This document shows positions 1 through 64,000 of a stretch of 64,000 nt of DNA, one piece after another. How positions within the stretch are numbered: the stretch's first letter is position 1; the number at the start of each line of letters is the position of its first letter. The stretch is from Leisingera sp. SS27. Its GTDB lineage: Bacteria; Pseudomonadota; Alphaproteobacteria; Rhodobacterales; Rhodobacteraceae. The position numbers were made by a program, and so were the translations under genes. The notes below the pieces were generated by a model. That model saw only the letters and a program-made list of their open reading frames with translations. It made no database searches and was not told the DNA's origin. Location of the stretch: the NCBI RefSeq assembly GCF_028368855.1, contig NZ_JAQNCY010000001.1, forward strand, positions 620,001-684,000, given 5' to 3'.

Positions 1-26
1 AGCCGGCGCGCGGAGGGGGACAGGAC

Positions 27-1106
27 ATGACAGGCGTATTGCCCAGCCAAACCATTGAAATGATGCTGGAACGCGGAGAAATCACCGTCAGCACACCGCT
101 GGTGGAAGGCCAGGTGCAACCTGCCAGCCTCGACCTGCGTCTCGGCAGCGTGGCCTACCGGGTGCGAGCGTCTTTTCTGGCGGGCCAGAACCGCAGCGTT
201 TCCGACCGGCTGACAGAATTCGAGATGCACAGGATCGACCTGAGCAACGGCGCGGTTCTGGAAAAAGGCTGCGTCTATGTGGTGCCGCTGATGGAAGGGC
301 TGGCGCTGCCGCAGGATGTTTCTGCCGTCGCCAATGCCAAAAGCTCCACCGGGCGGCTGGACCTTCTGACCCGCACGATCACCGACGGCGGCGAGGAGTT
401 TGACCGTATCAAGCCCGGATACACCGGCCCGCTTTATGCCGAGATTTGCCCCCGCTCCTTCTCTGTGCTGGTACGCCCCGGCATGCGTCTGAACCAGATC
501 CGTTTCCGCACCGGCCAGGCTGTGCTGTCGGACGCCGAACTGAAGATGCTGCACGCAGGCTCTCCGCTGGTGGATGGCGAGGCGGTGATCGAGGACGGCC
601 TTGGCTTCTCCGTCGATCTGAAGCTGCCGGGCACCGATCTGGTCGGCTACCGCGCCAAGCCGCACACCGGCGTCATCGACCTGGACCGGATCGGCGAATA
701 CGACCCGCAGGAATACTGGGAAGAGGTGCGCACCAAGGATGGCCGCATCATCCTGGACCCCGGCGCGTTCTACATTCTGGTCAGCCGCGAGGCGGTGCAT
801 ATCCCGCCCGCCTATGCGGCGGAGATGGCCCCCTATCTGGCAATGGTCGGTGAATTCCGGGTGCATTACGCCGGTTTCTTCGATCCCGGCTTCGGCCATG
901 ACGCCGCCGGCGGCACCGGCTCGCGCGGGGTGCTGGAAGTGCGCTGCCACGAGGCACCCTTTGTGCTGGAGCACGGCCAAGTGGTCGGCCGCCTGGTCTA
1001 TGAGAGGATGGCCGAGGTGCCGGAACAGCTTTATGGCGCGGGCATTGCCTCCAACTACCAAGGCCAGGGTCTGAAGCTGTCGAAGCATTTCAAGACGCCG
1101 GAGTAA
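27..1106 (+). CDS. dcd: 2'-deoxycytidine 5'-triphosphate deaminase, double-length form
   Basis: Deaminates dCTP to dUTP, feeding dUMP and hence dTMP synthesis in the cytosol. The 359-residue protein is about twice the length of enterobacterial Dcd and matches the tandem-fold form typical of alphaproteobacteria. The family signature with the catalytic Ser-Ser-x-x-Arg pattern is seen near residues 104-110 (AKSSTGR). A second related fold, probably without catalytic residues, fills about residues 190-359. The start is supported by a GGAGGGGGA purine tract about 9 bases upstream, at the very edge of the window. It runs convergent to the AsnC-type regulator gene. Assignment to the Dcd family is firm; activity of each half is inferred. 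Confidence 0.9.
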   Translation: MTGVLPSQTIEMMLERGEITVSTPLVEGQVQPASLDLRLGSVAYRVRASFLAGQNRSVSDRLTEFEMHRIDLSNGAVLEKGCVYVVPLMEGLALPQDVSAVANAKSSTGRLDLLTRTITDGGEEFDRIKPGYTGPLYAEICPRSFSVLVRPGMRLNQIRFRTGQAVLSDAELKMLHAGSPLVDGEAVIEDGLGFSVDLKLPGTDLVGYRAKPHTGVIDLDRIGEYDPQEYWEEVRTKDGRIILDPGAFYILVSREAVHIPPAYAAEMAPYLAMVGEFRVHYAGFFDPGFGHDAAGGTGSRGVLEVRCHEAPFVLEHGQVVGRLVYERMAEVPEQLYGAGIASNYQGQGLKLSKHFKTPE

Positions 1107-1112
1107 CCATCT

Positions 1113-1158
1113 GCAGCTAAGGGCTGCGCCCGGCCTTCGGCCAGACGGAAGATCCGTC
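1113..1158. terminator. Cluster of three short stem-loops between convergent genes
   Basis: Three small inverted repeats lie side by side between two convergent genes: GCAGC/GCTGC, GGCC-TTC-GGCC and GACGGA-AGA-TCCGTC. No T-tract follows on either strand, so this is at most a weak or factor-assisted bidirectional terminator. The position between facing stop codons is the main argument. Confidence 0.4.
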
Positions 1159-1172
1159 ACTTCACCGCGCCC

Positions 1173-1706
1173 TCAACGCTTGATATACAGTTCCTCCTCC
1201 AGTTCCGCGCTGACGCCGGCCTGCACAGTGCGCTCCAGATGCGTGGAAAGCGTCATATAGGTGCGGGTGCCGCGCACCCCTTCTACGTCGTAGATGCGGG
1301 CCAAGAGCCCCTCCAGCGCATGCGGCGAGGCCACCCGCACCTTGAGGATCAGGCAGGTGTCGCCGGTGGCAGTGTGGATTTCCTCCACTTCCGGCCAGGC
1401 TTCCAGCGACATGAGTTCCGCCGTCTTGCCCCAGCCGACCGTGTCCACATGGATGAAGGCCAGCATCGGCTTGCCTACCGCCGGCCCGTCCAGCTGCGCC
1501 ACCGTCGCCCGGATCGCGCCGGAAGCTCTGAGCCGTTTTACCCGCTCATGCACCGCGGGCGCCGACAGACCCGCCACCTGCCCGATGGCAGCATAGGACA
1601 AAGTCGCATCGACGCTCAGCGCGCCTAATATCTTTCGGTCCAACGCGTCCAGAGCACGGGAGGACCCGCCGTTTCTCCGAACCTCATCTGTTTTTTCCCT
1701 GACCAT
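1173..1706 (-). CDS. Lrp/AsnC family transcriptional regulator
   Basis: A feast/famine-type DNA-binding regulator of about 177 residues. An N-terminal helix-turn-helix (about residues 20-65, with LSAPAVHERVKRL as the recognition helix region) is followed by a RAM ligand-binding domain (about 85-165, with the typical GDTCLILKV strand). The gene is divergent from an MFS exporter with about 70 bases between starts, so the exporter is the obvious regulatory target; AsnC/Lrp proteins often control an adjacent amino-acid efflux gene. The start at 1706 is chosen because GAAGGG lies upstream; an in-frame ATG at 1733 is an alternative that adds nine residues. Confidence 0.9.
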   Translation of the reverse strand: MVREKTDEVRRNGGSSRALDALDRKILGALSVDATLSYAAIGQVAGLSAPAVHERVKRLRASGAIRATVAQLDGPAVGKPMLAFIHVDTVGWGKTAELMSLEAWPEVEEIHTATGDTCLILKVRVASPHALEGLLARIYDVEGVRGTRTYMTLSTHLERTVQAGVSAELEEELYIKR

Positions 1707-1777
1707 TTTCGCCCGCCCTTCACAGAACACCATTCAGCACTTAGCAAAGATACCTGAACATTCTTCAAGGTAAACCC

Positions 1778-2932
1778 ATGCGAACCCCGATTCTGATCCT
1801 GATGAGTGCAATTGGCGTGATTGGTGCCAACTCGCTGCTGCTGTCGCCAGTGGTCACGGCCGTCAGCCAAACCCTGAATGCCACCACCGCAGAGGTGATG
1901 CTGGCCGCCAGCACCTATGGGCTTGGGGTCGCCGCTGCAGCCTTGCTGCTGGCACCGCTGGGGGACCGGATCGGCGCCGGGCGGCTGATGCGCGCGGCAC
2001 TCCTGCTGCTGGGGGCCGGGCTGGGCGCCAGTGCCGCGGCGCCGGATGTCTGGACACTGATGGCCGCGCAGGCGCTCTGCGGGCTGGCGGCCGGAGCCTC
2101 CCTGCCCTCGATCTACACGCTGGCAATGGTGATTGCCCCCAAGGGACGCGAGGCGCGGGTGCTGGGCTATGTGCTGGCGGGCTGGACGGTGTCGATGGTG
2201 CTGGGTGTCAGCGTCAGCGCCTGGGCCACCGATCTCGCGGGCTGGCGCGCGGTCTATGGCGCGCTGGCGGCGGCGGCGCTGCTGCTGTGGGCCGCCTCTG
2301 CTTCGCTGCGCGCGGCAGGCAGCCCCAGCGGCCAGGCGACCTCGCCGCTGACCGCGCTGCGGGTACCGGGGATTTTCCGCGGCCTGGCGGCAACCGCGCT
2401 GCTGATGATGGGCTTTTACAGCAGCTATTTCTTCACTGGAGCCCATATCACCCAAGCACTTGGCCTCAGCACCACGCAGGCGGGTCTGTTACCGCTGTTC
2501 TACGGTATCGGCTTTGGCCTCGCGGTGCTGCTGGATCCGCTCTTGGACCGGCTGGGACTGGCCCGCGCCACGGCGCCGGTGCTGCTGGCGGTCACAGCCA
2601 GCTACCTGCTGATGCTGGCGGTTGCGCCGGAATACCTGCTGCTGCTGGGGGCTGCCCTGATCTGGGGCGTGTTCCAGCATCTTGCCCTCAACCTGCTGGT
2701 GGCGCGGCTTACGGCGCTGGAGCCTGCGCAGCGCGGTGCCATCATGGGCCTTTACAGCACCGTCACTTACCTCTGTGTGTTTGCAGCGCCCTTTGCGGGC
2801 GGTCTGCTGTTCACTGCCTGGGGCCTCGCAGGCTGCCTGATGCTGTCAGCACTGCTGGCGCTCAGCGGCGCGGCGGAGGCGCTTGGCCTCCGGCACAAGC
2901 CCGGCGCACTGCCCGCCGGTTCCGCTACTTGA
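1778..2932 (+). CDS. MFS transporter (putative small-molecule exporter)
   Basis: A 384-residue major facilitator with about twelve hydrophobic segments and a short cytoplasmic loop near the middle. The loop after TM2 carries the MFS motif A remnant (APLGDRIGAGRLMRA). Overall character is that of arabinose-efflux-type permeases (drug:H+ antiporter group 1). A start at 1778 has AAGG about 7 bases upstream. It is divergent from the AsnC-type regulator, which suggests ligand-induced export. Substrate cannot be read from the sequence. Its 3' end overlaps the stop of the small opposite-strand gene by 8 bases. Confidence 0.88.
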   Translation: MRTPILILMSAIGVIGANSLLLSPVVTAVSQTLNATTAEVMLAASTYGLGVAAAALLLAPLGDRIGAGRLMRAALLLLGAGLGASAAAPDVWTLMAAQALCGLAAGASLPSIYTLAMVIAPKGREARVLGYVLAGWTVSMVLGVSVSAWATDLAGWRAVYGALAAAALLLWAASASLRAAGSPSGQATSPLTALRVPGIFRGLAATALLMMGFYSSYFFTGAHITQALGLSTTQAGLLPLFYGIGFGLAVLLDPLLDRLGLARATAPVLLAVTASYLLMLAVAPEYLLLLGAALIWGVFQHLALNLLVARLTALEPAQRGAIMGLYSTVTYLCVFAAPFAGGLLFTAWGLAGCLMLSALLALSGAAEALGLRHKPGALPAGSAT

Positions 2933-3122
2933 CCTTGGGAATGCGTGACCTTGCATTGCGGAATTTGCGCTGCGGGCTGGGGCCAGGTCCGAACCCCGGT
3001 GCCGGCCCCTTGCTCTTGCCCAGGCGCTGCGCACCGTGTTGCGCAGCGCGGCGCAGCCCGGCATTGACCGCGCGGCCGATCAGGCGGCGCAGCACCATGC
3101 GGATGATCCAGTTTGCGTTCAT
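2925..3122 (-). CDS. Small basic hypothetical protein, 65 aa
   Basis: A short, Arg/Lys-rich protein with a hydrophobic-amphipathic N-terminal stretch (MNANWIIRMVLRRLIGRA) and a Pro/Gly/Arg-rich tail. An AGAGGAC ribosome-binding sequence sits just upstream of the ATG, which is the main reason for accepting it. It overlaps the end of the MFS gene by 8 bases tail to tail. It may be downstream in the scpB transcription unit (81 bases after the scpB stop). Function is unknown; the amphipathic, arginine-rich N-terminus would suit membrane or nucleic-acid association, but that is speculation. Confidence 0.6.
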   Translation of the reverse strand: MNANWIIRMVLRRLIGRAVNAGLRRAAQHGAQRLGKSKGPAPGFGPGPSPQRKFRNARSRIPKVK

Positions 3123-3203
3123 GGCTTCAGTCCTCTGCCTAGCCTTGCGGGCATCTTAGAAAACCAATGCGGCAATTTCCGGGCGTACTGTGTCGCGCAG
3201 GCG

Positions 3204-3881
3204 TCACTCCTCGAACAGTTCCGCCTGTTCTTCTGCCTCGTCGTCCTCGTCGCCGCCCTGACCCAGCGGCAGGCTGCCCGGCGGCGGCCGGTTTTCCAAG
3301 AGACCCGCGGCACGCAGCTCCTTGAGCCCCGGCAGGTCGCGGGCGCTTTCGAGGCCGAAATGGTCCAGGAAATCCGGCGTCACCACAAAGGTCACCGGGC
3401 GGCCCGGGGTCATCCGGCGGCGGCCCAGGCGGATCCAGTCCATCTCCATCAGCTGATCGATGGTGCCGCGCGACACTGAAACACCGCGGATTTCCTCGAT
3501 CTCCGCCCGGGTCACCGGCTGGTGATAGGCGACAATGGCCAGGGTCTCGATGGCGGCACGGCTCAGCTTGCGCAGCTCGGTGGTTTCCTTCTGCATCAGG
3601 AAGCCGAGGTCCGGCGCGGTGCGGATCGCCCAGGCATCGCCCAGCCGCACCACCCGCACCCCGCGCCCCTCATAGCGCTTGCGCAGATGCTCCAGCGCCT
3701 CGCGCGGGTTGCAGCCGGGCGGCATGCGGCCCTCAAGGTCGCGCAAGGTAACAGGCTCTGCGCTTGCGAACAGCACCGCCTCCACCATCCGCTCCTGCTC
3801 TGCCATCGGCGGCGCGTCAAACAGGGTGTCATTCTCGGTCCGGCCAGAGCTGCTGGCCGCATCCATGATCTGATCTTCCAT
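3204..3881 (-). CDS. scpB: SMC-ScpAB complex subunit ScpB
   Basis: Kleisin-interacting winged-helix protein of the bacterial condensin complex, needed with SMC and ScpA for chromosome compaction and segregation. The 225-residue protein contains two winged-helix domains: the first from about residue 28 (MVEAVLFASAEPVTLRDLE) and the second from about 115 (IVAYHQPVTRAEIEEIRG), both characteristic of ScpB, followed by an acidic tail (GGDEDDEAEEQAELFEE). It is translationally coupled to scpA: the scpA stop and scpB start share one base (TGATG). The order nagZ-scpA-scpB is commonly conserved in alphaproteobacteria. Confidence 0.95.
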   Translation of the reverse strand: MEDQIMDAASSSGRTENDTLFDAPPMAEQERMVEAVLFASAEPVTLRDLEGRMPPGCNPREALEHLRKRYEGRGVRVVRLGDAWAIRTAPDLGFLMQKETTELRKLSRAAIETLAIVAYHQPVTRAEIEEIRGVSVSRGTIDQLMEMDWIRLGRRRMTPGRPVTFVVTPDFLDHFGLESARDLPGLKELRAAGLLENRPPPGSLPLGQGGDEDDEAEEQAELFEE

Positions 3882-4675
3882 CAGGTATCCTCGTCGAGGC
3901 TGCGCAGCTGAATCGGCGCAAATGTTTCGCTCTGGCGCAGCTCAGCCTTGCCTTCCTTGACCAGTTGCAGCGAGGCGGCAAAGGTCGCCGCGGTGGCTGA
4001 GCGCCGCTTTACGGGGTCGCTGTGCCAGCCGTCCGGCAGATAGCTGATCAGGTCGGTCCAGTCGCCGGTGAAGCCCAGGAGATGCCGCATCCGGTCCAGC
4101 GCCTCCTCCATGGTGAAGACCGAGTCGCGGTCCATCACGAAGGGGCGGAAATCCTCCTTGGTGCGGATGCGGGCATAGGCCTGCATCAGATCCAGAAGGT
4201 TGGCGGTATAGGTCACGGTCTTGATGCGGGCGACGCTTTCTTCCTCGCCGCGGCCAAAGAAGTCGCGGCCCAGCCGGTCGCGCCCCATCAGCCGTGCGGC
4301 AGCGTCGCGCATCGCCTGGAGGCGTTCCAGCTGGAATGCCAGGTGGGCGGCCAGTTCTTCGCCTGACGGGCCTTCTTCCTCGGGGTCCGGCGGCAGCAGC
4401 AGGCGGGATTTCAGAAACGCCAGCCAGGCCGCCATCACCAGATAGTCGGCCGCCAGCTCGATCCGCAGCTCCTTGGCCTTCTCGACAAAAGCCAGGTACT
4501 GCTTTGCCAGCTCCAGAACGGAGATCTTGCGCAAATCGACTTTCTGCGTGCGCGACAGGGTCAGCAGCAGATCGAGCGGGCCTTCGAACCCGTCCACGTC
4601 GACGATCAAGGCCTCGGCCGCCAGCCGTTCCTCTACGCTCGTGTCCGCCTCTGAAAAGAGTGTCTGCTCAGCCAT
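3881..4675 (-). CDS. scpA: SMC-ScpAB complex kleisin subunit ScpA
   Basis: Kleisin bridging the SMC heads in chromosome condensation. The 264-residue product has the N-terminal hallmark VDGFEGPLDLLLTLSRTQKV and the following helical region that contacts the SMC neck (DLRKISVLELAKQYL), with a C-terminal winged helix that binds the SMC cap. The start at 4675 is preferred because it overlaps the nagZ stop by 8 bases (ATGGCTGA), as expected in a coupled operon; an upstream in-frame start at 4702 would bury it deeper in nagZ. Confidence 0.95.
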   Translation of the reverse strand: MAEQTLFSEADTSVEERLAAEALIVDVDGFEGPLDLLLTLSRTQKVDLRKISVLELAKQYLAFVEKAKELRIELAADYLVMAAWLAFLKSRLLLPPDPEEEGPSGEELAAHLAFQLERLQAMRDAAARLMGRDRLGRDFFGRGEEESVARIKTVTYTANLLDLMQAYARIRTKEDFRPFVMDRDSVFTMEEALDRMRHLLGFTGDWTDLISYLPDGWHSDPVKRRSATAATFAASLQLVKEGKAELRQSETFAPIQLRSLDEDT

Positions 4676-5672
4676 ACACCTGCCCGCCCATGAGGGCGGC
4701 AAGTTCTCTTTCAGCGCTCATAATGTCAAGGGGAACGGGCGCGCGCCGGGCCTCCAAAGCCCGGTCTGCGCGGGTCTGTGCCGCCGTGCCCATGGTGCCG
4801 GCAGCCTCAGCCACGGCGATGCGTTCCTCAAGCGAAGCATTGCACAGCAGGACGACATCACAGCCTGCCTCGATCGAGGCGCGGGCGTTGTCCGCCAGCG
4901 ATCCCTGCAGCGCCTTCATCGAGATATCGTCGGTCATGATCAGCCCGTCAAAGCCGATGCGTTCCCGGATCAGCCGCATCATCACCGGCGATGTGGTGGC
5001 GGGCTGGTCGTCATAGGCGTCATAGACCAGATGCGCGGTCATCCCCAGCGGCAGGTCGTTGAGCGCTGTAAAGGCGGCAAAATCGCTGTCCTCCAGCGTC
5101 TCCGGGTGGCTGGCCACATGCGGCAGGTCCAGATGGCTGTCCGCGGTGGCGCGGCCATGGCCCGGGATATGTTTCAGAACCGGCAGCACGCCGCCGTCCA
5201 GATGCGCGGTGGCCACTGCGCGGGCAATCCGCGCCACCGTGGCGGCGCTGGTGCCATAGCAGCGGTTGCGCAGGAATTCGTGGGTCTCGGCAAAAGCAAT
5301 ATCAGCAATCGGAGCGCAGTTGCTGTCGATGCCCAGCCCGTGCAGCTCATGCGCGATCAGACGGTAGCGCAGGTACATCGCCCGAACGGCATCTTCTCCG
5401 GCCAGCTGCACATGCTCCAGCGGCGGATGCCAGTTGCGCGCCAAGGGTTTGCGCAGCCGCTGCACCCGGCCGCCCTCCTGGTCGATGGTGATCGGGCAGT
5501 TTCGGCCCACCGCCTCGCGGAAGTCACTGCACAGGGCCTGGATCTGCTCGACATCTTCCAGGTTGCGGGCAAACAGAATGAAGCCGAACGGATCCGCGTC
5601 GCGAAAAAACGCCTTTTCATCCGCTGTCAGCCGCAGGCCCTCTGCGTCCAGAATGGTGGCTCCGTAGGTCAT
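4668..5672 (-). CDS. nagZ: beta-N-acetylhexosaminidase, glycoside hydrolase family 3
   Basis: Cytosolic cell-wall recycling enzyme removing GlcNAc from 1,6-anhydro-muropeptides. The 334-residue protein has the GH3 NagZ signatures: the substrate/acid-base loop KHIPGHGRATADSH and the nucleophile motif MTDDISM. The start at 5672 is chosen because an exact AGGAGG lies 5 bases upstream (5678-5683) and the product begins at the expected TIM-barrel entry; an ATG at 5756 would add 28 atypical residues. It heads the nagZ-scpA-scpB operon, with the SPOR protein gene 126 bases upstream in the same direction. Confidence 0.95.
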   Translation of the reverse strand: MTYGATILDAEGLRLTADEKAFFRDADPFGFILFARNLEDVEQIQALCSDFREAVGRNCPITIDQEGGRVQRLRKPLARNWHPPLEHVQLAGEDAVRAMYLRYRLIAHELHGLGIDSNCAPIADIAFAETHEFLRNRCYGTSAATVARIARAVATAHLDGGVLPVLKHIPGHGRATADSHLDLPHVASHPETLEDSDFAAFTALNDLPLGMTAHLVYDAYDDQPATTSPVMMRLIRERIGFDGLIMTDDISMKALQGSLADNARASIEAGCDVVLLCNASLEERIAVAEAAGTMGTAAQTRADRALEARRAPVPLDIMSAERELAALMGGQVYG

Positions 5673-5798
5673 GAGTGCCTCCTGCTGCGTCCTCCAAGGA
5701 ACAAAGGCACCTGTCTCAGGATGCCGCCAGCCCGCCGGGGAGGAACCGGCGGGCATTGCCCGGAATTTCCGGGCAAAAGAAGTATTTCATTCAGATCA

Positions 5799-7013
5799 TT
5801 ACCGGGTGGTTACTGGAATGCAATCCGCATTGCCGGCCACCAGCGCCGAACAGAACCGGCGCGCGTCGGACAGCCCGTCGAATCCCATTGCCCGCAACCG
5901 GTAGAATGTCCGCCCGCCGCTTTCGGCGCGCTGGATCACCCGCTGTTTGGCTTCCAGATACTCCGGGAATCGGGCGCTGATGCGGTCCCATTCCGCGCGT
6001 GCGACCTCCGGGCTTTCATAGGCGCCCAGCTGCGCCAGGCGGGTGCCGGCGGCCAGGGTTGCCGGGTCCACATCCACGGTTCCGGCACGCGCTGCCGGTG
6101 CGGCTGCGGCCGGAGCGGGGCTGAACCGTGCGGGGCGGGCCGAGGGCCGCAGCGAGATCTTGACGCCGGGCGCATTCAGCACCGCCGGAGAAGCAGCGGC
6201 GGCAGCCAGTGCCGGCTGCAGCGGTTCCGGCTGCACGATCGCCGGGGCTGCTGCCGAGGCGGGGACCGCAGCGGAAACATCCTCGGCTTCGCGCGCAAGC
6301 TCAGCCACCAGCGCATCGATATCGCCATTCTGGAACGAGGCCACCGCTTCGTCGCTGACATTGGTTGAGGCACCCGGGGCAGAAGGAAGCTCAGGCTCAG
6401 CCGGGACAGCAGGCAATTCCGCAGCCGGCGCGGCTTCGGCTGCCAGTTCCGGCAGCGGCTTGTCGTCTTCTGTCAGTTGAATTGCAGCGGGCGCCAGGGT
6501 CAGACGGTCTGCGGGGGCCTCGGCGCTGCCGCTGGCCGCCACCGCGTTCACCGCCAGCCCCTGATGGTCTGCCTGGCTGCCGCCCGGGTTTGCCGGCTGT
6601 TCGCGCATCGGGCCTTCGGCGGCACGCACCACAGGCACGCCGCTCACGTCGCGCATCACCAGCTTGTAGCCCCAGAAACCGACACCTGCGACCAGCGCGA
6701 TGGAGGCCACCGCGCCCAGGATGCTCAGGCTCTTGGAGAACCGTGCCCGCAGGCCCGCGGGCGCTGCGGCATAGGCTGCATAGTCATCTGCGCCGCAGCC
6801 CTGCTCCTCCGGCTGATAACCATAGGCCGGATCTTCATAGCCGCAAGACGGTTCTGCGCCGGGCCCGGCATACTGCTGGCCACCGTATTGCTGCCCTGCA
6901 TAGGGCTGATCGGAGTGCTGCTGCCCGTAGGAGCTGCCGGCCGCAGCGTCCTGCTGCCGGCCATCACCCTGAGAATAGGCGTGGCCGTGGCCCGCCTGCG
7001 CAAAATACGCCAT
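5799..7013 (-). CDS. SPOR domain-containing cell-envelope protein
   Basis: A bitopic inner-membrane protein of about 404 residues predicted to bind denuded septal peptidoglycan. Layout: a low-complexity cytoplasmic N-terminus rich in Gln, Tyr and Gly (about residues 20-75, with repeated QQYGG/QQYAG), one membrane helix at about 94-118, a long Ala/Pro/Glu-rich periplasmic linker, and a C-terminal SPOR domain (about 325-404) ending in the paired-strand pattern YRLRAMGFDGLSDARRFC. The ATG at 7013 has GAGG upstream. It lies between argS and nagZ and probably works in division with that operon. The Q/Y/G-rich tail is a feature I would associate with interaction or condensation, by inference only. 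Confidence 0.88.
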   Translation of the reverse strand: MAYFAQAGHGHAYSQGDGRQQDAAAGSSYGQQHSDQPYAGQQYGGQQYAGPGAEPSCGYEDPAYGYQPEEQGCGADDYAAYAAAPAGLRARFSKSLSILGAVASIALVAGVGFWGYKLVMRDVSGVPVVRAAEGPMREQPANPGGSQADHQGLAVNAVAASGSAEAPADRLTLAPAAIQLTEDDKPLPELAAEAAPAAELPAVPAEPELPSAPGASTNVSDEAVASFQNGDIDALVAELAREAEDVSAAVPASAAAPAIVQPEPLQPALAAAAASPAVLNAPGVKISLRPSARPARFSPAPAAAAPAARAGTVDVDPATLAAGTRLAQLGAYESPEVARAEWDRISARFPEYLEAKQRVIQRAESGGRTFYRLRAMGFDGLSDARRFCSALVAGNADCIPVTTR

Positions 7014-7132
7014 TGTCCGCCTCACTGCCCGGGTGGCGGCGCCGTCTGTGGCACCGCATTCCCAGATCTCTTGAACTGCCTCGTTCCGGCGGAATGCGCG
7101 ATTTATATCCGCAAGGGCGTGCGCCCCTTTGG

Positions 7133-8878
7133 TTATCGCATCTCTTCTGCCGGTTTGACGCCAAGAATACCAAGACCTGCGGAAATGACAACGGAAACGG
7201 CCCGGGCCAGTGCCAAATTCGCATGTGTTGCCGATTGGCTGCTCTCGTTAACGAAACGTAAACCTTCGTTCGACTTGCCCAGATGATACAGCCCGTGCAG
7301 CTCGGACGCGAGGTCGTAGAGATAGAAGGCCACCCGGTGCGGCTCATGGGTGCGGGCGGCGATTTCCACCTGGCGCGGCCATTCGGCCAGCTTCTTTGCC
7401 ACCGCCAGCTGCGCCGGATCGGCGATCAAGCTGAGGTCGGCAGCGTTCAGGGTGGCGTCATCCGCGGCGATCCCCTGTTCATTTGCCTTGCGCAGGGTCG
7501 AACAGATTCGCGCATTGGCGTATTGCACATAGAACACCGGGTTGTCCTTGGACTGCTCCAGCGCCTTGTCGAGATCGAAGTCGAAGCCCTGGTCGTTCTT
7601 GCGCGTGAGCAGCATGAAGCGGGTCACGTCCGCGCCGACAGCATCAACCACATCGCGCAGGGTAACAAAGGTCCCTGCCCGCTTGGACATCTTGAATTCC
7701 TGGCCGTCCTTGAACAGCTTCACCAGCTGGCACAGCTTGATGTCCAGCGGCACCTTGCCGTCGGACAGTGCCGACACCGCCGCCTTCATCCGTTTGACAT
7801 AGCCGCCGTGGTCGGCGCCGAAAATGTCGATCAGCTCGTCAAAGCCGCGCTCCACCTTGTCATAGTGATAGGCGATATCGGGCGCGAAATAGGTCCAGGA
7901 GCCGTCGGATTTCTTCACCGCCCGGTCCACGTCATCGCCGTGATCGGTGGATTTGAACAGGGTCTGCTCGCGCGGCTCCCAATCGTCGGGCTTCTTGCCC
8001 TTCGGCGGCTCCAGCACGCCCTGGTAGATCAGGCCCTTGGATTCCAGGCTGGCCAGCGCCGCCTCGATCTTGCCGGTGCCATAGAGCGATTTCTCGGAAT
8101 AGAACTTGTCCATCTTGATGCCGAGCTGGGCCAGATCCTCGCGGATCAGCGCCATCATCGCGTCGGTGGAGAATTCACGCACCTCGGCCAGCCAGACGTC
8201 CTCGCCCTTGCCGACATAGGCATCGCCCACCTTGTCCTTCAGCGCCTGCCCGACGGGAACCAGGTAGTCGCCCGGGTAGGTGCCGTCGGCAAAGGCCACT
8301 TCCTGCCCGTGTGCCTCCAGGTAGCGCAGGTAGACAGAGCGCGCCAGCACATCGACCTGGCCGCCGCCGTCGTTGATGTAGTATTCGCGAGTGACGTCAT
8401 AGCCGGCATAGGCCAAGAGGGCCGCCAGCGCGTCGCCAAACACCGCACCGCGGGTGTGGCCGACGTGCAGCGGGCCGGTCGGGTTGGCGGAGACATATTC
8501 GACGTTCACGCGCTTGTCCGCGCCCATGTCCGAACGGCCGAAATCCGTGCCTGCGTCCAGGACCGATTTCAGAACGCCCTGCCAGATGCCAGGCGCCAGC
8601 CGCAGGTTCAGGAAGCCGGGGCCTGCAACCTCAGCGCTGGTGATCCGTTCATCAGCGGCCAGCTTGGCCGCCAGCGCCTCGGCAATGTCGCGCGGCTTCA
8701 TCTTGGCGGGCTTGGCCAGCACCATCGCCGCATTGGTCGCCATGTCGCCATGGGCGGCATCGCGCGGCGGCTCAACTGCCACATTGGCAAAATCGAGCCC
8801 CTCGGGCAGCGCGCCCTCACCGGTCATGGCGGTCAGGCTGTCAATCACAAGCGTGCGGATATCGGTAAAGAGGTTCAT
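7133..8878 (-). CDS. argS: Arginyl-tRNA synthetase
   Basis: Class Ia synthetase charging tRNA-Arg. The 581-residue protein has the N-terminal additional domain, the HIGH-equivalent HVGH in [16 protein letters not shown] (about residues 130-146), a KMSKS-equivalent KMSKRAG (about residue 395) and the C-terminal helical anticodon-binding domain. Length is normal. The SPOR protein gene follows 119 bases downstream, and an inverted-repeat cluster lies upstream between it and the YciI genes. The ribosome-binding sequence is weak (GGGACG). Confidence 0.97.
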
Positions 8879-8974
8879 GTCTGGCGTCCCAACTGTTCAG
8901 CACTGCGGATACCGGGGGCCAGAGGCAGGGTCAACAGCATTGCAGGGGCAGCCGCTGGCCGCGGGAGCAACCCA

Positions 8975-9035
8975 CCGGAAAATTCGAATTCTCCGGCCAA
9001 TTTTCTTGATCAAGAAAATTGCGCCGCCGCCACGG
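8975..9035. repeat. Intergenic inverted-repeat cluster (three adjacent palindromes)
   Basis: Three palindromes lie end to end in the argS-yciI gap: an imperfect 22-bp one at 8975-8996 (core AATTCGAATT flanked by CCGGA/TCCGG), a perfect 24-bp palindrome at 8998-9021 with half-site CAATTTTCTTGA, and GCGCC-GCCAC-GGCGC at 9021-9035. The perfect AT-rich palindrome next to a GCGCC/GGCGC stem recurs, in different sequence, elsewhere in the window. It lies upstream of argS and downstream of the YciI gene on the minus strand, so it could end one transcript or sit in the leader of the next. Confidence 0.75.
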
Positions 9036-9042
9036 CGCCGGC

Positions 9043-9381
9043 TCAAAGAACCGCGGTGCGGTCTTCCAGGATCTTGCCCCAGGTGAAAATCTCATAGGAC
9101 CGGAAAGCAGGCACGTAAAACGGGTCGCCATGGATCAGATGCTCCACCTCGATCCGGTCCTCGGCTTCGACAATCCACAATGCGCCGCAGAAATCGCCAT
9201 CCGTGTCCGGTTTCAGCCCGCCGCCGATGCGCAGCTCCGGGTGATCCTCGACATAGGCCACATGGGCATCGCGACGGGCTTTATCGGCGCGGATATCCAT
9301 CATCGCAGGCGCATCGCGGAACATCACCGCCCAGCGGGTCAGTGCGGGTGCGGATTTGCGGGCTTCAATTGCGGCGGTCAT
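9043..9381 (-). CDS. YciI-like protein, second of a tandem pair
   Basis: A 112-residue ferredoxin-like fold protein of the YCII family (small proteins of mostly unknown function, some acting as dehydrochlorinase-like or chlorite-related enzymes). The characteristic His/Asp region is seen in RRDAHVAYVEDHPELRIGGG and the C-terminal FYVPAFRSYEIFTWG. It overlaps the upstream YciI gene by ATGA (9378-9381), so the two are translationally coupled. The two products are clearly paralogous along their length, which points to a tandem duplication and perhaps a heterodimer. Confidence 0.85.
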   Translation of the reverse strand: MTAAIEARKSAPALTRWAVMFRDAPAMMDIRADKARRDAHVAYVEDHPELRIGGGLKPDTDGDFCGALWIVEAEDRIEVEHLIHGDPFYVPAFRSYEIFTWGKILEDRTAVL

Positions 9382-9677
9382 GAAAACATCCCCTGGATGG
9401 CAGAGGCGGTGCCCCATTCAGTGATCTTGTAAGTGCGCAAGGAGGCCACGTAATAAGGGTCCTGCAGGATCAACCGCTCCACATCCTGGCGGGTCTCGGC
9501 CTCCACATTCCAGATCGCACCGGGGAAGTCCTGCATCGGCCGCATCGCCAGCGCACCGCCGATCTGCAGCTCGGGCCGTGCGCGCACAAAGGCGATATGC
9601 GCCTCGCGCCGCTTCTTGTCGCTGCGCACCCGGTCCATTTCGGGCTTGTCCGTGAATGTGACGGTCCAGCGTGCCAT
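9378..9677 (-). CDS. YciI-like protein, first of a tandem pair
   Basis: A 99-residue YCII-family protein. Shared features with the following gene include RREAHIAFVRARPELQIGGA and PYYVASLRTYKITEWG. The ATG at 9677 is preceded by GAGGGGAAAG, a strong ribosome-binding sequence; an in-frame upstream start at 9734 lacks one. The family usually dimerises with a conserved Asp-His pair in the putative active site; the substrate is unknown here. Confidence 0.85.
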   Translation of the reverse strand: MARWTVTFTDKPEMDRVRSDKKRREAHIAFVRARPELQIGGALAMRPMQDFPGAIWNVEAETRQDVERLILQDPYYVASLRTYKITEWGTASAIQGMFS

Positions 9678-9822
9678 GGCTTTCCCCTCGTTATGCCTCC
9701 TCTCGCGGATAACGCCGATGCCCTGCGGCATCATAGGGCCAGATCATAACACGGTTTACGGCCAATTCGGGAAACCGCATTGCACGCAAGACGGGCAGTC
9801 CGCCCGCCCTGCACTGTCATGC

Positions 9823-10215
9823 CTAGGCCGGATGCCCCTGCGACTGCTTTGCCCCGTCGCAGATTTCATACCAGCCGGGTTTCTCGCCCACGAACTCATG
9901 AAAACTGTTTCCGGCCTCCAGCACCCCGTCCAGCGCATTTGCAGCAATCGGGAAGCTGTCCTCCTCGGACAGGATCTCCCCCAGCGAGCTGCCGCAGATC
10001 CGGCAGAAGCAGCGGCCGTATTTATAAGGCGGCGCAGGCTGATACAGCGCCACCTCCTCCTTGCCCGCAATCCAGTGCAAATCGGCCTTCTTCACAAACA
10101 CGATGGTGCTGGCCCCGGCCTTGCGGCAGCGGGAGCAATGGCAAGTGCCCATCAGCGCAGGCTGCGCCATTAGTTCGAATTTCACAGCACCACAACAGCA
10201 GCTTCCCTCAATCAT
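9823..10215 (-). CDS. GFA (CENP-V/GFA) zinc-binding domain protein
   Basis: A 130-residue single-domain protein of the glutathione-dependent formaldehyde-activating (GFA) fold. Zinc-binding cysteines are visible in GSCCCGAVKF, CHCSRCRKAGA and FCRICGSS, in the order and spacing of the family. Most such proteins are of unknown activity and the name does not prove a role in formaldehyde metabolism. The ATG at 10215 is used because AGAAGGA lies 8-9 bases upstream and the family usually starts just before the first Cys cluster; a TTG seven codons upstream is possible. Monocistronic by spacing. Confidence 0.85.
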   Translation of the reverse strand: MIEGSCCCGAVKFELMAQPALMGTCHCSRCRKAGASTIVFVKKADLHWIAGKEEVALYQPAPPYKYGRCFCRICGSSLGEILSEEDSFPIAANALDGVLEAGNSFHEFVGEKPGWYEICDGAKQSQGHPA

Positions 10216-10613
10216 TCCGGCAATCCTTCTGTTCAATTGAATTTGATGAGAACATTACGGGAACATTTTCTATCAATCAAGCCGCCGCAGCGTGTTGCGC
10301 AAAGGCCCGCCGCAGCGCACGCCCCGCTTGCACGGCCTTAACCCGGATCTGCGATTGTCATTCCCGCTGCAGCATTTGGCACGGGTCTGGCACCCCGTGC
10401 GAACAGGAGACCAGGCCCCCCAAGACCACTTCCTCAAAAGGTGCAGGGGCGTCACATGGTTGAAGCTTTTGACCGGACCCGGGGCGCGCTGGCGTTCCGG
10501 CCCTACCCTCCGCCCCCGTTGGCGGCGCCGCCATCCTTAATCGCCCCGGAAAGGCACCCAGGCAGGACACGCGCAGACAGAAAGACAGCAGATACGGCAG
10601 CCGCCGGACGCGT
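10216..10613. other. Non-coding or unassigned stretch, 398 bases
   Basis: Lies between the GFA gene (start 10215) and the dGTPase stop (10614), both on the minus strand. The AT-richer part 10216-10275 presumably holds the GFA promoter. The remainder is GC-rich, has open frames on both strands but no convincing ribosome-binding site or recognisable product, and I see no strong palindrome in it. Confidence 0.5.
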
Positions 10614-11783
10614 TCAAACCTCGACCTTCACCCCGATCAGCCGCTCATGCAGCTGCAGGGCAAAGCGGTCGGTCATGCCGGCGATATAGTCGGACACGAT
10701 CCGTGCCAGCGCGGTGCGGCCCTGTGCCGCCGCGATCTCGGCGTGCCAGCGCTCCGGCATGTCCTGCGGGTTGTCCAGGAAATAGGGAAACAGCGCCTCC
10801 ACCACCTTGGAGACCTTGGCCCGCTTCTCCATCACCGAGGGCGCCCGGTACATGCGGGTGAACAGGAAGGCGCGGATTTCCTTCAGCCCCTCCCAGATCT
10901 CGGGCGAGAACTGCACCACCGGGTGATCCAGCGCCCGCACTTCCTCGACGCTTTGTACCCTGGTCTCCGCCAGCAGGGTCCGGGCGGTGGAAATCACATC
11001 CCCCACCATCACCCCGAAGAACCGCCGCAGCGCCTCATGCCGGCGGCGGTTCGGGTCGAGGCCGGGATAGAGCCGGTCCACCTCCCCATAGGCCTGATCC
11101 AACAGCGGCAGCCGCGCCAGATCATCGTCGCTGAACAGCCCGGCCCGCAACGCATCATGCAGATCGTGGTTGTTATAGGCGATGTCATCGGACAGAGCCG
11201 CCACCTGCGCTTCGGCGCTGGCGTGGGTGTGCAGTTCCAGGTCGATGGCCGCATTGCATTCGGCCAGCGCCCAGGGCAGCTCCCCCACTACCGGGCCGTT
11301 GTGTTTTGCAATGGCTTCAAGGGTTTCCCAGGTGAGGTTCAACCCGTCAAATTCGGCGTAGTGGCGCTCCAGGCAGGTGACGATGCGGATTGCCTGAGCG
11401 TTGTGGTCAAAGCCGCCATAAGGTTCCATCAGCGCATGCAGCGCGTCCTCGCCGGTGTGGCCAAAGGGCGTATGGCCCAGATCATGCGCCAGCGCCACCG
11501 CCTCGGTCAGCTCCTGGTTCAGCCTCAGGGCGCCGGCGATGGTGCGGCCCACCTGCCCCACTTCGATGGAATGGGTCAGCCGCGTGCGGTAGTTGTCGCC
11601 CTCATGCTCCACAAAAACTTGCGTCTTGTGCTTCAGCCGCCGGAAGGCACTGGCATGGATGATCCGGTCGCGGTCGCGCTGGTACGGCGAACGGAAGGAG
11701 CTTTCCTCCTCCAGCACCTGCCGTCCGCGGCTGCGGTCCGGCATCGTGGCATAAGGTGCGTGCAGTTCAAATCTTTTAACCAA
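10614..11783 (-). CDS. dgt: dGTP triphosphohydrolase-like HD protein
   Basis: HD-superfamily hydrolase that converts dNTPs to nucleoside and tripolyphosphate, thought to trim dNTP pools. The 389-residue protein has RDRDRIIHASAFRRLKHKTQ near the N-terminus, the first metal His in RTRLTHSIEV and the HD pair in ALAHDLGHTPFGH. It belongs to the shorter dGTPase-like group (about 380-400 residues) of alphaproteobacteria rather than the E. coli type. The start is a TTG at 11783 with GGAG about 9 bases upstream; the next ATG (11744) would remove the family-conserved APYAT segment. Divergent from the A-type Fe-S protein gene. Confidence 0.9.
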   Translation of the reverse strand: MVKRFELHAPYATMPDRSRGRQVLEEESSFRSPYQRDRDRIIHASAFRRLKHKTQVFVEHEGDNYRTRLTHSIEVGQVGRTIAGALRLNQELTEAVALAHDLGHTPFGHTGEDALHALMEPYGGFDHNAQAIRIVTCLERHYAEFDGLNLTWETLEAIAKHNGPVVGELPWALAECNAAIDLELHTHASAEAQVAALSDDIAYNNHDLHDALRAGLFSDDDLARLPLLDQAYGEVDRLYPGLDPNRRRHEALRRFFGVMVGDVISTARTLLAETRVQSVEEVRALDHPVVQFSPEIWEGLKEIRAFLFTRMYRAPSVMEKRAKVSKVVEALFPYFLDNPQDMPERWHAEIAAAQGRTALARIVSDYIAGMTDRFALQLHERLIGVKVEV

Positions 11784-11867
11784 AGCTGGGGCTCCACATC
11801 TTGCCGCGTGAATTGCACCTTTCTATATAAAGCTTTGCGCTGCAACCTACGCCCGTGGAGAAAGCTG
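11784..11867 (+). promoter_or_regulatory. Divergent promoter region with a plausible -35/-10
   Basis: On the plus strand TTGCCG is followed 17 bases later by TATATA, upstream of the A-type Fe-S gene with its GTGGAGAAAG ribosome-binding site. The stretch also has to hold the minus-strand dgt promoter. The assignment is by pattern only. Confidence 0.35.
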
Positions 11868-12191
11868 ATGAACCTGCCCCCCAAAGTCACCGACCGCGCC
11901 TTTGCCCGTCTGGCCGAGATCGGCGCCGCGGACCAGGGCCAGGCACTGCGGGTCGCGGTGGAGGGCGGCGGCTGCTCCGGCTTCCAGTACGAGATTGCGC
12001 TGGATGAGGCCAAGGAAGACGATCTGGTGCTCGAAGGCCAGGGCGAGAAAGTCGTGGTCGACAGCGTTTCCCTGCCGTTTCTGGAAAACGCGGTGATTGA
12101 TTTCACCGAGGAGCTGATCGGCGCACGCTTCACCATCGAGAACCCCAACGCCACCTCCAGCTGCGGCTGCGGCACTTCGTTCTCCATGTAG
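11868..12191 (+). CDS. erpA: A-type iron-sulfur cluster carrier (HesB/IscA/ErpA family)
   Basis: Carrier that delivers Fe-S clusters to apoproteins. The 107-residue product carries all three ligand cysteines: Cys36 in GGGCSGFQYEI and Cys99/Cys101 in the C-terminal SSCGCGTSFSM. The ATG at 11868 has GGAGAAAG at ideal distance. It is divergent from dgt and is followed by an inverted-repeat cluster. ErpA and IscA cannot be told apart with certainty from this sequence; isolated location away from an isc/suf operon favours the ErpA-like role. Confidence 0.9.
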   Translation: MNLPPKVTDRAFARLAEIGAADQGQALRVAVEGGGCSGFQYEIALDEAKEDDLVLEGQGEKVVVDSVSLPFLENAVIDFTEELIGARFTIENPNATSSCGCGTSFSM

Positions 12192-12195
12192 CCCC

Positions 12196-12283
12196 GCCGT
12201 TTTCCGGCGCGGAAAACGGCCCGGAAAACACGTGTTTTCCGAGCCGGAATTATCGCATAATTCCGGCGCCCCTTGCGGGGCGC
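12196..12283. repeat. Intergenic inverted-repeat cluster (four adjacent perfect stems)
   Basis: Four perfect inverted repeats are packed into 88 bases between convergent genes: arms GCCGTTTTCC at 12196-12205/12211-12220; the 20-bp palindrome CGGAAAACACGTGTTTTCCG at 12222-12241; arms GCCGGAATTAT at 12243-12253/12257-12267; arms GCGCCCC at 12266-12272/12277-12283. The loops are 0-5 bases. No T-tract follows. The architecture matches the clusters at 8975 and 22075 though the sequences differ. Confidence 0.8.
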
Positions 12284-12303
12284 GACGGGTTCCGGGTCAG
12301 ACG

Positions 12304-13221
12304 TTAAGGATCGGTCCGCAGCCGCCCGGCGACACGCCACCGCATAGCCGGCGCGAACTGGTCCCAGACCAGATACAGGCCGGATGCAATCACGATGGCG
12401 CCGCCCAAGTAGCTGGAGGCCGGCGGAAACTCCCCGAAGAACACCGCACCAATGACGGCCATCCAGATGAACTGCAGGTTCATCAGCGGTGTGACCGCAT
12501 AGGACGCCAGCAGGCGCAGCGCCACCACCAGCAGCCAGCGCGCCCCGAACAGCAGGAACGCATAGGCCGCAGCCCAGCCCACATCCGCCAGCGGCATCGG
12601 CACCCAGACAAAGGGCAGCGCCAGCAGCATCGCACCGCACAGCGTGAGGTTCGGATAAAACACCTGCGCCAGCGCATTGCTCTCAACCCGGCCGATAAAC
12701 CGTGCCATGGTCATGGAAAAGGTGCCGGAAACAACCGCGGCAAATGCCACCAGATGCCCCGTCGCAGAATGGCTGCCGTCACCGCTATGCGGCAGCAGGA
12801 ACAGCACCCCGGTAAAGCCCGCCAGCAGTGCAATCCAGGCCGCCGGCCGCACCGGCTCCTTCAGCACGAGGCCAGACATCGCCCCCGCCAAGAGCGGCAT
12901 CAGGCCGATGAACACAAACACTTCAGCAAAGGGCAGGAGCCGGAAGGCGTAGAAGAAACAGACCGCGGCAACCAGCGTCGCCACCGAACGCAACGCCATC
13001 GCCCGCGGGCAGCGGGTGCGGAAGCCGCCGCGCTGCCGGGGCATCCTGTCGGCCAGCAGGCAAAAGCCAGCGACCATAGCCCCCGACAGCGCATAAAGCT
13101 GTGCCGCCGCATACTGGCCCGCCAGCAGCTTGGTGATCCCGTCAGCGGAGGCGATCAGCCCGGTATAGGCCACCACCAGCAGCGCCCCGCCCAGGGCCTG
13201 GTTACGCGAACACGCCATCAT
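12304..13221 (-). CDS. EamA/DMT family transporter (putative exporter)
   Basis: A ten-helix inner-membrane protein of about 305 residues with two EamA repeats, as in RhaT/YdcZ-type exporters of metabolites. The N-terminal helix (LGGALLVVAYTGLIASADGI) and the C-terminal repeat with a loop MNLQFIWMAVIGAVFFGE are typical. The start lies in ATGATG at 13218-13221 and overlaps the stop of the preceding gene as ATGA, so it is translationally coupled to the unassigned helical protein and hence to the repeat-peptide gene. That coupling is the only clue to substrate: it may export the product of that operon. Confidence 0.85.
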   Translation of the reverse strand: MMACSRNQALGGALLVVAYTGLIASADGITKLLAGQYAAAQLYALSGAMVAGFCLLADRMPRQRGGFRTRCPRAMALRSVATLVAAVCFFYAFRLLPFAEVFVFIGLMPLLAGAMSGLVLKEPVRPAAWIALLAGFTGVLFLLPHSGDGSHSATGHLVAFAAVVSGTFSMTMARFIGRVESNALAQVFYPNLTLCGAMLLALPFVWVPMPLADVGWAAAYAFLLFGARWLLVVALRLLASYAVTPLMNLQFIWMAVIGAVFFGEFPPASSYLGGAIVIASGLYLVWDQFAPAMRWRVAGRLRTDP

Positions 13222-14279
13222 GCGGCCCCTGCATTGCCCGCCCGGGCAAATCCCTCGAAGAAGCTTGCGAAGCCGGCACAGCTGCGCTCTGCTGCGCACA
13301 GCAGCCCATGCTCTTCCTCGTTCAGCATGGCTTCGGTCCGCGCTTTGACCGCGCTCCAGCCCGGCCGGCCTGTTCCAGCCTCGAAAACGGCTTCTGAAAG
13401 GCTTCTCAAGATACTTCCTCCCCGCACCGCTGACACCTGCACGCCCCTTTCGGGTACCGCCTGCCGGAAGGGTTTTCGTCCGGACAGGATCATGAGCCAG
13501 TTAACAACAAAATACTCGTGATAAGAATCGTGAAGTCCAGAGAATTCTCGCTCTGATAGAGTAAAGGCGGAAACCTGCCTGTCAAGCCAGCCCTCCCAGG
13601 CGGCAGGCGGCTGCTGCCCGCCATAGCGCAGGGCAATGCAAATCTCGGCCAGCAGATCAGCGTTCTGATCGAGAAAAGCCACCAGGCCGGCATACTCGAG
13701 ACTGGTCAGCGCCGCCTGCGGCAGTTGCGGGTCGCGGCGGCCGTACTCCGACAGGTAGAAGACGATGTGGGTCAGCTCGTATGCGGCCTTTTTGTTCGGA
13801 ATGGCAAAGGTTTCGGGACGCGAGATGAAGGCACGCAGCCGGTCATCCAACCCGTCGTCCCGCAAGACAACACCGCGGCGCGCCAGCAGGCGGCGGGCCT
13901 CGGCCCGCTGAAGGTCGGACAGTTCGGCTTGCACCAGGCCCTGCGCTTCGACCCATTCCGCCAGTTGCGCGCCAGCTTCACCGGGCAGGCCCAGATCCTC
14001 CAGATCCAGGCAGATCGACAGGATGAAGCGGTAATATTGGCGGAAGAAACTGATGCGCCGCGCCGCACCGTCATAGAACTCCTGAAGCGGTGCCAGGGCC
14101 TCAGCGGCAACATCGGCCCCGGTGCATTCCAGAATATTCAGCAACTCGGCGTTTTCCTTGAGCCAGAACACATCCTCCTGCGGGCGCCGCTGCGTGGCAA
14201 AGCTGCCAATCAGCGCGGTTTGCGCAGCTGCCCGGGACTGGCGGGCGGCGGATGAGAAGAACGGAATGATCTGGGCCAT
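13218..14279 (-). CDS. Unassigned mostly helical protein, partner of the repeat-peptide gene
   Basis: I do not recognise the family. The 353-residue product is soluble-looking and rich in amphipathic helices (for example about residues 100-135, 190-220, 290-345). Striking segments are an aromatic-rich stretch RRISFFRQYYRFILS (about 74-88), the pattern YELTHIVFYLSEYG (167-180) with conserved-looking His171, and SYHEYFVVNWL (252-262). The succession of paired helices would suit an alpha/alpha-toroid or helical-repeat enzyme, but no catalytic motif is certain. The ATG at 14279 follows an exact AGGAGG; a longer start at 14339 lacks one. It sits between the [M/L]FSSGS repeat gene upstream and the EamA gene it overlaps by ATGA. 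Context suggests processing, modification or escorting of the repeat peptide. Confidence 0.8.
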   Translation of the reverse strand: MAQIIPFFSSAARQSRAAAQTALIGSFATQRRPQEDVFWLKENAELLNILECTGADVAAEALAPLQEFYDGAARRISFFRQYYRFILSICLDLEDLGLPGEAGAQLAEWVEAQGLVQAELSDLQRAEARRLLARRGVVLRDDGLDDRLRAFISRPETFAIPNKKAAYELTHIVFYLSEYGRRDPQLPQAALTSLEYAGLVAFLDQNADLLAEICIALRYGGQQPPAAWEGWLDRQVSAFTLSEREFSGLHDSYHEYFVVNWLMILSGRKPFRQAVPERGVQVSAVRGGSILRSLSEAVFEAGTGRPGWSAVKARTEAMLNEEEHGLLCAAERSCAGFASFFEGFARAGNAGAA

Positions 14280-14313
14280 GAAAACCTCCTGCGGGAAAGG
14301 GCGGCGCGGCAAG

Positions 14314-14369
14314 GGCGGCTCCGGATGCGGAACCGCCAAAGGTCAGGGGCCGGGAGGGAAACCGGCCCC
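14314..14369 (-). promoter_or_regulatory. Two stem-loops between the repeat gene and its downstream partner
   Basis: A perfect 8-bp stem (GGGGCCGG 14346-14353 / CCGGCCCC 14362-14369, 8-base loop) starts 8 bases after the repeat gene stop; a second stem with one mismatch lies at 14314-14337 (GGCGG-TCCG paired with CGGA-CCGCC). No T-tract follows, so this is better read as an attenuator, processing site or 3'-end stabiliser that lets the repeat peptide be made in excess over the next protein than as a full terminator. Confidence 0.6.
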
Positions 14370-14376
14370 GCTCAGG

Positions 14377-14982
14377 TCAGCTGCCCGAGGAGAACAGCCG
14401 GGTTGCGTCGCCATCGCTGGTGCGGGCTTCTGCCGCCGGCGCAGAGCCGGAGGAAAACAGATGCGTTCCCTCGCCTGCATCAGCCTCAGCCGTTGCCGAC
14501 GGAGCCGAGCCGGAGGAGAACATCTCTACACCTTCGCCCGCGCCTGTTCCTGCCTGCGCTGCCGGGGCCGAACCCGAGGAGAACATTTCCGTCAGATCAC
14601 CCGCAGCAACCTCAGATTGAGCGCAAGGTGCAGAGCCGGAAGAAAACATCTGCACCAGATCGCCTGCAGACGTGTCTGCCCGGGATGCAGGCGCGGAACC
14701 GGAGGAGAACATTTCCACCAAGTCGCCGGCCGTGGTTTCGCTGCGGGCCGACGGCGCCGAACCGCTGGAGAACAGCCCGGTTTCACCGCCTGCCCAGCTC
14801 TCTGCCATCTGCGGCATGGAGCCGGAAGAAAACAGCGATACGCCCTCTCCTGCTGACATATCCGCGGTGCATTCGGGTGCGGAACCGGAAGAGAACATCT
14901 CTGTTGCGCCGCCTTCGAACAGGCTGGCGCCTGCGGCCGGACGGGTGGCGTGGATGGCTTGGATTTTACGCTGAGCAGTCAT
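14377..14982 (-). CDS. Tandem-repeat peptide, nine [M/L]FSSGS units; putative multicore precursor
   Basis: A 201-residue protein made almost wholly of a 21-residue repeat. After a 28-residue N-terminal part (MTAQRKIQAIHATRPAAGAS followed by a degenerate LFEGG), units start at residues 29, 50, 70, 91, 112, 133, 154, 175 and 196; the last is cut to LFSSGS, the exact C-terminus. Each unit is [M/L]FSSGS(A/M)P plus a 12-13-residue variable spacer with Asp/Glu and usually an Ala-Gly-(Asp/Glu) near its end. The hexapeptide is nearly invariant while spacers vary, as in multicore precursor peptides or in repeats under motif-level selection. No membrane segment and only two Cys. The ATG at 14982 has only a weak GGGG upstream; a GTG at 15066 is an alternative. 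It leads an apparent operon with an unassigned helical protein and an EamA exporter. Confidence 0.82.
   Translation of the reverse strand: MTAQRKIQAIHATRPAAGASLFEGGATEMFSSGSAPECTADMSAGEGVSLFSSGSMPQMAESWAGGETGLFSSGSAPSARSETTAGDLVEMFSSGSAPASRADTSAGDLVQMFSSGSAPCAQSEVAAGDLTEMFSSGSAPAAQAGTGAGEGVEMFSSGSAPSATAEADAGEGTHLFSSGSAPAAEARTSDGDATRLFSSGS
14380..14898 (-). repeat. 63-bp coding direct repeats (nine units, one of 60 bp)
   Basis: The units encode [M/L]FSSGS(A/M)P plus a spacer. On the plus strand each shows a near-constant block GAGCCGGAGGAGAAC or close variants, separated by divergent sequence. One unit (residues 50-69) is 60 rather than 63 bases. Conservation is highest over the hexapeptide codons and includes synonymous changes, so selection on protein is likely on top of repeat homogenisation. 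Confidence 0.9.
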
Positions 14983-15343
14983 GTTGGAACCCCATTCGTT
15001 AAGGACAAAAGGCTCCTTGACGCTGGCACGGGTGCCGCGCAGCGCAAACAGAAAATGCAATTTCACATTGTATTTTGTAGTTTCAATTACTTTAACTTCA
15101 AGCTGCTATTTTTTGCGCAATTTCAATTATTTCAATTCATCCACAGGATATGCACCGCGTTATTCACACGCATATTATTGCAAAGTAAAGAAACTCAACC
15201 CTAGGGGTATTTTTCACCCATGCAAAACGCCAGCATCCGGCGGCGTCAAAGGTGATTCGCGATTCGCGCATCGGGCTTGCCCCGGGGCGCTGATTCAGCG
15301 ATAGATCGGCCCCGAATAAAGAATTCTGCGCCGGAGACAAGCC
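14983..15343 (-). promoter_or_regulatory. AT-rich control region upstream of the repeat-peptide gene, with TTTCAATT repeats
   Basis: This 361-base gap contains no gene and is much more AT-rich than its surroundings from 15050 to 15190. TTTCAATT occurs exactly three times on the plus strand (15081-15088, 15121-15128, 15130-15137). On the minus strand a possible promoter TTGAAG with TACAAA 16 bases on falls inside the AT-rich part, directed at the repeat gene. The repeats read as AATTGAAA toward that gene and could be operator sites or curved DNA. The last part (15200-15343) must also hold the xthA promoter. Confidence 0.5.
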
Positions 15344-16150
15344 ATGAAAATCGCCACTTTTAACATCAATGGCATCAAGGCCCGGGCGCAGGCGCTGCCG
15401 GACTGGCTGGATGAGGCGCAGCCCGACGTGGTGCTGCTGCAGGAAATCAAGTCAGTGGATGAGGCCTTCCCGCGCGAGATCTTCGAGGAGCGCGGCTATA
15501 ACGTCGAAACCCATGGGCAGAAAAGCTTCAATGGCGTGGCGATCCTGTCGAAGCTGCCGCTGGAGGACGTGACGCGCGGGCTGCCCGGCGATGACAGCGA
15601 CGAACAGGCCCGCTGGATCGAGGCCACGGTTGTGGGCAAGCAGGCGATCCGGATTTGCGGCCTCTATCTGCCCAATGGCAACCCGGTTGAGCTGGAGGCG
15701 GACGGCAGCCCGGTGGCGGGCGGCAAATACGCCTATAAGCTGGCCTGGATGAACCGGCTGAAGACACGCGCAGAGGCGCTGATGGCCGCGGAGATGCCCG
15801 CGCTGATGGCCGGGGATTACAACATCATCCCGCAGACCGAGGATGCCAAGCGCCCGGAGGCCTGGCGCGAGGACGCCCTGCACCGGCCGGAAAGCCGCGC
15901 GGCGTTTCAGCGGATCGTCAACCTGGGCTTCACCGAAGCCTTCCGCGCCCGTCATCAGGGGCCGGGACATTACTCCTTCTGGGATTACCAGGCCGGCGCC
16001 TGGAACCGCGACGACGGCATCCGCATCGACCATTTTCTGCTCACACCGCAGGCCGCCGACCTGCTGCGGGACTGCCAGATCGACAAAGACGTGCGCGGGC
16101 GCGAAAAACCCTCCGACCACGTTCCGGTCTGGGTGGATCTGGACATCTGA
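15344..16150 (+). CDS. xthA: Exodeoxyribonuclease III (AP endonuclease)
   Basis: Mg-dependent AP endonuclease / 3'-5' exonuclease for base-excision repair. The 268-residue product begins with MKIATFNINGIKAR and shows the metal-binding LLQEIKSVDEAFP, the active-site AGDYNIIPQ and the C-terminal SDHVPVWVDLDI, all in family order. Length is normal. GGAGACAAG provides the ribosome-binding site. Divergent from the repeat-peptide operon and followed by an inverted-repeat element. Confidence 0.95.
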   Translation: MKIATFNINGIKARAQALPDWLDEAQPDVVLLQEIKSVDEAFPREIFEERGYNVETHGQKSFNGVAILSKLPLEDVTRGLPGDDSDEQARWIEATVVGKQAIRICGLYLPNGNPVELEADGSPVAGGKYAYKLAWMNRLKTRAEALMAAEMPALMAGDYNIIPQTEDAKRPEAWREDALHRPESRAAFQRIVNLGFTEAFRARHQGPGHYSFWDYQAGAWNRDDGIRIDHFLLTPQAADLLRDCQIDKDVRGREKPSDHVPVWVDLDI

Positions 16151-16159
16151 ACGCTGCCC

Positions 16160-16231
16160 GCGCCGCGCATCCGCGCGGCGCTCCGCCCAACGGGAGCGGT
16201 TCATTTTCAATGAAACTGCGACGGGCGGGAG
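16160..16231. repeat. Intergenic structured repeat, copy A
   Basis: Perfect stem with 9-base arms GCGCCGCGC (16160-16168/16173-16181), then GCCCAACGGGAG (16185-16196), then a TTCATT-TTC-AATGAA hairpin (16200-16214), then GGGCGGGAG (16223-16231). Copy B at 22106-22180 has the same order of parts with different but still perfectly paired stems. It lies between convergent genes. Confidence 0.8.
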
Positions 16232-16256
16232 CCGCGCCTGTCCGCCTCTGCCCTCC

Positions 16257-17423
16257 TCAGGCGGTGACGTCGTGGCGGTAGATCCAGTCGAACTGGCTGA
16301 CCATGCGGTCCGGGGCAAATCGGCCGCCCAGTTTCAGCACCTGATGCGCAGGCCAGCTGAGCGGTGCGCGCAGATGGTATTTCCAGGCGTTGTTGCTGGC
16401 GGCCTGCACCACCCTTTCTGCCCGATCCCGGCGGCGCTCCTGGTACATGGCCAGGCCGGAAGCCATTCCCGCGGCTTCCTGCAGGGAGCGCGCCAGCACC
16501 CAGGCATCCTCCAGCGCCAGGTTGGCGCCCTGCGCCATGAAGGGCAGGGTCGGATGCGCGGCGTCGCCCAGGAGGGCAGTGTTTTCGCCGTGCCAGCGCT
16601 CCGCCACCGGATGGCGGAACAGCCCCCAGAGCAGAACCTCCTCCACCGCGTCCAGCAGTGCCGCGGCGCTGCCGCCGAAACCGCGGAAGGCCGCGCGCAG
16701 GTTGACCGGGTCGTCCTTGAGGTTCCAGCCCTCTTCGGCCCAGGCCCGGCGCTCCTGCACTGCAACCAGGTTCATAAGGCTGCCATCGCGCAGGGGATAG
16801 GCCACCAGATGCCGCCCCGGCCCCATGAACACCTGCGCCTCCGGCGGCAGATTCAGGTGGTTGGGCACCGTGGCGCGCCAGGCAACCTGACCGGTGAAGA
16901 AGGGCTTTCGTTCCCCGTTCAGGGCCACCCGGGTTTTCGAATGCAAGCCATCTGCGCCCACCAGCAGATCACCGCTGCACTGCGCACCGTTGCTGAGGTG
17001 AACCAAAGGCTGCGGTCCGGGCTCAACCCGGTCGGCCTTTTGCAAAAGCCGCACCTGCACGCCTTCGCGGCGCGCCGCGCCGGCCAGGATGCCGATGAGG
17101 TCAGAGCGGTGCACGAAGTAATAGGGCAGTCCGGCGGCATATTCATCCAGATCCAGCCGCAGCACCTGATTGCCGCGCCGGTGGCCGCGCAGCACCACCG
17201 CGCGCGCGCGCTGCGAGCACCAGGCCAGATCATCGGCCAGCCCCAGCGCCTTCAGCACCTTGACCCCGTTGGGAGTGATCTGCAGCCCCGCACCGACCTC
17301 TGAGATTCTCTCGGCCTGCTCCAGCACGGTGACGGATGCCCCGAAGCGGCGCAGCGCCAGCGCTGCGGCCAAGCCGCCGATTCCGGCGCCGATTACGGTT
17401 GTTTTCAGGCCTTTGAGGTCCAT
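16257..17423 (-). CDS. FAD-dependent aromatic monooxygenase (salicylate-hydroxylase-like)
   Basis: A 388-residue class A flavoprotein hydroxylase using NAD(P)H and O2. The Rossmann FAD motif VIGAGIGGLAAALALRRFG is near the N-terminus, the NAD(P)H/FAD motif VGADGLHSKTR near residue 155 and the second FAD motif ALLGDAAHPTLPFMAQGA near 285. Family members hydroxylate salicylate, 3- or 6-hydroxybenzoate, nicotinate or similar rings; nothing nearby identifies the substrate. The ATG at 17423 is chosen because the motif then begins about residue 9, as usual; an in-frame extension to 17495 would run into the dksA terminator. Confidence 0.88.
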   Translation of the reverse strand: MDLKGLKTTVIGAGIGGLAAALALRRFGASVTVLEQAERISEVGAGLQITPNGVKVLKALGLADDLAWCSQRARAVVLRGHRRGNQVLRLDLDEYAAGLPYYFVHRSDLIGILAGAARREGVQVRLLQKADRVEPGPQPLVHLSNGAQCSGDLLVGADGLHSKTRVALNGERKPFFTGQVAWRATVPNHLNLPPEAQVFMGPGRHLVAYPLRDGSLMNLVAVQERRAWAEEGWNLKDDPVNLRAAFRGFGGSAAALLDAVEEVLLWGLFRHPVAERWHGENTALLGDAAHPTLPFMAQGANLALEDAWVLARSLQEAAGMASGLAMYQERRRDRAERVVQAASNNAWKYHLRAPLSWPAHQVLKLGGRFAPDRMVSQFDWIYRHDVTA

Positions 17424-17461
17424 GGGGGTCCCGCAGTTTCTCCGCCTGCTCCCAATGGAAC

Positions 17462-17490
17462 AAAAAACGCCGGAGCAAAAGGCCCCGGCG
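17462..17490 (-). terminator. Rho-independent terminator of the DksA gene
   Basis: Read on the minus strand, a GC-rich stem (CGCCGGGGC paired with GCTCCGGCG, one mismatch, TTTT loop) is followed at once by TTTTTT. It lies 38 bases after the DksA stop. Confidence 0.8.
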
Positions 17491-17527
17491 CTCATGTTTG
17501 TCGCGTTTTTACCGCAAAAATCAGCGG

Positions 17528-17950
17528 TTAATCGTCGCGGTGAACCTTTTCGCGGCGCTCGTGGCGCTCCTGTGCTTCCAGGCTCATGGTGGCGATGGGA
17601 CGCGCATCCAGGCGCTTCAGCGAAATCGGATCGCCGGTCACTTCGCAGTAGCCGTATTCGCCCTCGTCGATGCGGCGCAGAGCCGAGTCGATCTTGGCGA
17701 CCAGCTTGCGCTGGCGGTCGCGGGTGCGCAGCTCCAGCGCGCGGTCAGTCTCTTCGCTGGCACGGTCGGCGACATCGGGAATATTGCGGGTGCTGTCCTG
17801 CAGCCCCTCAATCGTGTCGCGGGTATCCGCCAGCAGGTCCTGCTTCCATTCCAATAGCTTGCGTCGGAAATACTCAGTCTGCCGTTCATTCATGAACGGC
17901 TCATCTTCAGCCGGTCGGTAGTCGTCCGGCAGAAACACTTCTTGCTTCAT
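17528..17950 (-). CDS. dksA: RNA polymerase-binding transcription factor DksA, Cys-poor zinc-finger form
   Basis: Secondary-channel regulator acting with ppGpp in the stringent response. The 140-residue protein has the coiled coil with the tip motif DxxDxA kept (DVADRA, residues 59-64) and the C-terminal globular region YGYCEVTGDPISLKRLDARP. Of the four zinc cysteines of E. coli DksA only Cys102 remains; the others are Thr, Ser and Ala/Gln. This resembles zinc-independent DksA variants known from pseudomonads and Rhodobacter. The ATG at 17950 has AAGGAG upstream; 17986 is an alternative start. A rho-independent terminator follows. Confidence 0.9.
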   Translation of the reverse strand: MKQEVFLPDDYRPAEDEPFMNERQTEYFRRKLLEWKQDLLADTRDTIEGLQDSTRNIPDVADRASEETDRALELRTRDRQRKLVAKIDSALRRIDEGEYGYCEVTGDPISLKRLDARPIATMSLEAQERHERREKVHRDD

Positions 17951-18125
17951 TTCGGCTCCTTCGGTCTGGCCCATAATGCTGGTCATAACCTGTACCTCAA
18001 CATTTTGGCTCCCCCTCTGCCGCAGCGTTTATCCCTATCGGACAGGAATGTCACTACACAATAGTGGCGCTGTTTGGTTAAAACCGTGATAACAAGACGG
18101 CAACCACGGCTGACACGGGAAAGAT

Positions 18126-18965
18126 ATGCGATTTCAGGGCACTAAGGAATATGTTGCGACCGATGACCTTAAGGTTGCGGTTAACGCGGCGGTGACGCTG
18201 GAGCGGCCGCTGCTGGTCAAGGGGGAGCCCGGAACCGGCAAAACAGAGCTGGCCAAGCAGGTTGCAGAGGCGCTGGGGCTCAGAATGATCGAGTGGAACG
18301 TGAAATCCACCACCCGCGCCCAGCAGGGGCTCTATGAATACGATGCCGTCAGCCGCCTGCGCGACAGCCAGCTGGGCGAAGAACGCGTGCATGACGTGAA
18401 GAACTACATCCGCAAGGGCAAGCTGTGGGAGGCCTTCGAGGCGGACGAGAAAGTCGTGCTGCTGATCGACGAGATCGACAAGGCCGACATCGAGTTTCCC
18501 AACGACCTCCTGCAGGAACTCGATAAGATGGAATTCCACGTCTACGAGACCGGCGAGACCATCAAGGCGAAGCACCGCCCGATCATGATCATCACTTCCA
18601 ATAACGAAAAGGAGCTGCCGGACGCCTTCTTGCGCCGCTGCTTCTTCCACTACATCCGCTTCCCGGATGCGGAGACGATGAAAAAGATCGTCGAGGTGCA
18701 CCACCCCGGCATCAAGGAAGCGCTGCTGACCGCCGCGCTGACCCAGTTCTACGAGATCCGCGAGACGCAAGGCTTGAAGAAGAAGCCCTCCACCTCGGAG
18801 GTGATCGACTGGCTGAAGCTATTGCTGGCCGAAGACCTGAGCCCGGAGGATATTGCGCGCAACGGCGCCGATGCGCTGCCGAAACTGCACGGGGCGCTGC
18901 TGAAGAACGAGCAGGACGTGCATCTGTTTGAACGCCTGGCGTTCATGGCGCGCGGACGGCGCTGA
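18126..18965 (+). CDS. MoxR-type AAA+ ATPase
   Basis: A 279-residue AAA+ chaperone-like ATPase. Walker A GEPGTGKT is at residues 33-40, Walker B LLIDEID at 112-118, and sensor 1 lies in IMIITSNNEKELPDAFLRRC. MoxR proteins typically act with a von Willebrand A (CoxE-type) protein in maturing metal enzymes or other complexes; such a partner is encoded 1.8 kb downstream on the same strand, with a lipoprotein and a small membrane protein between. The target complex is not encoded nearby. Divergent from dksA. Confidence 0.93.
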   Translation: MRFQGTKEYVATDDLKVAVNAAVTLERPLLVKGEPGTGKTELAKQVAEALGLRMIEWNVKSTTRAQQGLYEYDAVSRLRDSQLGEERVHDVKNYIRKGKLWEAFEADEKVVLLIDEIDKADIEFPNDLLQELDKMEFHVYETGETIKAKHRPIMIITSNNEKELPDAFLRRCFFHYIRFPDAETMKKIVEVHHPGIKEALLTAALTQFYEIRETQGLKKKPSTSEVIDWLKLLLAEDLSPEDIARNGADALPKLHGALLKNEQDVHLFERLAFMARGRR

Positions 18966-19114
18966 CCGCAGGGGCCTGCGGCACAGACCGCCAGCACCTT
19001 GGGGCGGGCGCATTTGACGGCGCCTGCCTGTTTCGCTTCAAATCGCTGCCGCATTCCCCTATCAGAGTTAGCAGGGCCAGGCTGCGTTAGCCGGGCCGCT
19101 AGGGAGACACCTGA

Positions 19115-20536
19115 GTGCCCGTGGACGCAGCAATTGAACCGGTCAAGACCCTCCGCCGCGGCGGACCCCGCCTGATGCAGGCGGCTACCGGCGTTCTGGC
19201 GGCACTTGTGCTGGCTGCCTGCACCGCTCCAACGGCCCGGGTCGAGGCACCGACCCGCGCCGCCGCCGCGCCGCTGGCGCTGCCGCCGGTCAAGGTCTTT
19301 GCCGCGCCGCGTCCGCAAGCCCCGCAGCGCGCCAATGCGGAGATTGCCCGCGACTTCCTGGATCTGCATTTCCAGCTGGAGGGCGGCAGCACCCTGCCCC
19401 ATTTCACCCGGTTCGAAACGCCAATCACCCTGCGCGTCACCGGCGCGCCGCCGCCGGGTTTCAACCGCGACCTGTCCGCATTGCTCAGCCGCTTGCAAGC
19501 CGAAGCCGGGATTACCATCCGCCGGGTCGCATCCGTTGACGCCAGCATTACCATCCAGGCCGTCACCCGTGCCGAGATCCGCCGCGCCCTGCCCAAGGCG
19601 GCCTGTTTCGTGGTGCCCAATGTCTCGTCCCTGGCGGAGTACCGGCGCAACCGGCGCAGCCCGCGCACCAATTGGGCGCTGCTGCGCGAGCGCAGCCGGC
19701 TGGCGGTGTTCATTCCCAATGACACCAGCCCGCAGGAGGTGCGCGACTGCCTGCACGAGGAGCTGGCGCAGGCCATCGGCCCGCTGAATGACCTGTACCG
19801 GCTGCCGGATTCGATCTTCAACGACGACAACATGCACGCGGTGCTGACCGGGTTCGACATGCTGATCCTGCGCGCGACCTATGCGCCGGAGCTGCAAACC
19901 GGCATGACCCGCGCGCAAGTGGCCGCCCGCCTGCCCGCGATCCTGTCCCGGCTGAACCCGCGCGGGAATAGCGTTGCGGCCTGGCCGCTGCCGGCAACCC
20001 CGCGCGCCTGGTCTGCCGCCTACGAACAGGCACTGGGGCCGCAGACCGCCCTGCGGGAGCGGCTGCGCGCCGCCAACAGGGCTGCGGAAATCGCCCGCGA
20101 CCTGGGCTGGAGCGACCACCGCCGCGCCATGAGCCACTATACGCTGGGACGGATGCTGCATATCCGCGAGCCGGAGCTGGCACTGCGGCATTTCCTGACT
20201 GCTCAGACCTATCTGGAGGCGCAGCGCGGCACTGCCATCCATCAGGCCAAGCTGGCGGTGCAGCTGGCCGCCCATGACGTGGCCACCGGAGATGGCGCGG
20301 CAGCCCTGGCCCGGCTGAAGCCCGCTGCGGCTACGGCGGCGGCGCATGAAAATGCCGCGCTTCTGTCCACGCTGCTGATGCTGCAGGCAGAGGCCCTGGA
20401 CCTGCAGGGCAAGACGGTTGAGGCACGCCGGGTCAGACTGGACAGCCTGGGATGGGCACGCTACGGCTTTGGCCCGGACTGGGTGGTGGAGGCCCGGCTT
20501 GAGGAGGTTGCAGCGCTGCGGCCCGCCGGCTCCTGA
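19115..20536 (+). CDS. DUF2927 domain-containing lipoprotein
   Basis: A 473-residue exported protein. The start is a GTG at 19115 with AGGGAG upstream; a charged n-region (KTLRRGGPRL), hydrophobic stretch and lipobox LAAC (Cys36) predict a lipoprotein. The middle (about residues 70-250) matches the DUF2927 type, with CLHEELAQAIGPLNDL, which resembles a zinc-protease-like HExxx helix without a confirmed second motif. The C-terminal third is helical and TPR-like (about 300-450). It sits between the MoxR and VWA genes. Function is unknown. Confidence 0.85.
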   Translation: MPVDAAIEPVKTLRRGGPRLMQAATGVLAALVLAACTAPTARVEAPTRAAAAPLALPPVKVFAAPRPQAPQRANAEIARDFLDLHFQLEGGSTLPHFTRFETPITLRVTGAPPPGFNRDLSALLSRLQAEAGITIRRVASVDASITIQAVTRAEIRRALPKAACFVVPNVSSLAEYRRNRRSPRTNWALLRERSRLAVFIPNDTSPQEVRDCLHEELAQAIGPLNDLYRLPDSIFNDDNMHAVLTGFDMLILRATYAPELQTGMTRAQVAARLPAILSRLNPRGNSVAAWPLPATPRAWSAAYEQALGPQTALRERLRAANRAAEIARDLGWSDHRRAMSHYTLGRMLHIREPELALRHFLTAQTYLEAQRGTAIHQAKLAVQLAAHDVATGDGAAALARLKPAAATAAAHENAALLSTLLMLQAEALDLQGKTVEARRVRLDSLGWARYGFGPDWVVEARLEEVAALRPAGS

Positions 20537-20584
20537 TGCGGCCTGCAAGAGACAGATCCTGAAAGACAACGGACGGAAAGAACC

Positions 20585-20752
20585 ATGATCGTAATCCTCG
20601 GCGTTCTGCTGGGCGGCCTGATCGGCGCCCTTAAGGCAAAGAAACGGGGCGGCAACACCCTGGACATGCTGCAATACGGCGCTGTTTATGCCATCCTCTT
20701 TGGCGTGCTCGGCCTGCTGGCCACCATCCTGACCCACCGGGTGCTGGCCTAG
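20585..20752 (+). CDS. Small two-helix membrane protein, 55 aa
   Basis: A 55-codon gene with two hydrophobic segments (MIVILGVLLGGLIGAL, residues 1-16, and YAILFGVLGLLATILT, 35-50) separated by a basic loop KAKKRGG. GGAAAGAACC precedes the ATG. The length, hydrophobicity and tight placement between the DUF2927 lipoprotein gene (48 bases before) and the VWA gene (53 bases after) make a real gene likely. Function unknown; it may anchor or assist the MoxR/VWA system. Confidence 0.75.
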   Translation: MIVILGVLLGGLIGALKAKKRGGNTLDMLQYGAVYAILFGVLGLLATILTHRVLA

Positions 20753-20805
20753 CGCCCGCCCTCACCCGAACGCGCCAGCTTACCCCTGCCGGAGACCCTT
20801 CCGCG

Positions 20806-21990
20806 ATGTTCCAGCCCTTCTTCGAAAACCTGCGTAAGGCGTCGATTCCGGTCAGCTTGCGCGAATACCTCACCTTTCTGGAGGGGATGAAGGCGGGGCT
20901 CGCCACCTATGACATTGAGGCATTCTACTTCCTCGCCCGCGCGGCGATGGTGAAGGATGAGCGCAATATCGACAAGTTCGACCGCGCCTTTGCCGCCACC
21001 TTTGAAGGGCTCGAGGCGATCCCGTCTGAGGCAGTCATGGAGGCCGTGGACATTCCGGAGGAGTGGCTGCGCAAGATGGCGGAGAAGCATCTGAGCGCGG
21101 AGGAAAAAGCCGAGATCGAGGCGCTTGGCGGGTTCGACAAGCTGATGGAGACGCTGAAGGAGCGCCTCAAGGAGCAGCAGGGCCGCCACCAGGGCGGCAA
21201 CAAGTGGATTGGGACAGCGGGCACCTCGCCCTTTGGCGCCTATGGCTACAATCCCGAGGGCGTGCGGATCGGCCAGAAGGAAAGCCGCCACCAGCGCGCG
21301 GTCAAGGTCTGGGACAAACGCGAATTCAAGAACCTTGACGGAGATGTCGAACTGGGCACCCGCAATATCAAGGTCGCCCTGAAGCGGCTGCGCCGCTGGG
21401 TGCGTGAAGGCGCACATGAAGAACTGGACCTGGACAATACCATCCGCGCCACCGCCGAGCACGGCTACCTGGACGTGAAGACCCGGCCGGAGCGGCACAA
21501 TGCGGTGAAGGTCCTGCTGTTTCTGGATGCGGGCGGTTCTATGGATCCGCATATCCAGGTGGTGGAGGAGCTGTTCTCGGCTGCGCGCGCCGAGTTCAAG
21601 CATCTGGAATACTACTACTTCCACAATTGCCTTTATGAAGGCGTCTGGCGCGACAACCGGCGGCGCTGGAACGAGAAGACGCCGACGCATGAGGTGCTGC
21701 GCACCTACGGGCCGGATTACAAATGCATCTTCGTGGGTGATGCCTCAATGTCCCCTTATGAGATCGCCTATCCCGGCGGTGCAAACGAGCATTGGAACGA
21801 GGAGGCCGGCCAGGTCTGGCTGCAGCGCGCGCGCGAGGCCTGGGCTTCACACCTCTGGATCAACCCGGTGCCGGAGAAATACTGGGACTACACCCATTCG
21901 ATCGGCATGATCCGGGAGATCTTCGAGAACCGGATGGTGCCCATGACGCTGGACGGGCTGGAACGCGGCATGCGGGAGCTGAGCCGCTAA
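20806..21990 (+). CDS. VWA (CoxE-like) domain protein, MoxR partner
   Basis: A 394-residue cytosolic protein with a C-terminal von Willebrand A domain. The MIDAS-type motif is LDAGGSMDPH near residue 240 (DxGxS), followed by the Thr/Asp positions in IFVGDASMSPYE. The N-terminal half is helical (about 1-160). VWA proteins of this CoxE type work with MoxR ATPases, and the MoxR gene is in the same transcription direction 1.8 kb upstream. Metal-dependent protein-protein contact is the expected role. Confidence 0.9.
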   Translation: MFQPFFENLRKASIPVSLREYLTFLEGMKAGLATYDIEAFYFLARAAMVKDERNIDKFDRAFAATFEGLEAIPSEAVMEAVDIPEEWLRKMAEKHLSAEEKAEIEALGGFDKLMETLKERLKEQQGRHQGGNKWIGTAGTSPFGAYGYNPEGVRIGQKESRHQRAVKVWDKREFKNLDGDVELGTRNIKVALKRLRRWVREGAHEELDLDNTIRATAEHGYLDVKTRPERHNAVKVLLFLDAGGSMDPHIQVVEELFSAARAEFKHLEYYYFHNCLYEGVWRDNRRRWNEKTPTHEVLRTYGPDYKCIFVGDASMSPYEIAYPGGANEHWNEEAGQVWLQRAREAWASHLWINPVPEKYWDYTHSIGMIREIFENRMVPMTLDGLERGMRELSR

Positions 21991-22074
21991 ACTCCATCGC
22001 CTCCGACACCGCAGATCTCCCGCGCCTGCAGGTGCAGCGGCTGGCGCCGCCACCCCTTGGCAGCCTTGGGCAGG

Positions 22075-22180
22075 GCATTCTGCCTGCCTTGGGCAGGCAG
22101 AATGCGCGCCGGACCAGCAGGTCCGGCGCCGGGCCCAACCGGGAGGTTTGCATTTCCAATGCAGGCCGGCCGGGCGGGAG
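22075..22180. repeat. Intergenic structured repeat, copy B, with an extra 14-bp stem
   Basis: Begins with a perfect stem, arms GCATTCTGCCTGCC (22075-22088/22092-22105) with a TTG loop, followed without gap by a perfect stem with arms GCGCCGGACC (22106-22115/22120-22129), then GCCCAACCGGGAG (22133-22145), a TGCATT-TCC-AATGCA hairpin (22149-22163) and GGGCGGGAG (22172-22180). From 22106 on it parallels copy A at 16160. It lies between convergent genes. Confidence 0.8.
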
Positions 22181-22198
22181 GGCCCTCTTTGCAATCCT

Positions 22199-22567
22199 TC
22201 AGCCAGCCCACAGCCCCCAGGCGCCCAGGCCCGCAACCGGCACGAACAGCCAGCCCTGGGGCAGCAGGCGGTAACCTGCCCGGCGCAGCAGCGGCAGCAG
22301 CAAGCCAATCAGTGCTGCCACCGCCGCCATAGCCGTCCCCGCCAGCGCCATCCCGGCTGCCCCGCGGGCGCCGAGGAACAGGAACAAGGCCATCAGACCA
22401 AGAAAGCCGGTGACCATATGCCAGCACAAAAGCATGGTTTCGCGCGCTGCGTCGGGCAGCTGCCGGTCCTGCGCCAGCGGCCGGGCACACTCGCGGCCGC
22501 CCGCAACGGCATGAACCAGCATCCATAGGGCAGCCAGGGCCGCAGCGCCGAGAAGGCTCCATTGCAT
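22199..22567 (-). CDS. Small integral membrane protein, 122 aa
   Basis: Four predicted membrane helices (about residues 2-22, 48-66, 70-92, 100-120) with a short polar loop GGRECARPLAQDRQLPD after the first. AGGAGA precedes the ATG. I do not recognise a named family. It is divergent from the PhoD-type phosphatase gene and bordered downstream by structured repeat B. Function unknown. Confidence 0.7.
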   Translation of the reverse strand: MQWSLLGAAALAALWMLVHAVAGGRECARPLAQDRQLPDAARETMLLCWHMVTGFLGLMALFLFLGARGAAGMALAGTAMAAVAALIGLLLPLLRRAGYRLLPQGWLFVPVAGLGAWGLWAG

Positions 22568-22758
22568 CTCAAAATCTCCTTAAAAAAGACACCCGCAGCG
22601 GCCGGGGCAAAGGCGGCACTGGACATAAGCAGGCATAGTCAGACCACGGCAGCACCGGTTGAGCCATGGGCAATTCTGCCGCAGACCCGGGCCATGACCC
22701 AGCACAATGCCGCCAGCGGTTGAATGCAGCGCAGGGCGCACCTAGGTGACGTGGCGGT

Positions 22759-24225
22759 ATGAGCAGCATCACCCGGACAACAGGCCCTGCCAGCGGACCC
22801 GCCGTGAACGCAATCACCGGCCCCATCCTGATCCTCGATGATCTGCGTGATGGCCGGATGGTTCTGTCTGCCCTTTTCATTGCCCCGACAGGCGCCATCC
22901 TGCCGCCGCTGCTGCTGGAGGATGGCGCAGCGCAGCCCGAGCCGCTGGCGGAAATCAGCGCCTGCACGGTGCTCAGAGCGCGGTTCAGCCTGCCTGCGGA
23001 CCGGCCCTCTGCCTACCAGTGGAACGGCACCCGCTATGCGCTGGCCGGCGGTTTTGGCGGCGGCCTGCGGATCGCCTATGCCTCCTGCAATGGCGAGGAG
23101 CATGGCGACCTGGACCGCGACGGCGCCGAGCGTAACGCGATGTGGGCGCGGATGGGCGCGGAGCATGCGGAACAGCCCTTCTCGCTGCTGCTGCATGGCG
23201 GTGATCAGGTCTATGCGGATGAGGTGACACATGGACACCCCCTGAGCGCAGACTGGCCGGACCGCCTCCCCCGCGATCCTGCACCCGAAGAGCTGAACAG
23301 TCTGCGCCGCCACCTGCGGGAGGGGTTCCTGAAACGGTATCTTGCGGTTTATGCCGCGCCGGAATTTGCCTGGATCGCCGCCCGGGTGCCATCGCTGATG
23401 CAATGGGACGACCACGACATCTGCGACGGCTGGGGGTCCTTGCGCCGTTCGCGCACCTATTCCCCTGTCGGCCAGACCCTGTTTGCCGCTGCGCGGGAGG
23501 CAGCGCTGCTGTTTCAGCACGGCTGCTGCGACGGGGACCTGCCTGCCCGCTTTGCCGACCCCGAAGGCAGCCACCTGGGCTGGCGCATCGAAGCGCCGGG
23601 CCTGCGGCTGCTGGCCCCCGACCTGCGCTCGGAACGCAGCCGCCGCCGGGTGATGGCGCGGGGCGGCTGGCGGATGATGAAGGCAGCGGCAAAACAGAGC
23701 TTTGCCGGGCGCAGCCTGATCCTGTCGAGCGTTCCGCTGCTAGGGCCGCGGCTGTCGCTGCTGGAGCTGCTGATGGTGCTCACGCCGCGGATGCAGAAAT
23801 ACGAGGACGACCTGCGCGATCAATGGCAGAGCCGGGCGCACCGGGCCTCGTGGCGGCGGATGCTTCGGCTGGTGCGGGACATGGCGGCCCAGGACGGCCA
23901 GCAGGTGACAGCCCTTTCCGGCGAGATCCACCTGGCCACGCGCGGCGAGATGGCGCTTGGCGGCGGCAAGCTGCTGCACCAGCTGGTGGCCTCGGGCATT
24001 TCCCACCGGGCGCCGCCGCGGGCCTGGGCCAGGGTGCTGGGGATGCTGTCTTGGCTGGGCGACGCGCCCCTGCCCGGCCACCCCATCCGCATCCGCAAGA
24101 TCCCCGGCCAGTCCGGGCGCTATGCCGCCGAGCGGAACTATCTTGTTCTGGAGCGCAACGGTGAAACCTGGTCTGCCGCATGGGAGCTGGAAACCTCCGG
24201 CAGGTCTGCGCCCCTGGCGCTCTAG
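22759..24225 (+). CDS. PhoD-like alkaline phosphatase/phosphodiesterase family protein
   Basis: A 488-residue metallophosphoesterase of the PhoD type. Metal-binding motifs run in order: IAYASCNGEEHGD, LLLHGGDQVYADEV, MQWDDHDICDGWG and ALSGEIHLATRG. No signal peptide or Tat motif is seen, so unlike secreted PhoD it appears cytosolic or peripheral. Substrate is unknown; phosphodiesters or polyphosphorylated metabolites are possible. Followed by 201 bases and the min operon. Confidence 0.85.
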   Translation: MSSITRTTGPASGPAVNAITGPILILDDLRDGRMVLSALFIAPTGAILPPLLLEDGAAQPEPLAEISACTVLRARFSLPADRPSAYQWNGTRYALAGGFGGGLRIAYASCNGEEHGDLDRDGAERNAMWARMGAEHAEQPFSLLLHGGDQVYADEVTHGHPLSADWPDRLPRDPAPEELNSLRRHLREGFLKRYLAVYAAPEFAWIAARVPSLMQWDDHDICDGWGSLRRSRTYSPVGQTLFAAAREAALLFQHGCCDGDLPARFADPEGSHLGWRIEAPGLRLLAPDLRSERSRRRVMARGGWRMMKAAAKQSFAGRSLILSSVPLLGPRLSLLELLMVLTPRMQKYEDDLRDQWQSRAHRASWRRMLRLVRDMAAQDGQQVTALSGEIHLATRGEMALGGGKLLHQLVASGISHRAPPRAWARVLGMLSWLGDAPLPGHPIRIRKIPGQSGRYAAERNYLVLERNGETWSAAWELETSGRSAPLAL

Positions 24226-24426
24226 GCACCGCGCCACTGCCAGGACGGCAACCGTTTTCTGCGCAACCCCAGGCAGATCATCTGCGGAAATCCGCCGCCA
24301 GGCATGGCGGCAGGCGCATGTCCGCCGACCCTGACCGGCTGCGGTTGAACGGCCTGCCTGCCTGGCGCTACCCAAGGGGAAAAGCCGCGGCAAAACAAGG
24401 CCGCCATTTCCGAGCAGGAGCATCGC

Positions 24427-25176
24427 GTGAGCGTGCCGCATCAAGACATCAAACCGCGTGGCAGCGCCCCTGCCGCCAGCGTGAAACCGTTCCAGATCCG
24501 CGGGCGGTATTTCACCGCGGTCGCCTTGCGCCCCGAAGACGGGCCGCTGGACCAGGCGTTCTATGCCGCGCTGGACGCGCAGCTGCGCTGGAGCCCGCAT
24601 TTCTTTGACGGCGCGCCGCTGATCCTGGATCTGGCGCAGGCTCCGGGGCTGAGCCGCCCTGCCGAGATCCGGGCGTTGGCCGACAGCCTGCGCAGCCGCG
24701 ATCTGGCGGTCTTCGGGGTGCAGAACGCCACCCCCGCACAGGCCGCTGCGGCAGAGGACGCGGGGCTGATCACGCTGGCGAGCGGCAAGGACGCGCCGCT
24801 GAACACCGGCCCCGGCACCCGCCGGGAAATCCCCAAGAAATTGCGCCCGCCCCAGAACGTTGTGATCACCCGCCCGGTGCGCTCCGGCCAGACGGTGGTG
24901 GCGGAGGGCGGCGACCTGGTGGTGGTCGGGCCCGTCAGCTCCGGCGCGGAGCTGATCGCGCGCGGCAATATCCATGTCTACGGCCTGCTTCGAGGCCGCG
25001 CGATGGCCGGCGCCGAGGGCGACGAGAGCGCGCGCGTCTTCTGCCAGCGGCTGGATGCGGAGCTGCTGGCAGTGGCGGGCCTTTACCGGACGAACGAGAA
25101 TTTGGAGCCGGAGCTTTTGAACCGCGCAGCACAGGTATTCCTGCGCGACGGCCGGCTGTGTGTGGAGGCACTGTAA
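24427..25176 (+). CDS. minC: Septum site-determining protein MinC
   Basis: Inhibitor of FtsZ polymerisation outside midcell. The 249-residue protein has the variable N-terminal FtsZ-binding domain (about 15-110) and the C-terminal beta-helix with GDLVVVGPVSSGAELIARGN, the MinD/FtsZ-binding hallmark. The start is GTG at 24427 with AGGAG upstream. Its TAA stop overlaps the minD ATG (TAATG). First gene of minCDE. Confidence 0.95.
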   Translation: MSVPHQDIKPRGSAPAASVKPFQIRGRYFTAVALRPEDGPLDQAFYAALDAQLRWSPHFFDGAPLILDLAQAPGLSRPAEIRALADSLRSRDLAVFGVQNATPAQAAAAEDAGLITLASGKDAPLNTGPGTRREIPKKLRPPQNVVITRPVRSGQTVVAEGGDLVVVGPVSSGAELIARGNIHVYGLLRGRAMAGAEGDESARVFCQRLDAELLAVAGLYRTNENLEPELLNRAAQVFLRDGRLCVEAL

Positions 25177-26024
25177 TGAGCAAGGACCTGACATTGGAAG
25201 AACCGCTGGGCAAGGTGATCGTTGTCACCTCAGGCAAGGGCGGCGTCGGCAAGACCACAACCTCGGCGGCGGTGGGCGCTGAACTGGCGCGGCGCGGGCA
25301 CAAGACGGTGGTGATCGATTTCGACGTCGGATTGCGCAACCTGGACATGATCATGGGCTGCGAGCGCCGGGTGGTCTTTGACTTCATCAACGTCATCCAG
25401 GGCGACGCCAAGCTGAAGCAGGCCCTGATCCGCGACAGGCGGCTGGAAAACCTGGCGGTGCTGCCGACCTCGCAGACCCGCGACAAGGACGCGCTGACCA
25501 AGGCGGGCGTCGAGAAGGTGCTTGATGAACTGCGCAAGGAGTTCGACTATATCATCTGCGACAGCCCGGCAGGGATCGAGCGCGGCGCCCAGATGGCGAT
25601 GCATTTTGCCGATGAAGCCATTGTGGTCACCAACCCCGAAGTCTCCTCGGTGCGCGACAGCGACCGGGTGCTGGGGCTCCTTAACAGCATCACCGACCGG
25701 GCCGGCAAGACCGGCGCAGAGCCGGTGAAGGCGCAGGTGCTGATCACCCGCCACGACAAATCCCGCGTCGACAGCGGCGAAATGATGACAGTGGAGGACG
25801 TGCTGGAGGTTCTGGCGGTGCCGCTGCTGGGAATTATCCCCGAGAGCAAGGCGGTGCTGCGCGCCTCCAACCTCGGCGTGCCGGTGGTTCTGGATGACCC
25901 GTCCGCAGCCGCTGCCGCCTATGAGGACGCAGTGGGCCGTCTGATCGGTGAGCAGATCGAAATGCGGATTGCTGCTGATCCCCGCCGCGGCTTGCTGCAG
26001 CGGCTGTTCCGGCGGGCGGTGTAA
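25176..26024 (+). CDS. minD: Septum site-determining ATPase MinD
   Basis: Membrane-cycling ParA-type ATPase that recruits MinC. The 282-residue protein has the deviant Walker A SGKGGVGKTTTSAAVG, the switch region VVIDFDVGLRNLDMIMG and a C-terminal amphipathic membrane-targeting helix (GLLQRLFRRAV). ATG overlaps the minC stop; minE starts 3 bases after the stop. Length is slightly above the usual 270 because of an N-terminal extension. Confidence 0.97.
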   Translation: MSKDLTLEEPLGKVIVVTSGKGGVGKTTTSAAVGAELARRGHKTVVIDFDVGLRNLDMIMGCERRVVFDFINVIQGDAKLKQALIRDRRLENLAVLPTSQTRDKDALTKAGVEKVLDELRKEFDYIICDSPAGIERGAQMAMHFADEAIVVTNPEVSSVRDSDRVLGLLNSITDRAGKTGAEPVKAQVLITRHDKSRVDSGEMMTVEDVLEVLAVPLLGIIPESKAVLRASNLGVPVVLDDPSAAAAAYEDAVGRLIGEQIEMRIAADPRRGLLQRLFRRAV

Positions 26025-26027
26025 AGA

Positions 26028-26294
26028 ATGTTCGGATTTTCCCTGCGCCCCCGCAAAGCGGCCTCTGCCAATACAGCCAAAGAACGGCTGCAGATCCTGC
26101 TGGCGCATGAGCGCAGCGGCAGCGGCGGCGCCCGCCCCGACTGCCTGCCGCAGCTGCAGCGCGAGATCCTGGAAGTGATCCGCCGCCACGTGCAGATCGG
26201 CGACGAGGCGATCGACATCCGCATGGAGCGCGGCGACGAGCTGTCGAGCCTGGAGATCAATATCGAGTTCCCGGGCAAACTGGGAGTGAACTAG
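26028..26294 (+). CDS. minE: Cell division topological specificity factor MinE
   Basis: Stimulates MinD ATPase and sets the division site. The 88-residue product has the N-terminal membrane-binding MFGFSLRPRK, the anti-MinCD helix (AKERLQILLAHERS) and the dimerising topological domain. Third gene of the compact minCDE operon. Confidence 0.95.
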   Translation: MFGFSLRPRKAASANTAKERLQILLAHERSGSGGARPDCLPQLQREILEVIRRHVQIGDEAIDIRMERGDELSSLEINIEFPGKLGVN

Positions 26295-26382
26295 GGCCGG
26301 GGTGCCCCGGGGCGGCCGGCAGGCGGCCCCCACTGTTGAGCAAGGGGCTGCCATCCGGCGGCCCCGGGCATTTTAGGAAAAT

Positions 26383-26485
26383 CCGGCGCAGAGTCCCCAC
26401 CCCTATCCTGCGCCGGGTAAGGGCAGGTTAATCCTGTCCGTGTTGTCATGGGCCTTCCGCATTTTCCCTGCCGAAGGCCCATGAC
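26383..26485 (+). promoter_or_regulatory. Structured 5' leader with start-codon hairpin before the HD-GYP gene
   Basis: Three consecutive inverted repeats: arms CCGGCGCAG (26383-26391/26408-26416), arms GGGCAGG/CCTGTCC with one G-U pair (26421-26439), and perfect 13-base arms GTCATGGGCCTTC (26445-26457/26473-26485). The last encloses the chosen ATG at 26481 in its 3' arm and the alternative ATG at 26448 in its 5' arm, so either start would be base-paired. This predicts translational control. Confidence 0.6.
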
Positions 26486-27932
26486 ACATTACGTTTCCCC
26501 ATTCAGTCCCGGTCAGGCCGCAGATGCCGCGCCGCAGGATACCTTGCGGCTTGGCGAGCTGCTGGGCGCGCTCAGCCATGCGCTGGATCTGACCGAAGGC
26601 CAGCCCGAAGGCCATTGCGTCCGCTGCTGCTGGATCGGCATGCAGGTTGCGGCCGAACTGGGGCTGGGACAGCAGGCGCGTTCGGACCTCTATTTCACGC
26701 TGCTGATGAAAGATCTGGGCTGCAGTTCCAACGCCGCGCGGATCTGCCAGCTGTACATGACCGATGACCTGGCCTTTAAGCGCAGCTTCAAGACCGTCAG
26801 CGGCCTGCGCCAGGGGCTTGGCTTCCTGTGGCGCAACACAGCTGCCGCAGCCGCGCCCTGGACCCGCCTGAAGACCCTGAAGAATGTGCTGGCGAGAAAC
26901 AGCGAAATCTCCGGCGAGCTGATCGAGACCCGCTGTAACCGCGGCGCGGCGATTGCCCGGCAGATGCGGTTCTCTGAGGATGTGGCGGAGGGCATCGCCT
27001 GCCTGGATGAGCATTGGGACGGCGGCGGCCAGCCGCTGGGGCTCGCGGGCAATACGATCCCGCTTTTTGCACGCATCGCGCTGATGGCGCAGGTGACGGA
27101 TGTCTTTGCCACTGATCTGGGCGCTGAAGCTGCGGCAGAGGAGCTGGAGCGGCGCGCCGGAACCTGGTTCGACCCGGATCTGGTGCCGGTCTTTACAGCG
27201 GTCATCCGGCGGCCGCGGTTTCTGGCAGACCTGCAGGATCCGGGGCTGGAGGCAGAGGTCTTTGCCACTCCGCAGGCGCAGCATATCCATGCCGTCGACG
27301 AGGAATACCAGGATGAGATCGCCCGGGCGTTTTCGCTGGTGATCGACGCCAAGAGCCCGTTTACCCACGGCCATTCGCAGCGGGTGGCGCGGTACACCGG
27401 GCTGATCTGCGACCAGCTGGGATATACGCCTGAGCGCCGCCGCTGGATGGTGCGCGGGGCGCTGTTGCATGACATCGGCAAGCTGGGGATCTCAAACACC
27501 ATCCTGGACAAGCCCGGCAAGCTGACGGATGAGGAGTTTGTCCTGATGAAGCAGCACCCGGTATTGGGCCACGAGGTGCTGAGCCGGATCCATGCCTTCC
27601 GGGATCTGGCGGATGTCAGCGCCGCGCATCATGAGCGGCTGGACGGCAAGGGCTATCCCTACGGGATGGATGCCAGCCAGCTGACCCAGGAGATGCGGGT
27701 GATGGCGGTGGCGGATATCTTTGACGCGCTGACCGCCGAACGCCCTTACCGCGCGGCGCTGCCGCTGGAGAAGACCTATGCCATCATGGACGGCATGTCC
27801 GGCTCCGGCATTGATCCCGAGTGTTATGCCGCGCTGCAGGATGCGGTGGCGGCCAGCGGCTGGCCCGCAGCCACCGACGCGCCCCTGACTGGCGGTGACT
27901 GGGAACTGTCCGAGGCGGAACAGAGCGCCTAA
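26481..27932 (+). CDS. Tandem HD / HD-GYP domain protein (probable c-di-GMP phosphodiesterase)
   Basis: A 483-residue cytosolic protein. The C-terminal half carries a full HD-GYP domain: GHSQRVARY, the metal pair in LLHDIGKLGISN and HHERLDGKGYPYGM, predicted to hydrolyse cyclic di-GMP. The N-terminal half (LGALSHALDLTEGQPEGHC through LLMKDLGCSSNAA) looks like a second, degenerate HD domain in which HD has become KD. This tandem arrangement is a known subgroup. Two starts are possible (26448, 26481); 26481 matches the family better. Its stop overlaps the opposite-strand ThrE stop by four bases. The 5' leader is highly structured. Confidence 0.9.
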   Translation: MTHYVSPFSPGQAADAAPQDTLRLGELLGALSHALDLTEGQPEGHCVRCCWIGMQVAAELGLGQQARSDLYFTLLMKDLGCSSNAARICQLYMTDDLAFKRSFKTVSGLRQGLGFLWRNTAAAAAPWTRLKTLKNVLARNSEISGELIETRCNRGAAIARQMRFSEDVAEGIACLDEHWDGGGQPLGLAGNTIPLFARIALMAQVTDVFATDLGAEAAAEELERRAGTWFDPDLVPVFTAVIRRPRFLADLQDPGLEAEVFATPQAQHIHAVDEEYQDEIARAFSLVIDAKSPFTHGHSQRVARYTGLICDQLGYTPERRRWMVRGALLHDIGKLGISNTILDKPGKLTDEEFVLMKQHPVLGHEVLSRIHAFRDLADVSAAHHERLDGKGYPYGMDASQLTQEMRVMAVADIFDALTAERPYRAALPLEKTYAIMDGMSGSGIDPECYAALQDAVAASGWPAATDAPLTGGDWELSEAEQSA

Positions 27933-29101
27933 CTGGCGAGGTTGCGGTTCTTCTGCGCATAAAGCGCCAGCGCCGTCACCTGCCCCGCCACAATGGCTGA
28001 GAACATCAGCAGCGCCGACAACCCGATGCTGGCATCCGCCATCAGGGTCTCGTTGAACAGCGACTGGGTGGCGCTCATCAGAACCCGGCTGCCGGGAACC
28101 AGGATCAGAATGCCCTGCACGATATAGATGGCGCCGGTCAGATTCAGCGTTTTGGCGAGCCAGGTGCCATAGAGAGTGATGCACATGGCGGTGACCCAGG
28201 TGCCGACGATCCAGCCGCCGCCGAAGCCCAGGTACAGCGGCCCCCACATGCCCAGCACAGTGACCGGCAGCGCCCGCAGGATGTCGACCATGCGGGCGTT
28301 GAAGATCACCCCGATCGAGAACGACAGCGCCGGCAGCGCCATATAGGGCATCCACCACAAGACCCCGTTCACGTTTTCCACATGCGGCGTTGCCCCCCAC
28401 AACGCGGCGCCGATGCTGACACCGATATAGATGCCGATGAACAGTTTCATCAGCACAAAGATCGACTGTGCAAACAGGCTGGAGCCGGAGATCACGTCAT
28501 TGAAGGCAAGGCATTCCAAAGAGTTGGCAATCGACAGCCCCGGCACAAACAGCACGATGGCGGCAATGCAGGTGCCCCAGACCGGCACCTCCACCCCCAT
28601 GCTGCTGACCAGCGAAACAGTCAGGCCTGCGACCAGCGCCGACAGGAATTCGACCAGGATCACCCGGTCGCCGCGGCAGAACAGCTGGCAGAGCCAGACC
28701 AGGAAGCCCAGCACTGCCGAGAGCGCGATGGTGGTGAGCGCGCTGCCGATCAGGGTCAGGAAGGCAGGCGGGATGGCGATATTGGCCAGCATGATCAGCC
28801 AGCCGGGATAGCGGCCCGGCTCCTCGATTCCCGGGTCCTCCACCGCATTGATGCGGATGATGGTGCGCGCCAGCAGGCTGAGGTTGATCTGCGCAGGCTC
28901 CAGCCGGCGGATGATGAACTGGTTGTCCTCATCCGGGAATTGGCAGGAGATCGAGGTCGGGGTGGCCTGCACGATCACATTGATGCCCTGTTTGCGGGCA
29001 TAGAACTGCAGGTATTTCTCGATCTTGTAGGGTGCGCAGCCGCTGCGGTGCAGGGTCTCGCCGGTGTCGGCGATATTGCGGAGCTGAGAGAGCGGTGCCA
29101 T
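27929..29101 (-). CDS. ThrE family threonine/serine exporter
   Basis: A 390-residue membrane protein with the ThrE arrangement: a soluble N-terminal region (about 1-115, including FYARKQGINVIVQATPTSIS) and about ten membrane helices formed from fused ThrE_1 and ThrE_2 parts. The start at 29101 gives the normal length; an upstream extension to 29362 reads through the neighbouring M48 gene on the other strand and is rejected. Divergent from the M48 protease. Confidence 0.88.
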   Translation of the reverse strand: MAPLSQLRNIADTGETLHRSGCAPYKIEKYLQFYARKQGINVIVQATPTSISCQFPDEDNQFIIRRLEPAQINLSLLARTIIRINAVEDPGIEEPGRYPGWLIMLANIAIPPAFLTLIGSALTTIALSAVLGFLVWLCQLFCRGDRVILVEFLSALVAGLTVSLVSSMGVEVPVWGTCIAAIVLFVPGLSIANSLECLAFNDVISGSSLFAQSIFVLMKLFIGIYIGVSIGAALWGATPHVENVNGVLWWMPYMALPALSFSIGVIFNARMVDILRALPVTVLGMWGPLYLGFGGGWIVGTWVTAMCITLYGTWLAKTLNLTGAIYIVQGILILVPGSRVLMSATQSLFNETLMADASIGLSALLMFSAIVAGQVTALALYAQKNRNLAS

Positions 29102-29262
29102 GAGCCGGAAGCCGTTGTTATCTGATGCCTTTGGGAAGCCTCCCCTTAAAGGATGCGATGTGCCGCGGCGAGTGCGGATTTTGCATGGCGGCCTGCGCGG
29201 AATGCAAGGCTTCGCGGGTGCAGGCCCTTGCTGCCGCCGGTGTTTCCGCCCATATCTGTGCC

Positions 29263-29949
29263 ATGCTGCGCCTTCTGCCCATTCTGCTGGCCGTTGCCTA
29301 TGGCCTTGTGATGTACCGGATTTCGATCTGGCGCACCCACCGGGAGCTGGACCAGCGCTCAACCGAACTGGCGGACCCCAGGCTGAAACAGCTGACGGAC
29401 CGGCTGGCAGCGGCGCTGAACGTGGCCCGCATCCCGGTCCATATCTACGAGGTCGATCCGGTGAACGGGCTGGCGGCGCCGGACGGGCGGATCTTCATTA
29501 CCCGCGGGTTTTACCGCAAGTACCAGAACGGCGACGTCAGCGCCGAGGAGATGGCATCGGTCATCGCGCATGAGCTGGGCCATGTGGCGCTGGGGCACGC
29601 CAAGAAGCGGATGATCGATTTCTCCGGCCAGAACGCGCTGCGCACCGCGCTGATGATGATCCTGGGCCGCTACATCCCCTTTATCGGACCGTGGATTGCC
29701 GGAGTGCTGACATCACTGCTGGCAGCAAGGCTGTCGCGCGGCGATGAATATGAGGCCGACGAATACGCCGCCGCGCTGCTGACCAAGGCAGGGATCGGGC
29801 TGGCGCCGCAGAAAAGCCTTTTCACCAAACTTGAGGCGCTGACCCAGCAGCGGGCGGGTATGGCCCCGGCCTGGCTGATGAGCCATCCCAAGACCGAAGA
29901 ACGCATCGCCGCACTTGAACGGCTGGAAGACAAATGGGCCAAGGGCTGA
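29263..29949 (+). CDS. M48 family membrane-anchored zinc metalloprotease
   Basis: A 228-residue HtpX-like protease. An N-terminal membrane helix (MLRLLPILLAVAYGLVMY) precedes the catalytic HELGH (103-107) and the third ligand region RGDEYEADEYAAALL near 160-175. It is shorter than HtpX (about 290) and has fewer membrane segments, so it belongs to a soluble-domain/anchored M48 subgroup. Likely acts in envelope protein quality control. The ATG at 29263 is chosen over 29125 because it starts with the membrane segment. Confidence 0.88.
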   Translation: MLRLLPILLAVAYGLVMYRISIWRTHRELDQRSTELADPRLKQLTDRLAAALNVARIPVHIYEVDPVNGLAAPDGRIFITRGFYRKYQNGDVSAEEMASVIAHELGHVALGHAKKRMIDFSGQNALRTALMMILGRYIPFIGPWIAGVLTSLLAARLSRGDEYEADEYAAALLTKAGIGLAPQKSLFTKLEALTQQRAGMAPAWLMSHPKTEERIAALERLEDKWAKG

Positions 29950-29962
29950 GGCCGCAGCAGAG

Positions 29963-30001
29963 TTGAGGGGCCGGCCCCTCAAACTCCCCGGAGTATTCTC
30001 A
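29963..30001. repeat. CCGGGG-type intergenic element, copy 1
   Basis: A perfect 20-bp palindrome TTGAGGGGCCGGCCCCTCAA (29963-29982) followed by CTCCCCGGAGTATTCTC. On the minus strand this reads GAGAATACTCCGGGGAG then the GAGGGGC/GCCCCTC stem. A related arrangement occurs at 38951-38999. It lies between two convergent genes and reaches the stop codon of the PIN gene. Confidence 0.65.
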
Positions 30002-30547
30002 CAAAGAAGAAGAGAGTGCCTTGGCGAGCCGCGGCAGCCGGGCTTTCTTGAGCAGCGGGCGGATCTCCCAGCTGCCCCCCGACAAGCGGTTGGCTTCGTC
30101 CAGAACCGCTGCGCCCAGCGCCTCCATGCCGCTGCTGTCCTGCAGCCAGAAACCATAAAGCAGCTCATCCGGGCCGAGGCGCTGCAACCCTTCCTCTGCC
30201 AATGTGTGGCGCGGGAAGTCCTTGTTGTTGACGGTCACGATTGCATCGGCGTGGCCTGCGATGGCTGCGGCCAGCACATGGGTGTCGGCGCTGTCGGGCA
30301 GCCAGAGACGCGCCTCGACACCCGGTGCCGGAGCGACCTCCGCCTTGGGCCAGTTGGCGCGGATCAGGGCGATCTCCGCCTTGGCCTGCGCGGCACCGGC
30401 GGGGCCGAGTTTCACTGCAGCCCGCTCCCATTCACCCAGGATCCGCGCGGACCACAGCGGGGTGAAATGGCCGCGGCGCGCCGCGCCCAGCAGCATCTCC
30501 CGCATCACCGTCGGGTAGAGGACGCAAGTGTCGAGGAGCAGCTTCAC
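29999..30547 (-). CDS. PIN domain protein (RSP_2648-like)
   Basis: A 182-residue protein with a PIN-type nuclease fold: the first acidic residue in MKLLLDTCVLYP, the second around ILGEWERAA and the third/fourth in DSADTHVLAAA and AIVTVNNKDF. The start is a GTG at 30547, 5 bases after the stop of the upstream methyltransferase gene, so the two form a coupled unit; the ribosome-binding site would lie in that gene's end. No antitoxin gene is adjacent, which argues against a VapBC pair; a role in RNA metabolism with the methyltransferase is more natural. Confidence 0.8.
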   Translation of the reverse strand: MKLLLDTCVLYPTVMREMLLGAARRGHFTPLWSARILGEWERAAVKLGPAGAAQAKAEIALIRANWPKAEVAPAPGVEARLWLPDSADTHVLAAAIAGHADAIVTVNNKDFPRHTLAEEGLQRLGPDELLYGFWLQDSSGMEALGAAVLDEANRLSGGSWEIRPLLKKARLPRLAKALSSSL

Positions 30548-30552
30548 CCGTG

Positions 30553-31767
30553 TCAGTCCAGCCGGAAGAACACGGCCTTCAGATAGCCGCTTTCGGCCAG
30601 CTGCGGCAGTTGCGGGTGGTCCGGGCCTGCATAGCCAGTGTGAATAAGCGCTGCGCGGCGCCCGCCCTTGCCGATGCCGCGGGCGGAGGCGTTGCGGAAA
30701 CGGGTGAGATCGGCAGCATGCGAGCAGGAGCACAGGCCGAGGTAGCCGCCGGGTTTCACCAAGGGTGCTGCCAGTTTGGCGATGCGCTCATAGGCGCGCA
30801 GGCCGGCTTCCAGCGCCTGTTTCGAGGGGGCGAAGGCGGGCGGGTCGCAGATGACGACGTCGAAGGTTTCGCCCTCTTCCCCCAGTGCGGTCAGCACGTC
30901 GAAGGCGTCGCCCTGGCGGGCGGTGAACGTGTCCTTGAACCCGGCGGCGTCCGCGCCCTGGGCGGCAAGTTCCAGCGCGGCGGCGGAGCCGTCAACGCAA
31001 GTGGCCTGCCCTGCCCCGCCTGCCAGCATCGCCAGGCCAAAGCCGCCGACGTGGGAAAACACGTCCAGCACCTTGGCGCCCGGTGCGGTCAGGCGGGCGG
31101 CAAAGGCGTGGTTTTCGCGCTGATCAAAGAACAGCCCCGTTTTCTGGCCGCCGGTAAGGTCGGCCATATAGGTGGCGCCGTTCATCTGCACCGGAAGCGG
31201 CGCGGCGGGGGCTTCGCCGAGCAGGGTCTGGTTCACGTCATCCAGGCCTTCCAGACCGCGGGTACGGCCCGACGCGTTTTTCAGGATCACCGCCGCCCCC
31301 GTGACTTCGGCCAGTGCGGCAGAGAGCATGTCCAGATGCGCCTCGGCCCAGGCGGCATTGGGCTGGACCACGCAAGCTGCGCCGAAACGGTCGATCACCA
31401 CGCCGGGCAGACCATCGGATTCGGCGTGCACCAGCCGGTAGAAGGGCGCGTCATACAAGCGTTCGCGCATGTCCAGCGCACGCGACAGGCGGGCGGAAAA
31501 CCACGCCTGATCAATCACCGCCTCCGGGTTGCGGTCCAGCATCCGGGCGATGATCTTGCTTTCCGGGTTCACCGAGACCAGCCCCAGCGGGCGCTGCGCT
31601 TCATCCTGCAGCACCGCCAGGGTGCCGGGCGCCAGATTGCGGGTGCGCCGGTCGGTCACCAGTTCATTCGCATAAACCCAGGGAAACCCGTGCCGGATGG
31701 CGCGGGCGTTGGACTTGGGCTTCATTTTCACGCGGGGGCGCAGGAGCGCATCAGGGGAGGCTGTCAT
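30553..31767 (-). CDS. Class I rRNA methyltransferase with PUA domain (RlmI/RSP_2647-like)
   Basis: A 404-residue SAM-dependent RNA cytosine-C5 methyltransferase relative. The N-terminal PUA-like region has RHGFPWVYANELV; an EEHD-like linker follows; the SAM motif is VLDVFSHVGGFGLAMLAGG and the catalytic region VVICDPPAFAPSKQALEAG. RlmI in E. coli makes m5C1962 of 23S rRNA; specificity here is inferred. First gene of a two-gene unit with the PIN protein; divergent from the Asp-box repeat gene. Confidence 0.88.
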   Translation of the reverse strand: MTASPDALLRPRVKMKPKSNARAIRHGFPWVYANELVTDRRTRNLAPGTLAVLQDEAQRPLGLVSVNPESKIIARMLDRNPEAVIDQAWFSARLSRALDMRERLYDAPFYRLVHAESDGLPGVVIDRFGAACVVQPNAAWAEAHLDMLSAALAEVTGAAVILKNASGRTRGLEGLDDVNQTLLGEAPAAPLPVQMNGATYMADLTGGQKTGLFFDQRENHAFAARLTAPGAKVLDVFSHVGGFGLAMLAGGAGQATCVDGSAAALELAAQGADAAGFKDTFTARQGDAFDVLTALGEEGETFDVVICDPPAFAPSKQALEAGLRAYERIAKLAAPLVKPGGYLGLCSCSHAADLTRFRNASARGIGKGGRRAALIHTGYAGPDHPQLPQLAESGYLKAVFFRLD

Positions 31768-31903
31768 AGGGTCCTCTTAGCGGCAAGCACGGGACAGGAA
31801 AAGGGGCCGCATGCCCTTGTTGCTGGGCAGCCCGTTGCTTACCGCCCCTGCCGTTACGACATTGGCAAGAGCCTGTGGTAACCTTTCAGCAGGAGGACCC
31901 GCC

Positions 31904-33037
31904 ATGAGCACATCCGCAAGAGTTCTTCTTGGCACCACCAAGGGCGCCTTTGTTCTGACACCGGACGGCACGGACTGGACTGTCAGCGGCCCCTACTGCG
32001 ACGGCTGGTGCATCAACCATGTGATCGGCGATCCGGACAGCGGCATGCTGTGGGCGGGCGGCGGCGGCGACTGGCCGGGCGCCGGGGTCTGGCGCTCTCA
32101 AGATGGCAAGGCATGGGAGCTCAGCAAGCTGTCAAGTGGCCAGATAGATGAATGGGCGGCCACGGACCCGGAAACAGCGGCGTTTTTCAACTGGGAACCT
32201 GTGGAGGTTCCTTTTAAGGACCTCAAATCTGTGTGGTCGCTGCACCAAGCGCATGGGGTCCTTTTTGCGGGCACCAAACCGGCAGCGCTGCTGTCCAGCC
32301 GGGATGGCGGCAGGACTTGGGAGAGGAATGCCGCTCTAGACGGCCACCCGTCGCGCGAAAGCTGGAATCCCGGAGCCGCCGGACTGGTTTTGCACACGCT
32401 GCTGAGCGATCCGGAGAGCGCGGAGAAGCTGTGGCTGGGGATTTCCGCGGCGGGCGTCTTTGCCACGGAGGATGGCGGCAGCAGCTGGCAGCGGCGCAAC
32501 CGGCTGTCCAATGATACGGTCTGCACGGAACATCATCACCCCGCAGCACCGCGCAATGGCGAGACCGGCCACTGCGTGCACAACATGCAGCACGGCCCCG
32601 GGGATCTGCTCTATCAGCAAAACCACCATGGCACCTACCGCAGCAGCGATGGCGGACGCACTTGGAGTGACATTACCGCCGGTCTGCCCTCCACCTTCGG
32701 CTTTCCAATAGCAGTGCATCCGCAGGATCCGGATACAATCTGGGTGCTGCCGCTGAACGGAGATGCCGCCGGGCGGTTTCCGCCGGAGGCCTCGGCGGCG
32801 GTCTGGAAGTCCACTGATGGCGGAGACACTTGGCAGGCCAAGCGCGATGGGCTGCCGCAGGGTGCGTGTTTCTTCACCGTGCTGCGTCAGGCAATGGCCA
32901 CCGATACAGAGGCAGGGGTCTATTTCGGCACCAATTCCGGTTCAGTCTTCGCCAGTTCCGATGCCGGCGAAAGCTGGTCGGAAATCGCCCGGCATTTGCC
33001 GGCGATCCTGTCTGTTGAGACACTTAGCTGCAGGTAA
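31904..33037 (+). CDS. Asp-box (BNR) repeat beta-propeller protein
   Basis: A 377-residue predicted beta-propeller with at least six Asp-box turns of SxDxGxxW form: SQDGKAWE, SRDGGRTW, TEDGGSSW, SSDGGRTW, STDGGDTW and SSDAGESW, spread over the whole length. Such proteins include sialidase-like and photosystem-assembly-like propellers, but no sialidase catalytic residues can be identified and no signal peptide is seen. AGGAGGACCC precedes the ATG. Function unknown. Confidence 0.88.
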   Translation: MSTSARVLLGTTKGAFVLTPDGTDWTVSGPYCDGWCINHVIGDPDSGMLWAGGGGDWPGAGVWRSQDGKAWELSKLSSGQIDEWAATDPETAAFFNWEPVEVPFKDLKSVWSLHQAHGVLFAGTKPAALLSSRDGGRTWERNAALDGHPSRESWNPGAAGLVLHTLLSDPESAEKLWLGISAAGVFATEDGGSSWQRRNRLSNDTVCTEHHHPAAPRNGETGHCVHNMQHGPGDLLYQQNHHGTYRSSDGGRTWSDITAGLPSTFGFPIAVHPQDPDTIWVLPLNGDAAGRFPPEASAAVWKSTDGGDTWQAKRDGLPQGACFFTVLRQAMATDTEAGVYFGTNSGSVFASSDAGESWSEIARHLPAILSVETLSCR

Positions 33038-33057
33038 CGGTCTGCCCGCCCTGCCCC

Positions 33058-33330
33058 TCAGCGTTCGCGCGAGCGCCAGCCGCCGCGGCGGCGCGGCTTT
33101 TCGGCGCCTTGCAGCCCGTCGCGCAGCACCGTAGTCATCGGATGCTCCGGCTGGGCGCTGCCATAAAGATCCAGCAGCGCCTGGATGTCGGCGCGGCTGT
33201 CGCACGCGGCATCCATGCCGAGCGCCCAGTCAAAGAAGATGCTGCGGCATTGGGCATCGGTGATGCCCTCTATCCGGTAGGATTCGTAGATCAGCCCGCG
33301 CGGGTCCTGTTCAGTGCTGCCCGTCTTCAT
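33058..33330 (-). CDS. Small conserved-looking hypothetical protein, 90 aa
   Basis: A 90-residue soluble protein (MKTGSTEQDPRGLIYESYRI...) with a basic Arg/Gly tail RRRGGWRSRER. The start overlaps the end of glnE by 20 bases in another frame, consistent with translational coupling. The central part (ITDAQCRSIFFDWALGM) is compact and helical. I do not recognise a family with certainty. Confidence 0.72.
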   Translation of the reverse strand: MKTGSTEQDPRGLIYESYRIEGITDAQCRSIFFDWALGMDAACDSRADIQALLDLYGSAQPEHPMTTVLRDGLQGAEKPRRRGGWRSRER

Positions 33331-36118
33331 CTGCCGCTTCCCTTTCCAAGGTTTCCCCAATAAGCGCAGCACAGCGGACGTAGCGGTCCTGCAGCTCCTG
33401 CTCCAGCGCGTCCAGCCGGTTGAAACCGGTGGTTCGGCAGAGGAACTGCGCCCCGCCCTCTCCCAATGTTGCGGCGTCCAGCGCCTTGGCAGAGAGCAGC
33501 CGCGCTGCGCATTGCACGGACCAGAATAGACGGTATCCGGCAGTCAGGTATTCTGCATCCGCGTCATTCAGCCACCCGGCAGCGACAGCCCCCTGCAGAC
33601 CTGAGGCCACATCCCGGGCGGCGGAGGCAGAGGTGAGCGTACCGGCCTGCGACAGCAGCTCGATATCCATCATCCGCCCCGGCCCGTTCTTGGCATCCCA
33701 GGTACCCGAAGGTGTCTTGGCGGCAGCGAGTCGTTCCCGCATCTGCGCCACCTCGCGCAGGACCTTGCCGCGGTCGCGCGGTTCTGACAGGAAGCCTGTG
33801 CGGAAGTCCTCGATTTCGCCGGTCAGGCTGCGGTTGCCTGCGATGGTTCGGGCGCGGGTGAGGGCCAGATGCTCCCACACCCAGGCCTCGTTCTGCTGGT
33901 ACAGGGTGAAGCCTGCGAAACTGACTGCGACGGGACCTTGTGTGCCCGAAGGGCGCAGGCGCATGTCGACCTCATACAGCCGGCCCTGGGCCATCGGTGC
34001 CGACAAAGCTGTGACAAAGGCCTGGGTCAGGCGCGCGAAATAGGGGCGCGTGGCCAGCGGGCGCTTGCCCTCGGACATTTCCACCTCTTGGGGGTCGTAA
34101 ATCACGATGAGGTCGAGGTCGGACTGCGCGTTGATCTGCCCCGCCCCCATTGAGCCCATTGCCAGCACTGCCGCGCCGCGGCCCGGCGGGGGCCCGTGCT
34201 TTTTTGAAAATTGCGCAACCACCTCTGGCGCGATGCCTGCAATCACAACCTCTGCCAGTTCGGCATACTGGGCGCCCGCCTGGTGGCCATCGATCAGCCC
34301 GCGCAGATGGTGCACACCGATCCGGAAATGCCACTCCTTGCACCAGCGCCGTGTGGCGTCGAGCCGCGCCTCATAGTCGTCCTCCTGTTCCAGCCGGGCC
34401 TTCAGCTCTTCCCGCAGCTTTTCAGCCCCTGGCCAGGGGTCGAAGAAAGAGCCGCCGATCACCGCATCGAAAACGCCGGAGTTGCGCGACAGGAAGGCCG
34501 ACAGATCGCTGGAGGTTCCAGCGATATCGATCAGCAGATCAATGAGCTGCGGGTTCGCGCCGAACAAGGAGAACAGCTGCACACCGGCAGGCAGCCCGGC
34601 CAGGAAGCCATCAAGCGCCAGCAGGGTTTCGGCTGGCTTGGCGGTCTTGGCAACGCGGGACAGGAGTTCCGGCTTCAATCCTTCAAAAATCCGAGCGCCG
34701 CGCGAAGAGCGCAGCGCCGGATAGGTGGGCCACCGGGCGATAATAGCGCCATCCAGCTCCGCCGTATCCTCCGCCAAGGGCGCCGGCCGCGGCGCCGCGC
34801 CGGGGGAGAAGAAGCCCTCGGTCAGCTCATGCACCTCTTCCAGGCGGGTTCTGATTTCGGCCTGCAGTTCCGCCGCGTCCCGGTCCATCAGGCAGGCGAT
34901 GCGGGCGATGCCGTCTTCGGACTTGGGCATCTTGTGGGTCTGTGCGTCATGCACCATCTGGATGCGGTGCTCGACCTCGCGGTGGGCGCGGTAGTGGGCA
35001 GTCAGGGTCTCTGCCGCTTCTGGCGGCACCCAGCCCTTGCCGGCCAGTGCCGCCAGCCCTTCCACCGTGCCGCGCAGTCGCAAATCCTCATCGCGCCCCC
35101 CGGCAATAAGCTGGCGGGTCTGGGTGAAGAACTCGATCTCGCGGATGCCGCCTCGGCCCAGTTTCATGTCGTGCCCGGGTACGTTCAGCGCTCCGCCGGT
35201 CCCCTTGTTCTCGCGGATGCGCAGGCGGATGTCATGAGCGTCCTGGATCGCGGCAAAGTCCAGATGCCGCCGCCAGACGAAGGGGCGCAGGGTGTTCAAG
35301 AAACGCTCCCCCGCCGCGATATCGCCAGCGCAGGGACGCGCCTTGATGTAGGCCGCGCGCTCCCAGGTGCGGCCGAGACTTTCGTAGTAGCGCTCTGCCG
35401 CTTCCATCGCCAGGCACACGGGGGTGACTGCCGGGTCCGGGCGCAGCCGCAGGTCGGTGCGGAACACATAGCCGTCGCCGGTACGGTCGCTGAGCGCAGC
35501 GCACATGTTCTTGGTGGCGCGCACCATGCCCTGGCGGGCCTCGTAGAAATCCTCCGGATCGAACCGGGTTTCGTCGAACAGGCAGATGAGGTCGATGTCG
35601 GAGCTGTAATTCAGCTCATGCGCGCCCATTTTGCCCATCGCCAGGATAGTGAGGCCGCCCGCAGTTTCCACGTCGTCCTCCGTCAGGCCTGGCAGTTTCT
35701 TGCGGCGGATCAGATTGGCAATCTCCGCCTTGACCGCCACATCAGCGCAGAGCGCGCCGAAATCGGTGAGCGCCCCGGTCACCTGCTCCAGGCTCCAGCC
35801 GCCCGAAAGATCGCAGAGCGCGGTCAGCAGCGCCAGCCGCCGCTTGGCCTGGCGCAGGCCCGGTTTCAGCTCTGCCGCTTCCAGCGCGCTGCAGTCCGAA
35901 AAGACCTGCTGTACCGCGGCCTCCGGATCGTGCAGCGCCTGAGGCAGCCAGCCTGCCTCCCGTTCCGTCAGTTCTTTCAGATAAGGGCTGGAGCCGCAGG
36001 CACCGGAGACCAGCTCTGCCAGTTCGCCAGACAGCTCCGGGACTAGAGCTCGCGCCTCGACGCCAAGTTCCAGGTCATAGGGGCGGGGAATGCGGGAGAT
36101 CGTCAAGCCAGTCGTCAT
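33311..36118 (-). CDS. glnE: Bifunctional glutamine synthetase adenylyltransferase/deadenylase
   Basis: Adds or removes AMP on glutamine synthetase in response to PII and glutamine. The 935-residue protein has the N-terminal deadenylase nucleotidyltransferase (LAMGKMGAHELNYSSDIDLI), a central helical PII-signalling region and the C-terminal adenylylase (LAMGSMGAGQINAQSDLDLI), each followed by a GlnD/PII-uridylyltransferase helical domain. Length is typical of alphaproteobacteria. ATG at 36118 is preferred over 36154. A CtrA-like box lies about 110 bases upstream. Confidence 0.95.
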   Translation of the reverse strand: MTTGLTISRIPRPYDLELGVEARALVPELSGELAELVSGACGSSPYLKELTEREAGWLPQALHDPEAAVQQVFSDCSALEAAELKPGLRQAKRRLALLTALCDLSGGWSLEQVTGALTDFGALCADVAVKAEIANLIRRKKLPGLTEDDVETAGGLTILAMGKMGAHELNYSSDIDLICLFDETRFDPEDFYEARQGMVRATKNMCAALSDRTGDGYVFRTDLRLRPDPAVTPVCLAMEAAERYYESLGRTWERAAYIKARPCAGDIAAGERFLNTLRPFVWRRHLDFAAIQDAHDIRLRIRENKGTGGALNVPGHDMKLGRGGIREIEFFTQTRQLIAGGRDEDLRLRGTVEGLAALAGKGWVPPEAAETLTAHYRAHREVEHRIQMVHDAQTHKMPKSEDGIARIACLMDRDAAELQAEIRTRLEEVHELTEGFFSPGAAPRPAPLAEDTAELDGAIIARWPTYPALRSSRGARIFEGLKPELLSRVAKTAKPAETLLALDGFLAGLPAGVQLFSLFGANPQLIDLLIDIAGTSSDLSAFLSRNSGVFDAVIGGSFFDPWPGAEKLREELKARLEQEDDYEARLDATRRWCKEWHFRIGVHHLRGLIDGHQAGAQYAELAEVVIAGIAPEVVAQFSKKHGPPPGRGAAVLAMGSMGAGQINAQSDLDLIVIYDPQEVEMSEGKRPLATRPYFARLTQAFVTALSAPMAQGRLYEVDMRLRPSGTQGPVAVSFAGFTLYQQNEAWVWEHLALTRARTIAGNRSLTGEIEDFRTGFLSEPRDRGKVLREVAQMRERLAAAKTPSGTWDAKNGPGRMMDIELLSQAGTLTSASAARDVASGLQGAVAAGWLNDADAEYLTAGYRLFWSVQCAARLLSAKALDAATLGEGGAQFLCRTTGFNRLDALEQELQDRYVRCAALIGETLEREAADEDGQH

Positions 36119-36225
36119 GGAAACGACACTGTTCCGCAGGCAGGATGGCGTCAATGGGTGAAGTGCCGCACTGCCGCATAGGTTTACCAGGGGTCAGGAA
36201 TACCCGAATAGGTTAAGATTGAATT

Positions 36226-36241
36226 TTAAGGTAATGTTAAC
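36226..36241 (+). promoter_or_regulatory. CtrA-type binding site
   Basis: TTAA-GGTAATG-TTAAC fits the alphaproteobacterial CtrA consensus TTAA-N7-TTAAC exactly. An additional TTAA lies at 36213-36216. It sits about 110 bases from the glnE start and 350 from the DUF2852 start; which promoter it serves is not clear. Confidence 0.5.
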
Positions 36242-36484
36242 GTTACGGTTATGCTCCCGTTACGGGGCCATTTCGAAGTAAAGAGTGATTTGTTTTCAGG
36301 GGACGTTTGGATCTGTCCGTGATTTCTGACTGATTGTCGAAACTGCAGTGCCGGTATCTCCCCTGTATTCGGCCATGTAGCCGGAGCATAACCGCGCTTC
36401 CCCTCCTGCCAGACCGGTCTGCGATTTACCTGTGCACGCCAGTTTCCGCGACAGGCTGCCGCTTCTGCTGCCTTCAGAACCGAA

Positions 36485-36562
36485 ATGTGAAAAAGATTTA
36501 CATGAGGCCTTGAAAGCCTACGGCCGGCTTCCGATATGCAGTCATGTGAAAAGGATTTACAT
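36485..36562 (+). promoter_or_regulatory. Pair of near-identical 19-bp palindromes upstream of the DUF2852 gene
   Basis: ATGTGAAA-AAG-ATTTACAT at 36485-36503 and ATGTGAAA-AGG-ATTTACAT at 36544-36562 differ at one base and have the inverted form ATGTRAAW-N3-WTTYACAT. Their centres are 59 bases apart, and the second ends 25 bases before the ATG at 36588, in a position suited to repression. I do not recognise the regulator. Confidence 0.6.
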
Positions 36563-36587
36563 TCACCCGCAAACCTGGAGGACCCCG

Positions 36588-37043
36588 ATGACGAGTTTCA
36601 CCCCGACCGCCCCTGCCGCCCCGGTACAGGGCTGGTTTTCCCGCAGCGAAGCCTGGCTGGACAGTAAGGGCAAGGGCGCCTGGATCGCCGCAATGGTCCT
36701 GGGTTTCGTGTTTTTCTGGCCGGTTGGCCTGGCCCTTCTCTTCTACATGATCTGGAGCAAACGCATGTTCAGCAAATCCTCCTGCCGCCACCGCAAGTCC
36801 TGGGCCCGCCACGGATACTCGGCGATGAAGCCCTCGGGAAACAGCGCCTTTGACGCCTACAAGGCCGACACGCTGCGCCGGCTGGAGCAGGAGCAGCATG
36901 ACTTCGAGGCTTTCCTGCAGCGCCTGCGCGAGGCCAAGGACAAAGCGGAGTTCGACGAGTTCATGGATGAACGCGCCCGTACCGCTTCCGGCGAAGATCT
37001 GGAGGACGAAGACGAGGATCCAGGCGAACCCAAGCGCCACTGA
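36588..37043 (+). CDS. DUF2852 domain membrane protein
   Basis: A 151-residue protein with one hydrophobic segment (GAWIAAMVLGFVFFWPVGLA, about residues 27-47), a basic stretch after it and an acidic, helical C-terminus (DFEAFLQRLREAKDKAEFDEF, ending in EDEDEDPGEPKRH). This is the DUF2852 layout. CTGGAGGACC precedes the ATG at 36588; an in-frame start at 36432 lacks support and contains the paired palindromes. Function unknown; the RDD gene follows 85 bases on. Confidence 0.87.
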   Translation: MTSFTPTAPAAPVQGWFSRSEAWLDSKGKGAWIAAMVLGFVFFWPVGLALLFYMIWSKRMFSKSSCRHRKSWARHGYSAMKPSGNSAFDAYKADTLRRLEQEQHDFEAFLQRLREAKDKAEFDEFMDERARTASGEDLEDEDEDPGEPKRH

Positions 37044-37128
37044 TCCTGCTCCTCCGGCTGCCCCGCCCATCCGTCCGGGCGGGGCTTTGCCATGCCGCCC
37101 CAGCCCAATTGAGAAAAGGACCCCTTGC

Positions 37129-37560
37129 ATGACCGCCCTGCCCGATCCCGATTACCAGGCAGAATTCTATGCGTCAGTGCCCGCCAAGCGGCTGATCGCC
37201 TGGATCATCGACAGTATCCTGATCTTTGCACTCAGCGCCGGCGCTGTGGTGCTGACCGCTTTCACCGGCCTCTTCATCTGGCCGCTTCTGTATCTGGCGG
37301 TCGGCTTTGCCTACCGGACCGTGACCATCGCCAACGGGTCTGCCACCTGGGGTATGCGCTTTGCGGGCATCGAATTGCGCGACGGCGAAGGCCGCCGGAT
37401 GGACAGCGGCATGGCAGCGTTGCACACGGCCGGCTACACCCTGTCGCTGGCACTTCCGGTGCTGCAGGTGATCTCGGTGATCCTGATGCTGACCTCATCA
37501 CGCGGCCAAGGTCTGACGGACCATTTCCTCGGCACCGTGATGCTGAACCGGCGGGTTTGA
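37129..37560 (+). CDS. RDD family membrane protein
   Basis: A 143-residue integral membrane protein with the family's Arg near the N-terminus (KRLIAWIIDSILIFAL, where Arg and Asp of RDD fall) and three hydrophobic segments. RDD proteins have been linked to ion or metabolite transport, but specificity is unknown. AAAGGA precedes the ATG. Likely co-transcribed with the DUF2852 gene. Confidence 0.88.
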   Translation: MTALPDPDYQAEFYASVPAKRLIAWIIDSILIFALSAGAVVLTAFTGLFIWPLLYLAVGFAYRTVTIANGSATWGMRFAGIELRDGEGRRMDSGMAALHTAGYTLSLALPVLQVISVILMLTSSRGQGLTDHFLGTVMLNRRV

Positions 37561-37690
37561 ATGAAACCGGCAAGACAGCGTTAAACCATTTTCCATAACA
37601 GCGCTTGGCGCACCGGAACCGCGTTGCTATCATCCTTGGGACTGCAGGCGATCTGTTCCGCCTGTTTCGCGAAACTGCCAACGGGTTCCG

Positions 37691-38515
37691 ATGCGCCACA
37701 CACTTCCCATTGCGCCGCAATTCTATGTGACGGCTCCCCAGCCCTGCCCCTATCTGGAGGGCCGGATGGAACGCAAGCTGTTCACTGCGCTGCAAGGCGA
37801 CGGGGTGGATCAGCTGAACAACAGTCTCAGCCAGCAGGGGTTCCGCCGTTCGCAGAATGTGCTCTACCGCCCGTCCTGCTCGGAATGCTCTGCCTGCCTG
37901 TCGGCACGGATCGACGTGGCGGCCTTCAGCCCCAGCCGCAGCCAGAAACGCACGCTGAAGCGCAATGCGCATCTGGAACGGCGCGCCACATCTCCATGGG
38001 CAACAGAAGACCAGTTCTCCCTGTTCCGCAATTACCTGGACAGCCGCCACGCGGATGGCGGCATGGCCGATATGGACGTATTTGAATACGCTGCGATGAT
38101 TGAGGAAACCCCCGTACGCAGCCGGGTGGTGGAATATGCAGCCCCCGGCAGCAGCGAACTGACCGCGGTGTCGCTGACTGATGTTCTGGAGGACGGCCTG
38201 AGCATGGTTTATTCCTTCTACGCCCCGGACCGGCCGCAGGACTCGCTCGGCACCTTTATGATCCTCGATCACATCAAGATCGCACAAGAGGCAGGTCTTC
38301 CTTACGTCTACCTTGGCTATTGGGTGCCCGGCAGCCAGAAGATGGGTTACAAGGCGAAATTCTCCGGACTTGAAATCTACCACCAGAGCGAATGGAAGAA
38401 GATGCGTGACCCGTCGCAGTTCGAGACCGCCAGCCACCCGCTGTCGACCGACCCGATTGCCGAGCAGGTCGCAAATATCCAGCTCCCCGAACAGCCGATT
38501 CACCGCGAACGCTGA
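37691..38515 (+). CDS. bpt: Aspartate/glutamate leucyltransferase (N-end rule, Bpt)
   Basis: Transfers Leu (or, in related enzymes, Arg) from aminoacyl-tRNA to the N-terminal Asp/Glu of proteins, targeting them to ClpAP via ClpS. The 274-residue product has the N-terminal cysteine cluster [12 protein letters not shown] with upstream PCPYL, and the C-terminal GNAT-like fold with [15 protein letters not shown], both diagnostic. Stop overlaps the following VOC gene ATG (TGATG), so the two are coupled. Confidence 0.92.
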
Positions 38516-38898
38516 TGCAATTCCTCCATGCCATTTCGCTGGTGGTGCCGGATTACGACGCCGCCATCGCCTTTTACTGCGGCCAGCTTGGGTGGCAATT
38601 GGCGGAAGACGTGGACCAGGGCCGCAAGCGCTGGGTGCGGATCCTGCCGCCCGGGGCCGAACAAGGCAGCCTGATCCTGGCCCGCGCTGAAGGACCCGCG
38701 CAGGAGGCCGTAATTGGCAATCAGTTCGGCGGCCGTATCGGGCTGTTCCTGGCCACGGATGATTTTGCCCGCGACCATGCGGCGATGCTGGGCCAAGGCG
38801 TGGCGTTCGAGGAAGAGCCGCGGCATGAGCCCTATGGCACCGTTGCGGTCTGGCGCGACCCCTTCGGCAACCGCTGGGACCTGATCCAGTTCGCCTGA
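38515..38898 (+). CDS. VOC family (glyoxalase/bleomycin-resistance fold) protein
   Basis: A 127-residue vicinal-oxygen-chelate protein: [20 protein letters not shown] at the N-terminus and the C-terminal VAVWRDPFGNRWDLIQ with the metal-ligand Asp/Glu region. Function cannot be set from fold alone. Starts inside the bpt stop (TGATG). A strong inverted-repeat terminator follows. Confidence 0.88.
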   Translation: MQFLHAISLVVPDYDAAIAFYCGQLGWQLAEDVDQGRKRWVRILPPGAEQGSLILARAEGPAQEAVIGNQFGGRIGLFLATDDFARDHAAMLGQGVAFEEEPRHEPYGTVAVWRDPFGNRWDLIQFA

Positions 38899-38950
38899 GC
38901 CGCCGGCCGCGCCTGACGGTCCCCGCTAGGATCCCCTGTTCATCTGGCTG

Positions 38951-38999
38951 AAAATATCCCGGGGTGAATGCGCCAAAGGCGCAGAGGGGCAGCGCCCCT
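38951..38999. repeat. CCGGGG-type intergenic element, copy 2
   Basis: AAAATATCCCGGGGTG (38951-38966), then GCGCC-AAA-GGCGC (38970-38982) and AGGGGC-AGC-GCCCCT (38985-38999). It shares GAxAATAYYCCGGGG and the GAGGGGC/GCCCC stem with the element at 29963-30001 read on the minus strand. Confidence 0.6.
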
Positions 39000-39016
39000 G
39001 CCTGTTTCGAATATGC

Positions 39017-39043
39017 AAAAGGGGCCCGCGTGGGGCCCCTTTT
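39017..39043. terminator. Bidirectional terminator between VOC gene and TRAP operon
   Basis: Perfect 11-bp stem, arms AAAAGGGGCCC and GGGCCCCTTTT, loop GCGTG. The AAAA/TTTT ends give a short U-tract in both directions, suited to the two convergent transcripts. Confidence 0.8.
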
Positions 39044-39066
39044 CCGTATCTGTCTTTGATGCCGGA

Positions 39067-41421
39067 TCAGTTCGGGATCAGCGCCGGCACGATGGTCACG
39101 ATCGACGGGAACATCCACAGGATACCGATGCCGACCACCTGGATCAGCACAAAGGGCACGATCCCGCGGTAGATATGGGCCGTCGTGACTTCCTTAGGTG
39201 CCACCCCGCGCAGATAGAACAGCGCGAACCCGAAGGGCGGTGTCAGGAACGATGTCTGCAGGTTCACCGCCACCATGATGGTCACCCATTTCGGATCAAA
39301 CGACCCGCCATAGATCACCGGCCCGACAATGGGGATCACGATGTAGATGATCTCCAGGAAGTCCAGAACGAAGCCGAGGAAGAACAAGACCAGCATCACG
39401 ATCAGGAAGACCGTCATCTCGTTGTCGAAGCTCTTCAGGAACTGCTGGATGTAGTGTTCGCCGCCAAAGGAGATCACCACGAGATTCAGCAGCTGAGAGC
39501 CGATCAGGATGGTGAAGACCATGGAGGTCACCTTGGCGGTTTCCCGCACCACCGGGGTCAGCACGCCGGAGCGGAACAGAACCCAGCAGCCGTAAAGCAG
39601 CCCGAACAGCGCATAAAGGTACATCGCATAAGCCGCGATGAATGCGATCCAGCTTTCGACGCTGACGCCGCCCTGGTTCACCCGCAGATCGAAGTTCATG
39701 CCGATCAGGATGCAGAGCATGACGGCAAAGGTGGACCAGATGATGATCTTGCCCGATTTGCCCTCGTCCTGCAGCTTGCGGTAGGCCGCCAGCATGATGG
39801 CACCGCCTGCCCCCAGCGCCGCAGCCGGCGTCGGGTTGGTGATGCCGCCCAGGATCGAACCGAGCACAGCGACGATCAGCACCAGCGGCGGGAACACCAC
39901 CCGGATCAGATCGTTCCTTGCGCAGCGGGCCGCGGCCTCGCGGCAGCCGTAGAGCGCCAGCAGCAGCGGCAGTGCGATCCACAGCACGGTCACCCCGGCA
40001 GAGGTGGTGGGCGCAATTGCCACCAGATCCACAAATGCAATCAGCAGGATGCCGATGGCACCCAGGATCAGCGGCTTGGCATCGCGCGACGGCGCCACAC
40101 CACGGCCGAAGGCCAGCACCAGGCCCAGCAGAACCATGATCACGGTGATACCTGTGCCAATGGGCGCGGCAGAGGCGATCTTGGCTTCACGGGCGGCGGC
40201 GATTTGCTCTTCGCTCAGCCGTTCGGCCAGGGTCACACCTCCTGCCTCGTTGATGGCCTTCTGCTCTTCGACAGCAGCATCCCATGCTTCCTGGCCGTGC
40301 AGCTCAATCATGGATGCCTTGCACTCCGCACCGACAGAAGTGCGCAGGCTGGCGGTTTCACCGGCATCCGAGAAGGTGGAAACGGTGATGTTCTGGCTGC
40401 CAATCACGTTAAAACTGTTCAGCAGGATCGCACCGCCGATCAGCGCCGCGGGCACGCCCAGGAACCAGATCAGCCCTTCGTTGCGGGTGATCACTTCGCC
40501 AGTGCCGCCTTCGATATTGACAGCCGGCGCCTTATGCGGGTTCAGCAGCGCGTAACCAAAGGCGTAGGTGGCGTAGAGGATCGCCAGCATGATCCCCGGC
40601 AGCAGCGCCGCCTGGAACAATGTGCCGACCGAAACCACCGCCGGCTCCCCCAGGTACGTCAGCGCGTCGGAACAGCCTGCCTCCATTGCGCGTGTTTCCT
40701 GCGCAGTGGAGTAGAGGTCACCCGCAAGCGTGCCCAGTAGAACGATCACGATGGACGGCGGGATGATCTGGCCAAGGGTGCCGGAAGCGGCGATCACGCC
40801 GGTCGCCAGCTCCGGCGAGTAGTTGTTGCGCAGCATGGTGGGCAGGGCCAGAAGCCCCATGGTCACCACGGTGGCGCCGACGATGCCGGTGGAGGCTGCG
40901 AGGAACGCGCCCACAACCACAATCGACACCGCCAGACCGCCGGGCAGCGGGCCAAAAACGCGCGCCATGGTGGTCAGCAGATCATTGGCGATCTTGGAGC
41001 GTTCCAGGGTGATGCCCATCAGCACGAACATCAGCACCGCCAGCAGGGTTTCAATCGACGCGCCCGCCAGCACCCGCTCGTTCATCCGGTTAACGATGAA
41101 GGAGACATTGCGGTCCAGCGCCACTTCCCAGCCCTGAACAAACACCGGCTCCGCCATGCGCGGCAAGTCCGGGTAGCGGAAGACGGATATCTTGTCGGGC
41201 CTGATGCCCGATCCCACCAGATCGCGGTAGGCCTGCGACGAGGTGTCGATAGCCTGGTGGATCAGGATGCCGGCGCTGTCCAGCGCGGCGATGATCCCGA
41301 AGGAGATGATCCCGGCGCCGCCGATGGCAAAGGCCACCGGAAAGCCGGAGAGAATGCCCCCGAAGAGGCAGAAGAATACGATGAGCAGGCCGATCTCGAC
41401 GCCATCAAGTCCAAATAGCAT
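39067..41421 (-). CDS. TRAP transporter large permease DctM, enlarged form
   Basis: Large membrane subunit of a tripartite ATP-independent periplasmic transporter (Na+-driven solute uptake). At 784 residues it is nearly twice the usual 420-460. Standard DctM features are at both ends: LLAVLMFVLMGITLERSK and ATVVTMGLLALPTMLRNNYS early, and VTIMVAVNLQTSFLTPPFGF with FYLRGVAPKEVT late. Between, about residues 300-600, are a soluble segment (TASLRTSVGAECKASMIELH... ERLSEEQIAAAREAKIA) and several additional membrane helices. Such large forms occur in the TRAP group annotated as mannitol/chloroaromatic-type. Last gene of dctP-Q-M. Confidence 0.9.
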   Translation of the reverse strand: MLFGLDGVEIGLLIVFFCLFGGILSGFPVAFAIGGAGIISFGIIAALDSAGILIHQAIDTSSQAYRDLVGSGIRPDKISVFRYPDLPRMAEPVFVQGWEVALDRNVSFIVNRMNERVLAGASIETLLAVLMFVLMGITLERSKIANDLLTTMARVFGPLPGGLAVSIVVVGAFLAASTGIVGATVVTMGLLALPTMLRNNYSPELATGVIAASGTLGQIIPPSIVIVLLGTLAGDLYSTAQETRAMEAGCSDALTYLGEPAVVSVGTLFQAALLPGIMLAILYATYAFGYALLNPHKAPAVNIEGGTGEVITRNEGLIWFLGVPAALIGGAILLNSFNVIGSQNITVSTFSDAGETASLRTSVGAECKASMIELHGQEAWDAAVEEQKAINEAGGVTLAERLSEEQIAAAREAKIASAAPIGTGITVIMVLLGLVLAFGRGVAPSRDAKPLILGAIGILLIAFVDLVAIAPTTSAGVTVLWIALPLLLALYGCREAAARCARNDLIRVVFPPLVLIVAVLGSILGGITNPTPAAALGAGGAIMLAAYRKLQDEGKSGKIIIWSTFAVMLCILIGMNFDLRVNQGGVSVESWIAFIAAYAMYLYALFGLLYGCWVLFRSGVLTPVVRETAKVTSMVFTILIGSQLLNLVVISFGGEHYIQQFLKSFDNEMTVFLIVMLVLFFLGFVLDFLEIIYIVIPIVGPVIYGGSFDPKWVTIMVAVNLQTSFLTPPFGFALFYLRGVAPKEVTTAHIYRGIVPFVLIQVVGIGILWMFPSIVTIVPALIPN

Positions 41422-41435
41422 TTTAAGACGTCCCC

Positions 41436-42362
41436 TTAGTGCGTGCCTTCGTAGGCTTCTTCACCCTCTCCAAGGCTGTCCTTGTCGAGGTATTTGTTTT
41501 CACTGCCCTGGCCTTCGACAAACTCCAGGAAGGAGCGGTAGAAGAAGGCGATGGCGTGCAGGAACACCAGGCCTGCAAAGGCGATCAGCAGGATCTTGAA
41601 CAGGAAGTAGGCGTTGAACCCGTTGGGGCTGAAGCCGATGGTTTCCACGTTCCAGCGCAGGGCGCGGGATTTCATCACCAGCCGGTCAAGCGTGTCCGAG
41701 GCCGAGGGTTTCGGCACAATCAGGTGGCGCCACAGGAAGAACCAGCCGTACATCCACGTCAGCACCGCGGCGGGCATCATGAACAAGAGCGAGCCGAGCA
41801 TGTCGACGACCTTCTTGGCGCGGAAGCTGATGCCGGAATAGATCAGGTCCACCCGCACATGGCCGCCCTGCACGAATGTATAGGTCACACAAAGACAGAC
41901 CACCAAGGCGTTGTAAAACTTCAGTTCTTCAGCAAACCAGCTGATGTCCTGGCTGAACGGAATGCCAAAACCGAAGCTGATGTCAGGCCGTGCGAACACC
42001 CGCTGCATGAAGACGATGATGATCTGCTGCAAAACCATCAAGAGGCCCGCCCAGGCGAAGAAGCGGCCGACGGTATTGGCCATCCCCTCCAGCCCGCGCA
42101 CCATGCCCCACATGAAGCCGCGGAAATAAATTCCGACAGCGGTCAGCACCAGGAAGGCGGTGAAGATCACAAAGAAGAACTCGACCGAGCCGCCGTAGTA
42201 GACGAAGCGCATGATCGAGGCCTTGTCGGACCAGTCGAGCCAGAGCTGCGGATGGGTGATGGCATAGCCGAAATTGTAAAAGGCGCCGGCGGTGTTCTGG
42301 ACCAGCCAGAGCAATCCGCCCGCTATGGCGCCGAAGAAGGTGAGGCCACTCTCTTCCTGCAT
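41436..42362 (-). CDS. TRAP transporter small permease DctQ, enlarged form
   Basis: Small membrane subunit of the same TRAP transporter. The 308-residue protein is longer than usual (about 160-200). It has helices near 10-30, 55-80, 95-115 and 145-165 and a late C-terminal pair near 190-215 and 255-280, the latter region (FLFKILLIAFAGLVFLHAIA) followed by a charged tail (YLDKDSLGEGEEAYEGTH). dctM begins 14 bases after its stop. The paired enlargement of DctQ and DctM fits a distinct TRAP subfamily. Confidence 0.85.
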   Translation of the reverse strand: MQEESGLTFFGAIAGGLLWLVQNTAGAFYNFGYAITHPQLWLDWSDKASIMRFVYYGGSVEFFFVIFTAFLVLTAVGIYFRGFMWGMVRGLEGMANTVGRFFAWAGLLMVLQQIIIVFMQRVFARPDISFGFGIPFSQDISWFAEELKFYNALVVCLCVTYTFVQGGHVRVDLIYSGISFRAKKVVDMLGSLLFMMPAAVLTWMYGWFFLWRHLIVPKPSASDTLDRLVMKSRALRWNVETIGFSPNGFNAYFLFKILLIAFAGLVFLHAIAFFYRSFLEFVEGQGSENKYLDKDSLGEGEEAYEGTH

Positions 42363-42446
42363 GTTTCCCCCGGGGGTCTTTGTTGCGGCGGGTCAGGCGC
42401 GCGGCCTTATGGCCGGCCTTCAGCCCCGCGTCACGCAACTGGAAAG

Positions 42447-42475
42447 GGATCCCCCGCGGCAAGCGCGGAGGATCC
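42447..42475 (-). promoter_or_regulatory. Stem-loop between dctP and dctQ
   Basis: GGATCC and CCGCG arms pair with CGCGG and GGATCC around a GCAAG loop with one internal mismatch. It begins 22 bases after the dctP stop and precedes dctQ by 85 bases. Such a hairpin commonly protects the binding-protein message or limits read-through, giving more DctP than permease. Confidence 0.6.
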
Positions 42476-42496
42476 GGTTGATGCCGGTCAGGCAGA

Positions 42497-43579
42497 TCAG
42501 CCGAGCACGCGGTCGCGCTGAACGCGGTAGGCGCCTTCGGATTTGGTGATCCAGCCGGAGGAGGCTTTCATCGACGCTTCGACGCTGCCGCGGATTTTTG
42601 CGAACAGCTCGTCGCCCATGAACTCGTCCAGGGTTTCCTTGGTCGCTGCACCGAAGGCATCCCAGACGCTGTCGGGGAATTCCAGGGTCTTCACGCCGCC
42701 GGACTGCAGGCGCTGCAGTGCTGCACCATTGTTGTTCATGAACTGCGCCAGGCTCCACTGGTGGCCGGCGGCAGCTGCCATCTCGATGATCTTCTGGTGC
42801 GCAGGCGACAGGCCTTCGAACACGTCGCGGTTGGTGGCAACCGACAGGGCCGCGCCCGGCTCGTGGAAGCCCGCGGTGTAGTAGGTCTTGGTGATTTCCT
42901 GGAAACCCGCCTTTTCGTCCGCCCAGGGGCCGATCCACTCGGTGCCGTCGATGGCGCCGGAGGACAGCGCCTGATACACTTCGGAGCCCGGGATGTTCTG
43001 CACGGAGGCACCTAGCTTGCCCAGCGCCTTGCCGCCCAGGCCCGGCATCCGGAACTTGAGACCGTTGAAGTCCTCGGGGCCGTTGATTTCCTTGTTGAAC
43101 CAGCCGCCGGCCTGCGGGCCTGTGTTGCCGCCGATGAAGGACTTCAGGCCGAAGATCTGGCCCAGCTCGTCATGCAGCGCGTGGCCGTCGCCGTGGTAGT
43201 ACCAGTTCACCAGTTCCTGCGGGGTCATGCCGAAGGGCACGGCGGTGAAGTAGGCATAGCCCGGGTGCTGGCTGACGAAATAATAGTCAGCGGCGTGGTA
43301 CATGTCGGCCTGGCCTGCAGTCACGGCGTCGAACACTTCGAACGCGCCAACCAGCTCGCCTGCGGCTTTTACGTCAACGGTCAGGGTGCCGTCGGACATG
43401 GCGGTGATGGTGTCGGCCACAAACTGCGCCGAGTCATGCACGCCTGCCAGGCCGCGGCCCCAGGTGGTGACCATGGTCAGGGTGCGGTTGCCCTGGGCAT
43501 AGGCCGGTGCCGCCAGGGTGCTGGCTGCTGCTGCGGACCCGCCCAGCGCGGATGTTTTCAAGAAAGAACGGCGATCCAT
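42497..43579 (-). CDS. TRAP transporter substrate-binding protein DctP, Tat-exported
   Basis: Periplasmic solute receptor for the TRAP system. The 360-residue protein begins with a Tat-like signal MDRRSFLKTSALGGSAAAAS and cleavage near AYAQ. The body has the DctP fold with the binding-site region LKFRMPGLGGKALGKLGAS, where the conserved Arg contacts a substrate carboxylate, and GTEWIGPWADEKAGF. The group is the mannitol/chloroaromatic or keto-acid type rather than C4-dicarboxylate; ligand unknown. Divergent from the Cache histidine kinase. An NarL-type palindrome abuts its -35. Confidence 0.9.
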   Translation of the reverse strand: MDRRSFLKTSALGGSAAAASTLAAPAYAQGNRTLTMVTTWGRGLAGVHDSAQFVADTITAMSDGTLTVDVKAAGELVGAFEVFDAVTAGQADMYHAADYYFVSQHPGYAYFTAVPFGMTPQELVNWYYHGDGHALHDELGQIFGLKSFIGGNTGPQAGGWFNKEINGPEDFNGLKFRMPGLGGKALGKLGASVQNIPGSEVYQALSSGAIDGTEWIGPWADEKAGFQEITKTYYTAGFHEPGAALSVATNRDVFEGLSPAHQKIIEMAAAAGHQWSLAQFMNNNGAALQRLQSGGVKTLEFPDSVWDAFGAATKETLDEFMGDELFAKIRGSVEASMKASSGWITKSEGAYRVQRDRVLG

Positions 43580-43649
43580 TAATTATTCCTCCCATTATCA
43601 ATTCGGATTGCCCCAGGTCCCCCCAAGGCGGATCGGTTCGAGTGCGGTC

Positions 43650-43693
43650 AGCCTAGCGGCGATGAATTTTATGTGAATACCTAGTACTGCGTA
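43650..43693 (-). promoter_or_regulatory. dctP promoter with an adjoining response-regulator-type palindrome
   Basis: On the minus strand TACGCAGTACTAGGTA (43693-43678, symmetric form TACNNAGTACTNNGTA) is followed immediately by TTCACA (-35, 43677-43672), a 16-base spacer and TAGGCT (-10, 43655-43650). The palindrome is centred near -42, the position of class II activation. The divergent two-component system is the natural candidate to bind it. Confidence 0.6.
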
Positions 43694-43861
43694 GAACGGA
43701 ACGTTTTTGCCGGTCATTGCAGCAATTCGCATGCATTTCACACGCGATGAGAAAACCGCGGACTCCCGCAGTAAGGGCAAACCACCCCTGCCCCTTTGAT
43801 TCCTCTGGGCGGCTGCGCAATGATTCGGTACACGATTCTGACCCATTCCCGCGGAGTGCTT

Positions 43862-45289
43862 ATGCGTCTGTTCCGTTCCCTGCTGCGCCCCGATTACGCG
43901 CAGAAGCTGTCGCTGCTGATGACCCTGCCGCTGATCGTGGCGGGCACTGCGATTGCGCTGGTGGTGGGCTATCAGTCGCGCGCCCTGGCCGAACGCGAGA
44001 TCCAAGCGCTGGAAATGCAGCTGCTGGAGGCAAAGAAGGCGGAGCTGCGCAATTACGTGACTCAGGCGCGCAACGGCTTTGCCCATATCTATGGCCTGGC
44101 GGCACCCGATGATGCGGGGGCCAAGGAGCGGGTCACCCAGATCCTCAGCGCGATGATCTACGGCAAGGACGGGTTCTTTTTCGTCTACGACTATGACGGC
44201 ACCAACCTGGTGAGCCCGCGTCAGACCGAGTACATCAACCGCAATTGGGCCGGGCTGCGGGACAGCGCAGGCGTCCCGGTGGTGGATGAGTTCATCCGCC
44301 TCGCCCGCGACGGCGCCGGCTGGCACAGTTTCACCTGGGAGAAGCCCTCAACCGGCGAGGAGGCGCAGATGATCGCCTATGTGCTGGGCCTGCAGGACTG
44401 GCAATGGGCGATCGGAACCGGTGTTTTCATCGACGATGTGCTGGCCACGGTCGCCGCCTCGCGGGCAGAGGTTGAGGCGCGGGTGCGGCGCACGTTCCTG
44501 TATATCGGCGGCATCACCCTGGTGTCGCTGGCGCTGGTCTTTGCCTCCGGCATGTTCCTGAACATCCGCGAGCGGCGGCTGGCGGATGCCAAGCTGAAGG
44601 AGCTGACCCAGCGGGTGTTCGACGCCCAGGAAGAGGAGCGCGGACGGGTTGCGCGGGAGCTGCATGACGGCATCAGCCAGCTGTTGGTCGGGGTGCGCTA
44701 TGCCCTGGACAACACCCGCCGCCGCCTGTCGCGCGGCGATGGAGAAGGCGCGGCGGCGCCTTTGGAGAAAGGCACGGAGAACCTGCTGACCGCCATCACG
44801 GAGGTGCGGCGGATCAGCCGCGATCTGCGCCCCGGCGTGCTGGATGACCTGGGTCTGGGGCCGGCGCTGAAGGCGCTGACCGATGACTTTGCAGTGCGCA
44901 CGGGCATCGAAACCGAGTTCTCCACCGTTGTTTTCCGCAATCGTCTGGATCAGGATTCCAAGATCGCTCTCTACCGTATCGCGCAGGAGGCGCTGACCAA
45001 TATCGAGCGCCACGCGGAGGCCAGCAAGGTCAGCATCGACCTGCGCGGCCATACCCGCGGCGCCACCATGCGGATCTCCGACAACGGCCGCGGGCTGCCG
45101 CCGCGTGATGCCCGCACCGGGCCGGGGATCGGCCTGCGCAACATGCAAGAGCGGATCGAGCAGCTTGACGGCACCTTGCGCATTCTGTCATCACGGGGCA
45201 CCCAGAGCGGCACCGTGATCGAGGCAAGCCTGCCCTTGAGCCACCTGCTGCCGCCGGGCGAGGAAGGCACGCCAGCGCAATTGCCGTAA
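43862..45289 (+). CDS. Cache-domain histidine kinase (NarX/DegS type)
   Basis: A 475-residue membrane sensor. Membrane helix near residues 20-40; periplasmic single Cache region (about 60-200, with MIYGKDGFFFVYDYDGTNL and QDWQWAIGTGVFID); second helix about 213-233; then HisKA_3 with phospho-acceptor His268 in ARELHDGISQLLVG and a HATPase with ITDNGRG-like ISDNGRGLPPRD. The start at 43862 has GGAG upstream. It is followed at 63 bases by its response regulator and is divergent from dctPQM, so it probably senses a small carboxylate and switches on the transporter. Confidence 0.9.
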   Translation: MRLFRSLLRPDYAQKLSLLMTLPLIVAGTAIALVVGYQSRALAEREIQALEMQLLEAKKAELRNYVTQARNGFAHIYGLAAPDDAGAKERVTQILSAMIYGKDGFFFVYDYDGTNLVSPRQTEYINRNWAGLRDSAGVPVVDEFIRLARDGAGWHSFTWEKPSTGEEAQMIAYVLGLQDWQWAIGTGVFIDDVLATVAASRAEVEARVRRTFLYIGGITLVSLALVFASGMFLNIRERRLADAKLKELTQRVFDAQEEERGRVARELHDGISQLLVGVRYALDNTRRRLSRGDGEGAAAPLEKGTENLLTAITEVRRISRDLRPGVLDDLGLGPALKALTDDFAVRTGIETEFSTVVFRNRLDQDSKIALYRIAQEALTNIERHAEASKVSIDLRGHTRGATMRISDNGRGLPPRDARTGPGIGLRNMQERIEQLDGTLRILSSRGTQSGTVIEASLPLSHLLPPGEEGTPAQLP

Positions 45290-45352
45290 GTCCTGGGGAG
45301 GATACGGTACCCGGCGCAGCCTTTGGAAAGTTCGACAACTGCCGTTGGGGGG

Positions 45353-46000
45353 ATGATGGCGGATCCAGTAAAAGTTCTGATCGTGGACGACCACCCGATG
45401 GTGGCTGAGGGCATCCAGTCGATCCTGGAAAGCTATGACGATATCGAAGTTGTCGGCTCCCTGACCGACGGTCAGGTTGCGGTGGACCAGATGGGCCTTC
45501 TGGCTCCTGACGTGGTGCTGATGGACCTCAACATGCCCAAGCTCGGCGGCCTCAGCGCCACCGAGATCATCCTGGAACAGCACCCCGGCACCCGCATCCT
45601 GATCCTGTCGATGCATGACAGCGCCGAGTATATCTCCACCGCGCTCAGCCACGGGGCCATGGGTTATGTGCTGAAGGATGTGCCGACCGACGAAATCAAG
45701 CAGGCCATCGATGCGGTGATGCAGGGCAAGACCTATCTGTGCACCGGCGCCGCCGGCTCGCTGAAGCCCAAGGACGGTGACATCCGCGAGGCGCTCACGG
45801 GGCGCGAGCAAACCATCCTCTTGGAGCTGGCGCAGGGCAAGTCCAACAAGGAAGTCGCGCAAACGCTTGATATCTCTGTCAGAACGGTCGAGACCCACCG
45901 CAAGAACATCAAACGCAAACTGGGGATTTCCTCCACTGCGGGCCTGACCCGCTATGCGCTGGAGCATGGGGTGCTGCAGGGCACCGGCGCCGGTTTCTGA
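45353..46000 (+). CDS. NarL/FixJ-family response regulator
   Basis: A 215-residue two-domain regulator: receiver domain with VDDHPMVAEG and phospho-acceptor Asp58 in VVLMDLNMPKLGG, Lys in MGYVLKDVP; LuxR-type HTH with LTGREQTILLELAQGKSNKEVA and SVRTVETHRKNIKRKLG. ATGATG at 45353 follows GGGGGG. Forms a two-component pair with the Cache kinase. Confidence 0.93.
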   Translation: MMADPVKVLIVDDHPMVAEGIQSILESYDDIEVVGSLTDGQVAVDQMGLLAPDVVLMDLNMPKLGGLSATEIILEQHPGTRILILSMHDSAEYISTALSHGAMGYVLKDVPTDEIKQAIDAVMQGKTYLCTGAAGSLKPKDGDIREALTGREQTILLELAQGKSNKEVAQTLDISVRTVETHRKNIKRKLGISSTAGLTRYALEHGVLQGTGAGF

Positions 46001-46067
46001 CCGCTTCCAGATTTTTCTTTGTGATCCGCAGCCCCTGCCCTAGCCTTGCGCGTCAAGGAGCTGCGCC

Positions 46068-47036
46068 ATGAGTACAGACAAGCCCGCAATCCCACCGCAG
46101 ACTCAGGCCAAATGGCAGCGGGTGGTGGATCTGGTGGCCGAACTGACCGATGTGCCCGCCGCACTGATCATGGCAACGGTCGATCTGGACCACCGGGTGA
46201 AGGTCTCCAACACCGCGGAAAACAACCCTTATTTTCCTGGCCGCAAGTACCAGCTCAACGAAAAGCTCTACTGCTTTGGCGTCTTTGAGAACGACGGCGA
46301 ACTGGTGGTCGAGGACGCCCAGTGTGAGCCGCGCTGGCAGGACAACGAGGACATGGAGCACGCCATGTCCTTCTACATCGGTTATCCGATCAAATGGCCG
46401 GATGGGGAGATTTACGGCACCATCTGCGTGCTCGACACCCGGCGCAACAAACGCGCGCTGATGTTCCGCAAGGGACTGCAGGAGTTCTGCCGGGTGGTGG
46501 AGGGCGATCTGGCGCTTCTGCTGGAGGTGGCCCAGCGCAAGCAGGCGCAAGCCGAGCTGCGCGAGACGGTGCGGGCGCGGGAGGACACCATCAAGCGCCG
46601 CACCAAGGCGCTGGAGGAGGCCAACACCGCGCTGCGGGTGCTGATCGACAACGTGGAGGCGTCGCGCCATGAAAGCGAGCAGCAGATCGTGCAGCAGATC
46701 AAGGGCATGGTGCTGCCCTATGTGGCCAAGCTCAGACATCTGGATGCGGGGCGCGAGCTGCAGAGCGCCTATTTGATGATGATCGAGGACAATCTGAAGA
46801 ACATCACCTCCGCCCTGTCGTCCAAGATGTCAGAAGCGCTGGAACAGCTGACCCCAGCGGAGACCGAGATCATGCAGCTGATCATGATGGGCCGCACCAC
46901 CAAGGAGATCGCCGCCACCCTGGGGCGCGAAACCAGCACCATCGACTTTCACCGTAACAACATCCGCCAGAAACTGGGCCTCAGCCGGCGCGAGAACCTG
47001 CGCCAGCATCTGATTGCGCTGAGTTCGGCGGAGTAG
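46068..47036 (+). CDS. GAF-sensor LuxR-type transcriptional regulator
   Basis: A 322-residue cytosolic regulator: N-terminal GAF-type sensor (about 15-165, including YFPGRKYQLNEKLYCFGVF and YGTICVLDT), a long coiled-coil helix (about 165-215) and a C-terminal LuxR HTH (LTPAETEIMQLIMMGRTTKEIA, STIDFHRNNIRQKLG). Close behind the two-component genes (67 bases) and probably part of the same regulatory group. It has no receiver domain. Redox or small-molecule sensing by the GAF part is possible; no metal or haem motif is obvious. Confidence 0.87.
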   Translation: MSTDKPAIPPQTQAKWQRVVDLVAELTDVPAALIMATVDLDHRVKVSNTAENNPYFPGRKYQLNEKLYCFGVFENDGELVVEDAQCEPRWQDNEDMEHAMSFYIGYPIKWPDGEIYGTICVLDTRRNKRALMFRKGLQEFCRVVEGDLALLLEVAQRKQAQAELRETVRAREDTIKRRTKALEEANTALRVLIDNVEASRHESEQQIVQQIKGMVLPYVAKLRHLDAGRELQSAYLMMIEDNLKNITSALSSKMSEALEQLTPAETEIMQLIMMGRTTKEIAATLGRETSTIDFHRNNIRQKLGLSRRENLRQHLIALSSAE

Positions 47037-47039
47037 CCG

Positions 47040-48188
47040 CTAGTTCAGACTTCTGAGCAGCGCCTGCGACGGGTCACCGGTTGCCGGCAGGCCGCGGCTG
47101 GACTGATAGGCACTGATCGCCGCGCGGCTTTTCGGCCCCAGCACCCCATCGGCACCGCCGGTGTCAAAACCGCGTGCGGTCAGGCGTTTCTGCAACAGGA
47201 TGCGGTCGTCCTTGGTCAGCCCGTATTTGTCCGGAGGGAAGCTGGCGCGCAGCGCGGCACCGCCGGCGATGCGGTCGGCCAGATGACCCACGCCGATCGC
47301 ATAGGCATCTGAATTGTTGTAGCGCTTGATCGCATTGAAGTTGCTGGTGACAGAGAACACCGGGCCGCCCGGCTGCGGCTGCAGGCTGCGTCCCGAAGGG
47401 GTGCCCGGTGCCCCGGCCTCACCGCCCCACTTCAGGCCGCGGGTCCAGCCGTTGCGCTGGAGATAAGCAGCGGTGGAGGCCAGCGCGTCGGTCGGGTCCT
47501 CCGACCAGATATCACGGCGCCCGTCGCCGGTGAAATCCACGGCAAACGCCTGGTAGGAGGTCGGAATGAACTGGGTATGCCCCATGGCGCCGGCCCAGCT
47601 GCCGGTCATGCGGGCGGGCGTGATGTCGCCGTTCTGCAGGATCTTCAGTGCAGCAATCAGCTGTTTTTCAAAGAACGCTCCGCGCCGCCCGTCAAAGGCC
47701 AGAGTGGAGGTGGCGGAAATCACCGGAACGTTGCCGCGGCGCTCGCCAAAGAAGCTCTCCAGCCCCCAGATCGCGCAGATGATTTCCGCATCAACGCCAT
47801 AGCTGCGCTCGAGCGTGCGCAGGGTGGACTGGTGGCGGGCAAAGGCAGCACGGCCTTTGGTCAGACGTTCGTCAGAGACCGCGATGGAGAGGTAATCCTC
47901 AAGCGAGCGCTTGAATTCGGTCTGATTGCGATCGCGTTTGACGACACCGGGCAGATAACCCGCGCCGCGGAAGGCGGCGCGCAATGTGGCGCTGGAAATG
48001 CCACGGGCCTCTGCCCGCGTGCGGAAGGCGGCAACCCAGGCGTCGTAGCCTGCATTGGGAACGGGGCGAAGGTCTGCTGGCAGGCTGGCGGTTCCGCTGG
48101 GGCCGCTGCCTGCGGGCACCGTGCTGCTGCAGGCGCTCAGCCCCAAGGCTGCCAGGCCAAATCCGAAATGACGCCGTGTGATGTTCAT
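47040..48188 (-). CDS. Lytic murein transglycosylase (MltB-type, peptidoglycan-binding tail)
   Basis: Cleaves glycan strands of peptidoglycan with anhydro-ring formation. The 382-residue protein has a signal with lipobox MNITRRHFGFGLAALGLSAC, the SLT_2 catalytic domain with WGLESFFGERRGNVPVI (catalytic Glu) and SWAGAMGHTQFIPTSYQAF, and a C-terminal PG_binding_1 domain (TKDDRILLQKRLTARGFDTG). The first part has a twin-arginine, so the export route is uncertain. The start at 48188 is chosen for the signal peptide. Divergent from the metallo-beta-lactamase-fold gene. Confidence 0.92.
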   Translation of the reverse strand: MNITRRHFGFGLAALGLSACSSTVPAGSGPSGTASLPADLRPVPNAGYDAWVAAFRTRAEARGISSATLRAAFRGAGYLPGVVKRDRNQTEFKRSLEDYLSIAVSDERLTKGRAAFARHQSTLRTLERSYGVDAEIICAIWGLESFFGERRGNVPVISATSTLAFDGRRGAFFEKQLIAALKILQNGDITPARMTGSWAGAMGHTQFIPTSYQAFAVDFTGDGRRDIWSEDPTDALASTAAYLQRNGWTRGLKWGGEAGAPGTPSGRSLQPQPGGPVFSVTSNFNAIKRYNNSDAYAIGVGHLADRIAGGAALRASFPPDKYGLTKDDRILLQKRLTARGFDTGGADGVLGPKSRAAISAYQSSRGLPATGDPSQALLRSLN

Positions 48189-48331
48189 GCTCTCTGCCCG
48201 CTCCACGAGGTGTTTTGCTGCCCGGCTTCGTCCGGATCCTTTCCGGACAGGCTGCCAGAAACCGGGAGAAGCGCCAAGGCCCGGATTTCCCCCACAGCAA
48301 GGACCCGCCGCTCGCCCGTGCGCCCTCACTA

Positions 48332-48361
48332 TGGGGGCTACCCCCATATTCCCCCCATATT
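48332..48361 (+). promoter_or_regulatory. G-tract palindrome with an extra half-site upstream of the MBL gene
   Basis: TATGGGGG-CTA-CCCCCATA (48332-48350) is a perfect palindrome; a third half-site CCCCCCATA follows at 48353-48361. It lies 92-122 bases before the MBL gene start and 144-173 before the transglycosylase start. Likely operator; regulator unknown, the neighbouring LuxR-type proteins being candidates. Confidence 0.55.
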
Positions 48362-48453
48362 CTTCCGGGGCACCCCTTGGGTCTTCTCGCACCTAGCCTG
48401 TTTGCACCGCTGCGCCAAGGCGGCGGCTAGACAACAACAGGGAGACGGAACCA

Positions 48454-49443
48454 ATGGATGAGCACAAGAAAGAGCTGAATCCGGCCAGGCTGGACGGCCG
48501 CAAGGATGACCTGGCGCCCGGCCTGTCCCGGCGCAGCTTCTTTGCCGCCGCAGGTGCTGCAGGCGTCGGAACAGCCGCCAGCCTGCTGGGCACCACCAGC
48601 GCACAGGCGCAATCGACCGACTGGCTGCAGCCCGGCAACAACAACCATGTGATCGATCTGCAGAACATGTCCGCCTTTGCAGATGGCGAGGTAAAGATTG
48701 ATTTCTACGGCCATTGCGCGATCAAGATCACCTCTCCCGGCGGCGCATCGATCCTTTTTGATCCGTGGCGGGATGACCCCTCCGGTGCCTGGGGATTATG
48801 GTTCAAGCAGAAGTTCCCGGAGACTCTGGTGGATATCACCATGTCCACCCATACTCATTTCGACCATGACGCCATCGACCGCCCGCAATCGACCATGGTG
48901 CTGGACCGGATGGTGGGCACGTTCGAGTTCGCGGACCTCAAAATCACTGGCTACGCCGACAAACACGCCTGCGTCGCGCCGGGCTGGTATCCCTGGACCA
49001 ACGCCCTGGCCGAGTTCGGGGTTGAGGCCTGCCCGCCCAACAACCCGGGCCACATGGATATGGTGACATATGTGGTGGAGACCGGCGGCATCCGTACTCT
49101 GATCTGGGGCGATAACCGGCCCGACCCGGCAGACGGATTCTGGGACGCCATCGGGCGCATCGACGTGCTGACCCTGCCGGTCGACGGCTCTGAGCACATC
49201 CTGTCCTATGAGCAGGCCAACGCGCTGGTGGAACGGATCCAACCCAAGGCGGTGATCCCCACCCACTACCTGTCGGAGACCACCACCTATACGCTGTCGA
49301 CGCTGCAGCCCGCTGACACCTGGGTGAAGGACCAGAAAAGCTACAAGATGCTGGACGGCGCCTCCCTGTCGCTGGCGGCGGCGGATGTGCAGGCGATGGA
49401 CAAGGAGTTCCTGTATTTCGGGCACAACGCGCTGACGGAGTAA
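48454..49443 (+). CDS. Tat-exported metallo-beta-lactamase-fold hydrolase
   Basis: A 329-residue protein with an N-terminal twin-arginine signal (LSRRSFFAAAGAAGVGTAAS) and cleavage near AQAQ. The MBL motif is STHTHFDHDAIDRP (HxHxDH); further metal ligands are likely at HMD, DNRPD and PTHYLSE. It is of the UlaG/YfiA-like beta-lactamase-like group rather than true lactamases. Periplasmic. Ribosome-binding site GGGAGACGG. A rho-independent terminator follows. Substrate unknown. Confidence 0.87.
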   Translation: MDEHKKELNPARLDGRKDDLAPGLSRRSFFAAAGAAGVGTAASLLGTTSAQAQSTDWLQPGNNNHVIDLQNMSAFADGEVKIDFYGHCAIKITSPGGASILFDPWRDDPSGAWGLWFKQKFPETLVDITMSTHTHFDHDAIDRPQSTMVLDRMVGTFEFADLKITGYADKHACVAPGWYPWTNALAEFGVEACPPNNPGHMDMVTYVVETGGIRTLIWGDNRPDPADGFWDAIGRIDVLTLPVDGSEHILSYEQANALVERIQPKAVIPTHYLSETTTYTLSTLQPADTWVKDQKSYKMLDGASLSLAAADVQAMDKEFLYFGHNALTE

Positions 49444-49477
49444 TCCCCGGCATTGCCGCAACATTGTTGTGCCCGTC

Positions 49478-49507
49478 CGGGCGCTCTCCCCCCGGGGCGC
49501 CCGTTTT
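49478..49507 (+). terminator. Rho-independent terminator after the MBL gene
   Basis: CGGGCGC and GCGCCCG arms with a C-rich loop, followed by TTTT. It ends one base from the opposite-strand oxygenase stop. Confidence 0.7.
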
Positions 49508-49508
49508 G

Positions 49509-50360
49509 TTAGTCTCGCAGCGCGTCTGCGCGCAGGCCTTCGCGCTCGTAGTGGCGCGGCAGGACGCGGCCGTAAAGCTGTCTGGTGCGCTCCACCCCGC
49601 CGCACATGCCCTCAGTCTCGACAAAGGAAAAGATACCGACATACCTCCTGCGCGGCCCTTCCACCGGAGCCACCCTGTGCAAAGAGTAACGGCCGCGGAA
49701 GATCTGCAGATCGCCCGGCTGCAGCACCAGCCTGCGCACCAAGGGCGAGCCGCCCGCCAGCACCCGCGCAACGCCGTCGTAGTTTTCATCCGTGGGCGTG
49801 CGCAGCATCGGTGCGTATTCGAAATCGCCGCCGGCCTCGCCATTCTGGATCGCCAGCGTCACCGTGTAGTTGTTGGTATCAAAATGCCAGGGGAAGCCGC
49901 CGCCTTCCTCGACCATGTTGATGATCACATCCGCCAGCGGGTCGTCATAACGGAAGAAACGGTTCTCCGGCTCCCCCAGCGCCTCGCGGATGAAGGGCAT
50001 GAAGCCGGGAAATTCGTAAATCGTCCGCAGCGGGCTGGCCGCGCCGAAATTATCCGCCGGAATAAAGGCATTGGAGCGGTCATAGAACTGGCGCACCGGG
50101 TGGTCTTGCGGCAGCGACGGATCGTCCTTGGAGAAGTAAGCGTTGGTGCGGCTGAACGACTTATGCCCCTGATCCGCTACGGTATCAGCTTCGGCCGCCA
50201 GCCTGGCGATGCCGTCCGGGTGCACAAAGCCCGGCAGCACCGCGCAGCCGTCAGCTTCCAGCTCGCTTTGCACGTCCGCCATCATCCGCGCATAGGCGGG
50301 CGAGCCACGCCTGTCGATCGGATAGCGCCCCAGGTCCACCAGATCTGCAAGTTCAGCCAT
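49509..50360 (-). CDS. Fe(II)/2-oxoglutarate oxygenase of the HalD/BesD-like family, hydroxylase-type active site
   Basis: A 283-residue non-heme iron oxygenase. The iron triad is complete: His159-x-Asp161 (GFPWHFDTNNYT) and His228 (YSLHRVAP), with Arg238 for 2-oxoglutarate. BesD/HalD halogenases lack the Asp and use chloride instead; here Asp is present, so hydroxylation is predicted. Family members act on free amino acids such as lysine. GGAAGG lies 7-8 bases before the ATG at 50360; an ATG at 50366 is too close. No biosynthetic gene neighbours are present; it is divergent from the ilv operon. Confidence 0.87.
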   Translation of the reverse strand: MAELADLVDLGRYPIDRRGSPAYARMMADVQSELEADGCAVLPGFVHPDGIARLAAEADTVADQGHKSFSRTNAYFSKDDPSLPQDHPVRQFYDRSNAFIPADNFGAASPLRTIYEFPGFMPFIREALGEPENRFFRYDDPLADVIINMVEEGGGFPWHFDTNNYTVTLAIQNGEAGGDFEYAPMLRTPTDENYDGVARVLAGGSPLVRRLVLQPGDLQIFRGRYSLHRVAPVEGPRRRYVGIFSFVETEGMCGGVERTRQLYGRVLPRHYEREGLRADALRD

Positions 50361-50615
50361 GTTCATGTCCTTCCCTGTCGCCTCTTTTAGGGTGAGCTTG
50401 CCCGCTGCGGTTTGGCTGATCTGGCACAAACGGGACATGGGAGTGCCGGTTTTGAACGAATCCACACCGGCACGCGCCGTCATTTTCGCGGAAATTTCGC
50501 CGCACCCCAGGGCGTGAGCAAGAAAATGTCCCTGAACAGGTGTTTTTTGACAGCTTTCGCGGTTGACGCCCCTGTCCGGCAGACATAATGTCCCCCGCAA
50601 CGCAAAGAGGAGCCT

Positions 50616-50669
50616 GTGGCAGTGACCACCCTAGTCGTAATCGTAGGAACCAAGCGCATGGGCCGGTAA
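50616..50669 (+). CDS. ilv leader peptide MAVTTLVVIVGTKRMGR
   Basis: A 17-codon frame starting at GTG with AGGAG three bases upstream, rich in Val, Leu, Ile and Thr codons (AVTTLVVIV), followed by a stem-loop and terminator with seven T residues, ahead of ilvB. This is the classic layout of transcription attenuation by branched-chain aminoacyl-tRNA supply. Confidence 0.85.
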   Translation: MAVTTLVVIVGTKRMGR

Positions 50670-50724
50670 CGGTAGACCATAATCGAACCCATGCGCCTCC
50701 GACCAGAAATCGGGGGCTTTTTTT
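50654..50724 (+). promoter_or_regulatory. ilvBN transcription attenuator
   Basis: A first stem pairs GCGCATGGG (50654-50662, within the leader's last codons) with CCCATGCGC (50688-50696). The terminator stem pairs GCCTCCGA (50695-50702) with TCGGGGGC (50710-50717) and runs into TTTTTTT (50718-50724). The two structures share only two bases, so the exact switching pairs are inferred. Confidence 0.8.
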
Positions 50725-50764
50725 ATGCGTAACGGACGATGCCGCCAATTGGAGCAAAAAGCAG

Positions 50765-52516
50765 ATGACACGTGAAATGACCGGCGCAAAGATGGTTGTC
50801 CAAGCCCTGAAGGATCAGGGTGTGGACGTAGTCTTCGGATACCCAGGCGGCGCCGTGCTGCCGATCTATGACGAGATCTTTCTGCAAAATGACATCCGCC
50901 ACGTCCTGGTGCGGCACGAACAAGGCGCCGTACACGCCGCTGAGGGCTATGCCCGCTCCACCGGCAAGCCGGGTGTTGTGCTGGTGACCTCCGGCCCCGG
51001 TGCCACCAATGCCGTCACCGGCCTCACTGATGCGCTTCTGGACTCGATCCCGATCGTGGTTCTGACCGGCCAGGTGCCGACCTTTATGATCGGCTCCGAC
51101 GCCTTCCAGGAGGCCGATACCGTCGGCATCACCCGCCCCTGCACCAAGCACAACTGGCTGGTGAAGGACACCGATGCGCTGGCCGGCACCCTGCATGAAG
51201 CCTTCCACGTCGCCAAATCCGGCCGCCCAGGCCCGGTTCTGGTCGACATCCCCAAGGACGTGCAGTTTGCCAGCGGCAAATACCAGGGACCGAAACCTTC
51301 GGCATCGCATTACCAGCCGCAGGTCAAGGGCGATATGGAAGAGATCACGGAGCTGGTCGAGGCCATCGAGAAGGCCAAGCGCCCGGTGTTCTATACCGGC
51401 GGCGGCGTCATCAACTCCGGCACCGCGGCCAGCCAGCTGCTGCGCGAACTGGTGGATGCCACCGGCATTCCGGTCACCTCGACCCTGATGGGGCTCGGCG
51501 CCTATCCGGCCTCCGGCAAGAACTGGCTGGGCATGCTGGGCATGCACGGCCTTTACGAGGCCAACATGGCGATGCACGGCTGCGACCTGATGATCAACAT
51601 CGGTGCCCGTTTCGATGACCGGATCACCGGCCGCATCGACGCCTTCAGCCCGAAGTCGAAGAAGGCGCATATCGACATCGACCCCTCCTCGATCAACAAG
51701 GTGATCCGGGTCGACATTCCGATTGTCGGCGATGTGGCCCATGTTCTGGAAGACCTGCTGAAGGTCTGGAAGTCGCGCGGCCGCAAGGTGAACCGCGAGG
51801 CGCTGGACAAGTGGCACAAGCAGATCAACGAATGGCGCGCGGTGAACTGCCTGTCATTCAAGAACTCGGACAAGACCATCAAGCCGCAGTACGCGCTGCA
51901 GCGTCTGGAAGAACTGACCAAAGGCCGTGACCGCTATGTCACCACCGAGGTCGGCCAGCACCAGATGTGGGCAGCGCAATACCTGGGTTTTGAGGATCCG
52001 AACCGCTGGATGACTTCCGGCGGCCTCGGCACAATGGGATATGGCTTCCCGGCCTCGATCGGCGCGCAGATGGCACACCCGGATGCGCTGGTGATCAACG
52101 TCGCAGGCGAGGCATCGTGGCTGATGAACATGCAGGAGATGGGCACCGCAGTGCAGTTCCGCCTGCCGGTGAAGCAGTTCATCCTCAACAACGAGCGCCT
52201 GGGCATGGTGCGCCAGTGGCAGGAACTGCTGCACGGCGAACGCTACAGCCACTCCTGGTCCGAGGCGCTGCCTGATTTCGTGAAGCTCGCCGAGGCCTTT
52301 GGCTGCAAGGGCATCTGCGTCAGCGATCCTGCGGATCTGGATGATGCGATCATGGAAATGATCAACTATGACGGGCCGGTGATCTTCGACTGCCTGGTTG
52401 AAAAGCATGAGAACTGCTTCCCGATGATCCCGTCGGGCAAGGCGCACAACGAGATGCTCTTGGGCGAAGCCGAGACGCAGGGCGTTATCCAGGCCGGCGG
52501 CGCAGTGCTGGTGTAA
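50765..52516 (+). CDS. ilvB: Acetolactate synthase large subunit
   Basis: TPP-dependent first common step of Val, Leu and Ile synthesis (2 pyruvate to acetolactate, or pyruvate + 2-oxobutyrate to acetohydroxybutyrate). The 583-residue protein has FGYPGGAVLPIYDEI with the catalytic Glu region HEQGAVHAAEGYARSTGKPG, the FAD-associated middle domain and the TPP-binding MGYGFPASIGAQ... with NNERLGMVRQWQ. The ATG at 50765 follows the attenuator by 40 bases. ilvN follows after an inverted-repeat pair. Confidence 0.97.
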   Translation: MTREMTGAKMVVQALKDQGVDVVFGYPGGAVLPIYDEIFLQNDIRHVLVRHEQGAVHAAEGYARSTGKPGVVLVTSGPGATNAVTGLTDALLDSIPIVVLTGQVPTFMIGSDAFQEADTVGITRPCTKHNWLVKDTDALAGTLHEAFHVAKSGRPGPVLVDIPKDVQFASGKYQGPKPSASHYQPQVKGDMEEITELVEAIEKAKRPVFYTGGGVINSGTAASQLLRELVDATGIPVTSTLMGLGAYPASGKNWLGMLGMHGLYEANMAMHGCDLMINIGARFDDRITGRIDAFSPKSKKAHIDIDPSSINKVIRVDIPIVGDVAHVLEDLLKVWKSRGRKVNREALDKWHKQINEWRAVNCLSFKNSDKTIKPQYALQRLEELTKGRDRYVTTEVGQHQMWAAQYLGFEDPNRWMTSGGLGTMGYGFPASIGAQMAHPDALVINVAGEASWLMNMQEMGTAVQFRLPVKQFILNNERLGMVRQWQELLHGERYSHSWSEALPDFVKLAEAFGCKGICVSDPADLDDAIMEMINYDGPVIFDCLVEKHENCFPMIPSGKAHNEMLLGEAETQGVIQAGGAVLV

Positions 52517-52529
52517 CCGCGGCTGGACC

Positions 52530-52580
52530 GCAAAATTCTTATGAAGAATTTTGCCAAAAGTTTTTCTGAAAACTTTTGGC
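52530..52580. repeat. Two adjoining perfect AT-rich stem-loops between ilvB and ilvN
   Basis: Arms GCAAAATTCTT (52530-52540/52544-52554, loop ATG) and GCCAAAAGTTTT (52553-52564/52569-52580, loop TCTG) share two bases. No U-tract follows the second, so read-through into ilvN is expected. They begin 13 bases after the ilvB stop. Confidence 0.75.
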
Positions 52581-52606
52581 AGCGAGAGATGAGAGAAAGG
52601 CACAAC

Positions 52607-53167
52607 ATGTCTGCCCTGCAAATCAAAAAAGGCTCCAACCGCCATTCCGCCTACAACCTGCGTCCGACGTTCTCGGACGTGCAGGAGCGCCATACCATTG
52701 CCGTGCTGGTGGAAAACGAACCCGGCGTTCTAGCCCGGGTGATCGGCCTGTTTTCGGGCCGCGGCTATAACATCGAAAGCCTTACCGTGGCGGAGGTGGA
52801 CCATACCGGCCACCTGTCGCGCATCACCATCGTCACCACCGGCACACCGCAGGTGATTGAGCAGATCAAGGCACAGCTGGGACGGATCGTGTCCGTCCGC
52901 GACGTGCACGACCTGACCGTCGAAGGTGCCGCAGTGGAACGGGAGCTGGCGATCCTGAAAGTGGCAGGCGAAGGCGACAAGCGCGTCGAAGCGCTGCGGC
53001 TGGCGGATATCTTCCGCGCCAATGTGGTCGACAGCACCCTGAACAGTTTTGTGTTTGAAATCACCGGTGCGCCGGAAAAGATCGATGCCTTTGCGGATCT
53101 GATGCGCCCGCTGGGCCTGGCTGAGATTGCCCGCACCGGCGTTGCCGCCCTGCTGCGCGGCAACTGA
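52607..53167 (+). CDS. ilvN: Acetolactate synthase small (regulatory) subunit
   Basis: Regulatory partner of IlvB conferring valine feedback inhibition. The 186-residue protein has an N-terminal ACT domain (HTIAVLVENEPGVLARVIGLF, GRGYNIESLTV) and a C-terminal regulatory domain. The start at 52607 has AGAAAGG upstream; an earlier in-frame ATG (52541) lies inside the stem-loop region. Named ilvH in many genomes. Confidence 0.95.
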   Translation: MSALQIKKGSNRHSAYNLRPTFSDVQERHTIAVLVENEPGVLARVIGLFSGRGYNIESLTVAEVDHTGHLSRITIVTTGTPQVIEQIKAQLGRIVSVRDVHDLTVEGAAVERELAILKVAGEGDKRVEALRLADIFRANVVDSTLNSFVFEITGAPEKIDAFADLMRPLGLAEIARTGVAALLRGN

Positions 53168-53173
53168 CCCCGT

Positions 53174-53195
53174 CACCGGCCGAACAGGGCCGGTG
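53174..53195. terminator. Stem-loop terminator after ilvN
   Basis: Perfect 8-bp stem CACCGGCC/GGCCGGTG with GAACAG loop, immediately after ilvN and before the opposite-strand stop at 53196. Only TTAT follows, so termination is probable but not certain; it could serve both convergent genes. Confidence 0.6.
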
Positions 53196-53546
53196 TTATC
53201 CTTGAAAGTTGCGAAGCGGTGCGGATACGCGCCGCTTTTCTGCTGTCTGCAGAGGGAACGGAACGACCTTCTGCTCCTGGCTGCCGGCCTCAGCCGCTTT
53301 GCACTCCGCCGTTGCACTCAACCGGTCTGCCAGATCAGGACTACCCTGCTCCAGCACAACGGCGAGGTTTTCTGCAACTCTGATATTGCCACTCAGAGTT
53401 ACATCAAACTCAACCCAGTCCCCTGGATTCAGTTCGGCATGCTCCGTTCCAGCCGTATTTGTATAAAAAGCAAGGTCCCCTTGGTCATCGCACCAGATTA
53501 CGGCTTTGGTCAGGGGAGCATCGCTCCATAAAATGACTCCAATCAT
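53196..53546 (-). CDS. Hypothetical protein, 116 aa, N-terminal region cold-shock-domain-like
   Basis: GAGGAC precedes the ATG at 53546. The first 70 residues (MIGVILWSDAPLTKAVIWCD ... LNPGDWVEFDVTL ... NLAVV) follow the strand pattern of a cold-shock/OB fold, including a GxVxW-like start and GDWVEFDV, but the RNP aromatic motifs are not clear. The tail is polar and Glu/Lys/Arg-rich. Divergent from the XRE regulator. The fold assignment is tentative; a longer frame to 53738 has no ribosome-binding site. Confidence 0.65.
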   Translation of the reverse strand: MIGVILWSDAPLTKAVIWCDDQGDLAFYTNTAGTEHAELNPGDWVEFDVTLSGNIRVAENLAVVLEQGSPDLADRLSATAECKAAEAGSQEQKVVPFPLQTAEKRRVSAPLRNFQG

Positions 53547-53781
53547 ACCAGTCCTCGTTTTGCCGCCCGTTAATTCTGAAGCAATTGAGCTGACGCCAAC
53601 ATGACAAAAAACGAGTCCCGCTATTGCATTTTGTGTCAGTTCCGCTAGCCTCCTGACGTGAACTAGAGACACTCCTGACGCTACAAGGGTGCACCGACTG
53701 CTGTGCCGATGCCCTAAACTGGCATAACCTACCGGCAAACAGGGAAAATTCTACGCAAAAGCCAAACCGTCAGGACCCCGA

Positions 53782-54579
53782 ATGAACAGCCAGAACCGCT
53801 CTCCAGCTGACCTGAGGAACATGTTTGGCGCGAACTTGCGTCAATTGGCGCGGCAATACCGGTCGATTTCAGAGCTGTCGCGCCAGCTGGGCATCAATCG
53901 CACGCAATTCAACCGCTACCTGTCCGGCGAGAGTTTTCCGCGCCCGGATATTCTTGACCGCATTTGCCGTTTCTTTGACGTAGACGCACGTATCCTGCTC
54001 GACCCGGTGGAAACGCTTTCAAAGGCGGGCCAGGTTGTAAACGGTGCATTTCTGGCGGATTTCCTTGGCCACGGCGTTCAACAACTGACCGAGGAGTTTT
54101 TCCCTTCCGGATTTTACCGTTTCACGCGCCGAAGCTTCATCAATGAAGAGAAATTCGTGATCGGCCTCGTCTACGTGTTCCGGGAGGGTGGCGTCACTTA
54201 TATCAAGGGGTTCGAGGCAAAAGAGGCGATGCAGAGCCAGGGCCTGCCGGCCAGTCTCGGGGTGCGGGAGTTCCGGGGCTACATCAGCGGCCACGAAGAC
54301 GGTGTCGCCTTTGTCATCGCGCGGCGCAAGGCGATGACCTACTCGTTCAATTATCTGGCGCGGGTGGCGTCCCTGCAGAACAACTTCTGGTCGGGGTACG
54401 TCGCCCGCACTGTCCGCGAAAACGGTGCCGGGGAGCGGGTGACACGGATGGTTTATGAACATCTGGGCCGCGATACACCTCAGGTTCTGGCCGCCGCACG
54501 CAGTGCAGGCTTTGCTGACGAGGACGCTCTGCTGCCCTTCCACCGCCGCCTGCTGAACACCGGCCAGCCCTTTCGTTGA
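53782..54579 (+). CDS. XRE-family helix-turn-helix regulator with unassigned C-terminal domain
   Basis: A 265-residue regulator. HTH_3 domain at about residues 14-72 (LRQLARQYRSISELSRQLGINRTQFNRYLSGE). The remaining 190 residues form an unassigned domain (with RSFINEEKFVIGLVYVF, GYISGHEDGVAFVIARRKAM), possibly ligand-binding. GGACCCCGA precedes the ATG. Divergent from the cold-shock-like gene, which it may regulate. Confidence 0.85.
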   Translation: MNSQNRSPADLRNMFGANLRQLARQYRSISELSRQLGINRTQFNRYLSGESFPRPDILDRICRFFDVDARILLDPVETLSKAGQVVNGAFLADFLGHGVQQLTEEFFPSGFYRFTRRSFINEEKFVIGLVYVFREGGVTYIKGFEAKEAMQSQGLPASLGVREFRGYISGHEDGVAFVIARRKAMTYSFNYLARVASLQNNFWSGYVARTVRENGAGERVTRMVYEHLGRDTPQVLAAARSAGFADEDALLPFHRRLLNTGQPFR

Positions 54580-54581
54580 CG

Positions 54582-55352
54582 CTAACTCGCGTCAGCGAGC
54601 CTGTAGATGTGCCAAGTGGCGTGGCCCAAGAGCGGCAGCACCATGAACAGACCCAAGAACCATGGCAGCAGCGCAGCAAAGGTCAGAACCGCAATCATTC
54701 CAGCCCAGATCATCATCACCAAGAAGTTCTGCTGCACATATTGGAAGCTGGTGATCATGGCGGTGACAAAGTCCACCTCGCGGTCCAGGAGCAGTGGCAG
54801 TGCAATCACCGTGATCATGTAAAGCAGCAGGGCAAACATTGCCCCGACCACCGTGCCGACTGCCAGCATGGTCAGCCCGTTGGCAGTCAGGAACACCTCT
54901 GCCGAGGTGGAGATGTTGGTCATCGTCGCATGCCCCAGGAACAGCGCAAAAATCATGTGGCCGAGGAAAAACCAGAACAGGAACACCACAACGATGATGG
55001 CGCAGATAGACGGCAACTGACGGCGGCTTTGCTGCAGAACCACCCCCAGAATCCGTCCGACCGCAATCCCCCTGCCCTGTTCCAGCCGGTGCGACACCTC
55101 ATAAAGGCCAACCGCGGCAAAGGGACCGATCAGCGGGAAGCCGATGGCCGCCAGCACCAGCCAGTAGGTGGTGCCTGTGCGCACCGTGATCCAGGCCATC
55201 ATCCAGCCTGCCAGCACGTAAAACGCTGCAAAGAACAGCCCGTAAAGCGGCTTCCTGCGGAAGTCCCCCCAGCCACGGCGCAGAGCCTCGAACAGCATCT
55301 GCGTCGTGACCGGTTGCAGCGGCGGCACGCCAAAAGGCTTTTCTGGTGTCAT
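54582..55352 (-). CDS. DUF2189 family membrane protein
   Basis: A 256-residue protein with about six membrane helices (about residues 45-85 as a pair, 110-140, 155-190, 205-245) and an N-terminal [19 protein letters not shown]. The layout matches DUF2189 (alphaproteobacterial inner-membrane proteins of unknown function). Its stop is 2 bases from the XRE stop on the other strand (convergent). GAGGGGAGGAGC precedes the ATG. Confidence 0.85.
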
Positions 55353-55417
55353 CGCGGTGCTCCTCCCCTCAGGCAGGCCCGGTTTTCTGTCCTGTTGCGG
55401 ATAGCCTGCGTCTTTTT

Positions 55418-55446
55418 CAAATGAAGCATCAAAAATGCTTCATTTG
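55418..55446. repeat. Perfect 12-bp stem-loop in the DUF2189/prfB gap
   Basis: Arms CAAATGAAGCAT (55418-55429) and ATGCTTCATTTG (55435-55446) around CAAAA, in the 247-base gap 55353-55599 between two minus-strand genes. The rest of the gap shows nothing coding. It lies upstream of the DUF2189 gene and after prfB, so could be a terminator for prfB. Confidence 0.65.
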
Positions 55447-55599
55447 AGCCTAGCCGCGAAATCCGCAGAATAAAATGCCTTGCAGATGCATGATATATCT
55501 GCCGCTTTGCCCGCAGCTGGACCCGCTCAAAAATTGGGCAGCCGGTGCAGGCTGCCCTTTACTACACGGTTGAGTGCCCTGTTCCGGGCAGCACTGGGG

Positions 55600-56727
55600 T
55601 CAGTCTTCGGCCTGCGCGTCGGCGCGGCTCTTGCCGGACACGTTCAGCGCCAAGGTTGCGGCCATAAAGCCGTCCAGATCACCGTCCAGCACGCCCTTGG
55701 TGTCAGAAGTCTCATGCTGGGTGCGCAGGTCCTTCACCATCTGGTAGGGCTGCAGAACATAGGAGCGGATCTGGTTGCCCCATCCGGCATCACCCTTGGC
55801 CTCATGCGCCTCGTTGATGGCAGCGTTGCGGCGGTCCAGTTCCTGCTGATACAGGCGCGACTTCAGCGCTTTCATGGCGATATCGCGGTTCTGGTGCTGG
55901 GACTTTTCCGAGGAGGTCACCACAATACCGGTCGGGATGTGGGTAATCCGCACAGCCGAGTCCGTGGTGTTCACATGCTGGCCGCCGGCGCCGGAGGAGC
56001 GGTAGGTGTCCACCCGGATATCCGACGGGTTCACTTCGATCTCGATATTGTCATCCACCACCGGATAAACCCAGACCGAGCTGAACGACGTGTGCCGCTT
56101 GGCCGCCGAGTCATAGGGCGAAATGCGCACCAGCCGGTGCACGCCGCTTTCGGACTTCAGCCAGCCATAGGCGTTGTGTCCGGAAATCTTGTAGGCAGCA
56201 GACTTGATGCCCGCCTCGTCGCCTGCGCTTTCGGATTGCAGCTCGACCTTGTAGCCCTTCTTCTCAGCCCAGCGGACATACATCCGCGCCAGCATAGACG
56301 CCCAGTCGCAGCTCTCTGTGCCGCCGGCGCCTGCGTTGATCTCGAGGAAGGTGTCATTGGCATCCGCCTCGCCGTCCAGGAGCGCTTCCAGCTCCTTCTC
56401 AGCCGCCTTCTCCTTGAGCGCCGCCAGAGCAGATTCTGCGTCTTTGATCACCTCGGCGTCGTCTTCCATCTCGCCCAGTTCGATCAGCTCGATGTTATCC
56501 GACAGATCCTGCTTGATGCCCTTGTAGGTATCAATGGAATCCACCAGCGCCTGGCGCTCGCGCATCAGTTTTTGTGCCGCCTCCGGATCGTCCCACAGGT
56601 TCGGGTCCTCGACCCGCGCGTTGAACTCCTCGAGCCGGTACTCGGCGGTTTCCCAGTTCAACCGCTGGGCCAGCAGTTCCAGCGATTTCTCGATGTCTGC
56701 GACGATATTCTGGGTTTCCGCGCGCAT
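55600..56727 (-). CDS. prfB: Peptide chain release factor 2
   Basis: Releases peptides at UAA/UGA. The 375-residue protein has the GGQ motif in [18 protein letters not shown] and the codon-recognition tripeptide region [15 protein letters not shown]. The tripeptide reads SPY rather than the textbook SPF. The frame is continuous from the ATG at 56727, with no internal UGA, so the programmed +1 frameshift of E. coli prfB is absent, as in various alphaproteobacteria. AAGGA precedes the ATG. Confidence 0.95.
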
Positions 56728-56953
56728 GGGAGGTCCTTGCAATCTGAGATCAGGCCTGCGTGATAAACCACCCTTGCGCCGCGGGCAAGCGGGCAGCATG
56801 TCCCGGCAGGCGCAGGGAGATACGGAAAATGCATCTAAAATGCAGCGCGGTATCTGATCCGGAAAATACGCAGAATTAACGCAGCCTGCTGAAATCTGAG
56901 CATTGGATCGCGCGGGCAGCCTGGCCCGCCGTGCATTTTGGGGAATTGGGATT

Positions 56954-59434
56954 ATGCCCAGCGGGTATCTTGTCCAGCTTGGAGATGGGTCGCTTGATCA
57001 CGGCGACACGATCACGTCTACCTATTCCTCCTTTACCACCGACCAGAACCTGGGCGCGGGCAGCTGGAGCTGGACCGGTTCGCACGGCGGCACGCCCTAT
57101 ACCAACGAGGTAGAGCCTGGCGTCTATTACCTGGCCACCAACGGCAATGTCTATTTCGTTCCGGACTACGGCCAGCCCGACTCTTTCAGTTCCGCAACCG
57201 CCGACAACCCGCCCGCCTATACCGACAGTGACGGTCCGGTGGAGGGCACCAGCGGCGCCGACAACATCGACAGCAGCTATACCGATGCCGACGGCGATCA
57301 GATCGACAACGGCAGCGGCGGCGGCGCCTCTGGCAATCAGGACACGGTGGAGGCCGGAGCAGGCGATGATACGGTCAACGCCGGCGCCGACAACGACATG
57401 GTGTTCGGCGGCTCCGGCGGCGACAGCCTGGCGGGCGGCAGCGGCGATGACACGATCTATGGCGACAGCAGCAGCGAAGCGGGGCTGACGGATTCGCAGC
57501 AAAGCATCGACGATGCCAACGTCACCGACACCAGCAGCGGCTTCACCGTGACCGCCAGGGATTTGGCGGGCAACGCCAGCGCCGCCAACATCGACTATTA
57601 CGACGGCGGCTTTGGTGTTGCCGGGGCGATATCGGATTCCGACAGCGGCGTTGACGCTCAGGTCGGCTATGACAAGGCATCCGGCATCTCAGAGGAAATC
57701 ATCGTCGACTTCGACCAGGACACCGACGATGCCAGCTTCTCCTTCAGCCACCTCTACACCGACGGCTTTGGAGAGGAAGGCCACTGGGCCATCTACCTGG
57801 ACGGGGTCCTGGTCGCCGAGGGCGATTTCACAGAGGGCACACCCGGTTCCGGCTCCGGCACGGTCAATATCAGCGGCTACGGCGATTTCGACCAGCTGGT
57901 GCTGTCCGCCAATCTTCAGACCGATGGCACAGACGGTTCCGACTACATGGTCACCGACATCACCTTCACGGTGCCGGCGGAAGTACCTGCGGACGGCAAC
58001 GACAGCATCGACGGTGGAGCCGGGAACGACCTCATCTACGGTCAGGGCGGCAATGACACCATTTCCGGTCAAAGCGGCAATGACACGCTGTATGGCGGCA
58101 GCGGCGATGATACGCTGTGGGCTGGAACCGGCGACGACCTGGTCTACGGCGGTGACGGGGATGACCTTTATGACACAGATGAAGGCAATGACACCTTCTA
58201 TGGCGAAGGCGGCGACGATTGGGTTGCGGTCTGGGCCAACCCTGACGGAGAAACGCTGGTCGGCGGCGAAACCGATGAAACGCTGGGCGACATGCTGGAG
58301 CTTTACGGCGACGGCTCCAGCATCAACATCACCTTCACCAGCGACGAAGCCGGCACCTTTACGGTCGGTGCCGATACCGTCACCTTTTCAGAGTTTGAAC
58401 GCTACTACCTGCATTCCGGTGATGACACGCTGGATGCATCCATCGGCACCTCGGACATCTGGGTCCAGGGCTTGGGCGGCAACAATGTCTTCACCGGCGG
58501 CAGCGGCAATGACACGCTCCTCGGAGGGGGAGGCAGCGATACCCTGCGCGGCAATGCCGGGGCAGACTCGCTGGATGGCGGGTCCGGGGATGACAGCCTG
58601 ATCATCGGAGAAGGCGACACTGCCACGGGCGGCGATGGCGACGACTACTTCACGGTGGAGGACACTGGAGATACCGGCAGCAACGACATTTATGTGACCG
58701 GCGGCGATACAGGCCAAACCACCGGTGACACGCTGGATTTCAACGGCCAGCTAGTGCTGGGATCGGTCAACATCACCGACAACACCGGCGGCAGCCTGAC
58801 AGGTACGGCGACCTTGCTGGATGGCAGCACAGTCCATTTCTCGGGCATCGAAAACATCATCTGCTTTACCGCAGGCACCCGCATCGCCACTTCAGCGGGT
58901 CTGCGCTGCATCGAAACCCTGCGCCCAGGCGATCTGGTGATGACCCGCGACAACGGCCTGCAGCCGGTGCGCTGGATCAGCCAGTCAACAGTCCCGGCGT
59001 CGGGCAACCTGGCCCCGATCCGGATCAAGGCAGGCCAGTTCGGGGCGGAACGTGACCTGCTGGTCTCGCCGCAGCACCGGATGCTGTTCTCAGGTTCCCA
59101 GGCCAGCCTGCTGTTTGGCGAAAGCGAGGTTCTGGTCTCAGCCGTGCATATGCTGAACGACCGCTCCATCCGGCGCGAACCGGGTGGCACCGTCACATAT
59201 GTGCATGTGCTGTTCGGCCAGCATGAGATCATCTATGCCGAAGGCGCTGCCTCCGAGAGCTTCCACCCGGGCGATCAGGCCGTCTCAGCCCTGGAGGAAC
59301 CGGTTCGCGAGGAGCTTTTCCGCATCATGCCGGACCTGCGATGGCACAGCGGCGAAGGCGGGCGCACCGCCCGCCTCTGCGCCTCGCGCCACGAGGCCGC
59401 ACTGCTGCTGCCGCGCCCCTCGCAGGATCAGTAA
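56954..59434 (+). CDS. Secreted RTX-repeat protein with C-terminal Hint domain
   Basis: An 826-residue protein without an N-terminal signal, expected to leave by type I secretion. Glycine/aspartate nonapeptide Ca-binding repeats occur at about residues 120-175, 340-415 and 505-560 (for example [19 protein letters not shown]). A beta-sandwich-like segment lies at about 185-335. From Cys637 ([13 protein letters not shown]) a Hint (hedgehog/intein) domain extends about 130 residues ([27 protein letters not shown]) and is followed by a tail. Hint domains can self-cleave; the catalytic Cys is present. Composition is acidic, as usual for roseobacter exoproteins. Tail-to-tail overlap of 7 bases with PBP1A. 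Confidence 0.88.
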
Positions 59435-61929
59435 AGCCCGCCGGAACTGACGGTGCCGAAGGTCGCCTTGGGCCCCAGCACAGCCGTGCCGCCGCTGGAC
59501 GTGGTAACCTGGCGGCCGGACTGCTGCACTTCCTCAATCAGCGGCAGGTTCGACCCCATCGCAAAACCGCCGTCATAGGTCAGGCCGAAGATCGGCTCCG
59601 CCCCGTCGCGGAAATACTCCGCCACCACATAAACGCCCGACGCCCCATCCGGCAGCCGCGCGCCGGTGTAGCGGTCGATCTTGATGAAATGGCCGCCTTC
59701 CGGCACCTCGAACGGGCCGCCGCCGAATTTCTCGGTCGCCTTTTTCATGAACTGCTGGAACACCGGGCCGCACATGGTGCCGCCATAGGCGCCGCGGCCC
59801 ATCGGGCGGGGCTGGTCAAAGCCCATGTAGCAGCCGGCCACGATGTTGGAGGTGAAGCCGACGAACCAGACATCGCGGGAATCGTTGGTGGTACCGGTCT
59901 TGCCCGCGGTGGGCACCGGCAGGTTGATCACACTTGATGCGGTGCCGCGGTCAACCACACCCCTCATCATCGAGGTGAGCTGATAGGCGGTGATCGGGTC
60001 CATTACCTGTTCGCGGTCGGTGACAATGCGCGGCGCCTGACCCGGCGCCAGCGCGGGATCGGAACAATCCACACAGTCGCGGTCGTCGTGGCGGTAGATG
60101 GTCTTGCCGAACCGGTCCTGCACCCGGTCCACCAGCGTCGGCTGCACCCGCTCGCCGCCGTTGGCGAACATCGCATAGGCCGCCACCATCTTGTAGAGCG
60201 TGGTTTCCTCTGCCCCCAGCGAGTTGGCCAGGAACGGACCCATATTGTCATAGACGCCAAACCGCTCAGCATACCCTGCAACCACCGGCATCCCGACCTC
60301 TTGCGCCAATCGGATGGTCATCAGGTTTCGGCTCATCTCGATGCCGGTGCGCAAGGGCGTCGGACCGTAAAACTTGTTGGTGGAGTTCTTGGGCCGCCAC
60401 AGTCCCTGCGGCGTGTTGATCTCAATCGGGGCGTCAACCACGATGGTCGCCGGGCTGTAGCCGCTGTCCAGCGCTGCCGCATAGACAAAAGGTTTGAAGC
60501 TGGAACCCGGCTGCCGCATCGCCTGGGTGGCGCGGTTGAACACCGAATGCTGGTAGGAGAAGCCGCCCTGCATCGCCAGAACCCGGCCGGAGTTCACGTC
60601 CATCGCGACAAAGCCGCCCTGCACTTCCGGCACCTGACGCAGCGACCAGTGGCTGAAGGCATGGTCCTTCTTCTCGGCCCGGACCAGCACAACGTCGCCG
60701 CGGGCAAAATTGTCGGCAAAGCTGCCCTTCATCCACTTGATGTCGGAACGCGGAACGGTCCCCGTGCCTTCGCTCTGCTCAACCCCGATCGTCAGGGACT
60801 TGTCGCCAACCTCCAGCACCACCGCCGGATACCAGCGGCCGCCGAGCGCGATGTCGCGGGACACTTCCGTGTTTGCCAGTGCCGCGCGCCATGCAGCTTC
60901 GTCCTTAAGCTGATCCTCTTCCAGCTTGATGCCGGTGCCCCGCCAGATTCCGCGGGAGCGGTCGTATTTTTCCAGCCCGCCGCGCATCGCCAACGCCGCC
61001 TCGGCCTGCATGTCGTGGTCGATGGTCGCGCGCACCGTGAAGCCGCCGGTGAAGAACTCGCCCTCGCCGAAGTCTTCAGTCAGCTGCCGGCGGATTTCAT
61101 CGGTGAAATAGTCGCGCGGCGGCAGCGTGGTGCGGAAGCCCTCGAAATCGCCGTTCTGAACCGAGCGCAGCGGCTGCGCCACTTCCACGTCATAGACATC
61201 CTTGGAGATATAGCCGTTCTCGCGCATCTCCCGCAGCACATAGTTGCGCCGCGCCAGCAGGCGATCCTTCTGGCGGACCGGGTGGTAATCCGACGGTGCC
61301 TTAGGCATCGAAGCCAGTGTTGCCGCCTCATGCGGTTGCAGTTCACCCAGTGTCTTGTTGAAATAGGTCTGCGCCGCCGCCGTCACGCCATAGGAGTTTT
61401 GGCCGAGGAAGATCTCGTTCAGATACAGTTCCAGAATTCGTTCCTTGTCGAGCGTTTCCTCCAGCCGGGTGGCGAGGATGATCTCCTTGATCTTGCGCTC
61501 GGCCCGGCGGTCGCCGGATAGCAGGAAGTTCTTCATAACCTGCTGGGTGATGGTCGAGGCGCCGCGCACGTTCTGGCCGCGCGACCGCACGGCCTCAATC
61601 GCCGCTGCCGCGATACCGCGGGCGTCATAGCCGCCGTGGCTGTAGAAATTCTTGTCTTCTGCCGAGATGAACGCCTGTTTCACCAAGTCAGGGATTTCCG
61701 CAGACGGCGTGAACAGGCGGCGTTCCTTGGCAAACTCGTCGATCAGGTGCCCCTCGCCCGAATAGATCCGGCTGATCGTCGGCGGCTGGTACTGCGCCAG
61801 CGATTCATGGCTCGGCAAGTCGCGCCCGTAGATCCAGAACACCGCTCCGATGGTCAGTGCCACCATCGCCACGCCAAGGGTGATGGTGCTGAAGATAGAG
61901 CCGAAGAAGGAAAATATGAACCTGAGCAC
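59428..61929 (-). CDS. mrcA: Penicillin-binding protein 1A (bifunctional)
   Basis: Class A PBP polymerising and cross-linking peptidoglycan. The 833-residue protein has an N-terminal membrane anchor, GT51 domain with ISAEDKNFYSHGGYDARGIA (catalytic Glu) and RGASTITQQVMKNFLLSG, an OB-like insert and the transpeptidase with catalytic Ser in QPGSSFKPFVYAA, SRN in MSRNLMTIRLA and KTGTT in TAGKTGTTNDSRD. Length and order are those of PBP1A. Downstream of the amidase gene on the same strand, 166 bases apart. Confidence 0.95.
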   Translation of the reverse strand: MLRFIFSFFGSIFSTITLGVAMVALTIGAVFWIYGRDLPSHESLAQYQPPTISRIYSGEGHLIDEFAKERRLFTPSAEIPDLVKQAFISAEDKNFYSHGGYDARGIAAAAIEAVRSRGQNVRGASTITQQVMKNFLLSGDRRAERKIKEIILATRLEETLDKERILELYLNEIFLGQNSYGVTAAAQTYFNKTLGELQPHEAATLASMPKAPSDYHPVRQKDRLLARRNYVLREMRENGYISKDVYDVEVAQPLRSVQNGDFEGFRTTLPPRDYFTDEIRRQLTEDFGEGEFFTGGFTVRATIDHDMQAEAALAMRGGLEKYDRSRGIWRGTGIKLEEDQLKDEAAWRAALANTEVSRDIALGGRWYPAVVLEVGDKSLTIGVEQSEGTGTVPRSDIKWMKGSFADNFARGDVVLVRAEKKDHAFSHWSLRQVPEVQGGFVAMDVNSGRVLAMQGGFSYQHSVFNRATQAMRQPGSSFKPFVYAAALDSGYSPATIVVDAPIEINTPQGLWRPKNSTNKFYGPTPLRTGIEMSRNLMTIRLAQEVGMPVVAGYAERFGVYDNMGPFLANSLGAEETTLYKMVAAYAMFANGGERVQPTLVDRVQDRFGKTIYRHDDRDCVDCSDPALAPGQAPRIVTDREQVMDPITAYQLTSMMRGVVDRGTASSVINLPVPTAGKTGTTNDSRDVWFVGFTSNIVAGCYMGFDQPRPMGRGAYGGTMCGPVFQQFMKKATEKFGGGPFEVPEGGHFIKIDRYTGARLPDGASGVYVVAEYFRDGAEPIFGLTYDGGFAMGSNLPLIEEVQQSGRQVTTSSGGTAVLGPKATFGTVSSGGLY

Positions 61930-62095
61930 GGATGTTGGCCTTTCACGCGGGGTGCCGCCTATATAGGGATGGCAACCGCCCGCGTCAAAACGGGAAACCG
62001 GGGATATGCGCCAGGGAAGGCGGGAAAATCCTAGCAGTTTTCACCCCACCCGGCCCCAATTTGCGCAACACCCGCCGATTCCGGCGCAAATGTGC

Positions 62096-63325
62096 CTACT
62101 GCCGCACCAATGCCCGGCGGGCATCATCTTCGATGCGCCAGGCGATCAGCCCGTTCAGAATGCCGCGTGCGGCCTTGGATCGCCATTCAGCATCCACAAG
62201 ATTCTTGATGTCGCGTTTGCTGGACAGAAACCCGATTTCAACCAGCACAGATGGGATATCTGCGGATTTCAGAACCGAAAACCCGGCAGAGCGCAGCGGC
62301 CGGTTATTGATCGGCCGCCCCTGCCCGCGCAGACCCTCGATCAGCGCCGCTGCCAGCGCGTCGCTGCGCGGCTGGGTTTCCTGCCGTGCCAGGTCCAGCA
62401 TCACAGCCGTCACCCCATCATCTGCCTGGCTGAGGTCGGTGCCAGACAGAAGGTCACCGCGCAGATGCCGTTCCGCAAGCTTGGCAGAGGCCGCGTCTGA
62501 GGCATCCTTGGACAGGGTATACACAGTGGAGCCATGGGCGCGGCCTTCGGAAATCGTGTCGGCGTGCAGCGAGATAAATACATCCGCCCCAGCCTGATGC
62601 GCCATCGCAATGCGCCGCTCCAGCGAGACAAAATAGTCATCGTCGCGAGTCATCTGCACGGTGAACTGACCGGACCGCACCAGCGCCTCACCCAGTTCGC
62701 GGGCAAATTGCAGCATCAGGTGCTTTTCGATCACCACATCTGTCTCGGCACCCGGATCAATACCACCGTGGCCCGGGTCCAGCATGACAATTAGTGGCGC
62801 GTTTTGATCCCGCGCTGCTTTGGCTTCCATGGCTTCCGGTGCAGGCAGATCCCAGCGCGGGTCCTGCGGCGCCCCGGCGCTGGCGGCAAACTCCTTTGCC
62901 GCGGCTTGTTCCAGCGCGACCTTCAGCGTTGCCTCAGCTGTCACCTGATCAACCGACAATCCGGCAGATGCCACTTTCATAGGTTCCGCCAGCTGGAGCA
63001 CCAGCCGCGACCAGCCGGGAACATAGGTGCCGAATTGCGCCGCGGTGACTTGTTCCCCCTGGAGCAGATTCTTTGCTGTCAGCCCGGTCCAGTCGACTTC
63101 CTGAAAATCCAGCACCAGACGCAGCGGCTCCGTGAGGGTGAACAGCCGGTACGGCACCCCCTGGCTGAGGCCCAGTGTGATCTCTGCCCCTTGACCGGCG
63201 TCCCGCACGTGGCTTGCGTCCGCATCGATGCGCGCCAGGCCGCTGAAGCTGCTGCCGCCGGACTGTGCCCAGGCGCCTGCGGCCAATGCCCAGATCAATG
63301 CGGTGATTGTGATCAGTCTGCCCAT
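62096..63325 (-). CDS. amiC: N-acetylmuramoyl-L-alanine amidase (AmiC-type)
   Basis: Periplasmic septal peptidoglycan amidase. The 409-residue protein has a signal peptide (MGRLITITALIWALAAGAWA, cleavage near AQS), an AMIN domain (about 30-140) and Amidase_3 (about 190-405) with zinc ligands in MLDPGHGGIDPGAE, the His in ISLHADTI and the catalytic Glu in SVLVEIGFLSSKRD. AMIN targets the septum; the neighbouring PBP1A fits envelope growth. Confidence 0.93.
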   Translation of the reverse strand: MGRLITITALIWALAAGAWAQSGGSSFSGLARIDADASHVRDAGQGAEITLGLSQGVPYRLFTLTEPLRLVLDFQEVDWTGLTAKNLLQGEQVTAAQFGTYVPGWSRLVLQLAEPMKVASAGLSVDQVTAEATLKVALEQAAAKEFAASAGAPQDPRWDLPAPEAMEAKAARDQNAPLIVMLDPGHGGIDPGAETDVVIEKHLMLQFARELGEALVRSGQFTVQMTRDDDYFVSLERRIAMAHQAGADVFISLHADTISEGRAHGSTVYTLSKDASDAASAKLAERHLRGDLLSGTDLSQADDGVTAVMLDLARQETQPRSDALAAALIEGLRGQGRPINNRPLRSAGFSVLKSADIPSVLVEIGFLSSKRDIKNLVDAEWRSKAARGILNGLIAWRIEDDARRALVRQ

Positions 63326-63418
63326 ATCTGCCTCTTGCCCGGCCTGCTGGCCCTTTTGGCCGGCAGACTAGGCAATTTGCGTTTGCTTGGAAATCCGTCT
63401 TCTGCGGTTATCCCCGCC

Positions 63419-64000
63419 TTAGCCGCGGGACGCCATGAACAGCGCCAGCCGCGCCAGGCCTTCCTCGATGTCATGGGTGGAGCGCGCATAGGAGAACCGC
63501 AGCGTCGTGGCGCCGCGCAACGGGTCGAAATCCAGACCCGGTGTCACCGCAACGCCCGCCTTTTCAAGGACTTCGGCGGCGAAACTGCGGCTGTCATCTG
63601 TCAAGTCGGACACATCGGCATAGACATAAAACGCCCCGTCCGGCGGCGCGATTTTGGTGAATCCGGCCTTGGGCAGCCCGTCCAGCATCAGCTGGCGGTT
63701 CCTTGCGTAAACGGCCAGGTTTTCCCGCAGCTCGTCCTCGCAATCGAGCGCCGCCAGCGCTGCCACTTGGCTGGCGTGCGGCGCACAGATGAACATGTTC
63801 TGAGCAATGCGCTCCACAACCCGCACATGATCCTCCGGCACCACCATCCAGCCGACCCGCCAGCCGGTCATCGAGAAAAACTTGGAGAAGGAGTTGATGA
63901 CATAGCATTCGTCGGTCAGCTCCAGAGCGGTAACCGCCTTCGCCTCGTATTCAAGCCCGTGATAGATCTCGTCGGAGATGAAGCTGGCGCCCTCGCCCCG
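63419..64000 (-). CDS. PLP-dependent aminotransferase class I/II, partial (5' end outside window)
   Basis: Only the C-terminal 193 codons are present; the frame is open to the window edge. It contains ISDEIYHGLEYE (PLP phosphate/pyridine-contact region) and the PLP lysine in NSFSKFFSMTGWRVGW, then the small domain ending in HDIEEGLARLALFMASRG. Family I, aspartate-aminotransferase-like fold, but specificity cannot be told from this part. Confidence 0.9.
   Translation of the reverse strand, partial: RGEGASFISDEIYHGLEYEAKAVTALELTDECYVINSFSKFFSMTGWRVGWMVVPEDHVRVVERIAQNMFICAPHASQVAALAALDCEDELRENLAVYARNRQLMLDGLPKAGFTKIAPPDGAFYVYADVSDLTDDSRSFAAEVLEKAGVAVTPGLDFDPLRGATTLRFSYARSTHDIEEGLARLALFMASRG

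Follow-up and report, generated by a model that had tools for sequence, protein, structure and literature searches.

The DNA stretch of 64,000 nucleotides analysed here (the window) raises the question of what is made by three adjacent genes on its reverse strand, which encode a protein of nine repeated units, a protein of the DUF6902 and DUF6895 families and an EamA-family exporter. The favoured answer, with a probability of about 0.62, is a multicore cassette of the RiPP type, in which the DUF6902 protein would modify, and probably epimerise, each unit of the repeat protein, a protease from outside the cassette would release the pieces and EamA would export them. This reading is preferred on account of the pairing of the two genes, the constant flank around a changing core, the leader-like start, the precursor-like genes beside the sister family and a reported epimerase of that family. 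As in multicore RiPPs, a small gene-encoded precursor adjoins a dedicated enzyme and combines a putative leader with repeated cores. The initial annotation, made from the letters alone, had suggested a multicore peptide system, and this suggestion is supported in part: co-occurrence and unit variation agree with it, whereas the enzyme it left unassigned belongs to named families.

The array gene, the proposed multicore precursor (14377..14982, reverse strand), encodes 201 residues with nine FSSGS units, as first described. The 28 residues before the first MFSSGS (14899..14982, reverse strand; start MTAQRK) are leader-like and may act as a leader. The cores follow on the same strand at 14881..14895, 14818..14832, 14758..14772, 14695..14709, 14632..14646, 14569..14583, 14506..14520, 14443..14457 and 14380..14394, the last of which abuts the stop codon and forms the C-terminal end. 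In the protein the motif starts at residues 30, 51, 71, 92, 113, 134, 155, 176 and 197, with spacings of 21, 20 and then six times 21, and the 21-residue period originally claimed holds for all but one of the eight spacings. When the residues of the protein were shuffled 2000 times, no 5-mer reached more than three copies, against the nine of FSSGS. In the core, codon variation is synonymous (pS 0.62, pN 0.09), whereas the spacer codons also change residues (pS 0.73, pN 0.47), so selection on the protein keeps the motif; the repeats are not merely a fresh DNA duplication. Neither Pfam nor NCBIfam has a model that the protein matches above cut-off. One homologue is labelled DUF6749 by a source, and neither this homologue nor eight other array homologues matched a Pfam model when scanned. 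A literature search on DUF6749 gave no match, and a search on FSSGS returned nothing on the subject, as judged by titles and the beginnings of abstracts.

Downstream, after a gap of 97 nt (window 14280-14376, reverse strand), lies the gene for the 353-residue enzyme (13218..14279, reverse strand), with an AGGAGG ribosome-binding site at 14285..14290 on the same strand and its ATG at 14279. The third gene encodes a small-molecule exporter of 305 residues (12304..13221, reverse strand; Pfam EamA), whose start overlaps the enzyme stop in ATGA at 13221-13218 of the reverse strand. Both the strong AGGAGG start, found at 14290-14285, and the ATGA coupling had been recognised beforehand; the span then given, 13218..14982, omits the exporter gene.

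The enzyme, which the initial annotation could tie to no named family, is a full-length member of Pfam DUF6902 (PF21843; E 2.1e-144, 481.2 bits against a cut-off of 27) and also matches DUF6895 (PF21836; E 4.9e-25, 88.9 bits against 23.8) over residues 27-231; NCBIfam gave no match. Its nearest named homologues are from Leisingera. The residues Y167, H171, F174, D208, E212 and H254 are invariant in all nine diverse members of the DUF6902/DUF6895 superfamily that were compared. A DUF6895 family epimerase is reported to act in lasso-peptide modification (Shi et al., ACS Catal. 2026, cited in PMC13352647). The kinship to this reported enzyme, together with the two invariant histidines and two invariant acidic residues, makes epimerisation the likely reaction. 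DUF6902 resembles this family in scoring above the DUF6895 cut-off and in the H, D, E, H set, which is invariant in the DUF6895 genes compared here. It differs from the reported epimerase in having a tandem array as its proposed substrate, in having no lasso genes among the searched neighbours, and in its C214 and longer C-terminal part. As C214 is not common to DUF6895 and the DUF6895 match stops at residue 231, the DUF6902 reaction may differ from that of DUF6895. MslH, according to PMC10406935, is a metal-dependent lasso epimerase with two His/Asp pairs and a calcineurin-like fold. By analogy, its acid/base peptide epimerisation is the chemistry proposed for DUF6902; the calcineurin-like fold, however, is unlike the all-helical alpha/alpha toroid predicted for DUF6902, and no sequence kinship is claimed.

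A multicore RiPP-type system with another DUF6902 chemistry, for example a metal-dependent change on the Phe of the core or on the Ser/Thr/Cys two positions after it, is rather unlikely. The arrangement E212-x-C214 with H254 could speak for it, as it falls, by interpolation only, near the zinc position of protein prenyltransferase beta subunits. No sequence match in the PDB ties DUF6902 to the known alpha/alpha-toroid enzymes (prenyltransferase beta subunits and class II terpene cyclases). PDB sequence searches with P0002 and A1 returned none, and the sole match with A3, 2i71, is at chance level (E 0.29). At E <= 0.001 Foldseek found nothing in the PDB for the enzyme. Searching proteins with a mixed alignment brought up DUF6902 almost exclusively and was uninformative on DUF6895. 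The plasmid and phage collections yielded no match for the enzyme, and the literature searched contained no paper on DUF6902.

The multicore reading of the cassette draws further on the sister family. DUF6895 was detected in 10 of 299 phylum-sample genomes, nine of them over the cut-off. Seven belong to the window's own family; six of these bear DUF6902, matched by both models, and one family genome (G230) carries a short DUF6895 frame without DUF6902. DUF6895-type genes over the Pfam cut-off occur in Rhizobium sp. CF122, Gilvimarinus agarilyticus and a Rhodospirillales MAG, and another, in a Burkholderiales MAG, was recognised by tblastn only. In all four of these loci from unrelated bacteria a short ORF lies directly upstream, with 85 residues and the end GPWFVLAGDQT in Rhizobium, 143 residues and two GPW core copies in Gilvimarinus, 78 residues in the Rhodospirillales MAG and 130 residues, counted from the first start codon, in the Burkholderiales MAG. 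These precursor-like ORFs are found at L167:8446-8703 (+), L168:8437-8868 (-), L170 upstream of 7833 (-) and L174:5220-5612 (+). Their N-terminal parts look alike by eye (an LIxxAGIID-type helix), their cores are aromatic, and they possibly represent another undescribed RiPP type. No lasso cluster was noticed in these four loci or in that of Actinophytocola oryzae, of which the Pfam scan covered part of the Rhizobium locus only. In a family genome without DUF6902 (L169:6112-7108, forward strand) a short DUF6895 frame of 215 residues follows a 97-residue ORF; this frame could be a truncated relative that has a precursor of its own. Actinophytocola oryzae (L173:4715-7289, forward strand) has two or three tandem DUF6895-like genes, beside which no precursor was recognised.

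Array and enzyme co-occur strictly. Within the genus, DUF6902 is present in each of the 21 genomes searched, and all 21 loci share the gene order array, DUF6902, EamA; one genome has an array of 4 units, four have 8, nine have 9 and seven have 10, and all arrays end on FSSGS. In the family, DUF6902 occurs in 82 of 296 genomes. A profile built from six arrays (A4) and searched in the same 296 genomes detected the array in 74 of the 82 genomes with DUF6902 versus none of the 214 others (Fisher p 3e-61); the pair thereby passed the co-occurrence test set beforehand. The eight DUF6902 genomes missed by the profile are G054, G056, G086, G110, G146, G174, G269 and G274, five of which have arrays with unusual cores according to a motif script (L149, L143, L138, L144 and L147). 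Eighty of the 82 family loci were fetched, the other two being already in the genus set. The script placed an array directly upstream of DUF6902 in 75 of these 80 loci (536 units), and script and profile together in 77, with L100 (partly masked) and L133 (at a contig edge) counted through their profile match. Three loci show no array (L137, L151 and L152, the last at a contig end). L137 and L151 hold DUF6902 relatives away from contig ends with no array seen upstream, L151 being a distant member. Unit number varies while the pair stays together, from 4 to 10 in the 21 genus genomes and from 2 to 20 in the family loci. A class-wide sample of 289 genomes contained four with DUF6902 above the cut-off, each from the same family, and a fifth match fell below it.

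Comparison of the family arrays separates a constant flank from a changing core. Among 536 units, 504 carry the consensus core of the array they belong to, and in 57 of 75 arrays no unit deviates. Across the loci there are 39 consensus cores, most commonly FSSGS (14 loci), FTSWS (10), FTSGS (4) and FTSGL (4); MMCCS, YIAGL and STSSF depart further. The near absence of Cys pointed out initially is true of the FSSGS array but not of the family, in which several cores carry this residue (FTTSC, FITSC, FTCGL and FTNWC). Weighted by locus, position -6 is Gly in 97%, -5 Asp or Glu in 81%, 0 Phe in 87%, +2 Ser, Thr or Cys in 96% and +6 Pro in 72%. Of 71 arrays checked, 53 have an M..A..K start ahead of the first core. 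The 74 array ends measured fall exactly on the core in 42 cases, 2-9 residues beyond it in 30 and 16 or 18 residues beyond it in two. On a tree of 75 enzymes, obtained by a quick search with strong support for 9 of 72 inner branches, the consensus core changes at least 47 times; 200 shuffles of the 38 core labels required 57 changes on average and 52 at minimum, so core and enzyme lineage are linked. Close enzymes often carry different cores. The core differs between genera and is nearly uniform within each array, which amounts to concerted change.

Such regularity could also be expected of a structural or scaffold protein, in which units of 20-21 residues would stack as a beta-solenoid with ladders of identical residues and DUF6902 would be a chaperone or partner. 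The spacing of 20 or 21 residues in 423 of 460 cases fits this explanation, as do the concerted change of residues that would be stacked in a ladder and the middle part of the structure model, in which strands of 5-6 residues recur every 10-11 residues with weak beta-strand periodicity. However, the model has a mean pLDDT of 52 and a pTM of 0.41, Foldseek found no PDB match for it at E <= 10, some arrays consist of as few as 2 units, and in 12 spacings the units are only 8 residues apart, all of which makes a solenoid improbable.

In 72 of 80 family loci an exonuclease-III-like gene is found upstream of the array, in divergent orientation. A relative of the window's EamA was detected by tblastn in the fetched stretch of 59 of the 80, mostly right after DUF6902 and in one case with only 26% identity; in 21 loci none was detected in that stretch, in some since contigs end. 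Twenty DUF6902-negative genomes were selected among the family genomes that gave no match. In 18 of them the exonuclease and Fe-S_biosyn genes are 29-1349 nt apart, against 3152 nt in the window, and in the remaining two they are on different contigs. Since the flanking genes close up in this way, array, enzyme and exporter have been gained or lost together; the cassette comes and goes as one, with the exporter absent from some loci. In the negative genomes no EamA relative among the matches listed exceeds 37% identity, and of those on the contig of the exonuclease gene the nearest lies about 19 kb away from it. The exporter, proposed at the outset as the third member, is thus part of the cassette that is gained or lost as one, although it was not seen in 21 of the 80 loci.

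A binding or regulatory role of the array as a multivalent target of DUF6902, for instance as a titration buffer, with no chemical change is highly improbable. Strict pairing with variable unit number would suit such a role, but it would leave unexplained why the cassette includes an exporter, why the cores change beside a constant flank and why precursor-like ORFs occur next to DUF6895. The known classes considered can be dismissed: lanthipeptides and sactipeptides, already deemed unlikely from the letters, by FSSGS cores without Cys and an enzyme that matches only DUF6902 and DUF6895 in Pfam and nothing in NCBIfam, and lasso peptides by the absence of a lasso cyclase and B protease among the neighbours scanned (window 9043-18965). 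That Pfam scan covered 12 proteins, including the cassette, and matched YCII, GFA, HD phosphohydrolase, Fe-S_biosyn, EamA, DUF6902, exonuclease, FAD enzyme, DksA and AAA; a protease family was not found among these neighbours.

In the multicore RiPP-type cassette favoured here, the array gene would encode a precursor, probably unstructured, in which a short N-terminal leader precedes nine units that read G[DE]xx-x-[ML]-FSSGS and are mostly followed by AP. The G[DE] stretch, the Phe and the Ser/Thr positions would be constant recognition features, and the five-residue core the variable part of the product. Each unit would dock in the cavity of the predicted DUF6902 toroid and be modified there, probably by acid/base L-to-D epimerisation of a core residue. 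Many RiPP systems rely on outside proteases, and a protease encoded outside the cassette may likewise cut the array into short pieces for export by EamA. Since small solutes are what EamA proteins transport, the product should be short. Some observations weigh against this reading: no protease lies in the cassette, L137 and L151 show no array, EamA was not detected in 21 of 80 loci, C214 is not common to DUF6895, and the weak beta-strand periodicity would suit a structural repeat.

The cassette is comparable to the multicore precursors of plant RiPPs and graspetides, as far as the sources consulted describe them, in its single leader, repeated cores, conserved flanks and adjacent enzyme and exporter. 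It is unlike them in having no recognised RiPP enzyme class or protease and in switching the five-residue core of the whole array between genera. A literature search on RiPP plus Roseobacter gave no match. Tentatively, and with considerable doubt, the cassette might represent an undescribed class of modified peptides in marine Rhodobacteraceae, in which an all-helical toroid epimerises every unit and the core serves as a private code. From one genus to another all units of an array change in step, with enzyme and site retained, so that a peptide for species-specific signalling or recognition, made in many doses per transcript, comes into consideration; a private peptide of this kind would explain the joint change. 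The analysis provides a testable role for DUF6902, present in 82 of 296 sampled family genomes, and a predicted product sequence for each of the 39 core types. That a single enzyme scaffold occurs beside many different cores, some with Trp or Cys, is furthermore a natural experiment, from which one could learn how much substrate variation a peptide-modifying enzyme accepts and whether such arrays serve bacteria as private signals.

The gap between array and enzyme gene contains a G+C-rich hairpin of 8 pairs with a loop of 8 (14346..14369, reverse strand), and the gap has a z of -2.15. The hairpin might conceivably act as an attenuator; a general attenuator is disfavoured by the relatives, in which z is below -2 in only 17 of 71 gaps (median -0.67). 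Several relatives have a GGCGTTC...GAACGCC-like hairpin in this gap. Further along the window, the genes at 9043-9417 and 9378-9734 (reverse strand) overlap; the first encodes a YCII-domain protein, which the second, without a Pfam match at 1e-5, resembles by eye. The promoter scan found two promoter-like sites against 0.6 expected, and the terminator scan five terminator-like sites against 4.2 expected.
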